Assembly (NCBI GenBank): GCA_019459525.1
Contig: JAIBEY010000084.1
Location: 31,358 to 95,357 of the forward strand
Length of the DNA stretch: 64,000 nucleotides
Direction of reading: 5' to 3'
From: Prolixibacteraceae bacterium
Lineage (GTDB): Bacteria > Bacteroidota > Bacteroidia > Bacteroidales > Prolixibacteraceae
Made by a program: the position numbers and the translations under genes. The notes under the pieces were generated by a model. That model saw only the letters and a program-made list of their open reading frames with translations. It did not search any database and was not told the DNA's origin. Positions 1-64,000 of the stretch are shown here, in pieces (positions within the stretch are counted from its first letter, which is position 1; each line of letters begins with the position of its first letter).

Positions 1-1
1 G

Positions 2-1732
2 GTGGTGACTGGAAGCCCTGTAAAAGTAAACCGTGACAATGTTCCCATGTCGGTTTCGGTGGTTAACAGTGCACAAATCAACGAAAGCAGCGAATCGGCG
101 CTATTGCCTATTCTGAGTGGACGGGTTCCCGGATTGTTTGTTACCGAGCGGGGAGTTACCGGTTTTGGCGTATCGGCCGGATCGGCTGGGCAAATCACTA
201 TTCGTGGTATTGGTGGAAACCCAACCACCGGAGTTTTGATGCTGATTGACGGGCATCCCCAGTTTGCCGGAATCTTCGGGCATCCATTACCCGATTCGTA
301 TGTGGCATCCGATGTGGAACGGGTTGAGATCATTCGTGGGTCAGGATCGGTGCTTTACGGTTCAAATGCCATGGGCGGTGTAATTAACCTGATCACCAAA
401 AAACAGGCTCAGGAAGGATTTAATGGCAATGCCCGCCTGATGTACGGTTCGTTTAACACACAGAAATACATGGTTTCAGGTGGATATAAAAAAGATAAAC
501 TGAGTATATATGTTTCGGGAAACCGCGATAAAACCGATGGGCACCGCGATAATTCGGCATTTAAAATTACAAACGGCTACACCAAAATCGGGTATGAACT
601 GAACCCGCACCTGAAAATGAGCGGCGATTTTAGTTTAGCTGCATTCAAAGCATCCGATCCCGGCCCCGACACGCTTTCGGCAAAAAGAGGCTACGACATC
701 GACATTACCCGTGGTTACGGGGCTTTTACTTTCGAAAATGATTATGAAAAGGTTTCCGGATCGGCTAAACTCTTCTACAATTTTGGGGAACATGATATTA
801 CTGACGGGTTTCATTCCACCGACCACAATTATGGCCTGAATTTGCTGGAGTCGCTGAAACTTTTCAAGGGCAATACAATTACTTTGGGTGTTGATTACAT
901 CAATTATGGCGGGTTGGCCGAAAACCTGAAAGCGATGAACGGCAAAGGGATAGTTTTTGCCGATACTGCGGTTCACGAACTGGCCTGGTACGGTTTCGTT
1001 CAGCAAACGATTGCCGAAAAGCTGACATTAAACGCCGGGTTGCGTTTATCTGATCATTCCGTTTATGGCGCAGAATGGATTCCATCGGCAGGTTTGGCCT
1101 GGAGGTCTGATGAAAATACGACATGGAAAGCTTCTTTTTCCAAAGGATTCCGCAGCCCAACCGTTCGCGAATTATTCCTGTTTGGCCCCAATCCAAAGCT
1201 TCAGCCTGAAACGGTTTTCAATTACGAAGCAGGAGTGCAGAGGTCGTTTTTCAACCGGAAACTAAATCTGGAACTGACCGGATTTTTAGTTGAAGGCGAC
1301 AACCTGATTATTACGGTTCCGAATAAAGGCTTACAAAACGCAGGCGAGATATCCAACAAAGGGATTGAATTCTCAGCGGATGCCAATCCTTCGGCGAAAC
1401 TTAATTTTCATGCAACTTACAGCTACATCAACATGAAAACTCCGGTTTATGCCACTCCTGAACACCAATTGTTCTTCAGCACGCGTTACCGGTTGAATAA
1501 AACGATGTTCATGATCAGTTTGCAGCAGGTTTCCAATCTCGATACCGATCCTTCCGCAAAAACTTTTGAGGAAAGTTATACCTTGGTCAATGCTAAAATT
1601 AGTCACCGGTTTTGCAAATTCGCCGAGGTCTTTGTCAGCGCCGAAAACTTGTTGAATCAGGAATATGAGCAAAACAGGTATTACACCATGCCTGGAACAA
1701 CCGTTTTTGCCGGAGTAAATTTGAATTTTTGA
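2..1732 (+). CDS. TonB-dependent receptor, 5' end cut off by the window
   Basis: Outer-membrane TonB-dependent transporter; the substrate is not evident. The open frame runs in from the window edge, so the ORF-track start is artificial and the signal peptide and any carboxypeptidase-like domain are missing. The visible part begins near the start of the plug domain (VTGSPVKV) and contains typical plug motifs: SGRVPGLF, QITIRGIGG, LMLIDGHPQ and VERVEIIRGSGSVLYGSNAMGGVINLITKK. A beta-barrel of roughly 430 residues follows. It ends in Phe (GVNLNF), the usual outer-membrane insertion signal. The barrel motif FSKGFRSPTVREL is typical of BtuB/siderophore-type receptors. It converges on metK across a shared terminator. 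Family is certain, ligand unknown. Confidence 0.93.
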   Translation: MVTGSPVKVNRDNVPMSVSVVNSAQINESSESALLPILSGRVPGLFVTERGVTGFGVSAGSAGQITIRGIGGNPTTGVLMLIDGHPQFAGIFGHPLPDSYVASDVERVEIIRGSGSVLYGSNAMGGVINLITKKQAQEGFNGNARLMYGSFNTQKYMVSGGYKKDKLSIYVSGNRDKTDGHRDNSAFKITNGYTKIGYELNPHLKMSGDFSLAAFKASDPGPDTLSAKRGYDIDITRGYGAFTFENDYEKVSGSAKLFYNFGEHDITDGFHSTDHNYGLNLLESLKLFKGNTITLGVDYINYGGLAENLKAMNGKGIVFADTAVHELAWYGFVQQTIAEKLTLNAGLRLSDHSVYGAEWIPSAGLAWRSDENTTWKASFSKGFRSPTVRELFLFGPNPKLQPETVFNYEAGVQRSFFNRKLNLELTGFLVEGDNLIITVPNKGLQNAGEISNKGIEFSADANPSAKLNFHATYSYINMKTPVYATPEHQLFFSTRYRLNKTMFMISLQQVSNLDTDPSAKTFEESYTLVNAKISHRFCKFAEVFVSAENLLNQEYEQNRYYTMPGTTVFAGVNLNF

Positions 1733-1771
1733 TTACTCAACTTGAATTGATTGATAATGTGCATTTAAATT

Positions 1772-1801
1772 AAAAAAACCGGTTTATTGCCGTTTTTTTT
1801 A
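1772..1801. terminator. Bidirectional terminator between the TonB receptor and metK
   Basis: An A-run, a short CGG/CCG stem and a T-run (AAAAAAACCGG, TTTATT, GCCGTTTTTTTT) lie between two convergent stop codons. The stem is weak (one C/T mismatch), but the flanking A and T runs can pair in either direction. Confidence 0.6.
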
Positions 1802-1821
1802 ATTTACTATATTTTAGTTCG

Positions 1822-3075
1822 TTAAATGCCAAAAGCTTTTTTAATCGGATCAACATAGTCGAGTTTTTCCCAGGTAAACAATTCTACTTCTGTTTCAATC
1901 CGGCCATTGTATGGCGATTCGAAAACTTTGGTAACTGTTTTGGGTTGACGCCCCATGTGTCCGTAGGCTGCCGTTTCGCGGTAAATCGGGTTGCGAAGTT
2001 TAAGCCTTTGCTCAATGGCTGCCGGTCGCAGGTCAAAAATTTCCTGAATTTTTTCTGAAATCAGGGAATCTGAAAGTCCTACAATTGCAGTTCCTTTCGT
2101 TTCCACATAAACACCAACCGGTTTAGCGACTCCAATAGCGTACGAAAGCTGAACCAGCATTTCTTTGGCAACTCCTGCTGCAACCATGTTTTTGGCGATG
2201 TGACGGGCAGCGTATGCAGCCGAACGGTCAACCTTCGAAGGATCTTTTCCGGAGAAAGCGCCACCACCATGAGCGCCACGACCTCCATAAGTGTCAACGA
2301 TAATCTTACGTCCGGTCAAACCGGTATCTCCGTGAGGACCACCAATTACAAATTTTCCGGTCGGATTAACGTGGTAAATAATTTCACCAGCAAATAAATC
2401 CTGAACTCGTTGTGGCAACTGTGCTTTCACGCGAGGAATCAGGATTTCGATCACATCTTTTTTGATTTTGGCCAACATCGGTTCGTCAGCATCAAAATCG
2501 TCGTGCTGGGTCGAAACCACAATGGTATGAATCCGCTTGGGCGAATGATCGTCGTTGTATTCAATGGTTACCTGCGATTTAGAGTCAGGACGCAAATACG
2601 TCATCACCTTCTGTTCGCGACGGATAACGGCTAGTTCGAGCAAAATGCGGTGCGACAAATCGAGTGGAAGCGGCATGTAATTATCGGTTTCGTCGGTAGC
2701 AAAACCAAACATCATCCCCTGGTCGCCGGCTCCCTGATCCATTTTATCGGCTTTGTCAACACCACGGTTAATATCCGGACTTTGCTCGTGAATGGCACTG
2801 AAAACACCGCACGAATCACCGTCGAAACGATATTCGGCCTTGGTATAACCAATCTGGTTAATTACCCGTCGTGCAGTTTCCTGTACATCGACATACGTAT
2901 TCGATTTTACCTCGCCGGCAAGTACAACCTGTCCGGTGGTAACTAAAGTTTCGATGGCAACTTTCGAGTTGGCATCAAAAGCGAGAAATTCGTCTAAAAG
3001 GGCATCCGAAATCTGGTCGGAAACTTTATCGGGATGGCCTTCTGAAACGGACTCGCTGGTGAAAAAATAACTCAT
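1822..3075 (-). CDS. metK: S-adenosylmethionine synthetase
   Basis: Cytosolic enzyme that makes S-adenosylmethionine from methionine and ATP. At 417 residues it is slightly longer than E. coli MetK (384). Hallmarks in order are [17 protein letters not shown] near residue 13, the ATP-binding [16 protein letters not shown] near 116, [14 protein letters not shown] near 246 and the P-loop-like [19 protein letters not shown] near 272. The ATG gives a standard N-terminus ([17 protein letters not shown]). The upstream region on the minus strand has two TAAATTTG boxes and implies a 5' leader of about 150 nt. SAM made here feeds the methylthioadenosine enzymes encoded about 6 kb away. Confidence 0.98.
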
Positions 3076-3230
3076 AATTTGATCAATTTAAATACCCAAA
3101 ATCAATCATAAACAGACTGATTACACTCGGATACAAGATTATACAATTAAAAGTTGTGGAATAATTGATCGAAAAGCAAATTGAAAAAGAGATTTCGTTT
3201 TAGCATTTTTTTTCGTGGTTGCAATCAGTA

Positions 3231-3261
3231 CAAATTTATCCACATAACGAGTGCAAATTTA
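3231..3261 (-). promoter_or_regulatory. Tandem -7 boxes upstream of metK
   Basis: Two identical TAAATTTG elements (minus strand; 3231-3238 and 3254-3261) match the Bacteroidota -7 consensus TAnnTTTG and are 23 bp apart. No good -33 TTTG at the usual distance was found for either. They imply a metK leader of about 150-180 nt. Confidence 0.5.
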
Positions 3262-3298
3262 ACAACTTTTTTAAGACAAGGAAGTCTCTATCTAAAAA

Positions 3299-4207
3299 TT
3301 AACGTGTCAAATCCTGAAATACATTTTCAAGGCTTTGCTGCTGTTCTTTCAGGGTAAGCAAAACCAGTTGACTGGAAACCGCAAAGTGAAATAAAGCCGG
3401 ACGTAAATCGGTGGTCTGATCTGATTCAGCCAGGAATGTGGTTGAGTTGATGGCCTCCAGTTTCCGAAGCCCATTGATTTTCCGGAGCAATTCCATTTCC
3501 GGAGCTTTGTTGAACTCGACCAGAACGGCTTGCTTACGTTCTATTTGTCCGGATTTTAACTCCGCAATTGATCCATCGGCAACCAGTTTACCCTGATTTA
3601 TAATGATCACCCGACTACAAATGGCTTCAACTTCCTGCATAATATGGGTCGAGAGCATCACCGTTTTGTTGGCGCTGATTGCCCGGATCAACTGCCTGAT
3701 CTCTTCCAACTGGTTAGGATCTAAACCGGTAGTTGGCTCATCCAAAATCAACACAGCGGGGTCGTGAATCAAAGCCTGGGCCAATCCAACACGCTGGCGG
3801 TAACCTTTCGAGAGCATACCAATCTTCTTGTGCTGTTCCACTTTCAGTCCGGTAAGTTCAATCATCTTCAGAACCTGTTCTTTTTTATGCTGAAGCTTAT
3901 AAAATCCGGCAACCATCTCGAGATACTCCCGCACGTACAAATCCGTATAAAGTGGGTTATTTTCAGGCAAATAACCAATTTGCGAGCGGATGGAAATATT
4001 TTTTGTCTCAACAGTTTCGCCATTAATTACTACCGATCCACCATCAGCCGACAGATAACCTGTAATAATTTTCATTAACGTCGATTTCCCGGCACCGTTT
4101 GGGCCTAAAAAACCAACCAGCTCCCCGGTTCCAATTTCAAACGAAACCTGGTCGAGAGCCTTTTGGGTTCCGTACTGTTTGCTTACCTGCGATACACTGA
4201 TACTCAT
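3299..4207 (-). CDS. gldA: GldA-like ABC transporter ATP-binding protein
   Basis: Cytoplasmic ATPase of the GldA type, part of the GldAFG ABC transporter linked to Bacteroidota gliding motility. Walker A is GPNGAGKST, the signature is LSKGYRQRVGLAQAL, Walker B is LILDEPTTGLDP and the H-loop is STHIMQEVEA. The start IGYLPENNPLYTDLYVREYL is characteristic of GldA. I moved the start from 4231 to the ATG at 4207 because AGGTAAG stands just before it and the family begins MSI(S/E)V. The last ~80 residues are the variable C-terminal domain. The permease genes gldF and gldG are not adjacent, so a general drug or lipid exporter role cannot be excluded. Confidence 0.9.
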   Translation of the reverse strand: MSISVSQVSKQYGTQKALDQVSFEIGTGELVGFLGPNGAGKSTLMKIITGYLSADGGSVVINGETVETKNISIRSQIGYLPENNPLYTDLYVREYLEMVAGFYKLQHKKEQVLKMIELTGLKVEQHKKIGMLSKGYRQRVGLAQALIHDPAVLILDEPTTGLDPNQLEEIRQLIRAISANKTVMLSTHIMQEVEAICSRVIIINQGKLVADGSIAELKSGQIERKQAVLVEFNKAPEMELLRKINGLRKLEAINSTTFLAESDQTTDLRPALFHFAVSSQLVLLTLKEQQQSLENVFQDLTR

Positions 4208-4228
4208 CTTACCTGATTTTTCGTTCAG

Positions 4229-4236
4229 CAAAAGTA
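4229..4236 (-). promoter_or_regulatory. gldA -7 box
   Basis: TACTTTTG on the minus strand is an exact TAnnTTTG match 22 bp upstream of the chosen gldA start, which supports that start over the longer ORF. No clear -33 element. Confidence 0.5.
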
Positions 4237-4407
4237 AAGAAATCTGTCAATTACCCATCGTTCATAAAAACGGAACAGTTTAATCAAAATTTTTAAACCC
4301 GGATACCATTTTAGGGATTAGCGTGAAAATATAACTTTTTTGTACGCTTTTTTTGACTTTATACCGCTAATGTAGGCTTTCTGATTTCGTTTTTATTTAC
4401 TTTAAAT

Positions 4408-4415
4408 TAACTTTG
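4408..4415 (+). promoter_or_regulatory. ispG -7 box
   Basis: TAACTTTG matches TAnnTTTG exactly, 25 bp upstream of the ispG start codon; the -33 region is not clear. Confidence 0.5.
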
Positions 4416-4439
4416 TCACCCATCTATACATCGGGTTAA

Positions 4440-6299
4440 ATGAAGGATCAGAACTTTAACTACATAGAAGACTTGACGAAGTACCAACGACAGAAGACTT
4501 CGTTGGTGCAGATATTAGGCGTATTGCTGGGCGATGGAAATCCAATCCGGATACAATCCATGACTGACACCGACACCAGCGATACTGAAGCGACTGTTGA
4601 TCAAATCATTCGGATTATCAAATCCGGAGCCGATTTGGTTCGTGTTACCGTAAGAGGAGTTCCCGATGCTGAAAATCTAAAAAATATTAAACGAGAATTA
4701 GTCGCCCGTGGATTTGAAAATCCATTGGTTGCTGATATTCATTTTAACCCCCATTTAGGCGAAATTGCTGCCAAATATGTATCGAAAATTCGCATTAATC
4801 CCGGAAATTTCTACGATAGGCGAGCTAAATTCGAGCAGCATTTATATACCGACGAAGAATACAAATCTGAACTTCAGAAAATAGAAGAACAATTCGTACC
4901 ATTTCTTCAATTTCTGAAAGATACCAAAACCGCTCTGCGTATTGGAGCCAATCAAGGTTCGCTGTCTGACCGGATTATGAGTCGTTACGGCGATACTCCT
5001 GCCGGCATAGTGGAATCGGTGATGGAATTCCTGCGCATCTGTCAAAAACAGAATTTCCACAATGTGGTTATTTCCATCAAATCGAGTAATACGAGAACGA
5101 TGGTTTATACCGTGCGTTTGCTGAATTATAAGATGCGTTTGGAGGAAATGAGCTATCCGCTTCATCTGGGCGTAACAGAAGCAGGAGAGGGTGAAGATGG
5201 TCGTATAAAATCGGCAGTTGGTATCGGCGCATTACTTGCCGATGGAATTGGCGACACCATTCGGGTTTCGTTAACCGAAGCTCCGGAAAATGAAATTGCT
5301 GTGGCAAAAAAGCTGATCAGCCACATCGAAACATACAAAGGTCACAAACCTATAAAAGCTCCGCTGTTTGCGCAGATTAACCCGTTTGAATACGAACGCC
5401 GGTCAACCAGGCCCGTATTGCGGATGGGCGATAAATTTTTGCCCATTGTAATGGCCGATTTGCGCGGAAGAACACTCTCCGAAATTCTGCCTCTGCGTGG
5501 AAAACAAATTCCGGAATACTTTTTCAACAACCACGAAGTGCTCGATTTGGAAGGAAATTCGTACCCGGTACTTACACTCGAAGAATATTTGTTTGGTGGA
5601 TCGCACTGGGGACAAACCAAGTTTATCCGCACCAACAAGGAAGAGTTTGATCATTTCATGAACGAAAATCCCGAAATCATCACCAAGCTCAAACAAACCC
5701 GTAAAACGATTTTGATTCTGGAGAGTTTCAATAAAAATCCGTTTGCCGAGCTTCGCGCTTTCTTTATGACACTCGAATCGCACATCTGGAAAGTTCCGGT
5801 TGTGATCTTCCGGAAATATAACGAACGTTACCTTGAAAACCTTCAGATAAAGGCAGCGGCCGATCTTGGCGGATTGCTCATTGATGGTTATGGCGACGGA
5901 CTTTGCATTACCAACGAACTCGATCAAACCACCTTTACCGACCTGAAAGATCTGAGTTTCTCTATCCTTCAGGCTAGCCGGATGCGTTTGACAAAAACAG
6001 AATTTATATCGTGCCCGGGCTGTGGACGAACCTTGTTCGATTTGCACGAAACCACCATTAAAATAAAAGCACATTTCAATCACCTCGATCACTTAAAAAT
6101 TGGGGTAATGGGTTGTGTGGTTAATGGTCCCGGCGAAATGGGCGATGTGGATTATGGCTTTGTTGGCGCGGGTCCCGGAAATGTGAACCTTTACAAACGA
6201 CAGGTGCTGATTAAACGGCATATTCCGTTTGAGCAGGCTGTTGAAGAACTCGAAGCCATTATTCGTGAAAACGGAGACTGGAAAGACCGTGAAGCCTAA
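4440..6299 (+). CDS. ispG: 4-hydroxy-3-methylbut-2-enyl diphosphate synthase (long form)
   Basis: IspG/GcpE catalyses the reductive ring opening of methylerythritol cyclodiphosphate in the non-mevalonate isoprenoid pathway, using a [4Fe-4S] cluster. The N-terminal TIM barrel shows IRIQSMTDTDTSD and ADLVRVTVRGV. The cluster domain carries CPGCGRTLFDL (first two Cys, near residue 524) and GCVVNGPGE (third Cys and catalytic Glu, near 558). At 619 residues it is about 250 longer than E. coli IspG, because the Bacteroidota/Chlamydia/plant form has an extra domain between barrel and cluster domain (about residues 290-510). It reads away from gldA and converges with the AAA/DUF4143 gene. Confidence 0.98.
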   Translation: MKDQNFNYIEDLTKYQRQKTSLVQILGVLLGDGNPIRIQSMTDTDTSDTEATVDQIIRIIKSGADLVRVTVRGVPDAENLKNIKRELVARGFENPLVADIHFNPHLGEIAAKYVSKIRINPGNFYDRRAKFEQHLYTDEEYKSELQKIEEQFVPFLQFLKDTKTALRIGANQGSLSDRIMSRYGDTPAGIVESVMEFLRICQKQNFHNVVISIKSSNTRTMVYTVRLLNYKMRLEEMSYPLHLGVTEAGEGEDGRIKSAVGIGALLADGIGDTIRVSLTEAPENEIAVAKKLISHIETYKGHKPIKAPLFAQINPFEYERRSTRPVLRMGDKFLPIVMADLRGRTLSEILPLRGKQIPEYFFNNHEVLDLEGNSYPVLTLEEYLFGGSHWGQTKFIRTNKEEFDHFMNENPEIITKLKQTRKTILILESFNKNPFAELRAFFMTLESHIWKVPVVIFRKYNERYLENLQIKAAADLGGLLIDGYGDGLCITNELDQTTFTDLKDLSFSILQASRMRLTKTEFISCPGCGRTLFDLHETTIKIKAHFNHLDHLKIGVMGCVVNGPGEMGDVDYGFVGAGPGNVNLYKRQVLIKRHIPFEQAVEELEAIIRENGDWKDREA

Positions 6300-6327
6300 A
6301 AAAAGTTGACAGTTGCAGTTTCCAGTC

Positions 6328-7641
6328 TCAGTTATTCTTGATCAGTGTCGAGATTGCATAGAGTGGAACAATTTCGATGTTTCCGTCTCTTCCAAAATTT
6401 TCGATCGACGAACGGATTCCTCTTTTCAGGTTCTTTTCCTTCATAAACAAGCGCATGCTTTGCATCTTTCCGCTATAGCCCGACTTAATTTCAACCGGGA
6501 CAATTTCCGATCCCTGACGAATTACATAATCAACTTCGGCATTACTTCCCCGTTCCTGCCGATGCCAATAAAAAAGCTGAGGCTTTTCGAGGATCGATGA
6601 TGCTTTCATCAATTCCAATCCGGCATAAATCTCAGCCAAACAACCCTTGTTCAACACATCCATTTCTTCAACAACCAGATATTCACGGATATTTAAACCC
6701 AAAATATGCTGAAAAATGCCCGTATCATACAGCAAAACCTTAAATTTCTTCGGATCCATTTGCGCCCCAAGAGGAAATCCGTTGGCCGAAGTATGGTAAA
6801 CCGGGTAAGCCAAACCTGCCATAAAAAGCAATTCGAGCGCTTCCTTTATTTGTGGAAGGCTAGCCTTTGCAACTACATTTGAATACACGAACTTGGCGCC
6901 TGCCTGTTCTACAATGCTGGCAAACACTTCGCGAATGCGGCTTTCAGGTACGCGCTTGTGGTACTTCGAAAAATCGTCGCGCATCGACAGCGATAAATCT
7001 GCAAGCACATTCAGCCCATTGAGTGTACTTTTGTTCTCAACCACCTGCCTGACCACCTCGGGAAGCCCCCCGGTTAGTAAAAATTGTTGGAAAAGGTCGT
7101 TCAGCTTCCGGTGAAAAACCGGATCAATTGGATTTTCACATGATGCCTGATCAATAATCTTCACGTATTGATCCATCTGATGAGCCAAAAGAAATTCATT
7201 GAACGACATCGGGTACATAAACATCGAACGAATGCGTCCTACGCCAAAAGAAGGAAGCTCGGTCAAGGCAAATTCAAGCAACGATCCGGCTGCAATCACA
7301 TGCAACCCAGGTATATTTTCATAGAAGAACCTAAGCGAAGAGATGGCTCTTGGACACTTCTGAATTTCGTCAAAAAACAATAAGGTCTGATTTTCATAAA
7401 TTGGGACACCGTAGTATGACGATAACCTATCGATAATCCTCACCGGATCAAGATTTTGAATAAAAAACTCAGCCACATCAGTGTCTTTTTCAAAATTTAC
7501 CTCAACGAAGTTGGAAAAAGTTTTCCCAAGTTCGCGTACCACATAAGTCTTTCCTACCTGGCGGGCACCACGTAACAAAAGAACCTTCCTGCTTGTGGAT
7601 TCCTTCCAGTCGAGCAAATTTCTGAATATATTTCGCCTCAC
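6328..7641 (-). CDS. AAA ATPase with C-terminal DUF4143
   Basis: A 437-residue ATPase of the widespread AAA_14/DUF4143 family, whose biochemical role is unknown. Walker A is GARQVGKTYVV (residues ~26-36), Walker B is LLFFDEIQKCP (~87-97) and the sensor region has HVIAAGSLLEFAL. The C-terminal DUF4143 part contains RQERGSNAEVDYVI and VPVEIKSG, which resembles a PD-(D/E)XK nuclease-like fold. The start is GTG with AAGG just upstream; no ATG is available near the conserved N-terminus. The gene stands alone, convergent to ispG. Its promoter region has three phased 17-bp repeats (separate entry), suggesting tight control. Some relatives behave as mobile or toxin-like accessory genes, but nothing here shows that. 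Confidence 0.92.
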   Translation of the reverse strand: MRRNIFRNLLDWKESTSRKVLLLRGARQVGKTYVVRELGKTFSNFVEVNFEKDTDVAEFFIQNLDPVRIIDRLSSYYGVPIYENQTLLFFDEIQKCPRAISSLRFFYENIPGLHVIAAGSLLEFALTELPSFGVGRIRSMFMYPMSFNEFLLAHQMDQYVKIIDQASCENPIDPVFHRKLNDLFQQFLLTGGLPEVVRQVVENKSTLNGLNVLADLSLSMRDDFSKYHKRVPESRIREVFASIVEQAGAKFVYSNVVAKASLPQIKEALELLFMAGLAYPVYHTSANGFPLGAQMDPKKFKVLLYDTGIFQHILGLNIREYLVVEEMDVLNKGCLAEIYAGLELMKASSILEKPQLFYWHRQERGSNAEVDYVIRQGSEIVPVEIKSGYSGKMQSMRLFMKEKNLKRGIRSSIENFGRDGNIEIVPLYAISTLIKNN

Positions 7642-7676
7642 TACCTTGATTTTAAGCTAAAAACACCAATTTAAAC

Positions 7677-7759
7677 AAAAAGTCAAGGCAAATATACGTC
7701 ATTTTCAACAAAAAGTCAAGGCAAATTCAAGCAATAAAAACCAAAAAGTCAAGGCAAGT
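7677..7759 (-). repeat. Three 17-bp direct repeats at exact 33-bp spacing
   Basis: Copies at 7677-7693, 7710-7726 and 7743-7759 read AAAAAGTCAAGGCAAAT on the plus strand; the third has one change (GT for AT at the end). The period is exactly 33 bp, about three helical turns, so all copies face the same side of the DNA. A related inverted copy (CCTTGATTTT) lies near 7652. They sit directly upstream of, and overlap, the promoter of the DUF4143 ATPase gene. They are read here as a regulator-binding array; the regulator is unknown. Confidence 0.85.
7689..7719 (-). promoter_or_regulatory. Promoter of the DUF4143 ATPase gene, embedded in the repeats
   Basis: On the minus strand TATATTTG (7689-7696) matches the -7 box exactly. 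TTG at 7717-7719 lies 20 nt upstream as the -33 element. The -7 box overlaps repeat copy 1 and the -33 lies inside copy 2, so binding to the repeats should affect polymerase directly. Predicted start near 7682, giving a leader of about 40 nt. Confidence 0.65.
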
Positions 7760-7767
7760 TTATCAAA

Positions 7768-8397
7768 TTAAAGAAATTTCTGAAACACTTCTTCTATTTT
7801 TTGCCCTAGCTCCAACCAGTATCCCTTCAGCCCGCAACCAATGGCAGCTTCCACATTGGGTAGCGAATCGTCAATAAAAATAGACTCTTCAGGATTTATT
7901 CCAGAAAGTCGGATGATTTCCTGAAATGATTCGGGTGATGGTTTACGGCAACCAATTTCGTTGGAATAGAAGTCTATCTCAAAAAGTGATGAAACATCAA
8001 AACCATGTAGTTTTCGAAAATCGGCATGATATTGTTTGACATGAATGGCATTGGTATTGCTGAACAGATAGATTTTATAGTTATTCCGAAGATTTTTCAC
8101 CAGTTCAACCCGGTTCGCCGGAAAATCGAGCAACATCGCTGTCCATGCGGTATCAATCTGATCATCTGTAACTTCTGCGGAAATTAACTGCCGGACACCA
8201 TTTCGAAATTCTTCCGGAGTAACTTTACCTTGTTCCATCAGGTAAAAAATGTCGTGATCGTACGAAAGACCTTTATCTCCAATAAGTTGCTCCATGCCAA
8301 GCCTGCCAAAGGCTTCAATGGTTTTTTTAGGATCAATATTCAGTAAAACACCACCCAGATCGAAAATGATATTTTTTACTCCATTCAGGATTTCCAT
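7768..8397 (-). CDS. HAD-superfamily phosphatase (subfamily IA, YihX-like)
   Basis: Cytosolic haloacid-dehalogenase-fold hydrolase, probably a sugar-phosphate or nucleotide phosphatase; the substrate is unknown. Motif I is IIFDLGGVLLNID, in which the second Asp is replaced as in YihX-type enzymes. Motif II is YLFSNTNAIH, the motif III Lys is in CRKPSPESF and motif IV is SIFIDDSLPNVEAA. The ORF track begins at a TTG (8421); I prefer the ATG at 8397, which gives MEILNGVKNIIFDLGG. It is divergent from the mtnA operon, and no functional link is visible. Confidence 0.9.
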   Translation of the reverse strand: MEILNGVKNIIFDLGGVLLNIDPKKTIEAFGRLGMEQLIGDKGLSYDHDIFYLMEQGKVTPEEFRNGVRQLISAEVTDDQIDTAWTAMLLDFPANRVELVKNLRNNYKIYLFSNTNAIHVKQYHADFRKLHGFDVSSLFEIDFYSNEIGCRKPSPESFQEIIRLSGINPEESIFIDDSLPNVEAAIGCGLKGYWLELGQKIEEVFQKFL

Positions 8398-8488
8398 AAA
8401 GTCAGATTTGTGAGACCACAAAAGTCATAAAAAATCCGGAAAATGAAAGGAACACGAATGTTATGAGTAGTTTAAATGATTGGATATT

Positions 8489-8496
8489 TATCTTTG
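8489..8496 (+). promoter_or_regulatory. -7 box of the mtnA operon
   Basis: TATCTTTG is an exact TAnnTTTG match 23 bp before the chosen mtnA start. It lies inside the longer ORF of the track, which argues against the upstream start codon. Confidence 0.5.
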
Positions 8497-8518
8497 GGTA
8501 TCAAAAAAATGTACAATC

Positions 8519-9613
8519 ATGGGTAATCCGCAAACTATATGGTTTAACCACCAGAAAAATAGTGTAGAAACGATTGATCAGCGTCACCTGCCGTTTCTGA
8601 ATCTGATTTATGAAATTGACACATTGGAAGAAGCCCGGTTCGCCATTACTGAAATGGTGGTGCGAGGCGCTCCGCTCATTGGTGTTACCGCAGCATACGG
8701 AATGTATCTGGCAGCCTGCAACTTCTCCGGAAATGATTTCAGAGCCGAAATGAAACGCGCTGCCGAATGGTTAAAATCATCGCGACCAACTGCAGTAAAT
8801 TTGGCTTTTGCGGTTGATGAAGCGCTTTCTGTCGTTTCGGACCAACGTAGCATTTTACAGAATACTCAACTTTTACTTGAATATGCTGAATCGCTAAAGC
8901 AGCGCGAAATTGAATTCAGCAAACAAATTGGAATGCATGGGTTCGGACTAATAAAAGCGATCAGCAAAGCAAAGAATGGTGAGCCGGTTCAAATCCTCAC
9001 ACACTGCAATGCCGGGCGATTGGCTTGTGTGGAACTGGGAACTGCCACCGCTCCCATTTATCTGGCACACGAAGCCGGCATTCCGGTTCACGTCTGGGTT
9101 GACGAAACCCGTCCACGCAATCAGGGCGCCAGATTAACTGCATGGGAACTGGGTGAAGCCGATATTCCGCATACGGTGATTCCTGATAATACCGGAGGTC
9201 ACTTGATGCAGCATCAAATGGTCGATCTGGTTATTGTTGGAAGCGACCGAACGACCATGAACTGTGATGTAGCCAATAAAATAGGAACGTACCTGAAAGC
9301 ATTGGCCGCTGCCGACAACGGTGTTCCGTTTTATGTGGCGCTGCCTTCAACCACCATCGACTGGACTATAAATGACGGCATTACTGAAATTCCCATTGAG
9401 CAACGCAATGCGAGCGAAGTTTCGATGATGGAAGGAAAATTGGGTGATGAAATCTATGAATTCCAAATACTTCCGGAGAAAAGTCCGGTAGCCAATTACG
9501 GATTTGATGTAACTCCTGCAAGGCTGGTTACCGGGCTAATTACAGAGCGAGGCATTTGCAAAGCTACACGCGAGGGTATTTTAAGTTTATTCCCTGAAAA
9601 AAGTAAAAAATGA
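8519..9613 (+). CDS. mtnA: S-methyl-5-thioribose-1-phosphate isomerase
   Basis: Converts (methylthio)ribose-1-phosphate, or 5-deoxyribose-1-phosphate, to the ribulose form. Family motifs include VRGAPLIGVTAAYG, the catalytic-Cys motif THCNAGRLA, WVDETRPRNQGARLTAWEL and the catalytic-Asp motif VGSDRTTMNCDVANKIGTY. The ORF begins at 8480, but the natural start is the ATG at 8519 (MGNPQTIWFN), after the -7 box. At 364 residues it is of normal length. Its stop overlaps the start of the class II aldolase gene (ATGA), and that gene is likewise coupled to mtnP, so the three are one translationally coupled operon. Confidence 0.96.
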   Translation: MGNPQTIWFNHQKNSVETIDQRHLPFLNLIYEIDTLEEARFAITEMVVRGAPLIGVTAAYGMYLAACNFSGNDFRAEMKRAAEWLKSSRPTAVNLAFAVDEALSVVSDQRSILQNTQLLLEYAESLKQREIEFSKQIGMHGFGLIKAISKAKNGEPVQILTHCNAGRLACVELGTATAPIYLAHEAGIPVHVWVDETRPRNQGARLTAWELGEADIPHTVIPDNTGGHLMQHQMVDLVIVGSDRTTMNCDVANKIGTYLKALAAADNGVPFYVALPSTTIDWTINDGITEIPIEQRNASEVSMMEGKLGDEIYEFQILPEKSPVANYGFDVTPARLVTGLITERGICKATREGILSLFPEKSKK

Positions 9614-10215
9614 CAGAAGGATACATCAAATTTAATTGCAACTGGGAGCAAAAAGAAATCCAGATTCAGGATGAAATTTTCGTACAACTCGAAGCTGCAA
9701 GAACCCAACTTTATGAATTAGGGTTAATTGGCATGTACCCTGACGGAATCGGATTCGGGAATATCTCAGTCAAATCTGCCGGAAGCTCATCATTCATCAT
9801 CACTGGAAGTGCAACAGGCCAATTCGCTAAACTCGAACCAAAGCATTTTGCACTCGTTACCGACTACAATTTCACCCTGAACACCATTTCATGCACAGGC
9901 CAAACAAAAGCATCGGCTGAAAGCCTCAGTCATGCCGCCATTTACGAAACATTTCCTGAAGTCGGCGCTGTTGTTCATGTTCACAGCCTTTCGTTATGGG
10001 AAAAACTATTGAATATTCTTCCAACTACTTCTGCAGAAATTGAGTACGGAACTCCTGAAATGGCCAGAGCAATCCGGGAGCTAATTTCAGAGATGAAATC
10101 TGATGAAAAAGTGATTGTGATGGGTGGGCACCGCGAAGGAATTCTTGCATTTGGCCAAAATCTGGAAGAAGCAACATCTGAAATTATCAAAATCTATAAT
10201 CGACTATCAAAATGA
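9610..10215 (+). CDS. Class II aldolase/adducin-family protein of the MTA operon
   Basis: A 201-residue zinc-dependent class II aldolase-fold enzyme. Visible metal ligands are the His pair in VVHVHSLS (near residue 125) and a third His in MGGHREGILAFG. The acidic catalytic residue is in SAESLSHAAIYE, and the phosphate-binding start is GFGNISVK with FIITGSATG. Lying between mtnA and mtnP it has two possible roles: methylthioribulose-1-phosphate dehydratase (MtnB of methionine salvage), or the aldolase of the DHAP shunt, which cleaves (methylthio)ribulose-1-phosphate to DHAP plus an aldehyde. No mtnC, mtnD or mtnE is present, which favours the aldolase reading. The call rests on context, not on a specificity motif. 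Confidence 0.85.
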   Translation: MTEGYIKFNCNWEQKEIQIQDEIFVQLEAARTQLYELGLIGMYPDGIGFGNISVKSAGSSSFIITGSATGQFAKLEPKHFALVTDYNFTLNTISCTGQTKASAESLSHAAIYETFPEVGAVVHVHSLSLWEKLLNILPTTSAEIEYGTPEMARAIRELISEMKSDEKVIVMGGHREGILAFGQNLEEATSEIIKIYNRLSK

Positions 10216-10958
10216 CAAAAATTGCCATCATCGGCGGCTCTGGACTCGAAAACCCTGCGATTCTGAAAAATGCTACAGAACTAAAAATTGAGACTCCTTA
10301 CGGACCAACCACCTCCGATTTTAAATGCGGAATAATCAACGGTCACGAAGTAGCCATCCTTTCCAGGCACGGACGCCAGCACACCATTCCGCCCACGCAG
10401 GTAAATAACCGCGCCAACATTTGGGCCATTCGCGAAATAGGATGCACACATATTCTGGCAACTACGGCCTGTGGAAGTCTGCGTCAGGAAATTGGACGTG
10501 GCGACTTTGTGGTACTCGATCAGTTCATCGATTTTACCCGCCACCGGCCAATTACTTTTTTCGAAGTATTTGAGCCCCGCGAAATGAGACACACTCCAAT
10601 GGCCGATCCGTTTGATAGCTATTTACGGACAAAAATCATTGAAACAGCCCGTGAACTGAGCATGAATATTTTTGAGACCGGAACTGTGATTACCATCGAA
10701 GGACCCCGTTTCTCTACCCGTGCTGAGTCGAACATGTTCCGCATTTGGGGAGCTGACGTGATCAATATGTCCACAGCTCCGGAAGCCATTTTAGCAAACG
10801 AACTGGGAATTCCTTATGCAGCCATTGCCATGAGTACCGATTACGACTGCTGGAAAACCGATGAAGCCCCGGTAACCTGGGGAGATGTGCTTAAAGTTTT
10901 CAACCAGAATGTCAGCCACGTAATTGATTTACTGGTTCATACCATTGAAAAGATTTAA
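10212..10958 (+). CDS. mtnP: S-methyl-5'-thioadenosine phosphorylase
   Basis: Phosphorolyses methylthioadenosine (and often 5'-deoxyadenosine) to adenine and the ribose-1-phosphate derivative that MtnA uses. The purine nucleoside phosphorylase fold is shown by IAIIGGSGLE, LSRHGRQHTIPPTQVNNRANIWA (phosphate binding) and TTACGSLR. NMSTAPEAILANE and AMSTDYDCW follow, the Asp of the latter being the adenine-specific residue of MTAP-type enzymes. At 248 residues it is shorter than human MTAP (283). It is the last gene of the three-gene operon, overlapping the aldolase gene by 4 nt. Confidence 0.95.
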   Translation: MTKIAIIGGSGLENPAILKNATELKIETPYGPTTSDFKCGIINGHEVAILSRHGRQHTIPPTQVNNRANIWAIREIGCTHILATTACGSLRQEIGRGDFVVLDQFIDFTRHRPITFFEVFEPREMRHTPMADPFDSYLRTKIIETARELSMNIFETGTVITIEGPRFSTRAESNMFRIWGADVINMSTAPEAILANELGIPYAAIAMSTDYDCWKTDEAPVTWGDVLKVFNQNVSHVIDLLVHTIEKI

Positions 10959-11024
10959 TTTTCCGATCGGAATCTGAAAAAAATATTTTTTTCTTGAGAA
11001 ATTGACTGCAAAAGTTCAGCTTTT

Positions 11025-11039
11025 TGGCACATGTTTTGT
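11025..11039 (+). promoter_or_regulatory. Sigma-54-like -24/-12 promoter
   Basis: TGGCAC (11025-11030) and TTGT (11036-11039) give GG and GT at exactly the 12-bp distance of -24/-12 promoters (consensus TGGCAC N5 TTGC). The only deviation is T for the last C. No gene follows in this orientation; an intrinsic terminator lies about 115 nt past the predicted start. Confidence 0.45.
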
Positions 11040-11049
11040 AAAAGAGAAA

Positions 11050-11194
11050 GCATATAAGTTGTATCAAAGCCATGAACAATTTTTAATTCGATCGGTCAAT
11101 TTAGAAGGGTAAGAGAGAAAAGGTTTTTTTAGGTTGACCCGATGATATACATCAATGATAAATGCCATTCCGGAATTTTCGGAGTGGCTTTTTC
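11050..11194 (+). ncRNA. Possible small RNA between a sigma-54-like promoter and a terminator
   Basis: This 145-nt stretch has no coding capacity beyond a 19-codon frame that runs into the terminator. It begins about 11 nt past a -24/-12-like promoter and ends in a 9-bp stem (GCCATTCCG/CGGAGTGGC) with a T-run. It could instead be the 3' UTR of mtnP, since no terminator was found directly after mtnP. Not a recognised RNA family. Confidence 0.3.
11164..11194 (+). terminator. Intrinsic terminator downstream of mtnP / putative small RNA
   Basis: Nine-base-pair stem GCCATTCCG / CGGAGTGGC with loop GAATTTT, followed by TTTTT. Confidence 0.8.
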
Positions 11195-11224
11195 ATTTTA
11201 GCCCCTTTCCGGATCTCCAATAAT

Positions 11225-11249
11225 AAAAAAAGCCCCTTTCGGAGCTTTC
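11225..11249 (-). terminator. Terminator of the SPOR-domain gene
   Basis: Read on the minus strand: AGCTCC, GAAA loop, GGGGCT, then TTTTTTT, directly after the stop codon of the SPOR gene. One C/A mismatch in the stem. Confidence 0.7.
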
Positions 11250-11256
11250 AGTACTA

Positions 11257-12171
11257 TTATTCGTTGGTATGAATCCAAACACCCGATTGTGGACTTTGGT
11301 ACAGAATGGTGTTGAGTTCCTTCTGAGCCTCTGCGATACTCGTAAAACCTTTCATCGCCACGCGGTGCAGTCCTTTGAAAACACCTAAATTCTTTCCGGA
11401 GTAGCCTTGTTCGCTTAATTGCTGAAGATATTTATTGGCATTTGCTTCGCTTTTAAAACTTCCGCCAATAATGTAATACTTAAATTCTTCTACAGATGCG
11501 GGAGTGGCTTCAACATTAAACTCAGCTACATTTTCTTCCTGAGTCTGAACGGAGGCAACCGGAGCGCTCTGGGTAATCGCTTCCCACAAACCCATATCCG
11601 ACTTCGACAGGTATTCTTTGTTGTTCTTCATCGGAATCAACGCCATAGCGATCAACAGCGGAACAGCTACCACGAGCTTTTGCAATTTACGTTTCTGGAA
11701 AATAACCGGAACCGGTTCTTTGTATTCAACTTTAAATGCCGGCTTCGGCATTTGGCGCTGATAAAGCTTTTCGTAAGAGAAATTCTGCAAGCCGTATGAT
11801 TCAACCAACAGGTTTTGTTTCAATTGTGGTTCGAATTGCAGATTCTCGTGCGAATCGTAATGCAAATATCCAACGCCATCGAAATAAACATTGCGGTTTC
11901 TCTCCAGATTAAGCTGGGTTTCTTCTACAAAATTTTCGAGCTTTTGCTTTGCTTCGAAGTAATTAATTCCTTCGCTATCCGAAATGTAGGTAATAAGCAA
12001 TCCATCGTTGGAAATCAGTTTGTTGTTAAAAGCGATTTCTTTCGTCGGCGGGAAAAATTGATTATTCTCAATCGTAGCAGGCTTATAATTGGCTACAAAT
12101 CCGCCAAATTCCGGAATGATTACACAATCATTCAGCAACAACAACTCTTTTATGTATTGATTAATCTCCAC
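11257..12171 (-). CDS. HU-CCDC81 and SPOR domain protein
   Basis: A Bacteroidota-specific single-pass membrane protein, probably acting at the cell wall or septum. The first ~130 residues match the CCDC81-like prokaryotic HU domains (VIIPEFGGFVANYKPA, FNNKLISNDGLL, VYFDGVGYL). A transmembrane segment lies near residues 163-178 (LVVAVPLLIAMALIP). The last ~80 residues are a SPOR domain (YYIIGGSFKSEANANKYLQQL), which in known proteins binds denuded peptidoglycan glycan strands. A cytoplasmic HU-like domain joined to a periplasmic peptidoglycan-binding domain suggests a DNA-envelope link, but that is inference. It is divergent from galE, with no visible operon partner. Confidence 0.9.
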   Translation of the reverse strand: MEINQYIKELLLLNDCVIIPEFGGFVANYKPATIENNQFFPPTKEIAFNNKLISNDGLLITYISDSEGINYFEAKQKLENFVEETQLNLERNRNVYFDGVGYLHYDSHENLQFEPQLKQNLLVESYGLQNFSYEKLYQRQMPKPAFKVEYKEPVPVIFQKRKLQKLVVAVPLLIAMALIPMKNNKEYLSKSDMGLWEAITQSAPVASVQTQEENVAEFNVEATPASVEEFKYYIIGGSFKSEANANKYLQQLSEQGYSGKNLGVFKGLHRVAMKGFTSIAEAQKELNTILYQSPQSGVWIHTNE

Positions 12172-12303
12172 GCTTTACTTGTTTAAACAGTCAAAAGTAA
12201 GAAAAAATGACATTGCTTCAAGACAAAGTTTTCAACAATAGCCCAACAATTATAGTAAACAAAACTTAACGCCAAGGTAGATAATTGCTATGCAGATAAT
12301 TCC

Positions 12304-12311
12304 TAAATTTG
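12304..12311 (+). promoter_or_regulatory. galE -7 box
   Basis: TAAATTTG matches TAnnTTTG exactly, 28 bp upstream of the galE ATG. A TTG at 12285-12287 is at a shorter than usual distance (16 nt). Confidence 0.5.
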
Positions 12312-12338
12312 TCGCTCAACATAAATACAACTTAACAA

Positions 12339-13364
12339 ATGAAACAAATTTTAGTTACCGGAGGCACCGGGTACATTGGCTCTCATACCGCAGTAGAATT
12401 GCAAAATGCGGGCTACGAGGTGGTTATTGTTGACAATCTTTCGAATTCAAGCCTGGAGGTATTGGACGGGATTGAAAAAATTACCGGAATCCGTCCGGCA
12501 TTCGAACAGTTCGATTTGATTGAAAAAGATAAAGTGAACCAATTTTTTACTAAATATCCAAATATTGAGGCCATCATTCATTTTGCAGCTTCAAAAGCGG
12601 TAGGCGAATCAGTTGAAAAACCGTTGTTGTATTACCGCAATAACCTGGTTTCGCTAATCAATTTGCTGGAAGCAATGGATCAATTTAACGTTTCAGGAAT
12701 TGTATTTAGCTCATCGTGTACAGTTTACGGCCAACCCGAATCGCTGCCGGTTACCGAACAAGCCCCTATCCTGAAAGCCAATTCGCCCTATGGAAATACC
12801 AAACAGATTTGCGAAGAGATTATTCAGGATACGTTAGTTGCCAATCCAAAATTAAAAGCCATTGCTTTGCGCTATTTTAATCCGGTTGGGGCTCACCCAA
12901 CAGCACTAATCGGAGAGCTTCCGCTGGGAGTTCCTCAAAACCTGGTTCCTTTCATCACCCAAACTGCAGCGGGCGTGCGTCAGCAACTCAGCGTTTTTGG
13001 CAGCGATTACAATACTCCCGACGGAACTGCCATCCGCGATTATATTCATGTAGTTGATTTGGCCAAGGCTCATGTAGTTGCCGTAAGCCGTTTGGTTGAA
13101 GAAAAAAGTAAAAAGCAGTTTGAAGTTTTCAACCTGGGAACAGGTAATGGATTAACTGTTCTGGATGTAGTTAGTTCATTCGAAAAAGTTTCGGGACAAA
13201 AGCTGAATTACAAAATTGTTGACCGCCGCCCGGGCGATGTAGAGAAAGTATATGCCGACACCACATTTGCCAACGAAGAACTGGGTTGGAAAGCCGAAAG
13301 TTCGCTCGACGATATTCTGGCTTCGGCATGGAAATGGGAAAAAAAGATTCGTGGAATAAAATAG
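12339..13364 (+). CDS. galE: UDP-glucose 4-epimerase
   Basis: Interconverts UDP-glucose and UDP-galactose for the Leloir pathway and surface polysaccharides. Extended short-chain dehydrogenase fold: NAD-binding GGTGYIGSHTAVEL at the N-terminus, catalytic Ser in FSSSCTVYG (near 128), and the YxxxK pair in NSPYGNTK (Tyr near 152). The substrate domain shows YFNPVGAHPTALIGE and the conserved GTAIRDYIHVVDLAKAH. Its 341 residues match the family. It has its own terminator and is followed by rfbB with a separate promoter, so the two nucleotide-sugar genes are neighbours rather than one clear operon. Confidence 0.97.
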   Translation: MKQILVTGGTGYIGSHTAVELQNAGYEVVIVDNLSNSSLEVLDGIEKITGIRPAFEQFDLIEKDKVNQFFTKYPNIEAIIHFAASKAVGESVEKPLLYYRNNLVSLINLLEAMDQFNVSGIVFSSSCTVYGQPESLPVTEQAPILKANSPYGNTKQICEEIIQDTLVANPKLKAIALRYFNPVGAHPTALIGELPLGVPQNLVPFITQTAAGVRQQLSVFGSDYNTPDGTAIRDYIHVVDLAKAHVVAVSRLVEEKSKKQFEVFNLGTGNGLTVLDVVSSFEKVSGQKLNYKIVDRRPGDVEKVYADTTFANEELGWKAESSLDDILASAWKWEKKIRGIK

Positions 13365-13384
13365 AGTCTTTTGAAACTAATACT

Positions 13385-13415
13385 AAGGGTCTGCTAAATA
13401 AATGTAGACCTTTTT
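13385..13415 (+). terminator. galE terminator
   Basis: GGTCT / AGACC stem extended by flanking A-T pairs, followed by TTTTT, 20 nt after the galE stop. Confidence 0.65.
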
Positions 13416-13449
13416 CGTTAATACGACACAGATATTCTTTCTAAACGCG

Positions 13450-13457
13450 TATTTTTG
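13450..13457 (+). promoter_or_regulatory. rfbB -7 box
   Basis: TATTTTTG matches TAnnTTTG exactly, 25 bp before the rfbB ATG; -33 not clear. Confidence 0.45.
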
Positions 13458-13481
13458 GTTATAACTGATAAAACAAAATAA

Positions 13482-14534
13482 ATGAAAACAATTCTGATTA
13501 CCGGCGGAGCCGGATTTATTGGCTCGCATGTTGTGCGGCTTTTTGTAAACAAATACCCTGAATATAAAATCGTAAATCTCGATAAACTCACCTATGCCGG
13601 AAATCTGGCGAACCTAACCGATATTGAGAACAAACCCAATTACGAATTTGTAAAAGGCGACATTGTGGATGCCGATTTTATAATAAAGTTGTTTGTCGAA
13701 AGGCAATTCGACGGAGTTATCCATTTGGCCGCCGAATCGCATGTTGACCGTTCGATTAGCAACCCTACTGAATTTGTGTTCACCAATGTGATTGGAACCG
13801 TTAATTTATTGAATGCTGTTCGCCAAATATGGAAAGACAATACCGAAGGGAAACGTTTTTATCATATTTCTACTGACGAAGTTTATGGAAGCCTGGGTGC
13901 TAATGGCATGTTTACCGAAGAAACCGGTTACGATCCACATAGTCCGTATTCGGCATCAAAAGCCAGTTCCGATCATTTTGTGCGCGCCTACCACGATACA
14001 TTCGGAATTCCGGCAGTAGTTTCCAACTGCTCAAACAACTACGGTTCGTTCCAGTTTCCTGAAAAACTGATTCCACTTTTTATCAACAACATCAAGTTTA
14101 ATAAAGCTTTGCCGGTTTATGGAAAAGGCGAAAACGTACGCGATTGGCTGAGGGTTGAAGATCAAGCGAGGGCCATTGATGTGATAAATCATCAGGGCAA
14201 AAACGGCGATACTTACAACATTGGCGGACACAACGAATGGACCAACATCGACCTGATTAAAGTAATGTGCCGCATTATGGACCGCAAGCTGGGTCGCGAA
14301 ACCGGAGAATCAGAAAAGCTGATCACTTATGTGAAAGACCGTGCCGGACACGATTTGCGTTATGCCATCGATTCCACCAAATTGCAGAAAGAGTTGAACT
14401 GGGTGCCAAGCCTTCAGTTTGAAGAAGGTTTGGAAAAAACCATAGACTGGTATCTTGCCAACACCGAATGGATGGAAAATGTGACCAGTGGCGACTACCA
14501 ACGCTATTACGAAAAGCAGTACCAGAATAGGTAA
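13482..14534 (+). CDS. rfbB: dTDP-glucose 4,6-dehydratase
   Basis: Second step of dTDP-rhamnose synthesis: converts dTDP-glucose to dTDP-4-keto-6-deoxyglucose using bound NAD. Motifs are GGAGFIGSHVVRLF at the N-terminus, HLAAESHVDRSI, the catalytic STDEVYGSLG (Thr/Asp/Glu triad), YSASKASSDHFVRAY (Tyr/Lys) and NCSNNYGSFQFPEKLIPL. Its 350 residues match the family. The remaining rhamnose genes (rfbA, rfbC, rfbD) are not adjacent. Transcription ends at the strong bidirectional hairpin shared with the convergent PepSY gene. Confidence 0.97.
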   Translation: MKTILITGGAGFIGSHVVRLFVNKYPEYKIVNLDKLTYAGNLANLTDIENKPNYEFVKGDIVDADFIIKLFVERQFDGVIHLAAESHVDRSISNPTEFVFTNVIGTVNLLNAVRQIWKDNTEGKRFYHISTDEVYGSLGANGMFTEETGYDPHSPYSASKASSDHFVRAYHDTFGIPAVVSNCSNNYGSFQFPEKLIPLFINNIKFNKALPVYGKGENVRDWLRVEDQARAIDVINHQGKNGDTYNIGGHNEWTNIDLIKVMCRIMDRKLGRETGESEKLITYVKDRAGHDLRYAIDSTKLQKELNWVPSLQFEEGLEKTIDWYLANTEWMENVTSGDYQRYYEKQYQNR

Positions 14535-14564
14535 TCGGTATTTGCAATATAATATGCAGATCAA

Positions 14565-14604
14565 GTCAGGGTTTCACTCAAGTGAAGCCCTGACTTTTTT
14601 ATTT
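14565..14604. terminator. Bidirectional terminator, rfbB / PepSY gene
   Basis: Near-perfect stem GTCAGGGTTTCACT / AGTGAAGCCCTGAC with a CA loop and a T-run. It overlaps the stop codon of the convergent PepSY gene. The core is almost the same as the hairpin at 30466-30496. Confidence 0.9.
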
Positions 14605-16140
14605 CTGAAGAGATTTTTTCTTCCGGTAGCCTATCCACCAAATGAAGAATCCGCTGATCAGCACAATCAAGATGCAAATTCCGGCAAGCGGAACGTAAAG
14701 AATATAAAACATGCCCAAAAGTGGTTCAAAGATGCGGCCGGTATGAACTTCCAGCGAGAGATTCCAAAGTGAGATTGGGCTTTTATCTGTAATTTCAGCA
14801 CTCATTTCGCCAAACAAAACGGCATTGCGAATGGGTAAAACACCCTGATTGTAATCGAAATAAAATTCATTTCCGGAGCTATCGGCAAACCAACCGTCGA
14901 TCATGTCTTTCGAAACCGGAGGGCCTGCAACCTGTGGCGCCTGGTAAAGGCTTCCGGAGAGGTAATCGAAAACCTGCCCACTGAGTGGATTCCACAAAAA
15001 CAGGCCGTTGAAGGAACCAACCAAATATATGTTTTCGCCCTTTTTCTCCAACACATTGCAGCCCATCACACTCACCGGTGGCTGATTGGCCAGTCGGCGC
15101 ATGGGTTCCTGAAAATTTTCGTCGATAAAATAAATTCCTTCGGACGTTGAAAACAAAAAAATGTGCTGCTGCTCGTCGTACAAAACACGGCGAAGCTTGT
15201 CGTACCAAGGATTTGGAGAACTCAGCACGGTTCCCGGAACGGGCGAAACAACCGAATCGGCAATCGCAATCAACAACGGCGGACGCAAAAACATACCGGT
15301 AATCGTTACGAAAATCAGGAATGGAATAAAAATCCAGCCTAACCGGTTATGCCATTTCAGGTTGAAATTTCGTGCAGCCACATGAGCTGCGTTGTCTTTC
15401 TGTTTTGCTTTCCGGCGTTTTAGCCAAGCCGGAAAAATAAAGTGCATTAAACCGGTGAATGAAATAATCAGGATGACTATTCCAAACAGATCGACAACCA
15501 ATTTCCCCGCAGAGCCCCAGATTTCGCCGCTGTGCAGCAACCACAACGTTTTAAACAGGCTGGCCTTTCTGTCGTAATCTTCCGGAGCCGGGAGAACGAC
15601 CGGATAAAAAGTTGTCCCGTCGTCTGACTTCAGTAAAAACGAGCGGGTTTGAACCAAAAGTTCATTGCCTTTCAAGATGACATCAGTGATTCGCTCTTCT
15701 TCAATCGGAAGCGGTATTTTCAGCCACTTGACTTCTTGTGCCGAATATCGATACAGCCCGAATAATGTTCCGGCAAACAATTGGCCATCGGGAGTTTTCA
15801 GTATTTTACTAATTTTCCGGTTATCGATACCTTTTGGAAAGCCAGCGTTCCAATCCTGAAATGTCTTGAACTGATCGGTACTGAGCCAGACTCCGATGTT
15901 TCCGTAAACAAGGGCAGAATCAGGACTCCATTGGAAAACTGATTTTACGGCTCCCTTATTCCAGTTCTGGTAGCTGTAATCGTCAGGCAGTAAAGACCTG
16001 TTGATATCGATGGCCGAAATCGGTCCACGGTGATTCATGAAAATTCCAGAGATGGAAAATAGGATTACAAACAGCGTAATCACGATTCCCGGCCATTTGT
16101 GGAACTTCCGAAGTATTTTCAGTATTTTATTTTTAGTCAT
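14599..16140 (-). CDS. PepSY-associated TM helix family membrane protein
   Basis: Inner-membrane protein of the PepSY_TM / iron-regulated membrane protein group, 513 residues. Helices are visible near 16-33 (WPGIVITLFVILFSISGIFM), about 208-230 (LVVDLFGIVILIISFTGLMHF), about 268-287 (WIFIPFLIFVTITGMFL) and 480-503 (YVPLAGICILIVLISGFFIWW). Conserved HKWPG and HNRLGW motifs precede helices 1 and 3. Relatives often act with TonB receptors in siderophore or haem reduction. No such partner is adjacent here, so the function is unassigned. The first periplasmic loop resembles a beta-propeller-like repeat (LYGLYRYSAQE, IYFIDENFQ). Confidence 0.85.
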   Translation of the reverse strand: MTKNKILKILRKFHKWPGIVITLFVILFSISGIFMNHRGPISAIDINRSLLPDDYSYQNWNKGAVKSVFQWSPDSALVYGNIGVWLSTDQFKTFQDWNAGFPKGIDNRKISKILKTPDGQLFAGTLFGLYRYSAQEVKWLKIPLPIEEERITDVILKGNELLVQTRSFLLKSDDGTTFYPVVLPAPEDYDRKASLFKTLWLLHSGEIWGSAGKLVVDLFGIVILIISFTGLMHFIFPAWLKRRKAKQKDNAAHVAARNFNLKWHNRLGWIFIPFLIFVTITGMFLRPPLLIAIADSVVSPVPGTVLSSPNPWYDKLRRVLYDEQQHIFLFSTSEGIYFIDENFQEPMRRLANQPPVSVMGCNVLEKKGENIYLVGSFNGLFLWNPLSGQVFDYLSGSLYQAPQVAGPPVSKDMIDGWFADSSGNEFYFDYNQGVLPIRNAVLFGEMSAEITDKSPISLWNLSLEVHTGRIFEPLLGMFYILYVPLAGICILIVLISGFFIWWIGYRKKKSLQK

Positions 16141-16160
16141 TGCAGGTAATATTACACCCT

Positions 16161-16168
16161 CAAAAGTA
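16161..16168 (-). promoter_or_regulatory. -7 box of the PepSY gene
   Basis: TACTTTTG on the minus strand, 21 bp upstream of the start codon. Confidence 0.5.
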
Positions 16169-16189
16169 GGATTTTAAGCGGGCGTAAAC

Positions 16190-16205
16190 TGTAACAATCG
16201 TTACA
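16190..16205. promoter_or_regulatory. Perfect inverted repeat at the PepSY gene promoter
   Basis: TGTAAC-AATC-GTTACA, six-base arms with a 4-bp spacer, lies 22 bp upstream of the -7 box of the PepSY gene and so overlaps its -33 region. This is the usual place for a dimeric repressor or activator site. It is not a Fur-type sequence; the regulator is unknown. Confidence 0.5.
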
Positions 16206-16271
16206 AACCAAGAGTTTCCGGATTTTTACGTTTTACTGTACTTTGTTACTGGTTTCACTGCCTCATTTTTT

Positions 16272-16279
16272 TATTTTTG
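16272..16279 (+). promoter_or_regulatory. Aspartate kinase -7 box
   Basis: TATTTTTG, an exact TAnnTTTG match, 27 bp before the ATG; no clear -33. Confidence 0.45.
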
Positions 16280-16305
16280 TCCATCAAAATTAATTCATCA
16301 TCCTT

Positions 16306-17553
16306 ATGAAAGTTTTCAAATTTGGAGGTGCCTCGGTTAGTTCTGCCGATGCTGTTCGTAATTCGGTCAATATCCTGACCATGTATCCCGGGAACAAGGT
16401 TTTGGTTATTTCGGCCATGGGCAAAACAACCAATGCACTCGAAATTGTTGCACGGAAATATTTCAATCAGGATCCTGAAGTCTGGACTATTTTTGAGGAA
16501 GTGAAAGCTTATCATGATGGTATCATTGCTGAACTTTGGGGTGAACCAACGGAACTTCCGGAGGTAGAAAAATTGTTTGATCAAATAAGCAGCCGCATAA
16601 AAGGAGAACGATCACTGAATTTTGATTACGAATATGACCAGATTGTTGCTTATGGCGAACTGATTTCGACACAGATTATCAGTCTTTATTTCAACAAAAT
16701 CGGGTTGAAGAACCGTTGGGTTGATGTCCGCAATTGCCTGAAAACCGATGATCAGTTCCGCGAAGGAAATATCAATTGGGAACTTTCGGTTCGATTGGCC
16801 AAACGGTTGTTTACGTTCGAATCGGAAGATTTATACATTACCCAGGGGTTCATTGGCGGAACGTTGACCAACCAAACCACTACACTGGGGCGCGAAGGTT
16901 CGGATTACACCGCAGCCATTCTGGCTAATTTGCTCGATGCCGAAGAGGTGAGCATCTGGAAAAATGTGCCTGGAATCCTGAATGCCGACCCCGACTTTTT
17001 CTCCAACACGCAAAAACTCGACGAATTATCCTACAAAGAAGCCATCGAATTATCGTATTCCGGGGCAAAAGTGATCCATCCGAAAACGATAAAACCACTT
17101 CAGAATAAAAATATTCCGCTGTTCGTAAAGTCGTTTCTCGAACCCGAAAAACCAGGAACGATCATCCACGCGGTAGAACATCCGCTGGAGCTGGTACCGG
17201 TTATCATTGTAAAAAAGAATATGGCCCTGATTACTTTGTCGCCAAACGATTTTTCGTTCATCAGCATCAACAGCGTTTCAGATGTGTTTAGCCTGTTTGC
17301 CAAATATCGCCTGAAAGTGGGACTTTTGCAGCAATCGGCGCTCGATCTTTCGCTGGCTTTTGACGAGCCAGAGCAAGGAATTGAAGGCCTGATCAGCCAG
17401 CTTCAGCAAAAATTTGAGGTCAAATACAACACCGGTCTCGATCTGGTAACCATTCGCTATTATTTACCCGAAACGGTAACACAAGTTTCGACCGGGCGCA
17501 AAGTTTATGTGGAACAAAAAAGCCGGAGAACCGCACGAATGTTACTGAAATAA
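16306..17553 (+). CDS. Aspartate kinase (monofunctional)
   Basis: Phosphorylates aspartate, the first step toward lysine, threonine, methionine and diaminopimelate. Amino-acid kinase domain: VFKFGGASVSSADAVRN at the N-terminus, YGELISTQIIS, FIGGTLTNQTTTLGREGSDYTAAILANLL (ATP and aspartate binding) and GAKVIHPKTIKPLQ. The C-terminal ~120 residues form an ACT-like regulatory region (ALITLSPNDFSFISINS). With 415 residues it is shorter than E. coli LysC (449), and the second ACT motif is poorly recognisable, so feedback control cannot be predicted. It lies alone, divergent from the PepSY gene. Confidence 0.95.
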   Translation: MKVFKFGGASVSSADAVRNSVNILTMYPGNKVLVISAMGKTTNALEIVARKYFNQDPEVWTIFEEVKAYHDGIIAELWGEPTELPEVEKLFDQISSRIKGERSLNFDYEYDQIVAYGELISTQIISLYFNKIGLKNRWVDVRNCLKTDDQFREGNINWELSVRLAKRLFTFESEDLYITQGFIGGTLTNQTTTLGREGSDYTAAILANLLDAEEVSIWKNVPGILNADPDFFSNTQKLDELSYKEAIELSYSGAKVIHPKTIKPLQNKNIPLFVKSFLEPEKPGTIIHAVEHPLELVPVIIVKKNMALITLSPNDFSFISINSVSDVFSLFAKYRLKVGLLQQSALDLSLAFDEPEQGIEGLISQLQQKFEVKYNTGLDLVTIRYYLPETVTQVSTGRKVYVEQKSRRTARMLLK

Positions 17554-17627
17554 TCTCTACTGAGCGCAGGTCACAGGAACTGGGTTTAAATGTCGCATTT
17601 TTACAATATCAGGAAAAACGGCTGAAC

Positions 17628-17635
17628 TACTTTTG
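17628..17635 (+). promoter_or_regulatory. -7 box of the VOC gene
   Basis: TACTTTTG, an exact TAnnTTTG match, 29 bp before the start of the VOC gene. Confidence 0.45.
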
Positions 17636-17663
17636 AATTGTCGAACTTAAAAAACAATGAACA

Positions 17664-18020
17664 ATGAAAAAGTTAATTACCTGGGTTGATATACCCGCAG
17701 TTGATTTTGACCGCGCTGTTAAATTTTACAGCAATCTTCTAAAATTAGACCTCGAAATTTTTGACTGTGACGAAGAAAAAATGGCCTGTTTCCCTTCCGG
17801 GGAAGGAGCTATTTCTTTAGCGCCTGGTTTTGTTCCTTCAGAAAATGGCCCGATTATTAATTTCAACTGCGAAAATGATCTGGATGGCGCAATTGATCGG
17901 GTCGTGCAGATGGGTGGAAAAATCGTTCACCCCAAAACTAAAATTGAAGTAGAGGGACGTGGATATTTTGCCCTTTTTATTGATTCGGAAGGCAATCGCC
18001 TTGGCCTTTACGGCGATTAA
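17664..18020 (+). CDS. VOC (glyoxalase/bleomycin resistance) family protein
   Basis: A 118-residue vicinal-oxygen-chelate fold protein of the small YaeR/PhnB-like type. The start MKKLITWVDIPAVDFDRAVKFYSNLL shows the first beta-alpha unit. GRGYFALFIDSEGNRLGLYGD is the second half-motif with the typical Glu/Asp metal ligands. Metal binding and substrate are not predictable, and such proteins may be enzymes or binding proteins. It stands between the aspartate kinase and an AraC regulator, with its own promoter and terminator. Confidence 0.88.
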   Translation: MKKLITWVDIPAVDFDRAVKFYSNLLKLDLEIFDCDEEKMACFPSGEGAISLAPGFVPSENGPIINFNCENDLDGAIDRVVQMGGKIVHPKTKIEVEGRGYFALFIDSEGNRLGLYGD

Positions 18021-18031
18021 ATTTGTTTTTG

Positions 18032-18073
18032 CGGATTACAACTTCTTTGCACTGAGGTTGTAATCCGTTCTTT
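18032..18073 (+). terminator. Terminator of the VOC gene
   Basis: Perfect 11-bp stem CGGATTACAAC / GTTGTAATCCG followed by a T-rich stretch; separates the VOC gene from the AraC regulator. Confidence 0.85.
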
Positions 18074-18114
18074 CTGGTTTATACCAATCATTCGATTTAC
18101 AATGAGCTGACTCA

Positions 18115-18927
18115 ATGGGATTTTACTTTGCCAAACCATCAACGCTTTTATCGCCCTACGTGAAACAATACTGGGGACTTGAAAACTGCCTGAAGCCGGG
18201 CGAGGAGCATATGCAGCGCATTGTTCCCAATGGGCTGATGGAACTCACTTTTTACCTGGGTGACAAACCTCAACTAATCAACCACCACCAGGAAGCACTT
18301 GCACACAGTGTTCTGTCGGGTCATTGCAACAGTCCATACGATTTGGTTGTTACCGGAAACCTTCAGCTATTTTCAGTATCGTTCAGGCCATTGGGCGCAT
18401 CCATGTTTTTTAATTTGTCCATGGGCGAACTCTTTGGCTGCCTCGCTCCGGCCCGGTATTTACTCAACGAGCATATCGACAGGTTGGAAAATTCACTTTC
18501 CGAAACAGCAGATTTTAACAATAAAGTCCGGCTGATCGAAGAGTTTTTAATCGACCGGCTAACTCAAAAGGATCATGCTTCAGGACAAAAAAGACTGAAA
18601 GAAAGCATCAGCCTGATCAACAAAAACAAAGGAATTGTGGAAGTAGATGTACTGGCTTCGTCGGCTTGCTGGAGCAGAAAACAATACGAACGAAACTTTC
18701 AGGAGATTGTGGGTACATCGCCCAAACAATTCATGCGGACCGTGCGGTTTCAACATGCGCTTCATTACAAAGGTCAATATCCGGAAACCAAGCTGGCCGA
18801 ACTGGCCTACGAATGTGGTTTTTTCGATCAGTCGCACATGATCAACGAGTTTCGCGATCTGTCGGGAGTAACGCCCAAACAATATTTCGCCGAATGCGAA
18901 CCCTTCTCCGATTATTTTTCGGAATGA
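18115..18927 (+). CDS. AraC-family transcriptional regulator (DUF6597 type)
   Basis: A 270-residue DNA-binding regulator. The N-terminal ~160 residues match the DUF6597/AraC effector domain (PSTLLSPYVKQYWGLEN, RIVPNGLMELTFYLG, FRPLGASMFF). The last ~90 residues form the two helix-turn-helix motifs of AraC (VDVLASSACWSRKQYERNFQEIVGTSPKQF, then LAELAYECGFFDQSHMINEFRDLSGVTPKQYF). The effector is unknown. It is in the same direction as the VOC gene but separated from it by a terminator, so it is probably transcribed independently; its target is not obvious. Confidence 0.92.
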   Translation: MGFYFAKPSTLLSPYVKQYWGLENCLKPGEEHMQRIVPNGLMELTFYLGDKPQLINHHQEALAHSVLSGHCNSPYDLVVTGNLQLFSVSFRPLGASMFFNLSMGELFGCLAPARYLLNEHIDRLENSLSETADFNNKVRLIEEFLIDRLTQKDHASGQKRLKESISLINKNKGIVEVDVLASSACWSRKQYERNFQEIVGTSPKQFMRTVRFQHALHYKGQYPETKLAELAYECGFFDQSHMINEFRDLSGVTPKQYFAECEPFSDYFSE

Positions 18928-18984
18928 AAGGCATTTATTTTTTGATCAATTACCTAAATAAAAGCACGTACACAGAAAAGGAAA

Positions 18985-19443
18985 CTATTTCGCCAGAATG
19001 TTGTCATCCGGCGATTTACTTTTGATGCTACTCAAAGCCTCTTTAATCAAAACTTGTTCTTCGTCAGCGTATTTCATCCAAGTCAGGCACCCATCGAGAG
19101 TACGAAAGATTTCGAGTTCCATTTTAAGCAGTTTTGCAATGGGCTTATAAATATTAAGCAAAAACTCCTGATTTGAAGTTTGGTACATGATACCAAGGCG
19201 AATTTTCTGCTTGAGGCTAACCGATTTTTTAAAGAATTCGACGTAATCCATTAAGTCCATTCGAAACCCGATGGCCAGGGAATCCCTAAAATCCATGATC
19301 ACATCGTAGGAGGAATCGTAAGCTTGATCTGCTATAAATTTCAAATTCAATTGTATGACATCATCAAGCTGAGTTTTTCCCTGAAAATTAGTCACAATCA
19401 GTCTCAGTTCGGGTAAAATCACATATGAGTTGAAATTTGTCAC
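18985..19443 (-). CDS. Conserved hypothetical protein (STAS-like size and pattern)
   Basis: About 152 residues with no clear motif. Alternating hydrophobic strands at the N-terminus (YVILPELRLIVTNFQG) and YDVIMDFRDS followed by a helix resemble the small SpoIIAA/STAS-like proteins of Bacteroidota, but the similarity is only by eye. No signal peptide or membrane segment. There is no ATG near the N-terminus. The ORF opens with TTG at 19449 and GTG follows at 19443; I chose GTG, with low certainty. It converges on the AraC regulator. Confidence 0.6.
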   Translation of the reverse strand: MTNFNSYVILPELRLIVTNFQGKTQLDDVIQLNLKFIADQAYDSSYDVIMDFRDSLAIGFRMDLMDYVEFFKKSVSLKQKIRLGIMYQTSNQEFLLNIYKPIAKLLKMELEIFRTLDGCLTWMKYADEEQVLIKEALSSIKSKSPDDNILAK

Positions 19444-19723
19444 AACCAAGTGTTTTTAAGTTGTATTAAGGTATAACATTTAATTCTTAAAATTTGATCA
19501 CTGCATTACAAATTAAATTACCTATTCGATATTTTGCTTCATCCCGACACAACTAACCACATCACTTTAAACCCATTAACGAATCACATTTATGAATAAG
19601 CAAACGATTTGAACTACGAAATGTACTTTCCTTACTTAAAATCACCTGAAACTTCCGGAAAAATAACTTCTTTTAATGACAACTTACAGCGATTAAAATT
19701 TGGCTAAATTATAAACACCTGTC

Positions 19724-21052
19724 ATGATAAAAATTGTATCTCAAATCATTACTATCGCTCTTTACACCATCGCTTTGATTCCATTCATCAGTTGTACAAA
19801 TGGAACTGCCAGCAGCGAGATATCTGAACCGCACCACAAGTTCGAGCTAAATATTCCGACGCAGGGCAACAGCTGGGTGATTGATAACCCATCTCAAAAC
19901 AGCATCGTAATAACCGAAAATGGCATTGAGCAATGGAACAATAGTTCCTCCGTAATAGCTACATTCTTTAAAACCACAACCACTGGGAAAATGCAAATAG
20001 GCATACGGGCCAAATCCATTACCGGCCCATCGAAGCTGAAAGTAAAATACAACAACAAAGAAGTTCTGGTTGAAGTGGCATCGAATACTCTAAAAGATGT
20101 TTATGTAGCAACCTTCGATGTAGTATCGGTAGGTTACCAGAAAATTGAATTGCATGGAGTTGAAAAATCGGGTGCTTGTTTTGCTGAAATCACCGACCTG
20201 TTGGTTGGTGGCGAGGTATGCCGGCAAAAAATATATTGGGTGAAAGACGATTTTTATTGGGGCCGACGTGGACCTTCTGTTCACCTGAATTATGAAATAC
20301 CTCAAAATAGTGGCAATATCAAATGGTTTTATAACGAAGTTTCTATCCCGAAAGGAGAAGATGTGTTGGGCTCCTATTTCATGGCCAATGGTTTTAACGA
20401 AGGTTATTTTGGCATTCAGGTAAATTCGGATACCGAACGCCGCGTTCTATTTTCGGTGTGGAGCCCATATACGACCGATGATCCAGGTTCTATTCCTGAT
20501 GACTACAAGATCAAGTTGCTGAAAAAGGGGTCAGGAGTCCATTCCGGAGAATTTGGAAACGAAGGTTCCGGAGGTCAAAGTTACCTGGTGTATAACTGGA
20601 AACCCGGAGTTAACTATCGGTTTCTGCTGAAGGTTGAACCTGCTGGGGGCAATACGACGGATTATACCGCTTATTTTTTTGATCCGCAAAAATCACAATG
20701 GGAACTGATTGCCAGTTTTCGGCGCCCTTATACCAATACGTATCTGAAAAGTCCGTATTCTTTTCTTGAAAATTTCATGACAGAAACCGGCCAGTTTGCA
20801 CGCAAAGGAAATTACACCAATCAGTGGGTGTGTAACACCAATAGTGTCTGGTTCGAAATGGTACGTGCCCGCTTTACAGCCGATGCCACTGCCCGCAAGG
20901 AATCTCGGATGGATTACTCCGGAGGTATTGAAAATGGTGTTTTTTATCTGAAAAACTGTGGGTTCTTTAGTGAAACAACCCCATTGGATATTTACTTCAA
21001 TCGAACTGCAACCGGAATGTCGCCGGATATCGATTTCAGCAAGCTTCCGTAA
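19724..21052 (+). CDS. DUF5077/DUF3472-domain lipoprotein
   Basis: A 442-residue exported protein. The N-terminus is a lipoprotein signal peptide ending in a lipobox-like FISC (Cys near residue 25). Residues ~35-170 resemble the DUF5077 carbohydrate-binding-like domain. The C-terminal part matches DUF3472 (FYWGRRGPSVHLNYEIP, YFGIQVNSDTERRVLFSVWSPY, GSGGQSYLVYNWKPG), a family common in Bacteroidota and plants near glycan genes and of unknown activity. Probably at the cell surface. It stands alone, with a 270-nt upstream region and tRNA-Arg downstream on the opposite strand. Confidence 0.85.
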   Translation: MIKIVSQIITIALYTIALIPFISCTNGTASSEISEPHHKFELNIPTQGNSWVIDNPSQNSIVITENGIEQWNNSSSVIATFFKTTTTGKMQIGIRAKSITGPSKLKVKYNNKEVLVEVASNTLKDVYVATFDVVSVGYQKIELHGVEKSGACFAEITDLLVGGEVCRQKIYWVKDDFYWGRRGPSVHLNYEIPQNSGNIKWFYNEVSIPKGEDVLGSYFMANGFNEGYFGIQVNSDTERRVLFSVWSPYTTDDPGSIPDDYKIKLLKKGSGVHSGEFGNEGSGGQSYLVYNWKPGVNYRFLLKVEPAGGNTTDYTAYFFDPQKSQWELIASFRRPYTNTYLKSPYSFLENFMTETGQFARKGNYTNQWVCNTNSVWFEMVRARFTADATARKESRMDYSGGIENGVFYLKNCGFFSETTPLDIYFNRTATGMSPDIDFSKLP

Positions 21053-21185
21053 CACATTGAATTAATGTCAGTTTAATCAACTTCGTAATAAATATCAGAA
21101 ACTTACTCAAAAACTTCTTTCAAGAGCCCTGAAAGCATATCCATCGTTCCGGACATCAGCATTCAAAAACAAAACCTCCTGACAT

Positions 21186-21233
21186 AAAAAAAGCAAAACT
21201 CTGTAAATAAAGTTATTACAAAGTCTTGCTTTT
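21186..21233 (-). terminator. Terminator after tRNA-Arg
   Basis: On the minus strand, AAAGCAAGACTTTGTAA pairs with TTTACAGAGTTTTGCTTT (mismatches at G/T positions) and runs into a T-tract, directly 3' of the tRNA. Confidence 0.75.
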
Positions 21234-21236
21234 CAG

Positions 21237-21308
21237 TAGTCTCACCGGGAATCGAACCCGGATCTACGGTTTAGGAAACCGCTATTCTATCCGTTGAACT
21301 ATGAAACC
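21237..21308 (-). tRNA. tRNA-Arg (anticodon CCT)
   Basis: Full cloverleaf on the minus strand: acceptor GGTTTCA / TGAGACT with discriminator A, D-arm GTTC/GAAT, anticodon stem GCGGT/ACCGT with loop TTCCTAA giving anticodon CCT (reads AGG), and T-arm CCGGG TTCGATT CCCGG. CCA is not encoded. It sits alone between the DUF3472 gene and the sdh operon, with no integrase nearby. Confidence 0.95.
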
Positions 21309-21688
21309 ATTTTCCAAAATCTTGAGTTACGAATTTTGAGTCTCGAATAAAGCCTCATTCTGCGTTTCTCCGGAAATGGAACATTCCATTTTCTTTTCTG
21401 CGGAGCTTTGAGCCTTTACGGCAATTTTCAAATCCGCTGCAAAAATATGCAAATATGCTGTTTATGCAAAAACCGGCCAACATATTTTTCAGTGGTGTGC
21501 AGGTCGCTTGTAATCGGCCAATCTTAACATTATACAAACTTGATCGATTTATATCGCGCAGTTTCTGCTTAGAAACATTATAAATTAGTTATTTTACACT
21601 TCTTTTTATTGTATGTGATGCCCGTTAACTCTACTTTTGTGGCACGAATAAAAATGAATCAATTATTAAAATAAAAATCTGTTATTCT
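21309..21688. other. Intergenic region between tRNA-Arg and sdhC
   Basis: About 380 bp with no convincing gene. The 60-codon minus-strand ORF here lacks any recognisable start context or composition. The region holds the upstream side of the tRNA and the sdh promoter at its right end; otherwise I see nothing. Confidence 0.6.
21609..21639 (+). promoter_or_regulatory. Promoter of sdhCAB
   Basis: TTG at 21609-21611 and TACTTTTG at 21632-21639 with a 20-nt spacer closely match the Bacteroidota consensus. Predicted start near 21646, about 43 nt before sdhC. Confidence 0.65.
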
Positions 21689-22399
21689 ATGAGCAATTTA
21701 CTGACTGCCTCTATTGGACGGAAACTCCTGATGAGTGTTTCAGGTTTGTTCCTGATTTTGTTCCTCCTGGTGCATTTAACGCTGAATTCGTTCCTGCTGC
21801 TTGATAGCTGCATGGGATTTGAAGAAGGCCAGCTATTTAATGCCGGGGTTCATTTTATGGGAACCAACCCATTAATTAAAGTCATTGAGCCCTTACTGGC
21901 TTTAGGATTTGTTGTGCACATTGTTTATTCATTAATTCTGACCCTTCAGAACATGAAAGCACGTGGTTCACAAAGTTATGCTTCGGGCAAAAAAACTACT
22001 GGTGTCGAATTCGCATCCCTCAACATGTTTCCACTGGGTATTGCTATTTTTGCTTTCCTGGTCATCCACATCATTAACTTCTACATGAAAATGAAAGGTT
22101 TCATTCACTGGGAAGGTGGCGAAGTTGAATTCCCATTCTTTGGTGCAATGGCAAAAGGCGAAAATGCGTATGCTTTGGTCAACGAAACATTTCAAAACCT
22201 GTCAATCGTTCTTATTTACATTGTTGGTTCGGTAGCCCTTGCTTTTCACCTGGCTCACGGATTCTGGTCTGCTTTCCAGACTATTGGCTGGAACAATACC
22301 ATTTGGATGCCTCGCCTGAAAGTAATCAGTAATGTTGTTGCCATTATTTTAGGTGGTGGTTTTACTGTAATTGCACTGGGCCAATACCTGTTTTTCTAA
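21689..22399 (+). CDS. sdhC: Succinate dehydrogenase/fumarate reductase cytochrome b subunit
   Basis: Membrane anchor of the succinate:quinone oxidoreductase, 236 residues, of the single-subunit five-helix di-haem type found in Bacteroidota and related to Wolinella FrdC and Bacillus SdhC. Helices are visible near 10-30, 65-85, 105-130, 165-190 and 210-235. His residues suited to haem ligation occur in FLLVHLTLN, LGFVHIVYS, FLVIHIINFY and LAFHLAHGFWSAFQTIGWN. First gene of sdhCAB, with 17 nt to sdhA. Whether the complex works mainly as a dehydrogenase or a fumarate reductase is not decidable from sequence. Confidence 0.94.
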   Translation: MSNLLTASIGRKLLMSVSGLFLILFLLVHLTLNSFLLLDSCMGFEEGQLFNAGVHFMGTNPLIKVIEPLLALGFVVHIVYSLILTLQNMKARGSQSYASGKKTTGVEFASLNMFPLGIAIFAFLVIHIINFYMKMKGFIHWEGGEVEFPFFGAMAKGENAYALVNETFQNLSIVLIYIVGSVALAFHLAHGFWSAFQTIGWNNTIWMPRLKVISNVVAIILGGGFTVIALGQYLFF

Positions 22400-22416
22400 T
22401 TCTTAATAACTGAAAC

Positions 22417-24357
22417 ATGAGTAAATTGAATGCAAGGATTCCTGAAGGGCCTCTGGCTCAAAAATGGACCAATTATAAAGATCACCAGAAACTGGTGAAC
22501 CCTTCCAACAAACGCAAACTGGATGTAATCATTGTTGGTACCGGTTTGGCCGGCGCTTCGGCAGCTGCTTCGCTTGGCGAAATGGGGTTCAATGTTAAAA
22601 ACTTTACTATTCAGGATTCACCACGCCGCGCGCACTCGATTGCCGCTCAAGGTGGTATCAATGCTGCAAAAAACTATCCAAACGACGGTGACTCTGTTTT
22701 CCGTTTGTTTTACGATACCATTAAAGGTGGTGACTACCGTGCACGCGAAGCCAACGTTCACCGTTTGGCCGAAGTAAGTAACCTCATCATCGACCAGTGC
22801 GTGGCTCAGGGAGTTCCATTTGCCCGCGAATACGGTGGCTTGCTCGATAACCGTTCATTCGGTGGAGCACAGGTAAGCCGTACGTTCTACGCAAAAGGAC
22901 AAACCGGTCAGCAGTTGTTGCTGGGCGCTTACCAGGCGCTGATGCGTCAGGTAAATCTGGGAACCGTAACTATGCACACCCGCACCGAGTTGGTTGACAT
23001 CGTAATTGTTGATGGTAAAGCCCGCGGTATTATTGCCCGCGATTTGGTTACCGGCGAACTGCAACGCCATTTCGGACATGCAGTGGTTCTGGCTACCGGA
23101 GGCTACGGAAATACATTCTTCCTTTCAACCAACGCGATGGGATCAAACGGATCGGCTGCCATTAAAGCTTACCACAAAGGCGCTATGTTTGCCAATCCAT
23201 GTATGGCCCAAATTCACCCAACCTGTATTCCGGTTCACGGCGAAAATCAAAGTAAACTGACATTGATGTCGGAATCGCTGCGTAACGATGGACGCATCTG
23301 GGTTCCGAAAAAGAAAGAAGATGCCGAAGCCATTCGCAACGGAAAACTAAAACCGACACAAATTGCTGAAGAAAACCGCGATTACTACCTCGAACGTCGT
23401 TACCCGGCATTCGGTAACCTTGTTCCCCGCGACGTTGCTTCACGCGCTGCCAAAGAACGTTGCGATGCCGGTTTCGGCGTTGGTGCAACCGGATTGGCTG
23501 TTTACCTCGATTTCAAATCGTCGATCGAACGTTTGGGACAAAAAACCATTGAGGCCCGCTACGGAAACCTCTTCCAGATGTACGAAAAAATTGTTGACGA
23601 AAATCCATACGAAACACCGATGATGATTTATCCGGCTATCCACTACACCATGGGTGGTATCTGGGTTGATTACGAATTACAAACAACCATCCCCGGATTG
23701 TTCGCTGCCGGCGAGGCCAACTTCTCCGATCACGGAGCAAACCGTTTGGGAGCTTCGGCATTGATGCAGGGATTGGCCGACGGCTATTTCGTATTGCCAT
23801 ACACCATTCAGAATTATCTGGCTGATGATATCGCAGTAAAACGAATGACCACCAACGAGCCTGAATTTACTGAAGCCGAAAAAGCGGTAAAAACCCGTTT
23901 CGAGAAGCTGATGAACATTAAGGGAAATCGTTCGGTTGACAGCCTGCACAAGGAACTTGGTTTGGTGATGTGGGATTTCGTTGGAATGGGTCGCAATAAA
24001 GAGGGTTTGCAAAATGCCATCGACAAAATTGCAGCCATTAAAAAAGAATTCTGGAGCAACGTGCGTATTCCTGGTAACACAACCGGAATGAACATTGAAC
24101 TGGAAAAAGCCAGCCGTTTAGCCGACTTCATCGAAATTGGCGACCTGATGGCCCGCGATGCACTGAACCGCGATGAATCGTGCGGAGGTCACTTCCGCGA
24201 AGAATACCAGACTCCCGAAGGCGAAGCACTTCGTCAGGACGACAAATTTGCATACGTTTCCTGCTGGGAATTCAAAGGCAACGATGTTACTCCTGAACTT
24301 CACAAGGAAGCTTTGGTTTACGAAAGTGTAAAAATGGTTCAGCGTAATTACAAGTAA
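22417..24357 (+). CDS. sdhA: Succinate dehydrogenase/fumarate reductase flavoprotein subunit
   Basis: Catalytic flavoprotein (646 residues) oxidising succinate or reducing fumarate at the cytoplasmic face. FAD-binding [20 protein letters not shown] lies near residue 39, the covalent-FAD His motif [18 protein letters not shown] near 69, and active-site regions [27 protein letters not shown]-like ([17 protein letters not shown]) and [12 protein letters not shown] follow. The C-terminal FAD contact is [29 protein letters not shown]. Middle gene of the operon, 24 nt before sdhB. Codon use is more C/G-rich at third positions than its neighbours, in keeping with high expression. Confidence 0.97.
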
Positions 24358-24381
24358 TGGCTTTTTAAAAGGACATCAATC

Positions 24382-25137
24382 ATGGAAAAAAACATAAATA
24401 TCACACTTAAAGTATGGCGTCAGAACGGTGCTAAAGCAAAGGGCCGTTTCGAAACCTACAAAGTTGACAACGTGTCAACTGGCAGCTCATTTCTCGAAAT
24501 GCTTGATATGCTGAATGAGCAGCTCATCAATGAAAATAAAGAACCTGTTGCTTTCGACCACGATTGCCGCGAAGGGATCTGCGGAATGTGCTCGTTGTAC
24601 ATCAACGGCCGCCCACACGGACCAGACGATGATGTAACTACTTGTCAGTTGCACATGCGTAAGTTCAAAGACGGGCAGACCATTACCATCGAGCCCTGGC
24701 GTTCGGCTGCGTTCCCGGTGATTCACGATTTAATCGTTGATCGTCGAGCTTTCGATAAAATTATTGCTGCTGGTGGTTACGTTTCAGTAAATACAGGTGG
24801 AGTTCCTGATGCCAATGCTATCGCCATTCCAAAACCTGATGCCGACGAAGCCATGGATTCAGCTTCTTGTATTGGTTGCGGTGCCTGCGTTGCAGCTTGT
24901 AAAAACGGATCGGCTATGTTGTTCGTTTCAGCAAAAGTTAGCCAGTTGGCTTTGCTGCCACAAGGACGTGTTGAAGGCGCCCGCCGTGCCAAAGCGATGG
25001 TTGCAAAAATGGACGAACTGGGTTTTGGTAACTGCACCAACACCGGCGCCTGCGAAGTGGAATGCCCGAAAAACATTTCATTATCGAACATCGCCCGCCT
25101 CAACCGCGAATTTTTATACGCCAAACTACAGGATTAG
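24382..25137 (+). CDS. sdhB: Succinate dehydrogenase/fumarate reductase iron-sulfur subunit
   Basis: Electron-transfer subunit (251 residues) linking FAD to the haems. The plant-type [2Fe-2S] site is [15 protein letters not shown] with a later Cys in TTCQLHM (residues ~55-93). The bacterial ferredoxin part has [15 protein letters not shown] (near 158) and [16 protein letters not shown] (near 214) for the [4Fe-4S] and [3Fe-4S] clusters. Last gene of sdhCAB, closed by a strong terminator. Confidence 0.97.
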
Positions 25138-25160
25138 TCTAATCGCTCACATTAATTATA

Positions 25161-25197
25161 AAGGCTCCGGAGATTCATTTCTTCGGAGCTTTTTTTA
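25161..25197 (+). terminator. Terminator of the sdh operon
   Basis: GCTCCG / CGGAGC stem followed by eight T, 27 nt after the sdhB stop. Confidence 0.85.
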
Positions 25198-25479
25198 TGC
25201 TTTTGTCGAATCTCCTGACCTTCAAATTATTGATTTTACCATTAAAAAAAGATCTTTTTACCTTCCTGATAACCAAAAACATACGGTTTAAGCGCCAAAA
25301 ACAGGTAGTTTATAAGCAATGTGCTGTTGATATCTCTTCGGTAAAAATTCACAACAATCAATATATCAACAAATTAGATGGTCTTTTAAACAATTGAATG
25401 TTGATTAGTTATTTTGCGAAGATCGGAATAATGTACAGCGAATTTGTATATTCGCAATAGTGTACCTAAAATCCACAAT
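25198..25479. other. Intergenic region upstream of the 25480 gene
   Basis: About 280 AT-rich bases with no credible gene. At the right end GCGAAT-TTGTAT-ATTCGC (25438-25455) is an inverted repeat that contains TATATTCG, a one-mismatch -7 box for the next gene. Confidence 0.5.
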
Positions 25480-26214
25480 ATGCCTTACAGGAGATTACCG
25501 AATACAGATGTGGCAAGGCTTCGCGCCATAGAAGCCGGACTGGAACTTGGTAAAAGAACAGCATTAACGAAACTGGCATTCAGCCAGCAAACACTCGAAA
25601 AATTGCAGATATTTTATCCGCATTTTTTGGGCGCCATCCGTCAGTTGAATCTCTCCAAGCAAAATCAGTTCGACCGTTCCAAGGAGTATGGCGAAATTTT
25701 CAGGAAAGCAAAATTGTATTTATCCCATTTTCTTCAGGTGGTGAACTTTGCCATTTTACGCGGCGAAATGAAACCTGAAGTCATTGAATTTTATGGGTTA
25801 AAAGCAAATTCGAAAGCTACGCCTCCCCTCAACCTGGAAGCGAATGTTTTAACCTGGGGCGAACGGATTATTGACGGCGAACAAAAACGGATTATGAAAG
25901 GCGGAAGCCCGATTTACAGCCCATCGATAGCGCTGGTAAAAGTACACTACGAAGAATTTAAAGATGCCTACCGTCACCAAAAAATGCTTCAGAATATTAC
26001 CAACCGTGCCTCAACAAAAGTTGCTGAGTTGCGCGAGCAGGCTGATGAGCTGATCCAGACGATGTGGAATGAAGTTGAAAACTCGATGGTTCATCTTTCT
26101 GATGATGAAAAAAGGGAAAAAGCTTCGGAATACGGGATCGTTTACGTTTACCGTGCTTCTGAACAAAAGAAAATGGAAATCGAAAACTTACAGCAAAGTA
26201 TTGTCTTTTCTTAA
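25480..26214 (+). CDS. Conserved hypothetical protein, helical, function unknown
   Basis: A 244-residue soluble protein, not recognised by domain. It opens with MPYRRLPNTDVARLRAIEAG and has long amphipathic helices. A helical/coiled-coil region near residues 165-220 (KMLQNITNRASTKVAELREQADELIQTMWNEVEN) is rich in Glu, Lys and Gln. No signal peptide, membrane segment or Cys cluster. This kind of protein is common in Bacteroidota genomes. I chose the ATG at 25480 instead of the track start at 25444, because the -7-like box lies inside the longer ORF and the shorter start matches the sharply coding-like region. Monocistronic and convergent with a CPBP protease. Confidence 0.75.
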   Translation: MPYRRLPNTDVARLRAIEAGLELGKRTALTKLAFSQQTLEKLQIFYPHFLGAIRQLNLSKQNQFDRSKEYGEIFRKAKLYLSHFLQVVNFAILRGEMKPEVIEFYGLKANSKATPPLNLEANVLTWGERIIDGEQKRIMKGGSPIYSPSIALVKVHYEEFKDAYRHQKMLQNITNRASTKVAELREQADELIQTMWNEVENSMVHLSDDEKREKASEYGIVYVYRASEQKKMEIENLQQSIVFS

Positions 26215-26220
26215 TAAAAA

Positions 26221-27183
26221 TCAATCAATTCGTGATGCCTGTGAATCCACCTGATTTACGGGCATTTTTGTTTTGTGGAGTTCGCTGCGGTATATCAGAA
26301 AAAGTAAAAATCCAACAATAGCCATACTGAAAATAGCCAATGGAAGTTGTTCGGTTCCTGTGCCCCATTCTTCCACATCTTTAGAAATAACTCCTTTCCC
26401 AATAAAATAATAGCCCAGTACACCCATCGCATTATTTACAAAATGAGCCAGAATAGGCACCCACATCGTTCCGGTCCAAACCAAAAGGTATCCGAACATC
26501 GCCCCCAAGGCCATTCGTGGCAAAAAACCATAAAACTGCATGTGCATGGCGCTAAACAAAAACGCAGTGATCCAAATCCCCCAATGGTAATTTTTAGTCC
26601 AATTGGTTAAAATGCGTTGAATAACCCCGCGAAACATCAATTCCTCACCCAACGCCGGAAGGATGGCAATCATAAACAGATTAAACATTAATCCGGGAAT
26701 AGTCTCTACATTCATAAATTTTTCAACCATCAGTTCGGCTGCATCTTCCATTGTCCGCATCCAGTTCTCCAACCCGGCAAGAGATTCAGGAAACGACATT
26801 TGACTATTAATAGCTCCTAAAAAATTAATAAACGGGATGACGAATAATAAAGAAATGGCTGCAAAAAAATACGAATTCGGTTTGGTCGAACGGTTAATCT
26901 GTAAATATTCGCCAACGTTTTCGTGATAGAGATGAGCCAGAATAAAAGGTGGCACTACAAACAATCCAATTGATTGAACAACCTGAAAATATTTAAGAAA
27001 ATTAATGCTTTCCGGAGTATTTGCAGTAGCCGAAATGCTCGACATCATTCCTTCCATTCCAAAAAAAGGAATGGCAACCAACATGGCCACCACCATAAAT
27101 ATTAACACTGAAGCAACCATTACAAAAAGGGCAAACATCAATTGGGGAAAGGGTTTCATTCCGCGAAAGGCAGTAGTGGCCAT
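26221..27183 (-). CDS. CPBP-family intramembrane glutamic protease
   Basis: Polytopic membrane protease of the CAAX-protease/Abi (Rce1-like) family, 320 residues, with about eight hydrophobic segments. Motif 1 is EELMFRGVIQRIL (catalytic Glu pair and Arg, near residue 180), motif 2 is FLFSAMHMQFYG (His) and motif 3 is HFVNNAMGVLGYY (His/Asn). The substrate is unknown; relatives process peptides or act in stress or immunity. It stands alone between the 25480 gene and the DinB gene. A long hydrophilic loop near residues 125-150 is unusual but not disruptive. Confidence 0.92.
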   Translation of the reverse strand: MATTAFRGMKPFPQLMFALFVMVASVLIFMVVAMLVAIPFFGMEGMMSSISATANTPESINFLKYFQVVQSIGLFVVPPFILAHLYHENVGEYLQINRSTKPNSYFFAAISLLFVIPFINFLGAINSQMSFPESLAGLENWMRTMEDAAELMVEKFMNVETIPGLMFNLFMIAILPALGEELMFRGVIQRILTNWTKNYHWGIWITAFLFSAMHMQFYGFLPRMALGAMFGYLLVWTGTMWVPILAHFVNNAMGVLGYYFIGKGVISKDVEEWGTGTEQLPLAIFSMAIVGFLLFLIYRSELHKTKMPVNQVDSQASRID

Positions 27184-27292
27184 AGCATCGTTTTTTATTC
27201 AGGAGCAAAGATAAGTTTATATAAATACCAAAACATCAGAGGCCCGAAGTCCCTAAGTATTTCTTAAAGTTGAGTTGCTTAACGTTGTTTTT

Positions 27293-27775
27293 CTATTGCT
27301 TTGAGTTGATCAAAACTTCAATCTCTTTCAGGTGCAACTCAAAGTGAGGTAAATATCCTTCAATGTTTTGGCGCAGCGAAATAAGTTCCGACTCACTGCT
27401 TTGCCATTGGTTCTGGAGTTTGGCCACATCCACATTTCGGATAACATGAACCAGATGCAGGTTGGTATATTTCCAAAGGTAAACCAGCGTTGCCCAGTCT
27501 TCGTGCTGGTAATCCTGAATAGCGATCCATCGGTCGTTGTTACCGTGGGTGGCGTAATTGGGGAAAGAACACGGATCTTCGCGGTATTGCAGATGGATGA
27601 TCCGGTGGGTATTGTTAGATGCAGAATCGACCAAATGACCTAGAATCTGACGGATACTCCGGTTCTGGCTATTCTTCCGGTCGGTAATGATTTCTTCTGA
27701 AAGTGCCAGCAATCGGGATTCCCATTCTTCCAATAAGCGAAGAATGATTTGACATGAGGTTTCGAATGGATTCAT
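27293..27775 (-). CDS. DinB-family protein
   Basis: A 160-residue four-helix-bundle protein of the DinB/YfiT metal-binding superfamily; members act as thiol S-transferases or are uncharacterised. The first metal His is in QILGHLVDSASNNTHRI (near residue 46) and the C-terminal pair is in HFELHLKEIE (near 143-147), giving the usual three-His pattern. No partner gene hints at a substrate. Divergent from the Old Yellow Enzyme gene. Confidence 0.88.
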   Translation of the reverse strand: MNPFETSCQIILRLLEEWESRLLALSEEIITDRKNSQNRSIRQILGHLVDSASNNTHRIIHLQYREDPCSFPNYATHGNNDRWIAIQDYQHEDWATLVYLWKYTNLHLVHVIRNVDVAKLQNQWQSSESELISLRQNIEGYLPHFELHLKEIEVLINSKQ

Positions 27776-27896
27776 AATTGATTCTTCTGATTGAAGTTTT
27801 TGATTTCAATATTATTTTGTACTTGCGAGACTAAAAATAATCAAACTTTTCATACCCTCCCTTGTTTACTTGTATTTACATATAAAAACAGAAAAC

Positions 27897-28985
27897 ATGA
27901 AAGCGTACAAGTTATTTACGCCTGAAAAGGTAGGTTCTATTGAAGTCAAAAATCGGATTGTAATGGCTCCAATGACCCGGTGCAGGGCAATTGGAAATGT
28001 ACCCAATGATTTAATGGCAGACTATTATAAACAGCGTTCCGGTGCAGGTTTAATTATTACCGAAGGAACTTCCCCATCACAGAACGGGCTGGGATATGCC
28101 CGCATTCCAGGAATGTTTAGCCCGCAACAGGTTGAAGGCTGGAAAAAGGTAACCCATGCCGTACATCAGGGAGGAGGAAGAATATTTGTTCAATTGATGC
28201 ACACCGGGAGGATCAGTCATTTGCTTAATATGCCTGAAGGAGCTGAAGTTTTGGCTCCATCGGCTGTAAAACCTGGCGGACAAATGTGGACTGACGCAGC
28301 AATGATGCAGGACTTTCCTGTTCCAAAAGCGATGACCACGGAAGATTTGGCCAGCACAAAAGCCGAATTTGTGGCGGCATCACAAAATGCCATGAAAGCA
28401 GGATTCGACGGGGTAGAGCTACATGCCGCTAACGGCTATTTACTCGAACAGTTCCTGTCGCCTGTAAGCAACATCCGGACCGATAATTATGGTGGAAGCA
28501 TCGAGAATCGCTGTCGGTTTGTTATTGAGGTGGTTACAGCAGTCGCCGAAGCTATTAGTAAAGACAAAACTGCCATACGGTTATCTCCGTATGGGGTGGC
28601 CAGTGACATGCCTCATTACCCTGAAATTGATGCGACTTACAATTACCTTTCAGGGCAACTCGATAAGCTCGGAATCGCTTATATTCACGTGGTCGATCAT
28701 TCGGCGATGGGCGCTCCTGCGGTGCCAGAAGCGGTGAAAAAGATTATCAGGAATAATTTCAAGAACACGATTATTCTTTCCGGTGGTTACGAAAAAGAAC
28801 GTGCAGAATCTGATCTTCAAAGCGGATTGGGAGACCTGGTAGCATTTGGCCGTCCATTCATCAACAATCCTGATTTAGTAGAAAGGATGCAAAACAATTG
28901 GTCTTTATCTGAAACACTCAACATGGACCAGTTCTACACTGCCGACGAAAAGGGCTATACCGATTATCCGTTATACCAAAACTAA
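27897..28985 (+). CDS. Old Yellow Enzyme family alkene reductase
   Basis: FMN-dependent NAD(P)H:flavin oxidoreductase of the NemA/OYE class, 362 residues, reducing activated alkenes such as N-ethylmaleimide or enones. Motifs: IVMAPMTRCRAIGNVPNDLMADYYKQR at the N-terminus, LIITEGTSPSQNGLGYARIPG, FVQLMHTGRISH (FMN), the FDGVELHAANGYLLEQFLSP His/Asn pair with Tyr, and the phosphate-binding ILSGGY and LVAFGRPFINNPDLV. I set the start at the ATG 27897 (MKAYKLFTPEKVGSIE). It is alone and closed by a terminator; the physiological substrate is unknown. Confidence 0.95.
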   Translation: MKAYKLFTPEKVGSIEVKNRIVMAPMTRCRAIGNVPNDLMADYYKQRSGAGLIITEGTSPSQNGLGYARIPGMFSPQQVEGWKKVTHAVHQGGGRIFVQLMHTGRISHLLNMPEGAEVLAPSAVKPGGQMWTDAAMMQDFPVPKAMTTEDLASTKAEFVAASQNAMKAGFDGVELHAANGYLLEQFLSPVSNIRTDNYGGSIENRCRFVIEVVTAVAEAISKDKTAIRLSPYGVASDMPHYPEIDATYNYLSGQLDKLGIAYIHVVDHSAMGAPAVPEAVKKIIRNNFKNTIILSGGYEKERAESDLQSGLGDLVAFGRPFINNPDLVERMQNNWSLSETLNMDQFYTADEKGYTDYPLYQN

Positions 28986-29000
28986 CTGTAAAATACATGC

Positions 29001-29050
29001 TCGGGTGGATCGATTGATTGAAAATCGTTTCACCCGATTTTTCATTTTTT
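29001..29050 (+). terminator. Terminator of the OYE gene
   Basis: TCGGGTG / CACCCGA stem with a long partly paired loop, followed by ATTTTTCATTTTTTTT. Confidence 0.8.
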
Positions 29051-29069
29051 TTGTTTCCGTATTAAATTG

Positions 29070-29077
29070 TACTTTTG
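29070..29077 (+). promoter_or_regulatory. -7 box of the queuosine operon
   Basis: TACTTTTG matches TAnnTTTG exactly, placing transcription start near 29084, just upstream of the riboswitch candidate. Confidence 0.55.
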
Positions 29078-29097
29078 CGCCGAGCTTTCGGGTGAAA

Positions 29098-29130
29098 GCC
29101 GTGTACTTGGTAACCACGTAAAAAACAAGA
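29098..29130 (+). ncRNA. preQ1-I riboswitch (candidate)
   Basis: The RNA reads as stem CGTG/CACG enclosing loop TACTTGGTAAC, followed by the A-rich tail TAAAAAACAAG. The tail CAAG can pair with loop CTTG to make the H-type pseudoknot of preQ1-I aptamers. The loop end GTAAC followed by the stem matches the Thermoanaerobacter tengcongensis aptamer, whose Cys-like specificity nucleotide is the C of GTAAC. The tail ends 3 nt before the start codon of the queuosine-precursor transporter gene, so binding should block translation. A separate hairpin (GCTTTC GGGT GAAAGC) precedes it. Gene context (yhhQ, queC, queF) fits. Confidence 0.8.
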
Positions 29131-29132
29131 AA

Positions 29133-29813
29133 ATGAAAAGAGAAGTATCTGTATTGTTTATGCTTGCTGGCATTTTATTTGCCACCTGTTTGTTGATTTC
29201 CAACATTCTAGCCACCAAAATTTTATTGATTGGACCTTGGGCAGCACCTGCCGGAGTGCTTATTTTCCCCATTGCTTACATCCTGAATGATGTGATTACG
29301 GAAGTGTGGGGCTTCGGCAAAGCGCGCTTAATTATCTGGACCGGTTTTGCCGTAAATATTCTGGCTGTACTGTTCTTTACTATGGGAATCGCTATTCCCG
29401 GAGCGCCTTTCTGGCAAAACCAGGAAGCATTTTCAACTGTTCTGGGCAACACTCCCCGAATTGTTGTAGCCAGTTTAAGCGCCTATTTAATCGGCTCGTT
29501 CCTGAATGCTTTTGTGATGAGCCGGATGAAAGTGGCCACCAAAGGTAAAGGCTTTTCTGCGCGGGCCATTTTGTCAACCTTGGTTGGAGAAAGCGCTGAC
29601 TCGTTGATCTTTATAAGCATTGCTTTTATCGGAGTCTTTCCGATTGGTTTATTAATCACCATGATTTTTACCCAGGCTATGCTAAAAACGGTTTACGAAA
29701 TCCTGATTTTACCGGTAACCATCGGGGTAGTCAACTTCGTGAAACGAATTGAAGGAACTGACACATTCGACACCAACTTATCTTACAATCTGTTCAGGGT
29801 AAAAGAGATTTAA
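29133..29813 (+). CDS. yhhQ: Queuosine precursor transporter (VUT/YhhQ family)
   Basis: Inner-membrane importer of queuosine precursors (preQ0/preQ1) of the YhhQ/vitamin uptake transporter family; 226 residues with about six hydrophobic segments. Recognisable pieces are [12 protein letters not shown], the conserved [21 protein letters not shown] and [18 protein letters not shown]. The track ORF starts at 29067, but that would run through the riboswitch; the true start is the ATG at 29133 (MKREVSVLF). Two nucleotides separate it from queC, so one operon makes and imports 7-deazaguanine bases. Confidence 0.94.
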
Positions 29814-29815
29814 TC

Positions 29816-30469
29816 ATGAGTAAAGCATTAGTTGTTTTTTCCGGAGGACAGGATTCAACCACCTGCCTTTTCTGGGCATTGAAGGAATTTAGTGAGGTGG
29901 AAACGCTGTGTTTCGACTACGGTCAACGGCACAGCATCGAACTGGAAGCAGCCCGTGGAATTGCTGAAAAAGCAGGTGTTCCGTTTACCTTGCTGAACCT
30001 GGATTTACTGAAACAAATCACCCACAATTCGCTAACCGACAAGGCAATGAATGTGGAAGAAAATAAACCGGACAATCGTCCGCCAAACACGCTGGTCGAA
30101 GGGCGTAACATGCTGTTCCTGACGTTCGCGGCCATTTTTGCCAAAGGGAAAAACATTCCAAACCTGGTTACTGGAGTGGGACAGGCCGATTACAGCGGTT
30201 ACCCTGATTGCCGCGACGAGTTTATCCGTTCGTTGAATCAAACGCTGAATCTGTCGATGGACTACGAGTTCACCATTCATACGCCTCTGATGTGGAAATC
30301 GAAACAAGACATCTGGGCTTTATCCGACGAGCTGGGCGTATTTGAATTGGTTCGCACCCAAACCGTAACCTGCTACAACGGCATTAAAGGCGACGGCTGC
30401 GGCCATTGCCCGGCTTGCCAACTGAGGCGAAATGGATTGGAAAACTATTTACTTCAAAGAACCCAGTGA
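29816..30469 (+). CDS. queC: 7-cyano-7-deazaguanine synthase
   Basis: Converts 7-carboxy-7-deazaguanine to preQ0 with ATP and ammonia in queuosine synthesis. Adenine-nucleotide alpha-hydrolase P-loop [14 protein letters not shown] lies near residue 10. The middle motifs [19 protein letters not shown] and [18 protein letters not shown] are conserved, and the C-terminal zinc site is C near residue 187 with the [13 protein letters not shown] cluster. Its 217 residues are normal. The hairpin at 30466-30496 overlaps its stop codon. Confidence 0.97.
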
Positions 30470-30496
30470 GGGCTTCACTCAAAGTGAAACCCTCAC
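30466..30496 (+). repeat. Hairpin between queC and queF without a T-run
   Basis: GTGAGGGCTTCACT / AGTGAAACCCTCAC (one A/C mismatch) with a CAA loop overlaps the queC stop. It lacks a T-run, so it may stabilise or attenuate the transcript and need not terminate it. The core is nearly identical to the rfbB terminator hairpin. Confidence 0.7.
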
Positions 30497-30554
30497 TACA
30501 AAATACAATACTTTGATTCTTAGTGTCTTTGTGGCAGAATTAAAAATTTAAACT

Positions 30555-31025
30555 ATGAGTGAATTAAAAAATCTCGGAAACGAAAGCAAATACCTGTTTG
30601 AATACAGCACCGAAATGTTGGAAAGCTTCGACAACAAACATCCGGAAAACGATACTATGGTAAAGTTCAATTGTCCCGAATTTACCAGCCTCTGCCCCAT
30701 TACCGGCCAACCCGATTTTGCGACCATTTATCTGAGTTACATTCCAGACCAGAAATTGGTAGAAAGTAAAAGTTTAAAGCTCTACCTGTTCAGTTTCCGA
30801 AACCATGGTGCTTTTCACGAAGACTGCATGAATATCATCATGAAAGACCTGATTGCGCTGATGGACCCCAAGTACATCGAAGTTTGGGGAAAATTTCTAC
30901 CGCGCGGAGGTCTAAGCATCGATCCCTACTGCAACTACGGAAAACCTGGCACTAAGTACGAGCAAATGGCAGAATACCGTATGATGAACCACGATTTGTA
31001 TCCGGAGAAAGTGGATAACCGATAA
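30555..31025 (+). CDS. queF: NADPH-dependent 7-cyano-7-deazaguanine reductase
   Basis: Reduces preQ0 to preQ1, the base inserted into tRNA by TGT. Unimodular YkvM-type QueF of 156 residues. The catalytic Cys is in [14 protein letters not shown] (near residue 55), the QueF motif is [24 protein letters not shown] and the C-terminal Arg/Gly segment is [13 protein letters not shown]. Third gene of the queuosine block, 85 nt after queC. The preQ1 it makes is the ligand expected to repress the upstream transporter mRNA. Confidence 0.97.
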
Positions 31026-31040
31026 CTTATTTTTCGCAAA

Positions 31041-31075
31041 AAATGCGGCAAATAAATCGATTATTTGCCGCATCA
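31041..31075 (-). terminator. Hairpin between queF and clpP genes
   Basis: Perfect 13-bp stem ATGCGGCAAATAA / TTATTTGCCGCAT. On the minus strand it is followed by TTTTTTGCG, so it terminates the clpP-like gene; on the plus strand there is no T-run. Confidence 0.8.
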
Positions 31076-31113
31076 GGATCATTAAAGTTATTTCGTTATG
31101 AACGAGAACGTTC

Positions 31114-31710
31114 CTACATTTTGAAGATTCCATCCACGATTCCGTATTCGACTGATTCTTTAGCGTTCATCCAGTAATCGCGTTCAAAATCTTTTAAGAT
31201 TTGTTGGAGAGGCTGGTTACAGTTTTTTGCCAGAATCTCTGCCGATAATGTTTTCGTTTTCAGGATTTGTTTGGCATGAATCTCCAGATCGCTGGCACGG
31301 CCCTGTAGATAACCAATACTGGGTTGGTGGATCATCACTTCGCCCAACGGATAAATGAACCGCTGACCTTTTTCTCCGGCAGATAAAAGCAAAGAACCCA
31401 TGGATGCAGCAAGTCCCATACAAACGGTTGAAACCGGCGAAGAGATCAGGTTCATGGTATCCAAAATTGAAAATCCGGAGGTAACCATTCCTCCCGGACT
31501 ATTAATGAAAAAGGTAATTTTTTCTCCCGGCTTATCCGATTCGAGGTAAAGTAATTTGCTTACGATGTCCTGAGCCGAATCATCGTCAACCTGACCCCAA
31601 AGGAATATCTTGCGCTGCTCCAAAAATTTCAACTCTACTTTTTTCTGGATCGATGGTTTTTTCCCTGTTTCTTCAGGTTCTTCATCTTCGTTCATTTTTC
31701 TGGCTTTCAT
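31114..31710 (-). CDS. clpP: ClpP-family serine protease (paralogue)
   Basis: Proteolytic subunit of the Clp protease, 198 residues. Catalytic triad: Ser in GLAASMGSLLLSAG (near residue 102), His in VMIHQPSIGYLQG (near 127) and Asp in DFERDYWMNA (near 176). The N-terminus is charged and atypical (MNEDEEPEETGKKPS), and the divergence from standard ClpP suggests the second ClpP form that many Bacteroidota carry. There is no adjacent clpX or tig gene, which also fits a paralogue. The start could also be the second Met at residue 6. Confidence 0.9.
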   Translation of the reverse strand: MKARKMNEDEEPEETGKKPSIQKKVELKFLEQRKIFLWGQVDDDSAQDIVSKLLYLESDKPGEKITFFINSPGGMVTSGFSILDTMNLISSPVSTVCMGLAASMGSLLLSAGEKGQRFIYPLGEVMIHQPSIGYLQGRASDLEIHAKQILKTKTLSAEILAKNCNQPLQQILKDFERDYWMNAKESVEYGIVDGIFKM

Positions 31711-31750
31711 GCTTATTATAAATTAGTTAAACATCTTTTAAACACAGATA

Positions 31751-31758
31751 CAAAAGTA
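31751..31758 (-). promoter_or_regulatory. -7 box of the clpP-like gene
   Basis: TACTTTTG on the minus strand, an exact TAnnTTTG match, 41 bp upstream of the ATG. A TTG lies 16 nt further upstream. Confidence 0.5.
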
Positions 31759-31898
31759 AATGCATCCGAATCATCAACTTTTCTTTGATGAGAAAGAAAC
31801 TTGAATCGGATTTTAAAAGTACGATTATTTTCTGATCAGAGCCGAAGGTAAGGAATTGTTTTTAGATGTTTGGCCTAATAAACAACCGGAAATAGCAC

Positions 31899-32312
31899 TT
31901 AATTTTTCTGAATCAACAGGGTAATCAACAGATCTTCAGCGTTAGAATCTGTTCCGAATTTGGGATAGGGTTTGGCATCAACAATCTTCATGGTAAACCC
32001 ATCAGGTACTTTTTGCTGGTCGCTTAATACCGTGTGCAATTCAAAAGTAGATTTGTTCTGGTTAACAGTCAACTCACCTTTCACGGTTACTTCTCCCGAC
32101 CAAATACAGACCACTCCTTCCGGGCAGCGCGAATCGCTGATTTCCTTAATCTGTAAGGTATATTGGCCGTCAGCCGAAGTGTAAAGCTTATTGACACGGA
32201 AAGTTGATTCTTTACCAACTGCAAATACCGGGTCGAGAACAGTTTCTTCGCAACCCATTCCGGCAAAAAGGAAAAAAACAAGGAGATATTTGATGGCTGA
32301 CAGTGTTTTCAT
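31899..32312 (-). CDS. Small lipoprotein, function unknown
   Basis: A 137-residue secreted lipoprotein with a signal peptide ending FLFAGMGC (lipid-attached Cys near 21). The mature part is a compact beta-rich domain with the conserved motif ISDSRCPEGVVCIWSGEVTV, whose two Cys probably form a disulfide. It resembles many small Bacteroidota lipoproteins with a (D/S)RCP...C.W.G signature and no assigned role. It lies upstream of the clpP-like gene in the same direction, 188 nt apart, and is divergent from dusB. Confidence 0.82.
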   Translation of the reverse strand: MKTLSAIKYLLVFFLFAGMGCEETVLDPVFAVGKESTFRVNKLYTSADGQYTLQIKEISDSRCPEGVVCIWSGEVTVKGELTVNQNKSTFELHTVLSDQQKVPDGFTMKIVDAKPYPKFGTDSNAEDLLITLLIQKN

Positions 32313-32486
32313 TTTGAATGTGTTTGGTATGGACTAAGACGACAAAAGTGACCTCTTAGTTGCGTAAAGGTATCGAAATTAATGTACATGGGCGCAAAAG
32401 ACAAAAGGACATAAATCCGAAATTATCTGAATTTGAATTTTATGCTCAAACAATTGGGTGCGTATGTACTTGTGAACTCTTTAAAC

Positions 32487-32494
32487 TAACTTTG
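32487..32494 (+). promoter_or_regulatory. dusB -7 box
   Basis: TAACTTTG, an exact TAnnTTTG match, 24 bp upstream of the GTG start. Confidence 0.5.
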
Positions 32495-32517
32495 CACATT
32501 CAAATAAATACAGAACT

Positions 32518-33531
32518 GTGAAAATCGGAAATATTGATTTAGGGGAGATGCCGCTGTTTTTGTCGCCTATGGAAGATGTGACATACAAATCGTTTCGGTA
32601 CATGTGCAAAAAGTATGGAGCCGATGTGATGTACACCGAGTTTGTTTCGTCGGAAGCGCTGATCCGCGACATTCAGAAAACCAAACAAAAAATGACCTTG
32701 TTCGATTTCGACCGACCTGTGGCTATCCAGATTTACGGGCACGACATCCATTCGATGGTTGAAGCCGCCAAGTTGGCTGAAGAATCGCAGCCCGATTTTA
32801 TCGACATCAATTTTGGGTGCCCCATGAAAAAGATTGTCAAGAAAGGAGCCGGGGCATGTATGTTGCAAACCCCTGAGCTGATGCAGGAAATGACAGCCGC
32901 TATTGTAAAAGCTGTGAAATTGCCGGTAACAGCTAAAACCCGGTTGGGTTGGGACGAAAACAATAAGATTATTGTCGAGGTCGCCGAACGAATGCAGGAT
33001 GCCGGGGTTTCGGCATTGGCGATTCATGGCCGGACCCGTAGCCAGTTATATACTGGCGAAGCCGACTGGGCAATGATTGGTGAAGTAAAAAACTGCCAGA
33101 GAATTCATATTCCGATCATTGGGAATGGTGATATCAACGGGCCGGAAAAAGCCAAATCGTCTCTGGAGAAAAGTGGGGTAAACGGATTGATGATTGGACG
33201 TGGGGCGATTGGCCGTCCATGGATTTTCAATGAAATAAAACACTACTTTAAAACAGGGGAACTGTTGCCCCCTCCTTTGGTTTCGGAGGTGGTCGGGCAT
33301 GTTCGCGAACACCTGGCCTTATCTGTCGAATCAAGAGACAACGCTCTCAGCGGAATTCTGATGATGCGTCGCCATTTTGCCAGATATTTTCCGACATTGC
33401 CCAATTTTCGGGAGCATCGAATCCGGTTGCTCCAGGCCGGAACACTCGAAGCAGTTCAGGAATCGCTGAATTTAATAGAAGAACTTTATGGCGATGTTCG
33501 TGTTGATTATGAAAATGTAAGCTTAAAATAG
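32518..33531 (+). CDS. dusB: tRNA-dihydrouridine synthase (DusB-like)
   Basis: FMN- and NADPH-dependent reduction of uridines in the tRNA D-loop. TIM-barrel N-terminus LFLSPMEDVTYKSFRYMCKKYG, catalytic-Cys motif INFGCPMKKIVKKGAGACML (near residue 101), AIHGRTRSQLYTGEADW, PIIGNGDINGPEKA and the GLMIGRGAIGRPWIF phosphate site. The start is GTG, with no ATG upstream, and 337 residues is normal. It begins a run of four same-direction genes (dusB, DUF1232, TauE-like, methyltransferase) with gaps of 43, 3 and 2 nt. The functional link between them is unclear. Confidence 0.95.
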   Translation: MKIGNIDLGEMPLFLSPMEDVTYKSFRYMCKKYGADVMYTEFVSSEALIRDIQKTKQKMTLFDFDRPVAIQIYGHDIHSMVEAAKLAEESQPDFIDINFGCPMKKIVKKGAGACMLQTPELMQEMTAAIVKAVKLPVTAKTRLGWDENNKIIVEVAERMQDAGVSALAIHGRTRSQLYTGEADWAMIGEVKNCQRIHIPIIGNGDINGPEKAKSSLEKSGVNGLMIGRGAIGRPWIFNEIKHYFKTGELLPPPLVSEVVGHVREHLALSVESRDNALSGILMMRRHFARYFPTLPNFREHRIRLLQAGTLEAVQESLNLIEELYGDVRVDYENVSLK

Positions 33532-33542
33532 CAGGAGGCAGA

Positions 33543-33570
33543 GAGCATGGAGCATGGAGCAAAGAGCATG
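33543..33570 (+). repeat. Four tandem heptamers GAGCATG
   Basis: Four adjacent 7-mers: GAGCATG, GAGCATG, GAGCAAA, GAGCATG, between the dusB stop and the start of the DUF1232 gene at 33575. The last copy ends 4 nt before the start codon. Confidence 0.9.
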
Positions 33571-33574
33571 AAAA

Positions 33575-34024
33575 ATGAAAAAATTTAGGACCATACAAAT
33601 CGGGGCCAACCTGTACAGCCTGTTTGCTGATGAATTCAAATCGGCCAAATACCGGAAACATTATTCGGATACCTCATTTTGGGATAAACTGAAAAGGGTC
33701 GCGAAAGTTTCCGGAATGAAGGTGGTATATCCGGCACTTTTGCTGCATTACCTCATGAAATCGGACGATGTGCCTCTTAAAGCCAAACTGATTTTATCGG
33801 CAGCTTTAGGTTATTTTATCCTACCCATCGATTTTATTCCCGATTTTGCGCCCTTGCTTGGCTTTACTGACGATTTGGGCGTATTGCTGCTGATTATTCG
33901 GCAAATGGCTGTTTACATTACGCCAGAAATCAGGAAACAAGCCCGCGAGCATGTTCGCAAATGGTTCGGAGAAACCGACAGCACCGAATTGGATATGCTG
34001 GATAAAGAGTACACGAAATCTTAA
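33575..34024 (+). CDS. DUF1232 (YkvA-like) membrane protein
   Basis: A 149-residue protein of the YkvA family, function unknown. The conserved block KLILSAALGYFILPIDFIPDFAPLLGFTDDLGVLLLIIRQM near residues 70-110 contains the family signature PIDFIPD and one or two hydrophobic hairpins. The N-terminal ~40 residues are charged. The start lies just after the heptamer repeat. It is followed after 3 nt by the TauE-like gene, so probably co-transcribed. Confidence 0.88.
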   Translation: MKKFRTIQIGANLYSLFADEFKSAKYRKHYSDTSFWDKLKRVAKVSGMKVVYPALLLHYLMKSDDVPLKAKLILSAALGYFILPIDFIPDFAPLLGFTDDLGVLLLIIRQMAVYITPEIRKQAREHVRKWFGETDSTELDMLDKEYTKS

Positions 34025-34027
34025 TAC

Positions 34028-34783
34028 ATGGAACTTCTCTCCTCGTTACACATCAACACCCTCGAATGGACCATTATTATGGCTTGCGGTATGCTCATTG
34101 GTATGTCGAAAGTGGGGGTTCCCGGCGTTTCGATGATTGCGGTTCCGGCGCTGGCTTTTATCTTCGGGGCCAAACAATCAACCGGCGTATTGCTCCCCAT
34201 CCTGATGATGGCCGATATTTTTGGCGTGGCTTACTACCGCCGTCATGCCAACTGGGGGCACCTGGTCAAAGTCATTCCTTGGGCCGTTGTTGGATTGATT
34301 CTGGCCCTTTGGATTGGCAAAATGGTCAACGACGAGCAATTTAAAAATTTGATTGCTATCCTCGTTTTTTTAAGCATTGGGTTAATGTTGTGGCAAGACA
34401 AACGAAAATCCAAAAATCTATTTCCGGACAAGTGGTGGTTTGCAGCAGCCATGGGTATTTTGGGAGGTTTTGCTACCATGATTGGCAATGTAGCCGGCCC
34501 CGTCTTTGCCATTTACTTATTGGCCATGCACCTACCCAAAAACAGTTTTATTGGCACCAGCGCCTGGTTTTTCATGATCATCAATTTCACCAAATTTCCG
34601 TTACAGCTTTTCGTTTGGGATAATATCAACACCGAAACACTGATGATTGACCTGGTAACTCTTCCGGCTATCGCGCTGGGCGCGTTTATCGGATTCAAAG
34701 TTGTTAAAATCATTCCTGAACATACCTACCGCGGATTCGTTATAGTGATTACTGCAATTTCGGCATTCTTACTTTTAATCTAA
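34028..34783 (+). CDS. TauE/SafE-family sulfite exporter-like permease
   Basis: Inner-membrane protein of 251 residues with about eight helices, of the TauE/SafE/YfcA family that moves sulfite, sulfoacetate or other organosulfur anions. The two family half-motifs are visible: GMLIGMSKVGVPGVSMIAVPAL in the first half and GFATMIGNVAGPVFAIYLLAM in the second, each starting a four-helix repeat. The substrate is unknown. It lies 2 nt before a methyltransferase gene. Confidence 0.9.
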   Translation: MELLSSLHINTLEWTIIMACGMLIGMSKVGVPGVSMIAVPALAFIFGAKQSTGVLLPILMMADIFGVAYYRRHANWGHLVKVIPWAVVGLILALWIGKMVNDEQFKNLIAILVFLSIGLMLWQDKRKSKNLFPDKWWFAAAMGILGGFATMIGNVAGPVFAIYLLAMHLPKNSFIGTSAWFFMIINFTKFPLQLFVWDNINTETLMIDLVTLPAIALGAFIGFKVVKIIPEHTYRGFVIVITAISAFLLLI

Positions 34784-34785
34784 TT

Positions 34786-35499
34786 ATGGAACAACTTAAA
34801 ACATTTTTCTCCGGAAAATCCATCACTAAAGTGTTGGATATCGGCACCGGAAACGGAGATTTTATCAAATTAATCAGCCCCGATTTTCCTGGAAACGTGC
34901 ACATTACAGGTATTGATCCGAGCAACGAAGCCCTGGAAGAAGCACGCAAGGGAAATGCTTCAGCCAATGTTGAATTTATCCGGATGGAAGGCGAAAAGCT
35001 GGATTTTCCGGATCAAAGTTTTGATGTGGTTTGTTTGTCGAACGCGATGCACCATTTGGCAAATACACAAACAACCTTCGCGGAAATGAAACGGGTAGTC
35101 AAAAAAGATGGCTGGCTGGTAATCGCCGAAATTGTTTCGGACGGATTGAACGAAGCGCAGGAAAACCAGAAGATGCTACACCACTTCAAAAGTTATGTCG
35201 ATCGCAAATCGGGCATTACCCACCGCGAGACCTGGACCGAGGCCGAAGTTCTGGAGATAATCCGATCAAACGGTATTCATGCGATCCTCACTTTCCCGTT
35301 TAACCGAATGGATTCGCCGGTAACCGATCCTGAAAAATTGGGAACATGGATTCAGAACTTCTCCGGAAATTTGAACCAATTGGAAAATCAACCGGAATAC
35401 GCTGAAAAGGCTGTTCTTTTTGAACAATTCAAAAACCGACTCAACATACATGGGTTTCAGCTTGCTCGTCAGGTTGTAGTAATTGGGCAAGTGGAATAA
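34786..35499 (+). CDS. Class I SAM-dependent methyltransferase
   Basis: A 237-residue cytosolic methyltransferase. Motif I is VLDIGTGNGDFIKLI (near residue 17), the acidic motif II is ITGIDPSNEALEEA, motif III is FDVVCLSNAMHHLAN, followed by EMKRVVKKDGWLVIAEIVSDG. This is the UbiE/BioC-like Methyltransf_11/25 group; the acceptor is not predictable. Last gene of the dusB run, ended by a strong bidirectional terminator. Confidence 0.92.
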   Translation: MEQLKTFFSGKSITKVLDIGTGNGDFIKLISPDFPGNVHITGIDPSNEALEEARKGNASANVEFIRMEGEKLDFPDQSFDVVCLSNAMHHLANTQTTFAEMKRVVKKDGWLVIAEIVSDGLNEAQENQKMLHHFKSYVDRKSGITHRETWTEAEVLEIIRSNGIHAILTFPFNRMDSPVTDPEKLGTWIQNFSGNLNQLENQPEYAEKAVLFEQFKNRLNIHGFQLARQVVVIGQVE

Positions 35500-35551
35500 C
35501 CATTATTTTCTGGCTCCGAACCGAATAGACTTTTTCAGTTTTAAGAAAAGC

Positions 35552-35587
35552 AAGAAGGGGTTTCGTTTTGAACGAAACCCCTTCTTT
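35552..35587. terminator. Bidirectional terminator, methyltransferase / PiT
   Basis: Perfect 16-bp stem AAGAAGGGGTTTCGTT / AACGAAACCCCTTCTT with a TTG loop, between convergent genes. Confidence 0.92.
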
Positions 35588-35612
35588 ATGACTGAATTGC
35601 AATTACCTGCAA

Positions 35613-37874
35613 TCAGCTTTTTAGCGATTGAGTAAAATCATTTTGAATCTTCATCATATTCGAAGTGTAAATCAGGATATTTCTGGTCTCGCCCAATATG
35701 GTCATTACCAGCATACTGTTTTTTGTCCCGATTTCATTCTTCTTGATGGACTTGATCAGGTTTTTACGTGCCTCTTTATTCAGTTCAATAATCACCGACT
35801 GCTCTTTGTAAATTTCCTCCAGTTGTTCGTTGTTGTTATTGTCGAGTGTCCGAATAACCAGGTTGATGTATTTATCCACTTCGGCAACCAAACCATTTAA
35901 TTCTTTGGCCTGTATATCGGTCAATGGTTTGTGGTTGTTATCCACATGCTTATAAACCGGATCGATCAGGAAAGAAATACAATGGGCAATTTCTTTCATA
36001 TAGTCGAGAACCAGAATGTAATAATGAGTGGCCTCAACGGTGTCGGGCGAAGGTAATGCTGATATGGTTTGATAGGTATTACTTCTCTTCTTATCAAGTT
36101 TCTTCTCCAGATCGATTGATCGCTGAAGTTGTTTCCGCAAACCCTTATGATCTTCTTTGAGCAGAAGCTGGATCGTATTGCTGTACAAACTGTTGACTTC
36201 GTTTAACGTCTTTACAATTCCATTGTTGCATTTTTCGAACATTGTTTCGGCCGAAATTAAATCTTCAACCTCTTTCTCCGATTCATTTTTTTCGCTTTCA
36301 CGTTTCTTATGGGTAAGATGGGTACGGTAAAAGGCAAATACAGCTAAGCCTGCAAGTATGATTACCCCAATAGCATTGGTATATCCAAGGAATGTTGATA
36401 GCAGAAAAGCAACCGTGAAAGCCGCAAGTCCGGTAACAAACCATCCGCCAATTACGGTAAAAACACCTGTAATCCGGTAAACAGCGCTATCCCTTCCCCA
36501 GGCTCCATCAACAAGCGAGGTACTCATAGCAACCACAAACGTAACATAGGTGGTTGAAAGTGGCAGTTTAAATGATGTACCAATAGCAATCAGGATAGAG
36601 GCAACCATCATGTTTACCGCCGCCCGTACCAAATCGAACATGGGTGGGTCTGATTCCTTTTTAAGGCTATTCTCCAATTCGGTTCTGTCGAAACGACTAC
36701 TGATTTTTTCCACAATTGAAGCCGGAATGACATTACTGAAGAAAGTAGAAGTATTTACAACACGCCGAACCAGGTACCGTGAAAAAGCCGATGATCCGAA
36801 ACGCTCCGAACCTTCATCCTGACGGCTGAGTTTTAATTCGGTATCGGCAACGGTCTGTGCCTTCTTCGAAAACCATAAAGTAAGGACCATGATAACACCT
36901 GCTCCAAACAAAAAGTACATGGGCGTTTTAATTTCAGCAAGCAAATTACCCATTAATAAGTCGGATCCATGGTTGGCCACATATGTTTTATAGGCTTCAA
37001 ACCCGGCAAGTGGAACACCTATAAAATTAACCAGGTCGTTTCCGGCAAATGCCATGGCCAAGGCAAATGTTCCGGCCAATACTACAATCTTAAGAGGATT
37101 TACCTTGAAAATCCAACTGAAAACCTGTAAAAGAACTGTCCATAAAACAAAACTTCCAATAATGATTGCAATTGTATTTTTCTGTATCACCTGGTAGTTT
37201 TCATCGGTCATAAAAGAAGCATCCTTCAATCCTTTTATCAGGATAAAATAGGTAATGGCCGAAATGGCCAGGCCGCCCCACAACGATCCGTAGTATTTGA
37301 TTGTTTTTTCAGTATTAAAACTAAAAAGTAAACGACTGATCCATTGAATAACTACCCCAAAAACAAATGAGAACGCCACAGATAATAATATTCCTGAAAT
37401 GATTGCAAGTGCTTTGGACGAATTGATAAAATCACCGATTTCAGCAATTTTCTCCACACCATCAATAACGATTGTTGCGCCATCACCAACCTTAAAAAGT
37501 GCCATTCCCACCGCGGCGCCAAGCAACCCGAAGACGAGCGAGACCGTGGTTGAAGTGGGCAATCCGAAGGTGTTGAAGAAATCGAGCAGGAGCACATCGG
37601 TAAACATGACGGCCAGGAAAATAATGATCACTTCGGTAAACAGGAAATACTGCGGATGAAAAAGTCCTTTACGGGCGACCTCCATCATACCGTTGGAAAG
37701 CAGTGCACCGGCAAGAATCCCTAAACTGGCAATAATCATGATTACCCTACGTTTAGCCACTTTGGAACCAATGGCCGAGTTCAGAAAGTTAATGGCATCA
37801 TTAGCAACACCAACCATCAGATCGGAAATAGCTAAAAGAAACAGGACAGCAATAAAAAGTACATAAATACTCAT
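35613..37874 (-). CDS. PiT-family phosphate transporter fused to a PhoU-like domain
   Basis: A 753-residue inner-membrane inorganic phosphate (or metal-phosphate) transporter. The PiT signature repeats are VGVANDAINFLNSAIGSKVA with FGLPTSTTVSLVFGLLGAAVG (N-terminal half) and AGNDLVNFIGVPLAG with FKLPLSTTYVTFVVAMSTSL (C-terminal half), with about ten helices. From about residue 530 a soluble, helical tail (MFEKCNNGIVKTLNEVNSLY, LEKKLDKKRSNTYQTISAL) resembles the PhoU/DUF47 regulators that other bacteria encode separately. It is divergent from a PhoB/PhoR-like pair. The shared upstream region holds Pho-box-like repeats, so phosphate control is likely. Confidence 0.93.
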   Translation of the reverse strand: MSIYVLFIAVLFLLAISDLMVGVANDAINFLNSAIGSKVAKRRVIMIIASLGILAGALLSNGMMEVARKGLFHPQYFLFTEVIIIFLAVMFTDVLLLDFFNTFGLPTSTTVSLVFGLLGAAVGMALFKVGDGATIVIDGVEKIAEIGDFINSSKALAIISGILLSVAFSFVFGVVIQWISRLLFSFNTEKTIKYYGSLWGGLAISAITYFILIKGLKDASFMTDENYQVIQKNTIAIIIGSFVLWTVLLQVFSWIFKVNPLKIVVLAGTFALAMAFAGNDLVNFIGVPLAGFEAYKTYVANHGSDLLMGNLLAEIKTPMYFLFGAGVIMVLTLWFSKKAQTVADTELKLSRQDEGSERFGSSAFSRYLVRRVVNTSTFFSNVIPASIVEKISSRFDRTELENSLKKESDPPMFDLVRAAVNMMVASILIAIGTSFKLPLSTTYVTFVVAMSTSLVDGAWGRDSAVYRITGVFTVIGGWFVTGLAAFTVAFLLSTFLGYTNAIGVIILAGLAVFAFYRTHLTHKKRESEKNESEKEVEDLISAETMFEKCNNGIVKTLNEVNSLYSNTIQLLLKEDHKGLRKQLQRSIDLEKKLDKKRSNTYQTISALPSPDTVEATHYYILVLDYMKEIAHCISFLIDPVYKHVDNNHKPLTDIQAKELNGLVAEVDKYINLVIRTLDNNNNEQLEEIYKEQSVIIELNKEARKNLIKSIKKNEIGTKNSMLVMTILGETRNILIYTSNMMKIQNDFTQSLKS

Positions 37875-38010
37875 AGTGTAGATATTAAGATCATTTTCCG
37901 TATTAATTTACGGGGTAGAATAACCACCCTCTTTACATTCTAAATACAAACTGGCCTTATAAATCTGACAATCAATAAACTGATTTTCCACCTGGCCGTA
38001 AAATTCGCCG

Positions 38011-38043
38011 CAAAATTATAGAAATATATACGCAAAGCTCAAA
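38011..38043 (-). promoter_or_regulatory. Promoter of the PiT-PhoU gene
   Basis: Minus strand: TTTG at 38040-38043, 21-nt spacer, then TAATTTTG (38011-38018), an exact -7 match. It gives a leader of about 130 nt. Confidence 0.55.
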
Positions 38044-38093
38044 TTATAGTTAATCAAAATAGGGTACTTTCGGGTAGAATGTCACAATTAACT

Positions 38094-38136
38094 GTTTTGT
38101 AACATCCATTAATCGTTTTGTAATATCTATTGTTAA
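38094..38136. promoter_or_regulatory. TTGTAA direct repeats upstream of PiT (possible PhoB sites)
   Basis: GTTTTGTAA occurs at 38094-38102 and 38115-38123 (21 bp apart), each followed by (C/T)AT and a similar AT-rich stretch, and TTGTTAA follows at 38130. They lie about 50-95 bp upstream of the PiT promoter. Confidence 0.4.
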
Positions 38137-38310
38137 ATTAGTGTAGATTTCGATTCCATCCGTTATTCGGACCGTATCAAAGGGATATTTTCCACGTCCC
38201 CGATTTAATCATTCCTTAACTTAGCCAAACCCACAATTAAAACTCTATTTATTTGATTAATTGACGATTTAGTGATCAGAATTCATTACAGACCTGTTAA
38301 AGTAATTATT

Positions 38311-38343
38311 CTGTAATCAATATTTAATTTGATTGTAATTGTA
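38311..38343. promoter_or_regulatory. 11-bp-phased Pho-box-like array
   Basis: Three consecutive 11-bp units start at 38311, 38322 and 38333 with CTGTAAT, ATTTAAT and TTGTAAT, each followed by four AT-rich bases. This is the layout of E. coli Pho boxes (7-bp CTGTCAT-like unit plus 4 bp). It lies about 120 bp before the response-regulator gene. Confidence 0.4.
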
Positions 38344-38459
38344 AAACCGCAGCTTTGCAAAAGTAATTAAAGGATTTTAACAGATTCTCCGATTCAAATT
38401 TTAATTAACTTGGCATCAGTTAATAGCTACGGATGCAAAAACATAACAAGAAACAGATA

Positions 38460-39140
38460 ATGAGCGATACCTATAAAATACTGGTTGTTGACGATGAGAA
38501 AGATCTGTGTGAGATCCTTCAGTTCAATCTTGCAAGCGAAGGTTTTGATATCGAAGTTGCTTATTCCGGAGAAGAAGCACTGACGAAATCCATAGAACGC
38601 TTTGACCTTTTGTTGCTCGACGTTATGATGGGTGGAATGTCGGGATTTAAATTGGCCGACAAAATCAGGAAAGAACTTGGCCTATCTGTCCCGATCATTT
38701 TTTTAACTGCCCGCGAAACCGAAAACGATATGCTTACCGGCTTTAATGTGGGTGCCGATGATTACCTTTCGAAACCCTTCTCGATTAAAGAACTGGTTGC
38801 CCGGATTAAAGCAGTACTCCGTCGTGGAAAATCGGTTGAACTCAAGCCTAAGCTAATTACCGTTGACGCAATGGAGCTTGATTTAAACAGAAAATCAGTT
38901 GTTATTAACCATGATCCTGTTTTACTAACCCGTAAAGAGTTTGAAATATTGGTGATGCTCATTACAAACAAAGGCAAATACCTGAGCCGTCAGGAAATTC
39001 TCGACCGCATCTGGAGCGACGATGTGATTGTGACCGAGCGAAATGTTGACGTAAACATTGCCCGGTTAAGAAAGAAGATTGGCGATTACGGAAACTACAT
39101 CAAAGGCCGATCTGGTTACGGATACAGCTTTGAAAATTAA
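38460..39140 (+). CDS. OmpR/PhoB-family response regulator
   Basis: DNA-binding regulator of 226 residues. Receiver domain: acidic pocket VVDDEKD, phospho-acceptor Asp in LLLLDVMMGGMSG (near residue 54), Thr/Ala in IFLTARETEND and Lys in DYLSKPFSIKEL. The C-terminal winged helix has EFEILVMLITNKGKYLSRQEILDRIW and RNVDVNIARLRKKIG. The track start at 38433 adds nine residues; the ATG at 38460 (MSDTYKILVVDDEK) fits the family better. It is co-transcribed with the kinase 27 nt downstream. Position next to the PiT transporter and similarity to PhoB suggest phosphate sensing, which is inference. Confidence 0.92.
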   Translation: MSDTYKILVVDDEKDLCEILQFNLASEGFDIEVAYSGEEALTKSIERFDLLLLDVMMGGMSGFKLADKIRKELGLSVPIIFLTARETENDMLTGFNVGADDYLSKPFSIKELVARIKAVLRRGKSVELKPKLITVDAMELDLNRKSVVINHDPVLLTRKEFEILVMLITNKGKYLSRQEILDRIWSDDVIVTERNVDVNIARLRKKIGDYGNYIKGRSGYGYSFEN

Positions 39141-39167
39141 GATAGTTAACCTTTAAAAATTCGAATT

Positions 39168-40940
39168 TTGATCGTTCAGCGTACCTTCCGGAAAAGTATA
39201 TTCCTAAATTTTTTCATCATCTTTTCAATTTTTACGGTTTCTGTCCTGCTGTATCAGTACGATCGCGAAAAAGATTACCGGATAAAGCAACTCGAACTAA
39301 CACTCGATAATGTTTCAGAGGTTGCGCATCGGTATATTGAACACCGGAACATATTTGATTCCGGCGATTTCAGATCACTTGATACATTGAAAAGCCTGAT
39401 TCCCATTTCAAACACGAGATTAACGGTTTTAAATTATTCAGGGGAAGTTCTTTACGATAGTTTTGTTCCCGAATACAGCAAGCTGGAAAATCACCTCTCG
39501 CGCCAGGAAGTTCAGCAGTCCCTTAAAGAAGGGCGCGGATCTTCTATCCGGCTATCGAGTTCTACCAACCAGGAATTCTACTATTATGCCAAAGATTATA
39601 AAAATTACATCATTCGTTCTGCAGCAATTTACAACATCGAAATAAAAAACTTCCTAAAAACGGAACGGATCTTTCTGCTTTTTGCCCTTTTCCTGTTTGT
39701 ACTGATGTGGGTGTTGCTCCATTTTACCACCTTACGGTTGAGCGAATTTATAGTCAAACTCAAAGACTTTGCCCTGAAAGCCGGGAATAATGAAGACATT
39801 GAAGTGTTGGACAGCGACTTTAAGGATAATGAATTGGGAATCATTCGCAAACAGATCATTCAGATTTACGATAACCTTAAAAAGACCAAAGACGAGCTAA
39901 CCATTGAACAGGAAAAACTATACGACCACCTACAGGTACTCGACGAAGGAATTGCTATTTTTTCGCCCCAGAGGAACAAAATATTAGCGAACAGTCACTT
40001 CATTCAATTCATTAATATCATTTCGGAGGCATCGACTATAACTGCCGAAAACATTTTTCAAATACCCGAATTTGAAAGGGTCGTTAATTTTTTGGATCAC
40101 CAAATCCGGAAACAGGAACAGCCTGCCGGGAAAGAGCTGTCGCAGTTGCTCTACAATATCGAGAAGAACGAAAAATATTTCCAGATCAAATGCATCGTAT
40201 TTTCGGACGAGAGTTTTGAAATCATGATTAGTGATATTACGCGTCCCGAAAGGCGTCGGCTACTCAAGCAACAGTTGACTTCGAATATTGCACACGAGTT
40301 AAAAACGCCGCTGGCGTCCATTAAAGGATACCTCGAAACGATTCTGAACAACCCAAGTATTCCGGCAGAGAAACAAACCTATTTTATGGAAAAGGCTTTT
40401 GCGCAGTCGGAACGCCTGACTGATTTGCTTAACGACATTTCGTTGCTCAACAACATCGAAGATGCCGGAGAATTGTTTGAATTTAAGCAACTGCCACTCC
40501 GTCCGGTTATTCGTGATGTGATTGAGAACCTTCGCGTTCGTATGACACAGAAACACATAAACTGCCACGTTGAGGTAGGCTCCGAAGTAACCATCAACGG
40601 AAACGAATCGTTGCTTTTTTCAGTTTTTCAGAACCTGCTTGAAAACTCGATAAATTATGCGGGCGAAAACATCACTGTTCTTATTTCCAAATACCTGGAA
40701 GACGAGAAATACTACTACTTTAAATACTCCGATTCCGGACCTGGAATTTCAGAAGAACACCTCCCCCGTATTTTTGAGCGTTTCTACCGGGTCGATTACG
40801 GAAGATCGCGTGAAACGGGTGGTACCGGGCTGGGACTTTCGATCGTAAAAAATGCAGTCCTGCTGCATAAGGGCGAGATTTCAGCACGGAATAAAGCTGA
40901 AGGTGGTTTGGAATTTTTATTCTCCTTATCAAAAAAATGA
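39168..40940 (+). CDS. Sensor histidine kinase (PhoR-like)
   Basis: Membrane sensor kinase of 590 residues. TM1 lies near residues 9-28 (SIFLNFFIIFSIFTVSVLLYQY), then comes a periplasmic domain of ~135 residues, TM2 near 164-182 (IFLLFALFLFVLMWVLL) and a HAMP/PAS-like linker. The HisKA motif is SNIAHELKTPLASIKGY, with the His near residue 376. HATPase boxes are N in FQNLLENSINYAG, G1 in SDSGPGISEEHLPRIFERFYRV and G2 in GGTGLGLSIVKN. The start codon is TTG (no ATG before TM1), which may limit expression. It partners the preceding response regulator. The large periplasmic domain is unlike E. coli PhoR, so the signal may differ. Confidence 0.92.
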   Translation: MIVQRTFRKSIFLNFFIIFSIFTVSVLLYQYDREKDYRIKQLELTLDNVSEVAHRYIEHRNIFDSGDFRSLDTLKSLIPISNTRLTVLNYSGEVLYDSFVPEYSKLENHLSRQEVQQSLKEGRGSSIRLSSSTNQEFYYYAKDYKNYIIRSAAIYNIEIKNFLKTERIFLLFALFLFVLMWVLLHFTTLRLSEFIVKLKDFALKAGNNEDIEVLDSDFKDNELGIIRKQIIQIYDNLKKTKDELTIEQEKLYDHLQVLDEGIAIFSPQRNKILANSHFIQFINIISEASTITAENIFQIPEFERVVNFLDHQIRKQEQPAGKELSQLLYNIEKNEKYFQIKCIVFSDESFEIMISDITRPERRRLLKQQLTSNIAHELKTPLASIKGYLETILNNPSIPAEKQTYFMEKAFAQSERLTDLLNDISLLNNIEDAGELFEFKQLPLRPVIRDVIENLRVRMTQKHINCHVEVGSEVTINGNESLLFSVFQNLLENSINYAGENITVLISKYLEDEKYYYFKYSDSGPGISEEHLPRIFERFYRVDYGRSRETGGTGLGLSIVKNAVLLHKGEISARNKAEGGLEFLFSLSKK

Positions 40941-41173
40941 AACGCTGAAGCACTTATAAATTCAGCCATTTGAGACTCAGTTAGTTAATCTGAAATATTT
41001 TCTGCACAAATATAATCCCGGATTTCACCGGAATTTCGTTTATCCCAAAGCCCCATTTTTCGTTCAAATCTTTTACATGTTTGAAAGTACCTTTTAAATC
41101 ATTTCTGAATATTTTTTTTAAATTTAACAACAAGCCTTTATAGCAGTTGTTATCAATTTGAAACGATTTAAAA

Positions 41174-42589
41174 ATGGATATAATACACATTAGTGCAGAG
41201 TGTTATCCGGCCGCAAAGGTTGGTGGGTTAGCCGATGTTGTGGGTGCATTGCCCAAATATCAGTCATTGTTGGGGCATTCGGCAACCGTAATTATGCCGT
41301 TTTATCACGGGAAGTTTAGCAAGTCAAACGAGTTTACGGTTGTTTTTTCAGGTTATGCGCGGTTAGGGCACGCCAATCTGGCGTTCAACATATTAAAACC
41401 GGTAAATAATAACCTGGGCTACGACCTGTTTTTTGTTGACATTCCGGGCTTATTTGATCGCGAAAACGTGTATTCTTACCACGACGATACTGAACGGTTC
41501 ATTACCTTCCAGATTGCTACACTAAACTGGTTGAATACACTTGAAAAAACTCCTGATGTGGTACATTGTCACGATCAGCACACGGGCTTCATCCCGTTTA
41601 TGATGTCGAAGGTTCGCGAATATTCCAGGTTTGAGCAGGTTCCATCAGTTTTTACCATTCACAACGGGCAGTACCAAGGGCAATTCGGTTTCGATAAACT
41701 GTACTTTCTTCCGCCATTTCATTCTTATTTCAACGGGTTGGTCGAATGGCATAACCTGATTAATCCACTGGCTTCGGCCATCAAATGTGCATGGAGAGTA
41801 ACCACTGTTTCACCAAGTTATCTTGACGAGATTACTTATGAAATGAAAGGAATGGAAGAACTCCTTCGGAACGAAAGGGGAAAATCATACGGCATCCTGA
41901 ATGGAATTGATGTGGAGGTATGGAATCCGGAAACCGACCCAATGCTGGAACAAAACTTTGGATTAAAAACATTGGAACAAGGTAAAAAAGCATGTAAAGA
42001 TTCCCTTTGTAACCAGTTCGGACTGAACCCAGATAAACCGCTCTTTACTTTTATTGGCAGGTTGGTTGGCGAAAAAGGCGCCGACGTGCTGCCCGAAGTC
42101 ATATACAACGTCTCGAAGTATAATCCAGGCGAACAAAACATCCTTATTTTGGGTTCAGGCGAAAAACATATCGAAAACTCGTTACTGCATCTGGAGTCGG
42201 AGTTTAAAGGAAGTTATTGCTCATACATTGGCTACAACGAAAAACTATCGCATATGATTTATGCCGGGGCCGATTTCCTGTTAATGCCATCCCGTGTTGA
42301 GCCTTGTGGACTGAACCAAATGTACGCACTCCGGTATGGCACTATTCCCATTGTAAGGCGAACCGGCGGATTGCGCGATACGGTGATTGATATTGGTGAC
42401 GATGGTTTTGGTATCTGCCACGATCAATGTTCAACCTTCGATATTATCCATTCCATACAAAGAGCTAAAACGTTGTATAAAGATAAAAGAACCTTTAAAA
42501 AGGTCAGAAAAGAAATTATGCAGATTGACCATTCGTGGAACAAGGCCGCTGCAGAATATGTAGAATTATACCAATCACTTAAATTATAA
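41174..42589 (+). CDS. glgA: Glycogen synthase (GT5)
   Basis: ADP-glucose-dependent glycogen synthase of 471 residues. The N-terminal substrate motif is HISAECYPAAKVGGLADVVGALPKY (KxGGL). VVHCHDQHTGFIPF, FTIHNGQYQGQF and LNGIDVEVWNP are conserved. The C-terminal Rossmann domain has FIGRLVGEKGAD and the catalytic/retaining motif LMPSRVEPCGLNQMYALRYGTIPIVRRTGGLRDTV. It is followed after 3 nt by glgC, giving a two-gene glycogen operon without branching enzyme or phosphorylase in the window. Upstream there are about 230 nt with no evident gene. Confidence 0.95.
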   Translation: MDIIHISAECYPAAKVGGLADVVGALPKYQSLLGHSATVIMPFYHGKFSKSNEFTVVFSGYARLGHANLAFNILKPVNNNLGYDLFFVDIPGLFDRENVYSYHDDTERFITFQIATLNWLNTLEKTPDVVHCHDQHTGFIPFMMSKVREYSRFEQVPSVFTIHNGQYQGQFGFDKLYFLPPFHSYFNGLVEWHNLINPLASAIKCAWRVTTVSPSYLDEITYEMKGMEELLRNERGKSYGILNGIDVEVWNPETDPMLEQNFGLKTLEQGKKACKDSLCNQFGLNPDKPLFTFIGRLVGEKGADVLPEVIYNVSKYNPGEQNILILGSGEKHIENSLLHLESEFKGSYCSYIGYNEKLSHMIYAGADFLLMPSRVEPCGLNQMYALRYGTIPIVRRTGGLRDTVIDIGDDGFGICHDQCSTFDIIHSIQRAKTLYKDKRTFKKVRKEIMQIDHSWNKAAAEYVELYQSLKL

Positions 42590-42592
42590 TTT

Positions 42593-43858
42593 ATGAAAAA
42601 AGAAACATTAGCAATCATTCTGGGAGGTGGTCAGGGATCGAGGTTGTCCCCGCTGACCGAAAACAGATCGAAACCAGCCGTACCCATTGCCGGAAAATAC
42701 CGGTTGGTCGATATCCCCATTTCAAATTGTATTAATTCTGATATCGACCGCATTTTTGTACTGACCCAATTCAACTCGGCTTCGTTAAACAAACACATAA
42801 AAAACACTTACCAGTTTAGCTTCTTCAGCAATTCGTTTGTCGATATTCTGGCCGCCGAACAAACTCCCGACAACAAATCCTGGTTTCAGGGCACTGCCGA
42901 TGCTGTGCGCCAGTGCATGCAGCATTTTGTGAATTACGACTTTGATTATGCCCTGATCCTGTCGGGCGACCAACTGTATCAGATGGATTTCAATGAAATG
43001 ATCGAGGCCCACAAAAAGGCCGGCGCCGCAATTACCATTGCCAGCTTACCTGTTGTTGCCAAAGAAGCACCCGAATTCGGTATCCTGAAAGCAGATTCGG
43101 ATAATTTAATTACTGAATTTATTGAAAAACCGGCTCCGGAATTGTTGCCTGAATGGACCTCGGAAGTAAGCCCCGAAATGGAGCGTGAAGGCAAAATTTA
43201 CCTGGCTTCGATGGGTATTTATGTATTCAACCGCGAATTGCTGGTTCAATTGATGCAAGATAAAGAAACCAAAGACTTTGGCAAAGAGATTATCCCACAC
43301 GCCATTAAGGACCATAAAGTATTGAGCTTTCCATACGAAGGCTACTGGACCGATATCGGTAACATCGACTCGTTTTACGAAGCTAATCTTGGTTTAACCG
43401 ACGACATTCCGAAGTTTAACTTATTCGACAATTCAAAGTTAGTTTATACCCGTGCACGATTACTCCCACCTTCAAAAATTTCGGGTACTCAACTGGAAAA
43501 GACGGTCGTTTCCGAAGGCTGTATTATTCATGCCAGCCGCATAGAGCACTCGGTCATCGGAATCCGTTCGCGAATCGGGAAAGGCACCACCATTGCGCAT
43601 TCGTACATTATGGGTAACGATTTTTATCAAAACCTTGACGAGATTGATACCAACTACAACAACGGTACCGTTATGGGCATTGGCGAGAGGTGCCATTTAA
43701 ACAACTGTATTGTCGATAAAAATGTACACATCGGTAACGACGTTCGTGTAAACGGCGGGAAACATTTACCCGATTCGAACAACGCACTCTACTCGGTAAA
43801 AGAAGGAATTGTAGTCGTTAAAAAAGGCGCGGTTCTCCCCAACGGATATGTAATTTGA
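42593..43858 (+). CDS. glgC: Glucose-1-phosphate adenylyltransferase
   Basis: Makes ADP-glucose, the rate-controlling substrate of GlgA. The nucleotidyltransferase start is AIILGGGQGSRLSPLTENRSKPAVPIAGKYRLVDIPISN, with WFQGTADAVRQ, ILSGDQLYQMDF, EFIEKP (glucose-1-phosphate Lys) and YWTDIGNIDSFYEANL. The C-terminal part is a left-handed beta-helix (SVIGIRSRIGKGTTI, VHIGNDVRVNGG). Its 421 residues are typical. Terminator follows; cytosolic. Confidence 0.96.
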   Translation: MKKETLAIILGGGQGSRLSPLTENRSKPAVPIAGKYRLVDIPISNCINSDIDRIFVLTQFNSASLNKHIKNTYQFSFFSNSFVDILAAEQTPDNKSWFQGTADAVRQCMQHFVNYDFDYALILSGDQLYQMDFNEMIEAHKKAGAAITIASLPVVAKEAPEFGILKADSDNLITEFIEKPAPELLPEWTSEVSPEMEREGKIYLASMGIYVFNRELLVQLMQDKETKDFGKEIIPHAIKDHKVLSFPYEGYWTDIGNIDSFYEANLGLTDDIPKFNLFDNSKLVYTRARLLPPSKISGTQLEKTVVSEGCIIHASRIEHSVIGIRSRIGKGTTIAHSYIMGNDFYQNLDEIDTNYNNGTVMGIGERCHLNNCIVDKNVHIGNDVRVNGGKHLPDSNNALYSVKEGIVVVKKGAVLPNGYVI

Positions 43859-43885
43859 GCTTGCTGATTAGATTCAGGTTTCAAA

Positions 43886-43929
43886 AACAGCCACAACTAA
43901 TTTGTATTAGTAGTGGCTGTTTCTTTTTT
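43886..43929 (+). terminator. Terminator of glgAC
   Basis: AACAGCCAC with AACTAAT, pairing to ATTAGTA and GTGGCTGTT, followed by TCTTTTTT; the stem spans about 16 bp with one bulge. Confidence 0.85.
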
Positions 43930-43962
43930 GTAAAATGTTATGATTTTAATTCCTGAAATACA

Positions 43963-43970
43963 TATATTTG
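43963..43970 (+). promoter_or_regulatory. -7 box of the DUF6263 gene
   Basis: TATATTTG, an exact TAnnTTTG match, 31 bp before the ATG. Confidence 0.45.
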
Positions 43971-44000
43971 ATAACATAAAAACACAAACACTTATCCCCA

Positions 44001-44900
44001 ATGAGAACAAAACTGATTTCCCTATTTATTATCACATGTTTTCTTGCAGTAAATAATGCTGGTGCTGCAAACAAAGTGCTGTTACGGCTTAATCTTCAGA
44101 AAGGAAGTACCTATCAAATGACAATGGTTTCGACCAACCAGATTGAACAGGAAATGATGGGCCAAAAAATGAAGATCGACCAGAACATCGAAATGAAATT
44201 TTCATATACTGTTTTGGATGTTTTACCCGACAAAAATTTCCTGATTGAATATTCATTCGTGAAAATGAAGCTGGATATGGATATCAACGGGCAGAAAGTT
44301 GTAATGGACTCTGACGGTGATAGCGCCGATCCGATGAATGCTTCCATCAAAGATCTGATTTCACTTAAATTGAAATTAACACTGAACCCCAAAGGAGAGG
44401 TTCAAAAAGTTGAAGGATTGGAAGAATACGGTAAAAAGCTCTCTGGAAATCCGCAAATGGCGCAAACCATGCAAATGTTTTCCGACGAAAATAATTTCAA
44501 ATCGTACTTTGGCCAAACATTCAATTACTTTCCTGAAAATGAAGTTGCTGTTGGCGACCAGTGGAAAACAAGCATAAAACTGCCAGCCCTGATGAACGTG
44601 GAAATTGCCATGGCATTTGAAGTTGCTGCGATAGACAAAAATCAGGTTCATTTAAATGTCGTCTCCGACGTTGACATGGAAGCTCCGGTTGAGCAGATGG
44701 GAATGAAAATAAACGTAAAAATGACCGGAAAACAAAGTGGAAAAATGACCATCGACACCACCGATGGCTGGTTAACGTCTTCAGATTTAATCCAAAAATT
44801 TGATATGCTTATGAAAATGAAAAATCCGCAAACCGGAGAAGATATGGAAATTCCAATGATTATGAATTCGGTTGCCAACATTGCCGTCATCAAAAAATAA
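44001..44900 (+). CDS. DUF6263-family exported protein
   Basis: A 299-residue protein with a signal peptide (residues 1-23, LISLFIITCFLAVNNAGAAN; no lipobox). The body is a beta-rich, Met- and Lys-rich domain with YQMTMVSTNQIEQEMMGQ, KGEVQKVEGLEEY, PENEVAVGDQWKTSIKLP and GWLTSSDLIQKFDM, which fits DUF6263, a Bacteroidota family of unknown role that is probably periplasmic or at the surface. Monocistronic; it ends at a very strong bidirectional terminator shared with the Gly-rich lipoprotein. Confidence 0.85.
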   Translation: MRTKLISLFIITCFLAVNNAGAANKVLLRLNLQKGSTYQMTMVSTNQIEQEMMGQKMKIDQNIEMKFSYTVLDVLPDKNFLIEYSFVKMKLDMDINGQKVVMDSDGDSADPMNASIKDLISLKLKLTLNPKGEVQKVEGLEEYGKKLSGNPQMAQTMQMFSDENNFKSYFGQTFNYFPENEVAVGDQWKTSIKLPALMNVEIAMAFEVAAIDKNQVHLNVVSDVDMEAPVEQMGMKINVKMTGKQSGKMTIDTTDGWLTSSDLIQKFDMLMKMKNPQTGEDMEIPMIMNSVANIAVIKK

Positions 44901-44924
44901 TACGATCTGGTATTTCAGGACTAT

Positions 44925-44971
44925 AAAAACATTGGGGTTTAAATCAGTTTGATTTAAACCCCAATGTTTTT
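44925..44971. terminator. Very long bidirectional terminator
   Basis: Perfect 21-bp stem AAAAACATTGGGGTTTAAATC / GATTTAAACCCCAATGTTTTT with loop AGTTT, between convergent genes. Confidence 0.93.
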
Positions 44972-44985
44972 ATTCCTGCAAAGAA

Positions 44986-46557
44986 TTATTGCCCCTGTGC
45001 TGTTTGATAGTAAAAGAACTCCTCAGTTGATTGTATCCTGATCTGACCATGATGACCGCTATCAGCCCATCCTGCAACAGATGGCCCCCATTGACCACTG
45101 GAGCCACTGTTTCCGTTTGGGTTTCCGTTTCCTCCTCTTCCGCCAGAACCTCCATGTCCACCAGAACCATGCATGCCGCCAGAACCTCCGTCGCTGTGGG
45201 CAACAATCAAATGCCGATAGGGCATCGCATCAGCGGTGAAGTATAGCGTGATATCTCCTCCATAGCCGCCAGGGCCTCCCAGTCCGCCAGCACCACCCCA
45301 GCCGCCATTGCCGCCATCACCGCCAGGGCCTTGTTTCACTTCTTCCACAACAACTTCAATAACCTCGTCAACATAAACCGTTTCGGCAACTTCAACATCT
45401 ACCTCAACTTCATATTCTTTTCCCTCGCTATCGGTTTTCTTCTGCTTTTCTTTACGGACCACAATTTTTGTTACCGGTTTTTTAACCGTCCGCTTTTCGA
45501 TGTGTTTTTCAATCCATTTTTCACCTTCTGGTCCATCGCCACCATTGCCACCCCTACCGCCAACTCCGCCAGAACCTCCGGAACCTCCGTTCGACGAAAC
45601 ATCAAGTTTTCCTCCGTCAGGATTAATCAGGTAACGAAATTCTTCACCAGACCAAAGGTTTTGGGCGTAAACATAGAGCAAGTCGCAGTTTAAAACAGAA
45701 TCGCGGTACAGATCAGTCCATACACCAATTTCAGGACCATCGCTGCCTGATTCGCCATTTTGCCCATCCTGTCCGTGGTATCCATGATTGCCCGAAGAAC
45801 CGGAACTTCCATCAGCCCCCCAAAGTCCGGCACCACCGGCAGAACCTCTGAAATGCAAATCGTAGGCATGCTTGTAGTCCAACCGTACCGTAAAAGTATC
45901 AGCAACCGATTCATTCCTCAACGAATTAACAATAAGAGCAGCACGGTGATCCACAATCCTGGTAAAATCAGGCTCAATCGTAAATCGGCCATTCTTCCAT
46001 AAGCCACCATCAACAGAAAACTGGAAAAAATCTGCCTCCCGGCTGTTTCGCAAATTAGTGCATATTCTTTTCTGACCGTTATTAAATTCGGTGAGCAACT
46101 CACCTTTAATCTGTGTTCCGGGAGCTTTATCGAACCCAGTTACCGGTCGGTATTCAATTCGAGTTTCGTAATTCAGAGGTAGTAAAAGCTCTTTGGCCAG
46201 TTCGGGCTGCTTTCTCGGATAAGCTTTAATATCCAAATATTTTCCCTTTGATGGCACAAGCTGCTCATTAACCTCAATCCGGCCAGAAAAATTAGTTCCA
46301 CCTGAAACATCAACCTTGTACCTCCACCACCAGGCGTTTCCACCACTCATCCCAACTGTTTTCCTGATTTTTCCGTTTTTATAATACGAGATAATCCCGA
46401 TCCGGAACGATTCACCCGGAAGGATCAATTGCTGATCATCAAAAACAATTTGGATGGAATCCATTTTCGGGGTAAACGAAAACCCCGAAACAGAACACCC
46501 CATTCCGGAAATAAGGTAAAAAACCAAAGCAATGCGGAAGATTCTATTTTGTTTCAT
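44986..46557 (-). CDS. Lipoprotein with collagen-like Gly-X-Y blocks
   Basis: A 523-residue surface protein. The signal peptide ends with lipobox LISGMGC (Cys near 21). Residues ~30-245 form a beta-rich domain. A first Gly-X-Y run follows (GAD GSS GSS GNH GYH GQD GQN GES GSD GPE, ten triplets, near 250-280). After a second small domain there is a GG-rich run (SGGVGGRGGNGGDGPEGE), then a highly charged Lys/Glu/Val-rich segment (EKHIEKRTVKKPVTKIVVRK, DVEVAETVYVDEVIEVVVEE). A third Gly run (GPGGDGGNGGWGG) and a fourth (GGSGGMHGSGGHGGSGG) follow. The triplets suggest triple-helix or polyproline-II-like packing, so a trimeric or fibrous surface structure. Function unknown. Confidence 0.83.
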   Translation of the reverse strand: MKQNRIFRIALVFYLISGMGCSVSGFSFTPKMDSIQIVFDDQQLILPGESFRIGIISYYKNGKIRKTVGMSGGNAWWWRYKVDVSGGTNFSGRIEVNEQLVPSKGKYLDIKAYPRKQPELAKELLLPLNYETRIEYRPVTGFDKAPGTQIKGELLTEFNNGQKRICTNLRNSREADFFQFSVDGGLWKNGRFTIEPDFTRIVDHRAALIVNSLRNESVADTFTVRLDYKHAYDLHFRGSAGGAGLWGADGSSGSSGNHGYHGQDGQNGESGSDGPEIGVWTDLYRDSVLNCDLLYVYAQNLWSGEEFRYLINPDGGKLDVSSNGGSGGSGGVGGRGGNGGDGPEGEKWIEKHIEKRTVKKPVTKIVVRKEKQKKTDSEGKEYEVEVDVEVAETVYVDEVIEVVVEEVKQGPGGDGGNGGWGGAGGLGGPGGYGGDITLYFTADAMPYRHLIVAHSDGGSGGMHGSGGHGGSGGRGGNGNPNGNSGSSGQWGPSVAGWADSGHHGQIRIQSTEEFFYYQTAQGQ

Positions 46558-46758
46558 TTTGCAGGGGATTTGGTTTTTGTATTATGCTATGCTAAATATC
46601 AAAAACCGTTCCGTTTAATAACTCCGCAGAAACAGATTTTGTAATCTATCCTTTTATCTGAGCCTGAAATCATCCGGATGCAGAAAACTTATTTCGCGCG
46701 GAAATGCCTGTTTGCAATTGAGAATGAATAAAAACTATCAAACCGACGTTTTTTCTTC

Positions 46759-46788
46759 TTGAAAACATGAAAAATATCGTTAGTTTTA
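46759..46788 (+). promoter_or_regulatory. Promoter of the trp leader / trpB unit
   Basis: TTG (46759-46761), an exact 19-nt spacer and TAGTTTTA (one mismatch to TAnnTTTG) predict a start near 46795, only ~14 nt upstream of the leader peptide start codon. Confidence 0.65.
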
Positions 46789-46808
46789 CTCGCTTTTTTA
46801 AGAAAAAT

Positions 46809-46898
46809 ATGTACCAACCACCTTTATACGGAAAAGAATGGAATTGGCGTAACATTAAAATGGAAACGCGAGAATTAACTATTGATTTGCAGTCGTAA
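46809..46898 (+). CDS. trpL: trp leader peptide (attenuator)
   Basis: A 29-codon ORF, too short for the ORF track, starting about 15 nt after the predicted transcription start and ending 9 nt before the terminator stem. The sequence begins MYQPPLYGKEWNWRN and ends ELTIDLQS. It has two Trp codons separated by one Asn (TGG AAT TGG, 46839-46847), rare for such a short peptide, directly upstream of a tryptophan synthase gene. The arrangement promoter, Trp-codon leader, terminator, trpB is the classic layout of ribosome-mediated attenuation. No strong SD is visible, as is usual in Bacteroidota. The in-frame ATG at 46860 would exclude the Trp codons. Confidence 0.75.
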   Translation: MYQPPLYGKEWNWRNIKMETRELTIDLQS

Positions 46899-46923
46899 AG
46901 GCTGGGAAAGGGACTTTCTGCGT
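46866..46923 (+). promoter_or_regulatory. Candidate antiterminator pairing of the trp attenuator
   Basis: A-CGC-(G)-AGAA at 46866-46874 can pair with TTCTGCGT at 46916-46923 (8 bp, one bulged G), which would disrupt the top of the terminator stem if a ribosome stalls on the Trp codons. A second possible pairing is CCACCTTTA (46818-46826) with TAAAGGCTGG (46896-46905). Both are by eye and weak. Confidence 0.3.
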
Positions 46924-46952
46924 GTGTGCAGAAAGTCCCTTTTCTATTTCTC
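46907..46952 (+). terminator. Attenuator terminator upstream of trpB
   Basis: Perfect 15-bp stem AAAGGGACTTTCTGC / GCAGAAAGTCCCTTT with a GTGTGT loop and then TTCTATTTC. It stands between the Trp-codon leader ORF and trpB, where no other gene requires a terminator. Confidence 0.9.
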
Positions 46953-47008
46953 AGATCTGAAAATGGAGCAAAAAAAATAAATTGAACTACTAATAAAAAT
47001 GTAAAATC

Positions 47009-48385
47009 ATGACCAGACAAAAGAAAATTTACCTCGACGAATCGGAAATGCCCAAACAATGGTATAACCTTGCACCCGATCTACCCACACCAATGAATCC
47101 GCCGTTAGGTCCCGATGGGAATCCTGTTCGCCCCGAGATGCTTGCCCCGGTATTCCCAATGAACCTGATAGAACAGGAAGTTTCTCAGGACCGCTGGATT
47201 GATATTCCTGAAGAAATTCGCCAGATACTGTTTCAGTGGAGGCCAAGTCCACTGATTCGCGCCTATGAACTGGAAGCCGCCCTCGGCACCCCTGCAAAAA
47301 TTTATTATAAAAATGAAGGCGTTTCGCCTGCCGGAAGCCACAAGCCCAATACAGCCGTGCCACAGGCCTGGTACAACAAACAATTTGGTATCAAAAAACT
47401 GACTACCGAAACCGGAGCCGGACAATGGGGATCGGCACTTTCGTATGCCTGCGCCCAAATTGGGGGTATCGAGTGTAAAGTGTATATGGTTCGTGTAAGT
47501 TTCGACCAAAAACCTTTCCGCAAAATGCTGATGCAAACCTGGGGAGGTAAGTGTGTGGCCAGTCCAAGCATGGAAACTCAGGCCGGTCGCGATATTTTAG
47601 CCGAATATCCGGATACCCCCGGAAGTTTGGGGATTGCCATTTCAGAAGCTATTGAAGAGGCCGTGAGCGATTCAACCGGAAAAACCCGTTATGCACTGGG
47701 CTCTGTGCTGAACCACGTGATGATTCACCAATCCATTATTGGGCTGGAAGCAAAAAAACAATTGGCCAAAGTGGGGATCAATAAACCCGACATTGTAATT
47801 GGCTGCTGCGGTGGAGGAAGTAATTTCGCCGGAATTTCGTTCCCGTTTATGTACGATAAAATTCACGGATCCGACATTCAGATTATTGGAGCAGAACCAT
47901 TCTCCTGCCCCACACTAACCAAAGCCCCATTCATATACGACCACGGCGATGTGGCTAAAATGACCCCGTTAATGGCGATGCACAGTTTGGGCCACAACTT
48001 TGTTCCGGCACCCATCCATGCCGGAGGGTTACGTTACCACGGAATGGCCCCGTTGGTAAGCGCAGCTTTGCGCGATGGTTTGATGGAAGCGCAGGCCATT
48101 CACCAAAGCGAATGTTTCGAAGCGGGATTGCTGTTTACCAAAACCGAAGGTATTATTCCAGCCCCCGAAACGACTCATGCTATTGCAGCCACTATTCGCG
48201 AAGCGCTGAAAGCCAAAGAAGAAGGCAAAGAAAAAGTAATCCTGTTCAATTTCAGCGGACATGGTTTGATGGATCTCGTAGGCTACGACAAATACATGAC
48301 CGGCCAGTTATCGGATTACGAATATCCGGAACACGAAATTGAAAAAAACCTGGCCAAATTGGTTGGTTACCCAATGCCAAAATAA
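47009..48385 (+). CDS. trpB: Tryptophan synthase beta subunit, TrpB2 type
   Basis: PLP-dependent enzyme of 458 residues that joins indole and serine to give tryptophan. Length and sequence identify the TrpB2 class: the insertion-rich N-terminus [38 protein letters not shown], the PLP Lys in [11 protein letters not shown] (near residue 113), [16 protein letters not shown] and the phosphate loop [15 protein letters not shown]. TrpB2 proteins usually lack a TrpA partner or stand outside the trp operon, as here, and are thought to salvage indole or act as a serine deaminase. The upstream Trp attenuator argues for a genuine role in tryptophan supply. Confidence 0.95.
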
Positions 48386-48424
48386 TACAGGCAAAGTAAG
48401 TTGGTTCTACGCATTGTAAAATAC

Positions 48425-48457
48425 AGAGAGGTTGTTGGTTACGGCAACCTCTCTTTT
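48425..48457. terminator. Terminator between trpB and DUF2892 genes
   Basis: Perfect 10-bp stem AGAGAGGTTG / CAACCTCTCT followed by TTT. Confidence 0.85.
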
Positions 48458-48476
48458 GTTCCTGCAGAATCTTAAC

Positions 48477-48662
48477 TTATTCTTCTTTATTGGTATTTAT
48501 TTTCAGCAAAGAATAAATTAAACAATACCTGAAAATGCCCGTTGCCAAAATCACAATTCCTATAAGCCCCCAGTAGCTCTCAAAAACAACACCACCGATG
48601 GCCAGACCCAAACCAATAACGATGCGGAAAACACGATCGATTGAACCCACATTGCATTTCAT
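48477..48662 (-). CDS. DUF2892 (YgaP-like) small membrane protein
   Basis: A 61-residue two-helix membrane protein of the DUF2892 family (MKCNVGSIDRVFRIVIGLGL, helix pair near 11-28 and 30-48). In other bacteria this domain is fused or linked to rhodanese (YgaP) and sulfur/persulfide genes. Here the adjacent upstream gene on the same strand encodes a C_GCAxxG_C_C protein 50 nt away, so the two probably form one small operon. Function unknown. Confidence 0.88.
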   Translation of the reverse strand: MKCNVGSIDRVFRIVIGLGLAIGGVVFESYWGLIGIVILATGIFRYCLIYSLLKINTNKEE

Positions 48663-48712
48663 AATCCATAGATTTATAGTTCAATCATGATACGGGTAAA
48701 ACAAAAAGTGGT

Positions 48713-49141
48713 TTAGAAATTCTGCTCCAGGATTTCGGCTGAAGATGCCACCAAGCCACTGCATACAGTATCGAACAGATTCTTCTCGTTGGCCTCAGCT
48801 GATCCTTCGGGAGTTGAAATGTTTACTCCGAGCAATTTTTTACATTTTAATGAGCCGTGTTTGGCAATAAACAATTCGTTGAATTTTTTAACAGCCACTT
48901 TGGTTTCAGCCTTTATTTCCTGAATAGTTTTCCCTTCAGCTTGTGCTTTCAGGCCCAAAACCATGTATGCCCCGGTAACGGCGCCACAAGTTTCGGCCAT
49001 GGCCATTCCTCCGCCAAAACCGGCTGAAATTTTCAATGCAGTCATTTCATCAAGGTTTAAATCCTGAGCAAAACTCAACAACACAGATTGGGCGCAATTC
49101 AGCGTTTTGAAGTTTTCGATGGCTAGTTCTGATTTTTTCAT
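48713..49141 (-). CDS. C_GCAxxG_C_C family protein
   Basis: A 142-residue redox-type protein of the C-GCAxxG-C-C family. The conserved Cys pattern is LNCAQSVLLSF (first Cys), SAGFGGGMAMAETCGAVTGAYMVLG (second Cys), KCKKLLG (third) and DTVCSGLV (fourth). Family members are often linked to redox or sulfur metabolism but have no assigned reaction. A palindrome of the CsoR/CstR type lies between its -7 box and ATG. Its likely operon partner is the DUF2892 gene. Confidence 0.9.
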   Translation of the reverse strand: MKKSELAIENFKTLNCAQSVLLSFAQDLNLDEMTALKISAGFGGGMAMAETCGAVTGAYMVLGLKAQAEGKTIQEIKAETKVAVKKFNELFIAKHGSLKCKKLLGVNISTPEGSAEANEKNLFDTVCSGLVASSAEILEQNF

Positions 49142-49154
49142 GATGGTTGTTTTT

Positions 49155-49171
49155 TACCCCTGACGGGGGTA
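49155..49171. promoter_or_regulatory. CsoR/CstR-like palindrome before the C_GCAxxG_C_C gene
   Basis: TACCCC-TGACG-GGGGTA is a perfect 6-5-6 inverted repeat, 14 bp upstream of the start codon and overlapping the predicted transcription start. G/C tracts flanked by TA are typical of operators of CsoR-family repressors (copper CsoR, persulfide CstR). No CsoR-like gene is in the window. Confidence 0.45.
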
Positions 49172-49176
49172 GGTGA

Positions 49177-49184
49177 CTAAAGTA
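49177..49184 (-). promoter_or_regulatory. -7 box of the C_GCAxxG_C_C gene
   Basis: TACTTTAG on the minus strand (one mismatch to TAnnTTTG), 36 bp upstream of the start codon and next to the palindrome. Confidence 0.4.
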
Positions 49185-49213
49185 AAAAACCCGAAGCAAC
49201 GACCCCGGGTTTT
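49184..49213 (-). terminator. pgk terminator
   Basis: AAAACCCG / CGGGTTTT stem with T-run on the minus strand, 22 nt after the pgk stop. It abuts the promoter of the next gene. Confidence 0.8.
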
Positions 49214-49235
49214 CTGTATTTGAGATTGAATATTT

Positions 49236-50429
49236 TTATTCGCCTCTTACTGCAGCAACTCCGGGAAGAACCTGTCCTTCAAGGTACTCAAGCAAAGCAC
49301 CACCGGCAGTTGAAATGTACGAAACGCCATCGGCAAAACCGAACTGGTTAACACACGATACTGAGTCGCCACCACCTACTAAAGAGAAAGCTCCTTTAGA
49401 TGTAGCTTTTACAATAGCTTCGCCAACAGCTTTTGAACCGACTGCAAATTTTTCCATTTCGAAAACACCAACCGGGCCATTCCATAAAATAGTTCCTGAA
49501 TTTTCGATTACTTCTTTGAACATCGCGATGCTGTTTGGGCCCGCATCCAAACCCTGCCATCCGGCTGGAATTGCGCTGGCTTCAACAACCTGGGTATTGG
49601 CAGTTGGGCTGAAATCATCAGCAGCAACCACATCAGTTGCCATAAAGATTTTTACACCTTTTTCAGCCGCTTTTTTCTCGATGGCCAAAGCAGTTTCAAG
49701 GTATTCCAGTTCGCAAATAGAGTTACCAACTTCGCCGCCATGAGCTTTCACGAACGTATAAGTCATACCGCCACCCAAAATCAGGTTATCCACTTTATCG
49801 AGCAGGTTTTCGATAATAGTAATTTTCGATGAAACTTTTGCACCGCCCATAATGGCAGTCAACGGACGCTGAGGATTTTTCAGAACTTTATCCAAACTGG
49901 CAACTTCGCTTTCGATGAGGTAACCAAACATTTTATCGTTCGGGAAAAATTTAGCAATAACAGCAGTTGAAGCGTGTGCACGGTGTGCAGTACCAAATGC
50001 GTCGTTAATCCAGCAATCGCCATTAGCAGCCAGTTGTTCAGCAAAAGCTTCGTCGCCTTTTTCCTCTTCCTTGTGGAAACGAAGATTTTCGAGTAACAGC
50101 ACTTCGCCTGGTTTTAAAGCTTTTGACATGGCCAAAACTTCAGCGCCAATACAATCTGGAGCCATTTTTACTTCGCGGCCAAGCAGTTCGCTCAAATGGC
50201 TAACAAGGTGACACATCGAATATTTAGCTTCCGGCCCAGCTTTTGGGCGGCCAAAGTGCGACATGATAATGGGTGATCCACCTTTTTCAATTACTTTATT
50301 GATGGTTTCAACCGCTGCACGCATGCGGGTATCATCAGTAATTACAAAATTTTCGTCGAGTGGCACATTAAAGTCAACACGGATAAGTGCTTTTTTGCCA
50401 GCGAAATCATAAGTTTCAATAGTTTGCAT
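49236..50429 (-). CDS. pgk: Phosphoglycerate kinase
   Basis: Glycolytic enzyme transferring phosphate from 1,3-bisphosphoglycerate to ADP; 397 residues, cytosolic. Motifs in order: [113 protein letters not shown] and [16 protein letters not shown]. It has its own promoter and terminator and no other glycolytic gene adjacent. Confidence 0.98.
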
Positions 50430-50461
50430 ATATTTTATTTTTAGTGTTCAAAAATTCACAC

Positions 50462-50469
50462 CAAATATA
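50462..50469 (-). promoter_or_regulatory. pgk -7 box
   Basis: TATATTTG on the minus strand, an exact TAnnTTTG match, 33 bp upstream of pgk. Confidence 0.5.
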
Positions 50470-50635
50470 AAAAAAAGATCAGTGCGTTTATTTTTTGGCC
50501 TGAATGCTTTCCCGAATTTAATGTTTGGATAAAGTAATTTGAAGTCGGAAGACCAGAGTCCGAAGTTGCTCCCTGTTTCTTCGGACTGTTGAAATCTAAA
50601 TTTCGTATGAAACTGGTTTTCGCGACTGGAATTGT

Positions 50636-50643
50636 TATTTTTG
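50636..50643 (+). promoter_or_regulatory. -7 box of the delta' subunit gene
   Basis: TATTTTTG, an exact TAnnTTTG match, 21 bp before the ATG. Confidence 0.45.
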
Positions 50644-50663
50644 GACTCCACAATTTATAAAGT

Positions 50664-51788
50664 ATGTTTTTCAAAGAAGTTATCGGACAAGAGGCTACGA
50701 AACAACGGCTGATTCAGTCGGTTGGAGAAGAACGGGTTAGCCATGCGCAACTTTTTGCCGGGCCTGAAGGAACGGGCAAGCTGGCCCTTGCAATTGCTTA
50801 TGCGCAATATGTGGCCTGCACAAATCGTCAGGCTGATGATTCGTGTGGCGAATGTCCGTCGTGCAAAAAATACCGAAAGCTGATTCATCCCGACCTTCAT
50901 TTTGTATTCCCGGTAATTAAAACGCCTAAGTTTAAAGAGCCCGTTTCCGATAATTTTCTGGAAGACTGGCGCATGATGATTGGCAAAAATCCCTATTTCA
51001 GCATCGACCAATGGTTCGACCAGATCGGTGTCGAGAATTCGCAAGGATTAATCTATGCCCACCAGAGCGAAGAGATTATCCGGAAACTGAACCTCAAATC
51101 ATACGAATCGGAATACAAGGTCATGATCATCTGGTTTCCGGAGAAAATGCATGTGGCCTGTGCCAACAAATTGTTGAAAATGATTGAGGAACCGCCCGTA
51201 AAAACGTTGTTTATCCTGATTACAGAAAACGAGGAAGATATTATCAGCACCATCCGTTCCAGGTGCCAACTGATCATCATTCCTCCCATCGATCCGGATG
51301 CAATGACAAAGGCCATCACCCAATTACCCGAAGCCGAAGGATGCGACATCCGCAACATTGTACACCTGGCCAAAGGAAATTTTGGCAAAGCTATTGAGTT
51401 GCTTCAACCCGACGAACAAACGGTTTTTAACCTCGAACGGTTTAAAGAACTGATGCGGTTTTCGTATGGCCGAAAATACGGCGACCTGTTTAAATGGGTC
51501 GATCAGGTTGCAGGCGTTGGCCGCGAAAAACAGAAAAGCCTGCTCAATTATTTTCTGATTATATTACGCGAAAACTTCATTTATAACCTGAAAAACCGCG
51601 AACTGACCTTCATGAGCGATCAGGAAGAAGAATTTTCAAAACGGTTTTCGCCTTTCATCAACGAACGAAACATTCAGGAATTGACTGAGGTTTTTGAAAC
51701 CGCTTTTGCTCATATTGGTATGAACGGAAATCCCCGGATTATTTTTACCGATGTGTCATTTAAAATCGTTAAACTGATCAGAAAATAA
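50664..51788 (+). CDS. holB: DNA polymerase III delta' subunit (HolB-like)
   Basis: Clamp-loader subunit of 374 residues. The AAA domain starts with IGQEATKQRLIQSV, and the degenerate P-loop GPEGTGKLALAIA (L where ATP-binding DnaX has S/T) indicates the non-ATPase delta' role. A zinc module ACTNRQADDSCGECPSCKK lies near residues 54-72. AAA motifs ANKLLKMIEEPP (near 172) and ISTIRSRCQLIIIPP (SRC sensor) are intact. The C-terminal helical domain is longer than in E. coli HolB. Divergent from pgk; ricT follows after a T-rich intergenic gap. Confidence 0.93.
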   Translation: MFFKEVIGQEATKQRLIQSVGEERVSHAQLFAGPEGTGKLALAIAYAQYVACTNRQADDSCGECPSCKKYRKLIHPDLHFVFPVIKTPKFKEPVSDNFLEDWRMMIGKNPYFSIDQWFDQIGVENSQGLIYAHQSEEIIRKLNLKSYESEYKVMIIWFPEKMHVACANKLLKMIEEPPVKTLFILITENEEDIISTIRSRCQLIIIPPIDPDAMTKAITQLPEAEGCDIRNIVHLAKGNFGKAIELLQPDEQTVFNLERFKELMRFSYGRKYGDLFKWVDQVAGVGREKQKSLLNYFLIILRENFIYNLKNRELTFMSDQEEEFSKRFSPFINERNIQELTEVFETAFAHIGMNGNPRIIFTDVSFKIVKLIRK

Positions 51789-51892
51789 AAAGGAGGATAC
51801 CGCTGTCGTTTGCTGCAAAAAGGCTCAGGTAATCAGCAACAATTACTTTTGCGGGCACCCTAAAAGCCTCTTTTTTTATCGGGTATAATAAC

Positions 51893-51900
51893 TATTTTTG
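51893..51900 (+). promoter_or_regulatory. -7 box of the RicT-like gene
   Basis: TATTTTTG, an exact TAnnTTTG match, about 65 bp upstream of the start. TACTTTTG at 51844-51851 is a second possible box. Confidence 0.4.
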
Positions 51901-51964
51901 CATCATAACGAACGTTTGGTCCGAACTTCAATTTTCATTTTTTCGGTCAGCAAAATTTACTACT

Positions 51965-53092
51965 ATGGATGATCAGAATTTGGTTGATCGCGGCTGTTGT
52001 GGCGGCCACGGGGGCACCTGCTCGAAGCTGAATGTTTACGATTGGTTAGACGATGTGATCAACATTGCCAATCCGACTGATTTGGTTGAAGTTCGTTTCA
52101 AGAATACGCGCAAAGATTATTTCAGGAACGTAAACAACCTGAAGCTGAATACCGGCGACATCATTGCTGTTGAAGGCAATCCGGGGCACGACATCGGAAT
52201 TGTTTCGTTAACCGGCGATCTGGTAATCGAGCAGATGAGGAAACACAAAGTGACCCTGATTAATGGCGAGGTTCGTAAAATATACCGCAAAGCCAAACAG
52301 GCCGACATCGACAAATGGAAAGAAGCCATTGCTCTCGAACATCAAACCATGCTTCAGTCACGCCAAATTGCCCTTGAACTTAATTTAAACATGAAAATTG
52401 GCGATGTGGAATACCAGGGCGACCGCACCAAAGCTATCTTCTATTACCTGGCCGACGACCGTGTTGATTTCCGCCAACTCATTAAAGTACTGGCCGATAC
52501 ATTCCGGATCAGGATTGAAATGAAACAAATTGGAGCACGACAGGAAGCTGGGCGCATTGGAGGTATTGGCCCCTGCGGACGCGAAATTTGCTGCGCTTCG
52601 TGGATCAATAATTTTGTTTCGGTTACCACGAATGCTGCCCGTTATCAGGACATTTCGCTCAACCCGCAAAAACTGGCCGGGCAGTGCGGAAAACTCAAAT
52701 GTTGCCTCAACTTTGAAGTGGATACCTACATCGACGCCCAAAAAGATTTCCCGCCAACCAACATTTACCTCGAATCGGAAAACGGAACCTATCAATATCA
52801 GAAAGCCGATATCTTTGGCCGGATATACTGGTACACGCAAATTGGCGATAAGTCCGGAACTTTTATCCCCGTACCGGTCGATCGGGTAAAAGAAATTATA
52901 CAATACAACAAAAAAGGAAATAAAGTTGCCCGTTTGGTTCAGGAAACGGAATCCAGGCCAAAAGTCGAAAAATTCGAATTCGAAGCCGGTTCCGACCGCG
53001 ATTCCTTGACCCGTTTTGATGATCCCAAAAGCCAGGGTGGCAAAAAACGTGGCAACAATAACCGCCGCAGAAAATTCAAACCAAAATCATGA
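51965..53092 (+). CDS. RicT/YaaT-like PSP1-domain protein
   Basis: A 375-residue cytosolic protein with the PSP1 C-terminal domain. In Bacillus, RicT (YaaT) works with RicA and RicF, binds Fe-S clusters and affects RNA processing; Bacteroidota versions are not well studied. Visible Cys are RGCCGGHGGTCSK at the N-terminus, and GIGPCGREICCASW with LAGQCGKLKCCLNFE near residues 203-245, the RicT Fe-S motifs. The C-terminal ~60 residues are charged and low-complexity (GGKKRGNNNRRRKFKPKS). It is followed by gldH, as is common in Bacteroidota. Confidence 0.92.
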   Translation: MDDQNLVDRGCCGGHGGTCSKLNVYDWLDDVINIANPTDLVEVRFKNTRKDYFRNVNNLKLNTGDIIAVEGNPGHDIGIVSLTGDLVIEQMRKHKVTLINGEVRKIYRKAKQADIDKWKEAIALEHQTMLQSRQIALELNLNMKIGDVEYQGDRTKAIFYYLADDRVDFRQLIKVLADTFRIRIEMKQIGARQEAGRIGGIGPCGREICCASWINNFVSVTTNAARYQDISLNPQKLAGQCGKLKCCLNFEVDTYIDAQKDFPPTNIYLESENGTYQYQKADIFGRIYWYTQIGDKSGTFIPVPVDRVKEIIQYNKKGNKVARLVQETESRPKVEKFEFEAGSDRDSLTRFDDPKSQGGKKRGNNNRRRKFKPKS

Positions 53093-53183
53093 AATGAGCA
53101 TGATTCACAAAAACACCAATTGGAATGAATATCTCTCTATCATGCAAATTCCATTCGACAATTAAAAAACAAATTATATACGG

Positions 53184-53654
53184 ATGAAACAAATTTTCAA
53201 CTATCTGATAAGCCTGGTTATCCTGGCAGGTATCATCTCGTGCGACCACAAAAGGGTTTTCGAATCGTACTACGAACTGGATAAAAAAGGATGGCACAAA
53301 GATTCGGTAGTGGTTTTTAATGTGCAGCTCACCGACACCACAAAAAACCACAATTTGTATGTAAACATCCGGAACAAAGGGACTTACCCGTACAGCAACC
53401 TGTGGCTCTTTCTAACAGTAAATTCTCCTGACGGAAAAATGCGGACCGATACGGTTGAATTTACGCTGGCCGAACCTTCGGGCAAATGGAAAGGCAGTGG
53501 CATTGGTGGCTTACACGACAACCAGATTCTGTATAAAAACAGTGTTTATTTCCCGCGAAAAGGAGATTACACGTTCAAAATAAAGCAAGGCATGCGCGAC
53601 AACCTGCTGGAAGGAATCCGCGACATCGGCATCCGAATTGAGAAAACGTATTAA
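53184..53654 (+). CDS. gldH: Gliding-motility lipoprotein GldH
   Basis: A 156-residue lipoprotein required for gliding in Flavobacterium johnsoniae. Signal peptide ends in lipobox ILAGIISC (Cys near 20). The mature domain shows the GldH features [21 protein letters not shown] and [35 protein letters not shown] with a final [10 protein letters not shown]. Neighbours RicT upstream and TrmB downstream match the usual context. With gldA it points to a gliding/type IX secretion lineage, though other gld genes lie elsewhere and motility itself is not proved. Confidence 0.93.
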
Positions 53655-53665
53655 ACGAAAGCATA

Positions 53666-54406
53666 GTGGGGAAGAATAAATTATCGAAATTTGCCGATCT
53701 GGCAACCTATGAACACGTAGTTCAAATCACTTACAAAGCATTGCAAGCCGAAGAATTCCGCTTCAAAGGAAGGTGGAGCAAAGCCTTTTTTGGAAACAAC
53801 AACCCGATAATTTTGGAATTGGGCTGCGGCAAAGGCGAATACACCGTAAAGCTGGCCGCTCATTTTCCTGAATTCAATTTTATCGGTATCGACATTAAAG
53901 GTTCACGGATGTGGAAAGGCGCCACTCAGGCTAAAGATTTGGGCTTGAAGAATGTAGGCTTTTTACGCACCAACATCGAAAATATCCGGATGTTTTTTGC
54001 CGCGGGCGAAGTGTCCGAAATCTGGCTCACTTTTCCTGATCCGCAAATGAAAAAGACCCGCAAAAGATTAACGGCAACCAATTTCATCGAAAATTACCGC
54101 CAGATTATGACTCCAAACGGAATCATCCACCTGAAATCGGACAGTAATTTCATGTATCGATATACCGAAGCGATGGTTGCTGAAAACCAATTTGAAGTGA
54201 TTTGCCAAACCGATGATTTGTACCACTCGGAATTGCTCGACGAAGTACTCTCTATCCAGACTTTTTACGAAAAGCAGTGGCTCGACCGCGGGTTGAGTAT
54301 CAAATACCTGGCCTTCCGGCTCAGTCACCAAAACCCACTTCGCGAACCGGAGGTTGAAATTGAAAAAGATCCGTACCGCAGTTTTGGCCGCAGTGCAAAA
54401 GAGTAA
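53666..54406 (+). CDS. trmB: tRNA (guanine-N7-)-methyltransferase
   Basis: Adds the m7G46 methyl group to tRNA using SAM. At 246 residues it is a normal TrmB. Motifs are [16 protein letters not shown] (SAM binding), [38 protein letters not shown] (catalytic/tRNA binding) and [18 protein letters not shown]. The start is GTG ([12 protein letters not shown]), 12 nt after gldH, probably co-transcribed with it. Confidence 0.95.
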
Positions 54407-54473
54407 GACACCAAAAACGGAAACAGGAGGCCGAAGTCAGAAGAAATCAGCACAAATTTGATTCTTCTTCCAA

Positions 54474-54590
54474 GTCCCATTGGGACGGCATATTTGTAGC
54501 CCCGGCTTTTAAGCCGGGGAGGATGCGACGAAGAGAGTTTAAGCGCCGGTTCGCCTAATATGAGCGAAGCAATAATCCATTTCCGGCGTA
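54474..54590. repeat. Palindrome-rich intergenic repeat element
   Basis: Between trmB and the alkyltransferase-like gene lie GTCCC-ATT-GGGAC (54474-54486), a perfect palindrome CCCCGGCTT TTAAGCCGGGG (54500-54519) and CGCCGG ... CCGGCG (54544-54587). The stretch GGGACGGCATATTTGTAGC matches, from memory, a dispersed Bacteroidota intergenic repeat (GTCCCGTAGGGACGGCATAT...). No ORF. Its GC content is higher than the flanks. Confidence 0.7.
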
Positions 54591-54623
54591 ATGGCTCAAA
54601 TTTAAAAATTGAGGTTTTTATCT

Positions 54624-54956
54624 ATGAGTGACTTTTACAACAAAGTATATGAAGTAGTCCGTTTGATCCCTGCTGGGAAAGTAACCAGCTACGGAGCCAT
54701 TGCTACTTATCTGGGCACCGCGCAATCATCGCGCATGGTTGGTTGGGCGATGAACAATGCAGGATCGCAATTCCCCTATGTTCCGGCTCATAGAGTGGTA
54801 AACCGAAACGGATTACTAACCGGGAAACATCATTTTGGTGCACCAACCATCATGCAGGAATTACTCGAAGCCGAAGGAATTCAGGTAATTGATGATCAAA
54901 TCATTGACTTTGAAAAACACTTCTGGAATCCGATGACTGAACTTGATATGGAATAA
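54624..54956 (+). CDS. Alkyltransferase-like protein (MGMT fold without Cys)
   Basis: A 110-residue protein of the Ogt/MGMT C-terminal domain (MSDFYNKVYEVVRLIPAGKVTSYGAIATYLG). The family active site PCHR(V/I) reads VPAHRVVNRNG, so the acceptor Cys is Ala. It should bind alkylguanine DNA without repairing it, as ATL proteins do in flagging lesions for nucleotide excision repair. The ORF track begins at a TTG (54609); the ATG at 54624 is the natural start. The repeat element lies just upstream. Confidence 0.9.
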   Translation: MSDFYNKVYEVVRLIPAGKVTSYGAIATYLGTAQSSRMVGWAMNNAGSQFPYVPAHRVVNRNGLLTGKHHFGAPTIMQELLEAEGIQVIDDQIIDFEKHFWNPMTELDME

Positions 54957-55006
54957 GTTGTTTTAAAGACAATCAATATTCAAACAAATACTAAAATCAA
55001 AATATA

Positions 55007-56122
55007 ATGACAGAAATACCACGTAAATTAATCGTTCCCAAAAATATTACCGATGCCCTCCGTACTGTTATTTTCCCCGGCGGAAATCAGGATGTTGTTT
55101 CGCTTGATATGGCTCAGGAAATACGTGTAGCCGGGAAGAAGGTAACCTTTTCTCTCGTCTTTCAACGGTCCGATGATCCGAATATGGCGGCAGTTATTGC
55201 GGCCTGCGAAGAAGCTATCCAGTCGCAACTGGGGCCCGATGTTGAAATTAAAGGCAACATCACCGCCAAAGCCATTCACCAGATGGAACGGCCCATTTTA
55301 CCCGGAGTGAAAAACCTGATTGCAGTTGCTTCAGGAAAAGGCGGAGTAGGAAAATCAACCGTTTCGGTGAATTTGGCCATTGCTTTGGCCAAAACCGGCG
55401 CTAAAGTCGGTTTGATTGATGCCGATATTTTTGGGCCGTCGATTCCCAAAATGTTCGGAGCCGAAGATATTAAGCCGGCTGGTGTCCGGGTTGACGGGAA
55501 AGAACGGATTCAGCCAATCAGTAAATTTGGTGTCAGCTTTCTGTCGATCGGCTTTTTTGTTGCTACCGAAGATGCCGTGGTATGGCGCGGACCAATGGCT
55601 TCCAACGCCTTGAAACAACTGATTACCGATGGAAATTGGGGATCGCTGGATTATTTGCTTTTCGACCTTCCTCCCGGAACCAGCGATATTCACCTCACCC
55701 TGGTGCAAACCGTTCCGGTAACCGGGGCCATTATTGTTACCACTCCTCAGGATGTGGCTTTGGCTGATGTGATTCGTGGGGTAAACATGTTTAAAGGGAA
55801 GGGCGTTGACGTTCCGGTACTCGGTCTGGTTGAAAATATGGCCTGGTTCACCCCGGAAGAACTTCCGGAAAACAAATACTACATCTTTGGGCAGGATGGC
55901 GGCGTTAAACTGGCCGAAAAACTTGAACTGCCTTTACTCGGACAGGTTCCGATTGTACAGGGAATTCGCGAGGGCGGCGATTCCGGCAATCCGGTAGCAT
56001 TCGATGAAAACTCGATTATCGGGAAAACGTTTGCAGAAATTGCAGCCAACGTAATACATGAAGTAGATCACCGGAATACCAGTTTAGATCCTACAAAAAG
56101 AGTAAAGGTCAGTCGGAAATAA
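55007..56122 (+). CDS. mrp: Mrp/ApbC-family ATPase (MIP18-like domain plus P-loop)
   Basis: Iron-sulfur cluster carrier-type ATPase of 371 residues. The N-terminal ~95 residues are a DUF59/MIP18-like domain. The ParA-like ATPase has the deviant Walker A ASGKGGVGKSTVSVNLA, then IDADIFGPSIPKMFG, LLFDLPPGTSDIHLT and VTTPQDVALADV. The CPxC motif of most Mrp proteins is absent: after ENMAWFTPEELPENKYYIFG there are no Cys. So a bridging cluster between two subunits is not predicted by this motif. Its start lies about 50 nt after the alkyltransferase-like gene, so possible co-transcription. Confidence 0.93.
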   Translation: MTEIPRKLIVPKNITDALRTVIFPGGNQDVVSLDMAQEIRVAGKKVTFSLVFQRSDDPNMAAVIAACEEAIQSQLGPDVEIKGNITAKAIHQMERPILPGVKNLIAVASGKGGVGKSTVSVNLAIALAKTGAKVGLIDADIFGPSIPKMFGAEDIKPAGVRVDGKERIQPISKFGVSFLSIGFFVATEDAVVWRGPMASNALKQLITDGNWGSLDYLLFDLPPGTSDIHLTLVQTVPVTGAIIVTTPQDVALADVIRGVNMFKGKGVDVPVLGLVENMAWFTPEELPENKYYIFGQDGGVKLAEKLELPLLGQVPIVQGIREGGDSGNPVAFDENSIIGKTFAEIAANVIHEVDHRNTSLDPTKRVKVSRK

Positions 56123-56147
56123 TAAGTTCATTATCCCAAACTTATAG

Positions 56148-56189
56148 CGGGACATTTGGTCAATCTTATGGACAAATGTCCCGTTTTTT
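56148..56189 (+). terminator. Terminator of mrp
   Basis: Perfect 11-bp stem CGGGACATTTG / CAAATGTCCCG followed by TTTTTT, 26 nt after the mrp stop. Confidence 0.92.
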
Positions 56190-56348
56190 ATGGACGTCAT
56201 CCCCATATAAAAAATCATCAGCCTTATTTTCAGGTTGTTGTACCGCACAAGGTTTTTCAAGCGCCTCTCTCCCCAACCCAAACCTCCGAGTTTTAACCAA
56301 CTTAATTCTTATTTTTGGTTATTCCCGAAATCTTAAAACTAACAACTT

Positions 56349-57758
56349 ATGACTAATCAGCCAAGTAGTAACCTAAGGATTGGAATGTCTTTTATGGCAT
56401 CTATTTTCTTCATCTTTGGGTTTATGACCAATTTTAACATTGCTATGAAAGATCAGGTGCAACTGGCCTTTGATCTGAGAACCCTTTATCCCGGGTGGGA
56501 AAACTTCTTTGCACAACTCGTTAATGGAGTTTTCTTCTTTGCCTATTTCTGCTTCAGTTTTCTGTGCGGCATGATCATCAAGAAAGTAGGCTACAAAAAT
56601 GGTGTTATTGCCGGATTAATTCTTGTTGCTACCGGAAGTTATATGTTCTTCCCTGCAGTTTCAATGCTGTCATATCCACTTTTCCTTGCTGCTATTTTCG
56701 TAATGGCAACCGGAGTTGTTTTTCTTCAAACGGCAGCTAATCCTTATGTTGTAGCTCTTGGTCCGCAGGAAACCGCTCCGGCAAGGCTCAATCTTACACA
56801 GGCATTAAATGGGGTGGCTACTACCATCGCCCCCTATATGGCCGGAATCCTGGTTTTGGCGCCTGCTGTTTTAGCTTTGAAAAACGGCGCTTCGGCACAG
56901 GAAGCAGCCAACTTTGTTAAAATGCCATTTGTGATAATTGGATCAATCGTTGTGTTGATAGCTATTGGCATTCTGTTTATCCGCTTGCCTGAAATAAAAG
57001 GTAACGAAACTGTTGCTTCAATGTCGGCATTAAAAAAGCCACAGGTGTGGCTGGGTTCCATCGGTATTTTTTGTTACGTTGGCGCCGAAGTTGGAACGGC
57101 ATCACAGCTAACCAGTTACATGACTAATTTACTCGACATAGCCAAAGACGAAGCAGTTAAGCTTACAGCTATTTATTGGGGTGGAAATATGATCGGCCGT
57201 TTTTTAGGCTCTGTTTTGCTCGGTACACTTTCTAAAAATTCGAAATTCACCTATTCACTTTTCATCCTGGCTTTTGCTTTTGTTGTAGGGTGGTTTATTT
57301 TTTCAGCCGGAGTTAAAGACGGCCAATTTATTTTTGAATCAAAACCGGTGTATGGCTTGATTTTCTTTGGTATTGCGCTTGTAAATTTTTTCCTGATGTT
57401 TCTGGGGAAAGGAATTGCCAATGTTTCGCTGGGAATTTTTGGAGCTGCCAACATGCTGCTGGTTCTTTGCGGATTTTTATTACCCCCCCAAATCGGGATG
57501 TGGTGTTTGCTTTCTGTCGGTTTTTTCAACTCCATTATGTTTCCAAGCATTTTTTCACTGGGAGTCAGCGATCTCGATCCTTCGGAAATGCCCATTGCTT
57601 CAGGGATTATTAATACGATGATTGTCGGTGGTTCAGTGGTTCCTGTGGTTATGGGAGCTATTACCGACTCGGTAAGTTTGACAAGTGCATTACTGGTTCC
57701 AATAATTTGTTACGGCTACATTACTTTTTTTGCCTTAAAAGGAAGTAAAATACGATAA
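56349..57758 (+). CDS. MFS sugar transporter (FucP/GluP type)
   Basis: Inner-membrane proton symporter of 469 residues, major facilitator superfamily, fucose/glucose/galactose group. Helix 1 carries FIFGFMTNFNIAMKDQVQ, and helix 4-5 has the group signature MATGVVFLQTAANPYVVALGP followed by ETAPARLNLTQALNGVATTIAP. The second half holds YVGAEVGTASQLTSYM and FNSIMFPSIFSLGVSDLDP. Twelve helices can be counted. It lies 114 nt before a ROK-family kinase gene, suggesting uptake and phosphorylation of a hexose, most likely glucose, as a pair. Confidence 0.92.
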   Translation: MTNQPSSNLRIGMSFMASIFFIFGFMTNFNIAMKDQVQLAFDLRTLYPGWENFFAQLVNGVFFFAYFCFSFLCGMIIKKVGYKNGVIAGLILVATGSYMFFPAVSMLSYPLFLAAIFVMATGVVFLQTAANPYVVALGPQETAPARLNLTQALNGVATTIAPYMAGILVLAPAVLALKNGASAQEAANFVKMPFVIIGSIVVLIAIGILFIRLPEIKGNETVASMSALKKPQVWLGSIGIFCYVGAEVGTASQLTSYMTNLLDIAKDEAVKLTAIYWGGNMIGRFLGSVLLGTLSKNSKFTYSLFILAFAFVVGWFIFSAGVKDGQFIFESKPVYGLIFFGIALVNFFLMFLGKGIANVSLGIFGAANMLLVLCGFLLPPQIGMWCLLSVGFFNSIMFPSIFSLGVSDLDPSEMPIASGIINTMIVGGSVVPVVMGAITDSVSLTSALLVPIICYGYITFFALKGSKIR

Positions 57759-57872
57759 ACAACTTAATTTAGGTGGCTCAAAATAAATTTCTTATTTAAC
57801 GTTTATATAGCTGATAATCTGAATAGATTTTAAAATTAAGTAGTTTAAATTACAAATTAAAAATATCCTTGA

Positions 57873-58862
57873 ATGAAGAAAGTAGCAATTGGCGTCGATA
57901 TTGGCGGCACAAATACGGCAATCGGAGTTGTTGATGATCTGGGTAATGTTATGGTAAAAGACAACATTGTAACCCCTTCGCATGGCGATATTGACCGATA
58001 TATTAACGAATTGGCACAGGCCATTCGCGAATTAATCAAGTCAGTTAAGCTGCTCAATACCGACATCGAAATCCTGGGCATCGGAATCGGTGCGCCAAAT
58101 GGTAACTACTACACCGGTACCATAGAGTATGCGCCAAACCTATCTTTCAGGGGAGTAGTTCACCTGGTTAAACTTCTCCAGAACCAGTTTCCTGAACTTC
58201 AGACGATTGCTTTAACCAACGACGCCAATGCCGCTGCCATGGGCGAAATGATTTACGGTGGGGCAAAAGGAATGAAAAACTTTGTGATGTACACGCTGGG
58301 AACCGGAGTAGGAAGCGGACTTGTGGTAAATGGCGACCTGGTTTACGGACATGATGGTTTTGCAGGCGAATGCGGGCATACCATCCTTATTCCGGGCGGA
58401 CGCATGTGCGGCTGCGGCACTCCGGGCCATCTCGAAGCTTATTGTTCTGCTTCAGGAATGAAACGTACAGCGTTTGAACTTTTGGTCAAGTACAATGCAA
58501 ACGACAGCTTACTTTCAGACAAATCGTATCGGGAACTGGATTCGAAAATGATTTTTGAAGCCGCAGAAAAGGGCGATAAAGTAGCAATCGAAGTTTTTGA
58601 ACTTACCGGCAAATGGTTAGGACAAGGTTTGGCCGATACTGTGCATTATTTAAGTCCGGAGGCTATTTTCCTCTTTGGCGGGCCAACTGCTGCCGGCGAC
58701 TACATATTCAAACCAACCAAAGAAAGCATGGAGCAACACTTGCTTCCTATTTATCAAAATAAGATCAAAATTTTGCCTTCGCAGTTAAAGCAAGGCGATG
58801 CTGCGATTGTTGGGGCAAGTGCATTGGTTTACAAAGAACTCGAAAAAATAGAACAAATCTAA
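57873..58862 (+). CDS. ROK-family glucokinase-like kinase
   Basis: Cytosolic sugar kinase of 329 residues. ATP-binding start VAIGVDIGGTNTAIGVVDD; sugar-binding ALTNDANAAAMGEMIYGGAKGMKNFV; the phosphate 2 loop YTLGTGVGSGLVVNGDLVYG; and GHTILIPGGRMCGCGTPGHLEAYCSASG. The zinc motif CxCGxxGCxE of ROK proteins is present with His in place of the third Cys, a known variation. FLFGGPTAAGDYIF is the adenosine region. Preceded by an MFS sugar transporter, so hexose (probably glucose) phosphorylation is likely; other sugars are possible. Confidence 0.92.
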   Translation: MKKVAIGVDIGGTNTAIGVVDDLGNVMVKDNIVTPSHGDIDRYINELAQAIRELIKSVKLLNTDIEILGIGIGAPNGNYYTGTIEYAPNLSFRGVVHLVKLLQNQFPELQTIALTNDANAAAMGEMIYGGAKGMKNFVMYTLGTGVGSGLVVNGDLVYGHDGFAGECGHTILIPGGRMCGCGTPGHLEAYCSASGMKRTAFELLVKYNANDSLLSDKSYRELDSKMIFEAAEKGDKVAIEVFELTGKWLGQGLADTVHYLSPEAIFLFGGPTAAGDYIFKPTKESMEQHLLPIYQNKIKILPSQLKQGDAAIVGASALVYKELEKIEQI

Positions 58863-58904
58863 TCGACTCATATACAGACGAGAACAATCTGTATAAATAA
58901 AAAC

Positions 58905-58957
58905 ACCAAAGGGAAGAACGCCTGAAATATGTCGTCTTCCCTTTGTTCGTTTTTATT
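58905..58957 (+). terminator. Terminator of the ROK kinase gene
   Basis: CAAAGGGAAGA / TCTTCCCTTTG stem (11 bp) followed by TTCGTTTTTATT. Confidence 0.85.
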
Positions 58958-59030
58958 AAAATTTGTTAATGGCTCAGGTTGTCTGGTTCAATTTTTATAG
59001 CTTCACCAGCGAAACAATTAAAACAGAAGC

Positions 59031-59843
59031 TTGAAATACATTAAAAAACATATCTTTTTTGTTCTGATTTTCCTCCTTCCGCTGAGTTTTATTTCCCGAA
59101 AGGCGGCAGCATCAGGAGCTTTAAAAAAAGTAAAATACAACTACCTGTTGCACGTTCCGGAAGATTACGACAAAGACCCCAATAAAAAATGGCCCGTTAT
59201 TTTTTACCTCCATGGCCGACATGCCAGTGGTAAAAATCTTCAAAGTTTACAGCGTTACGGATTACCTTATTACATCTCGAAAGGCAAAAAAATGGACTTT
59301 ATTGTGGTTTCCCCGCAATGTCCGTGGGGAAAAAACTGGGCATCGGAAGACTGGTTTAACCCCGTTTACGATGAAGTTGCCACTAAATTACGCGTTGATG
59401 ATTCGCGCATTTACCTGATCGGAATGAGCATGGGCGGTTTCGGAACCTGGGAAATTGCCAACCGGATGCCAGAGCGGTTTGCAGCTATTTCGCCCATGTG
59501 TGGTGGGGCCAACGTGAAATGGGTTGAACAACTGAGCAAAATTCCTACCTGGGTTTTTCACGGCACTGCCGACCGACAAATTCCGATTAGCCGATCCGAA
59601 GTGATGGTAAAAGCTCTGGAAAAGTTAAAGGCCGATGTCAAATTTACACGTCTCGTTAATCAGGGACACGACATCAGCAAACAATTTAACAGTGACGAAC
59701 TATACCGTTGGTTACTTAAACATTCGCTCGAAAGATTGCCTTTCTGGCAAGAATCTCTGCCTTTTATGAAAACGATCGCAGCGAAACGGGTCTCCGTCAC
59801 ACCGCCTTTCCGGCTACAACCCGGCTTGGCCTTAATCCCATGA
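59031..59843 (+). CDS. Exported alpha/beta hydrolase (PHB-depolymerase/esterase-like)
   Basis: A secreted serine esterase of 270 residues. The N-terminal signal peptide [20 protein letters not shown] ends near residue 28. The alpha/beta hydrolase core shows [17 protein letters not shown] (oxyanion region), the nucleophile elbow [16 protein letters not shown] (Ser near residue 133), the acid in [11 protein letters not shown] and the His in [11 protein letters not shown]. The start is TTG (no in-frame ATG before the signal peptide) with AGAAG upstream. Similar to carbohydrate-ester hydrolases seen in Bacteroidota. Its stop overlaps the yidD start (ATGA). Confidence 0.88.
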
Positions 59844-60109
59844 ATCCAATTATCAAATTCATATTAAAAGCATTGGGTTGGATGCTTATGGTACCGGTTT
59901 ATTTCTATAAATATGCCATTTCGCCACTCACATCCCCTTCATGCAGGCACGAGCCTACTTGTTCGCAATATGCCATAGATGCCATCAAAATTCATGGTCC
60001 ATTCAAAGGATTCTGGCTGGGAACCAAACGGATTTCAAAATGTCATCCGTGGGGAACACATGGTTACGATCCGGTTCCGCCGAAGAAAGAGAAAAAGCAG
60101 GCTAAATAG
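59840..60109 (+). CDS. yidD: Membrane protein insertion efficiency factor YidD
   Basis: An 89-residue peripheral membrane protein that assists YidC-dependent insertion. Family pattern: [53 protein letters not shown], with three conserved Cys. An amphipathic N-terminal helix is visible. Usually beside rnpA/rpmH, but here it overlaps the esterase gene by 4 nt, so it is translationally coupled to an unrelated gene. Confidence 0.94.
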
Positions 60110-60182
60110 TTATTATTGTTCGTATTGTGTTTAGGTTATCGTTGTTGTCTGATGGCCTTGCAGTGATGTTAAAACCTGCAAA

Positions 60183-60213
60183 TTTTCAAATCTTCTCATT
60201 TTCAAATCTTCTT
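60183..60213 (+). repeat. Two copies of TTTTCAAATCTTCT
   Basis: A 14-bp unit occurs at about 60183-60196 and 60200-60213 (17-bp period) upstream of the znuA promoter. It may be a simple low-complexity repeat or a regulator site. Confidence 0.5.
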
Positions 60214-60227
60214 TCCGGAAATCGAAC

Positions 60228-60235
60228 TATCTTTG
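60228..60235 (+). promoter_or_regulatory. -7 box of the znu operon
   Basis: TATCTTTG, an exact TAnnTTTG match, 39 bp before the znuA start. The track ORF that runs through it (60127) is therefore too long. Confidence 0.5.
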
Positions 60236-60273
60236 GGTTAAAATGTTTAAATCGCTTCACAGTAAAAGCTAAC

Positions 60274-61143
60274 ATGAAGAATTACATTTATCTGATGGTT
60301 TTCGTCTTGTTTGCCTGCCAGGCCAAACAAAAGGAAACAGCAACCATGGTTTCGGTAAGTATTTTGCCCCAGCAATATTTTGTAGAACAACTGGCAGGTG
60401 ATCTTTTGCACATCAATGTGCTGGTACCACCAGGATCGAGCCCGCATAACTATTCGGTATTACCTTCGCAGATGAAAGATTTGGCCAGATCGAAAGTTTG
60501 GCTGCAAATTGGCCTGCTTACTTTCGAAGAAGCATGGAAAGATAAGTTTGCCGAAATCAATAAAGACCTGTCCATTGTAAACTGCTCGGAAGGAATAGTC
60601 CCGATTGCCGGTATTGAATGTGAGGAAGAGGGCCACGATCATGAACACGAACATGCTGAGGCATTTGACCCACATAGCTGGCTGGCCCCTGCCGATGTAA
60701 AAATAATTGCGCAAAATACGCTGAAGGCATTAAAAACGAATTTTCCGGAACACGCTACCACTTTTGAAAGCAACTATTCCCGGTTTATCACTAAAATCGA
60801 CTCCCTTTCGGCGCATATCGATCGGAAACTTTCGCCATTAGCCAACCGTCATATTTTGATTTTTCATCCGGCACTGGGATATTATGCCCGCCAATTTAAA
60901 CTGGAACAAACACCTCTGGAGTTGGATGGAAAAGAACCTTCGCCTAAACACATGAAAACGATTGTGGACCTGGCGCGCTCGCAGAATATTAAGGTTATCT
61001 TTATTCAGAAAGAGTTTGATGCCGAGAATGCTTTGCAGCTTTCGCGCGAAATTGGCGGCGAGGTAATGACCATTGATCCGCTCGATTACGATTGGGAAAA
61101 GCAGATGCTGGATATTACCGAAAAAATAGCAACTCAGAAATGA
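60274..61143 (+). CDS. znuA: Zinc-binding lipoprotein of an ABC transporter
   Basis: Substrate-binding component of the ZnuABC importer, 289 residues, lipid-anchored (signal peptide MKNYIYLMVFVLFACQ, Cys near 15). The cluster A-I solute-binding fold has SILPQQYFVEQLAG and VLVPPGSSPHNYSVLP. The His/Glu-rich loop EEEGHDHEHEHAEAFDPHSW (near residue 120) is typical of zinc-binding proteins. Further metal ligands are in HILIFHPALGYYARQF and the C-terminal EIGGEVMTIDPLD. The track ORF (60127) includes 49 extra residues through the promoter, so I used the ATG at 60274. The znuC start overlaps its stop (ATGA). Confidence 0.93.
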   Translation: MKNYIYLMVFVLFACQAKQKETATMVSVSILPQQYFVEQLAGDLLHINVLVPPGSSPHNYSVLPSQMKDLARSKVWLQIGLLTFEEAWKDKFAEINKDLSIVNCSEGIVPIAGIECEEEGHDHEHEHAEAFDPHSWLAPADVKIIAQNTLKALKTNFPEHATTFESNYSRFITKIDSLSAHIDRKLSPLANRHILIFHPALGYYARQFKLEQTPLELDGKEPSPKHMKTIVDLARSQNIKVIFIQKEFDAENALQLSREIGGEVMTIDPLDYDWEKQMLDITEKIATQK

Positions 61144-61907
61144 AGAAATTGCTTGAAATAAAAAACCTTTCGGCCGGATACGACGGAAATATGGTACTCG
61201 AAAATGTAAACCTTGAAGTTTTTTCGGGCGACTTTATTGGCATTATTGGCCCCAACGGGGGAGGAAAAACCACGCTGATCAAAACCATCCTTGGCCTGAT
61301 CAAACCTTCATCCGGAGAAATGACTTTACACATCAGCAAAACAAATATTGGTTATTTACCCCAGGTAAACCAAATCGACAAACGATTCCCGATTTCGGTA
61401 ATCGACGTGGTGCGATCGGGAAAAGCAAACACCGCCCTGTTTTCATCGTTCCACAAAAACTTAGGTGAAAAACAAAAGGCAGAATCGTTGCTGTCGGAAA
61501 TGGGTATTTTGCATATTCGGAATAAAGCCATTGGTGAACTTTCAGGAGGACAAATGCAGCGCGTATTTTTGTGCCGTGCTTTGATGAATGAACCGGAATT
61601 GTTGGTTTTGGATGAGCCCAGCACGTATGTTGATAACAACTTTGAAGGCGAACTTTACCTGAAATTGAAAGAGTTGAACGAACAAATGGCCATCCTGCTC
61701 ATTTCGCACGATGTGGGAACCATCTCGTTTTTTGTAAAAACCATTGCCTGTGTAAACCGGCATTTGCACCACCACCCCAGCAATATCATCAGCGAAGAAC
61801 AATTGGCCTCTTACAATTGTCCGCTGCAAATTATTACCCACGGAAATATTCCGCATACTGTACTGAAATTACACGACGAACACGAACACCATGGACACCA
61901 TCATTGA
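61140..61907 (+). CDS. znuC: Zinc ABC transporter ATP-binding protein
   Basis: ATPase of the metal importer, 255 residues. Walker A GPNGGGKTTLIKTIL (near residue 38), Q-loop YLPQVNQ, signature GELSGGQMQRVFLCRAL, Walker B LLVLDEPSTYVD and the H-loop LLISHDVGTI. The tail HDEHEHHGHHH is His-rich and may hold zinc. The start overlaps the znuA stop by 4 nt, and the gene overlaps znuB by 17 nt, so the three are tightly coupled. Confidence 0.95.
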   Translation: MKKLLEIKNLSAGYDGNMVLENVNLEVFSGDFIGIIGPNGGGKTTLIKTILGLIKPSSGEMTLHISKTNIGYLPQVNQIDKRFPISVIDVVRSGKANTALFSSFHKNLGEKQKAESLLSEMGILHIRNKAIGELSGGQMQRVFLCRALMNEPELLVLDEPSTYVDNNFEGELYLKLKELNEQMAILLISHDVGTISFFVKTIACVNRHLHHHPSNIISEEQLASYNCPLQIITHGNIPHTVLKLHDEHEHHGHHH

Positions 61908-62697
61908 GCTGTTTTCCTATGATTTTTTTGTTAATGCCTTTCTGGCATCATTGCTGGCGGCCATTTCGTGCGGAATTATTGGCACTTACATTGTTTCGCG
62001 CCGGATTGTATTCATTAGTGGTGGCATCACACATGCTTCGTTTGGCGGCATCGGGATGGGCTATTATCTGGGCATTAATCCGCTGGTTGGGGCGGCCATT
62101 TTCTCCATTTTATCCGGAATGGGGATTCAACTTTTCAGTAGTAAAGGGAAAGTGCGCGAAGACTCATCAATTGCCATCTGGTGGTCGCTTGGCATGGCTA
62201 TCGGCATCATATTCGTTTATCTGACTCCCGGCTATGCGCCCAATTTACTAAGTTATTTATTTGGAAGTATCCTGACCGTTTCAACCGGCGAAATCTGGCT
62301 CATGCTGGCGCTCGTTGTACTCATCGTCTTGTTTTTCACCCTGTTTTACCGTACCATTTTATACATCGCTTTCGATGAAGATTTTGCAAAAACATCCGAT
62401 TTACCCGTAGGCTTGTTTAATTATTTACTGATGATCCTGATTTCGCTGACGATTGTGTTGAATATACGCGTGGTCGGGATTATCCTGATTTTATCGTTGT
62501 TAACCATTCCACAAGCTACTGCCAATGTGCTAACCCGGGAATTTGGCCGGATGATGTTTTATTCGGTAGGTTTTGCTTTCCTGGCTTCTTTCATCGGGTT
62601 GCTGATTTCGTATTTTGCCGACATTCCTTCCGGGGCGACAATAATCTTTACCCAGGTGGTACTTTTCGGATTCGTTAAGCTGATTAAAGCTTTCTGA
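61891..62697 (+). CDS. znuB: Zinc ABC transporter permease
   Basis: Permease of the metal importer, 268 residues, ABC-3 family, with seven to eight helices. Visible conserved parts are FLASLLAAISCGIIGTYIVSRRIVFISGGITHASFGGIGMGYYLG near the N-terminus and RVVGIILILSLLTIPQATANVLTREF in the C-terminal half. It overlaps znuC by 17 nt and ends 26 nt before a small Cys-rich gene that may be part of the operon. Confidence 0.94.
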   Translation: MDTIIELFSYDFFVNAFLASLLAAISCGIIGTYIVSRRIVFISGGITHASFGGIGMGYYLGINPLVGAAIFSILSGMGIQLFSSKGKVREDSSIAIWWSLGMAIGIIFVYLTPGYAPNLLSYLFGSILTVSTGEIWLMLALVVLIVLFFTLFYRTILYIAFDEDFAKTSDLPVGLFNYLLMILISLTIVLNIRVVGIILILSLLTIPQATANVLTREFGRMMFYSVGFAFLASFIGLLISYFADIPSGATIIFTQVVLFGFVKLIKAF

Positions 62698-62723
62698 TTC
62701 AGACGGAAGCAATACCGATAACG

Positions 62724-62900
62724 ATGGAGCAAAAAAGCAATACTGTTACCTGCACCCACTGCGGAAAAACATGGGACAAAACGCAGTTAGACCGTTCGTG
62801 CGGCAACTGTTTTGCCTGCACCGGTTGCGAAGCTTATATTTGTCCGGAATGTAGGTATGAGATTGTGGTGATACCCATAAAACCTATGAAACGACAGTAA
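62724..62900 (+). CDS. 58-residue Cys-rich (zinc-ribbon-like) protein after znuB
   Basis: A small ORF below the track cutoff, 26 nt past znuB in the same direction. It has eight Cys in four CxxC pairs: VTCTHCGK, SCGNC, FACTGC and YICPEC, the first pair starting near residue 10. This is like rubredoxin/zinc-ribbon proteins, with a basic C-terminus (KPMKRQ). Its position directly after the zinc importer suggests a zinc-binding or zinc-sensing helper, but no function is known. There is no signal peptide, so it is probably cytosolic. Confidence 0.75.
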   Translation: MEQKSNTVTCTHCGKTWDKTQLDRSCGNCFACTGCEAYICPECRYEIVVIPIKPMKRQ

Positions 62901-63310
62901 GGATATAAAATCGTATTAGTTGAAGATGCAATTTTGGAGGAATCTTTAAGAAGAATGTATTTACAGCCCATAATTTACTATCTAACAATAGGTTACAGAT
63001 AAAGTTATAAAACAATTTATAAAATAATACATGACTTTTTCCCATAACGAAAATAGATAAATCTTCCGTTTTTTGATTTTAATATTGATGTTATATTAAC
63101 ATATATGTAATACACTTCTGATTGTTATTGGTTTTATTTGCGTTATTCATAATCAATCAAAAAAATTATTGAGCAGTGTTTATAAACTGTTAGTAAACAT
63201 TTCAAAAAAGACCCCCAATACGTTTTCAAAAATATTAATTTGGAATTCATATATTACGATTATTAAAACCATCAATTCTATGAAAACAAAACTCTTAAAA
63301 TTTACTATTT
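62901..63310. other. AT-rich intergenic region before the TonB receptor
   Basis: About 410 bp, strongly AT-rich, with no gene and no clear terminator or exact -7 box. A 12-codon frame starting ATGAAAACA (63280) overlaps the receptor start by 8 nt. Otherwise I see nothing. Confidence 0.6.
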
Positions 63311-64000
63311 ATGATTAAAAAAATCAGGTTTTTATTAGTAGCGCTCATTGTTTTATCAGCTACTATTATGCAAGCACAGGTAACTTCATCCAGTATGGGT
63401 GGACGTGTTACTGATGCAGAAGGAGCTGTGGTAGGTGCAACGGTGATTGCTACACACACACCTTCAGGAACAACTTATGGTACTGTAACCAACATGGAGG
63501 GCCGATTCAACCTAAACGGTATGCGTGTAGGCGGACCTTATACTGTAGTAGTTACTTTCATTGGATATGGTGCGTACACACAAAACAACATTACGTTGAG
63601 TTTAGGTGAAAACTATGTAATGAATGTTGTACTCTCAGAAGAAACAACATCATTAAATGAAGTTTTGGTTACGGCAACCCGCACAAAATTTTCTAATGAG
63701 AAAACCGGAGCAGTGACCAATATCACAAACAACCAGATAGAAAATTTGCCCATGGTGAGCCGTAGCATTACAGAAGTTACCCGCCTTTCACCTTATGGTG
63801 GTAATGGGATGAGCTTTGCCGGTACAGATGGTCGTACGGCTAACTTTACAGTGGATGGAGCTAATTTCAACAATAACTTCGTATTAATTGATAAACTTCA
63901 AGGTGGAGGCAGCGCAATTTATATTGAAGATATTGAAGAATTGAAAGTTGTTATTGATCAATATTATGTGCGTCAAAATAACTTTATTGGTTTTGGATTA
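63311..64000 (+). CDS. Oar-like TonB-dependent receptor, 3' part outside the window
   Basis: First 230 codons of an outer-membrane receptor, missed by the ORF track because no stop lies in the window. The signal peptide MIKKIRFLLVALIVLSATIM ends before QAQVTSSSMGGRV. Residues ~27-115 are a carboxypeptidase regulatory-like domain (GRVTDAEGAVVGATV, TYGTVTNMEGRFNLNGMRVGGPYTVVVTFIGY). The plug starts at NEVLVTATRTKFSNEKTGAV and shows IEDIEELKVVIDQYYVRQNNF, as in Oar/OmpA-type TonB receptors. Base composition is more AT-rich than its neighbours. Ligand unknown. Confidence 0.9.
   Translation, partial: MIKKIRFLLVALIVLSATIMQAQVTSSSMGGRVTDAEGAVVGATVIATHTPSGTTYGTVTNMEGRFNLNGMRVGGPYTVVVTFIGYGAYTQNNITLSLGENYVMNVVLSEETTSLNEVLVTATRTKFSNEKTGAVTNITNNQIENLPMVSRSITEVTRLSPYGGNGMSFAGTDGRTANFTVDGANFNNNFVLIDKLQGGGSAIYIEDIEELKVVIDQYYVRQNNFIGFGL

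Follow-up and report, generated by a model that had tools for sequence, protein, structure and literature searches.

Phased direct repeats at the promoter of a DUF4143 (PDC-S01) ATPase gene: a putative private operator

The locus raises the question of why three short direct repeats stand, evenly phased, at the promoter of a gene encoding a DUF4143 ATPase, and which protein may recognize them. It was studied in a 64,000-nt stretch of DNA from a Prolixibacteraceae bacterium, here called the window. Few candidate antiviral genes of bacteria and archaea are as common as those of the DUF4143/PDC-S01 family, and no function for them was found in the literature searched, which did not include subscription papers and preprints.

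The repeat array and the promoter of the ATPase gene

On one side of the array is a HAD-like hydrolase gene (7768-8421) that runs in the same direction, and on the other is the ATPase ORF, which begins with GTG at position 7641. The distance between the last core and this GTG is 34 bp; the start is at the same residue in orthologues. The array consists of three identical 16-bp cores, TTGCCTTGACTTTTTG on the gene strand and CAAAAAGTCAAGGCAA on the + strand, with start-to-start distances of 33 and 33 bp, and a period of 33 was also called for it by Tandem Repeats Finder. An earlier, sequence-only reading had described near-identical 17-bp repeats in exact 33-bp phasing. The phasing was borne out, while only 16 bp are identical in all copies, the 17th base being common to two of the three. 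The placing of the sites on one helical face holds only approximately, as 33 bp corresponds to about 3.1 turns. The spacers between the three cores are not conserved. In the 5.54-Mb genome a 15-mer of the core has three exact matches, all in this array, and allowing one mismatch gave a single genomic site, inside an ORF (L004). Since the exact 15-mer occurs only here, the array is not explained by chance, and the scattering of the motif in unrelated intergenic places, which would have argued against an operator, was not seen.

The same reading had placed a −7 box across the gene-nearest copy and a −33 element in the middle one, and both placements were confirmed (Table 1). The sequence TATATTTG is the Bacteroidota −7 form, and the TTG of the middle copy, at 7719-7717, lies 20 bp from it, which is a plausible −33/−35 position. 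A sigma-70-style scan returned TTGACT-17-TATATT at 7719-7691, although one match of this kind is about what chance would give in a region of this size. The conservation data and the promoter scans together show that conserved sites overlap the promoter of the ATPase gene.

Table 1. The ATPase gene and the elements of its upstream region (positions in the window)
Feature	Position	Strand	Remarks
AAA_14-DUF4143 ATPase, PDC-S01 family	6328..7641	-	437 aa, GTG start; proposed autorepressor
Putative −7 box TATATTTG	7689..7696	-	overlaps the gene-nearest copy
Operator copy nearest the gene, TTGCCTTGACTTTTTG	7676..7691	-	overlaps the −7 box and the expected transcription start
Middle operator copy	7709..7724	-	holds a plausible −33/−35 TTGAC
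Upstream operator copy	7742..7757	-	identical core

The conservation of the array was compared among 14 orthologues from the genus, with protein identities of 79–100%. The pairwise identity was about 96% for both the upstream and the middle copy and 82% for the copy nearest the gene, and it was 57–58% for the spacers versus 46% for fourfold synonymous sites of the gene. In L083, L085, and L086 the gene-nearest copy has decayed, with its TATATTTG part kept. The 33-bp spacing was found in 14 of 14 orthologues, and the variation of spacing among relatives that would have told against the earlier proposal did not appear here or in the wider scan described below. As judged from the 14-orthologue comparison, selection acts on the repeats. 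The preference for protein binding over chance or recent duplication, also put forward in that reading, is upheld because the cores are far better conserved than the spacers, although binding itself has not been demonstrated. The three repeats before the DUF4143 ATPase gene form a genuine control element, the binding and the repression being inferred.

A defence-island context was considered for the window copy of the gene and rejected, as its flanking genes are housekeeping genes. Genes for an IF-2B family protein (MtnA-like), a class II aldolase, and a nucleoside phosphorylase stand in a row in the window and resemble a methionine-salvage cluster, and an apparent S-adenosylmethionine synthetase gene is nearby (named by eye); the stretches concerned are 8480-10958 on the + strand and 1822-3075 on the - strand.

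Recurrence of the motif and private repeats across the family

A scan of 84,980 GTDB species genomes for two copies of the motif at any spacing of 20–50 bp detected 29 loci, 26 of them at exactly 33 bp. In 23 of these 26 the pair was followed directly by a DUF4143 ATPase gene in the matching orientation. The hosts belong to Bacteroidota, Aminicenantes, Neomarinimicrobiota, Delongbacteria, Deltaproteobacteria, Clostridia, and Treponema. Three loci were spaced otherwise (L049, L054, and L056), and none of them had a DUF4143 gene beside the repeats. L053, where a longer stretch is perfectly duplicated in tandem without any relation to DUF4143, was set aside. A viral link was dropped; the two viral_contigs matches both had 21-bp spacing.

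Two loci contained 33-bp motif pairs without an adjoining DUF4143 gene. One pair stands alone in a MAG of Delongbacteria (L037:1984-2028), and the other is a solitary two-copy operator before an unrelated gene (L044:939-983). The spacer of the latter also matches that of L040:4779-4856, a DUF4143-linked operator from the same MAG, which suggests that L044 is a relic of duplication or deletion. The TTGCCTTGACTTT motif was also found with proteins only about 30% identical (L033, L042, and L046), which indicates that the specificity code does not simply follow overall similarity; these three loci were fetched through the motif, and convergence was thereby selected for.

The recurrence of the window motif before other DUF4143 genes, which the earlier reading had proposed as a check, was seen in these GTDB loci and not in the genome of the window itself. 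That genome has eight full-length DUF4143 genes, all eight with promoter-proximal repeats, and the repeat sequences are all different. They include AAAATTACCCTAACTTTGTG in three copies at 33 bp (L079), GCCAAATTAGGAAGT in four copies at 23 bp (L076), CTCAACTTATTGAGTAAAT in two copies at 22 bp (L078), and inverted-plus-direct arrangements (L073 and L074). In the last two, which are short-clade genes with differing repeat sequences, an inverted pair and then a direct copy are arranged around the −7 box.

The extent of such repeats was assessed in two samples. Among 115 genes drawn by Pfam domains, a repeat with at least 14 of 16 matches at 32 or 33 bp was present in 42, including 31 of 50 long-clade genes, compared to 1 of 212 control genes. 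The second sample consisted of 45 homologues collected by protein similarity alone in an order-level search (38–57% identity); a phylum-wide protein search at E 1e-85 had returned only the window's own gene. Strong repeats were detected in 39 of the 45, at exactly 33 bp in 35, and their sequences varied from gene to gene. When direct or inverted repeats were counted, 75% of long-clade, 54% of middle-clade, and 53% of short-clade genes had them, versus 6% of control intergenic regions; under the criteria used, about half of the short-clade genes showed no strong repeat.

The pitch was characteristic of the clade: 33 bp (in some 32) for proteins of at least 429 aa, 23 bp at around 424 aa, and 32 bp below 390 aa. 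Closest relatives had the same pitch in 72 of 93 cases, compared to 49.5 after permutation (maximum 65). The commonest copy number was three (48 of 83 arrays), and the −7 form TAnnTTTG was located within or at most 30 bp from 48 of 66 Bacteroidales arrays, with 7.9 expected. In Metallosphaera, the archaeon of L049, several DUF4143 paralogues also had distinct repeats or palindromes near their starts, as read by eye without separate statistics. These take the form of alternating inverted half-sites or palindromes (L329, L327, and L321), and in L329 several ACTTGTC copies alternate in orientation. As far as these surveys can tell, most DUF4143 relatives have their own, differently worded repeats at near-fixed spacing, and this combination suggests that each protein may bind its own promoter.

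The ATPase and the identity of the binding protein

The window protein matched PF13173 (AAA_14, E 5.9e-26) and PF13635 (DUF4143, E 1.2e-26), both past the cut-off, and the PADLOC PDC-S01 profile over residues 1-433 (E 3.2e-136), which all 19 aligned relatives matched too. By these profile matches it is a member of the PDC-S01 family and a candidate antiviral gene, its antiviral activity being unvalidated. Up to 35 DUF4143/PDC-S01 matches were found per genome. PDC-S01 has been described as an ATPase fused to a PD-(D/E)XK domain that ranks fourth in frequency among the defences of prokaryotes, and most PDCs still await experimental validation (PMC12988326). The AlphaFold2 model (pLDDT 87, pTM 0.88) contains an AAA+ domain, a winged helix at about residues 230-303, and a C-terminal alpha/beta PD-(D/E)XK fold. 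Residues D370, E383, and K385 are invariant in the 19 relatives, so that the D and the ExK of PD-(D/E)XK are kept, and a match to Cas4 was weak (E 0.19). The model and the retained residues meet the expectation for a nuclease-like PD-(D/E)XK domain, with nuclease activity itself inferred at most. The best PDB matches in Foldseek were Orc1/Cdc6 on origin DNA (E 1.6e-8, global TM about 0.3) and ORC on DNA.

The relation between the repeats and the encoded proteins was then compared, and a covariation run with motif-fetched loci was discarded as biased. The data showed that a motif was shared by 2–8% of gene pairs below 45% protein identity, by 10% at 45–50%, and by 19% at 50–55%, rising to 43% at 55–65% and to 88% at 65–76%; sharing in the reverse-complement control was about 1%. 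A Mantel test of site versus protein gave a rho of 0.22 (p 0.005), and −0.09 in the reverse-complement control. Paralogues of one genome had a motif in common in only 4 of 43 pairs. Because sharing climbs with identity and is rare between paralogues, a common host-encoded regulator does not fit these observations, while the encoded protein does. However, linkage and shared ancestry alone predict some correlation between a gene and its upstream region, and the co-divergence is therefore support rather than proof. No protein region, the winged helix included, clearly stood out in region-wise Mantel, per-column, and sliding-window tests. Of the two candidate regulators named at the outset, one encoded elsewhere and the ATPase itself, the latter is favored as the binder in the absence of binding data, given that the paralogue operators differ, that the motif follows the gene across phyla, and that its similarity tracks protein identity.

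We consider it likely, without data on binding or expression, that the ATPase represses its own promoter through a private phased operator. The DUF4143 (PDC-S01) ATPase would bind its own direct repeats as an AAA+ oligomer, probably through the winged-helix domain, each 33-bp unit taking a single protomer or dimer and the binding being cooperative. When bound, the array would cover about −60 to +10 of the promoter and keep the gene repressed; that derepression serves defence is a further inference. The pitch of 33 bp here, and of 32 or 23 bp in other clades, would be set by protein geometry, and the recognition sequence proper to each member could allow many paralogues to exist in one genome without cross-regulation. 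A broader idea, which we hold to be possible only as a minor prospect, is that the array is a working partner of an Orc-like ATPase-nuclease. An inactive oligomer would sit on the sites until infection releases both the gene and the protein, by titration, DNA damage, or replication through the array. The private sequences would then be identity tags that let dozens of modules coexist per genome, like plasmid incompatibility groups.

Two other explanations also involve protein bound to the DNA. A separate regulator, encoded elsewhere, could bind the repeats and control the ATPase gene, and a precedent is provided by RptR, a small repressor acting on direct repeats in a defence locus (PMC12255303). 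We regard this as unlikely, considering that one genome would have to encode a distant regulator for every one of its eight paralogues, that the operator accompanies the gene in several phyla without any shared neighbor having been noticed, and that the neighbors of the window gene are housekeeping genes. Alternatively, the bound array could be an activator or an assembly platform, the AAA+ protein loading on these iterons as Orc1/Cdc6 does on origin repeats, transcription control being secondary. The best fold matches point this way, the constant pitch and the usual three copies would suit an ordered oligomer, and the fused PD-(D/E)XK domain retains its D and ExK residues. On the other hand, the frequent −7 boxes place the arrays on promoters, as expected for repression, and the element is confined to one end of the gene and has no further copies in the genome, which leaves the platform a slender chance.

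Explanations without a DNA-bound protein fared far worse. The repeats could act in RNA, as a repeat antitoxin like that of type III toxin-antitoxin systems or as another leader element; an array of roughly 33-nt tandem repeats just before a gene bears a superficial likeness to ToxI, and the gene-strand 126-mer folds better than its shuffles (z −2.83). However, in the folded stem the middle copy is paired with a part of the leader that is missing in other orthologues, the spacer, which makes up half of each unit, is unconserved at 57% identity, and neither a terminator-like site nor an Rfam match was found. Moreover, with the predicted promoter located within it, most of the array would be untranscribed. 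The type III pattern, in which the whole unit is conserved and transcribed ahead of a terminator, is not seen here, and a role in RNA is very improbable. Slippage does yield short tandem arrays, yet chance or a recent tandem duplication without function is hardly credible: the cores are kept while the spacers diverge to near the synonymous level, the spacing never changes, and unrelated sequences have the same pitch in relatives, by which this explanation is already refuted. Autorepression by the ATPase remains the preferred reading. A private phased operator before most members of the family predicts a DNA-binding specificity for each protein straight from sequence. Such operators give a direct way into the study of the family, a ready assay, and an explanation for the coexistence of paralogues, and they offer hundreds of natural protein-operator pairs for work on the recognition code.

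Comparison with known systems

No earlier description of these operators was found in the literature searched, subscription papers and preprints being outside the search. In the paper describing PDC-S01 the terms operator, promoter, autoregul-, and repress- are absent, and the few uses of "repeat" concern other matters (PMC12988326). RptR binds three direct repeats in the promoter of an E. coli defence island (PMC12255303). It is a separate, small protein whose site is a 6-bp palindrome, while the sites in the window are about 16 bp long, asymmetric, at a 33-bp pitch, and paralogue-specific in sequence, with no separate regulator seen.

A tentative likeness to archaeal Orc1/Cdc6, in the predicted combination of AAA+ and winged helix, comes from the top fold matches, in which these proteins are bound to DNA. 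Archaeal Orc1/Cdc6 origins contain repeated asymmetric recognition elements. The DUF4143 proteins differ in their extra C-terminal PD-(D/E)XK fold and agree with Orc1/Cdc6 only to the low global TM given above, and their sites are in the gene's own promoter, which has not been shown to be an origin. The operators of autoregulated toxin-antitoxin systems and phage repressors are private to each paralogue, overlap the promoter, and co-diverge with the encoded protein; here, in contrast, the operator belongs to a single large ATPase gene and not to a small repressor or a gene pair. The private phased operators are an addition to the description of PDC-S01.
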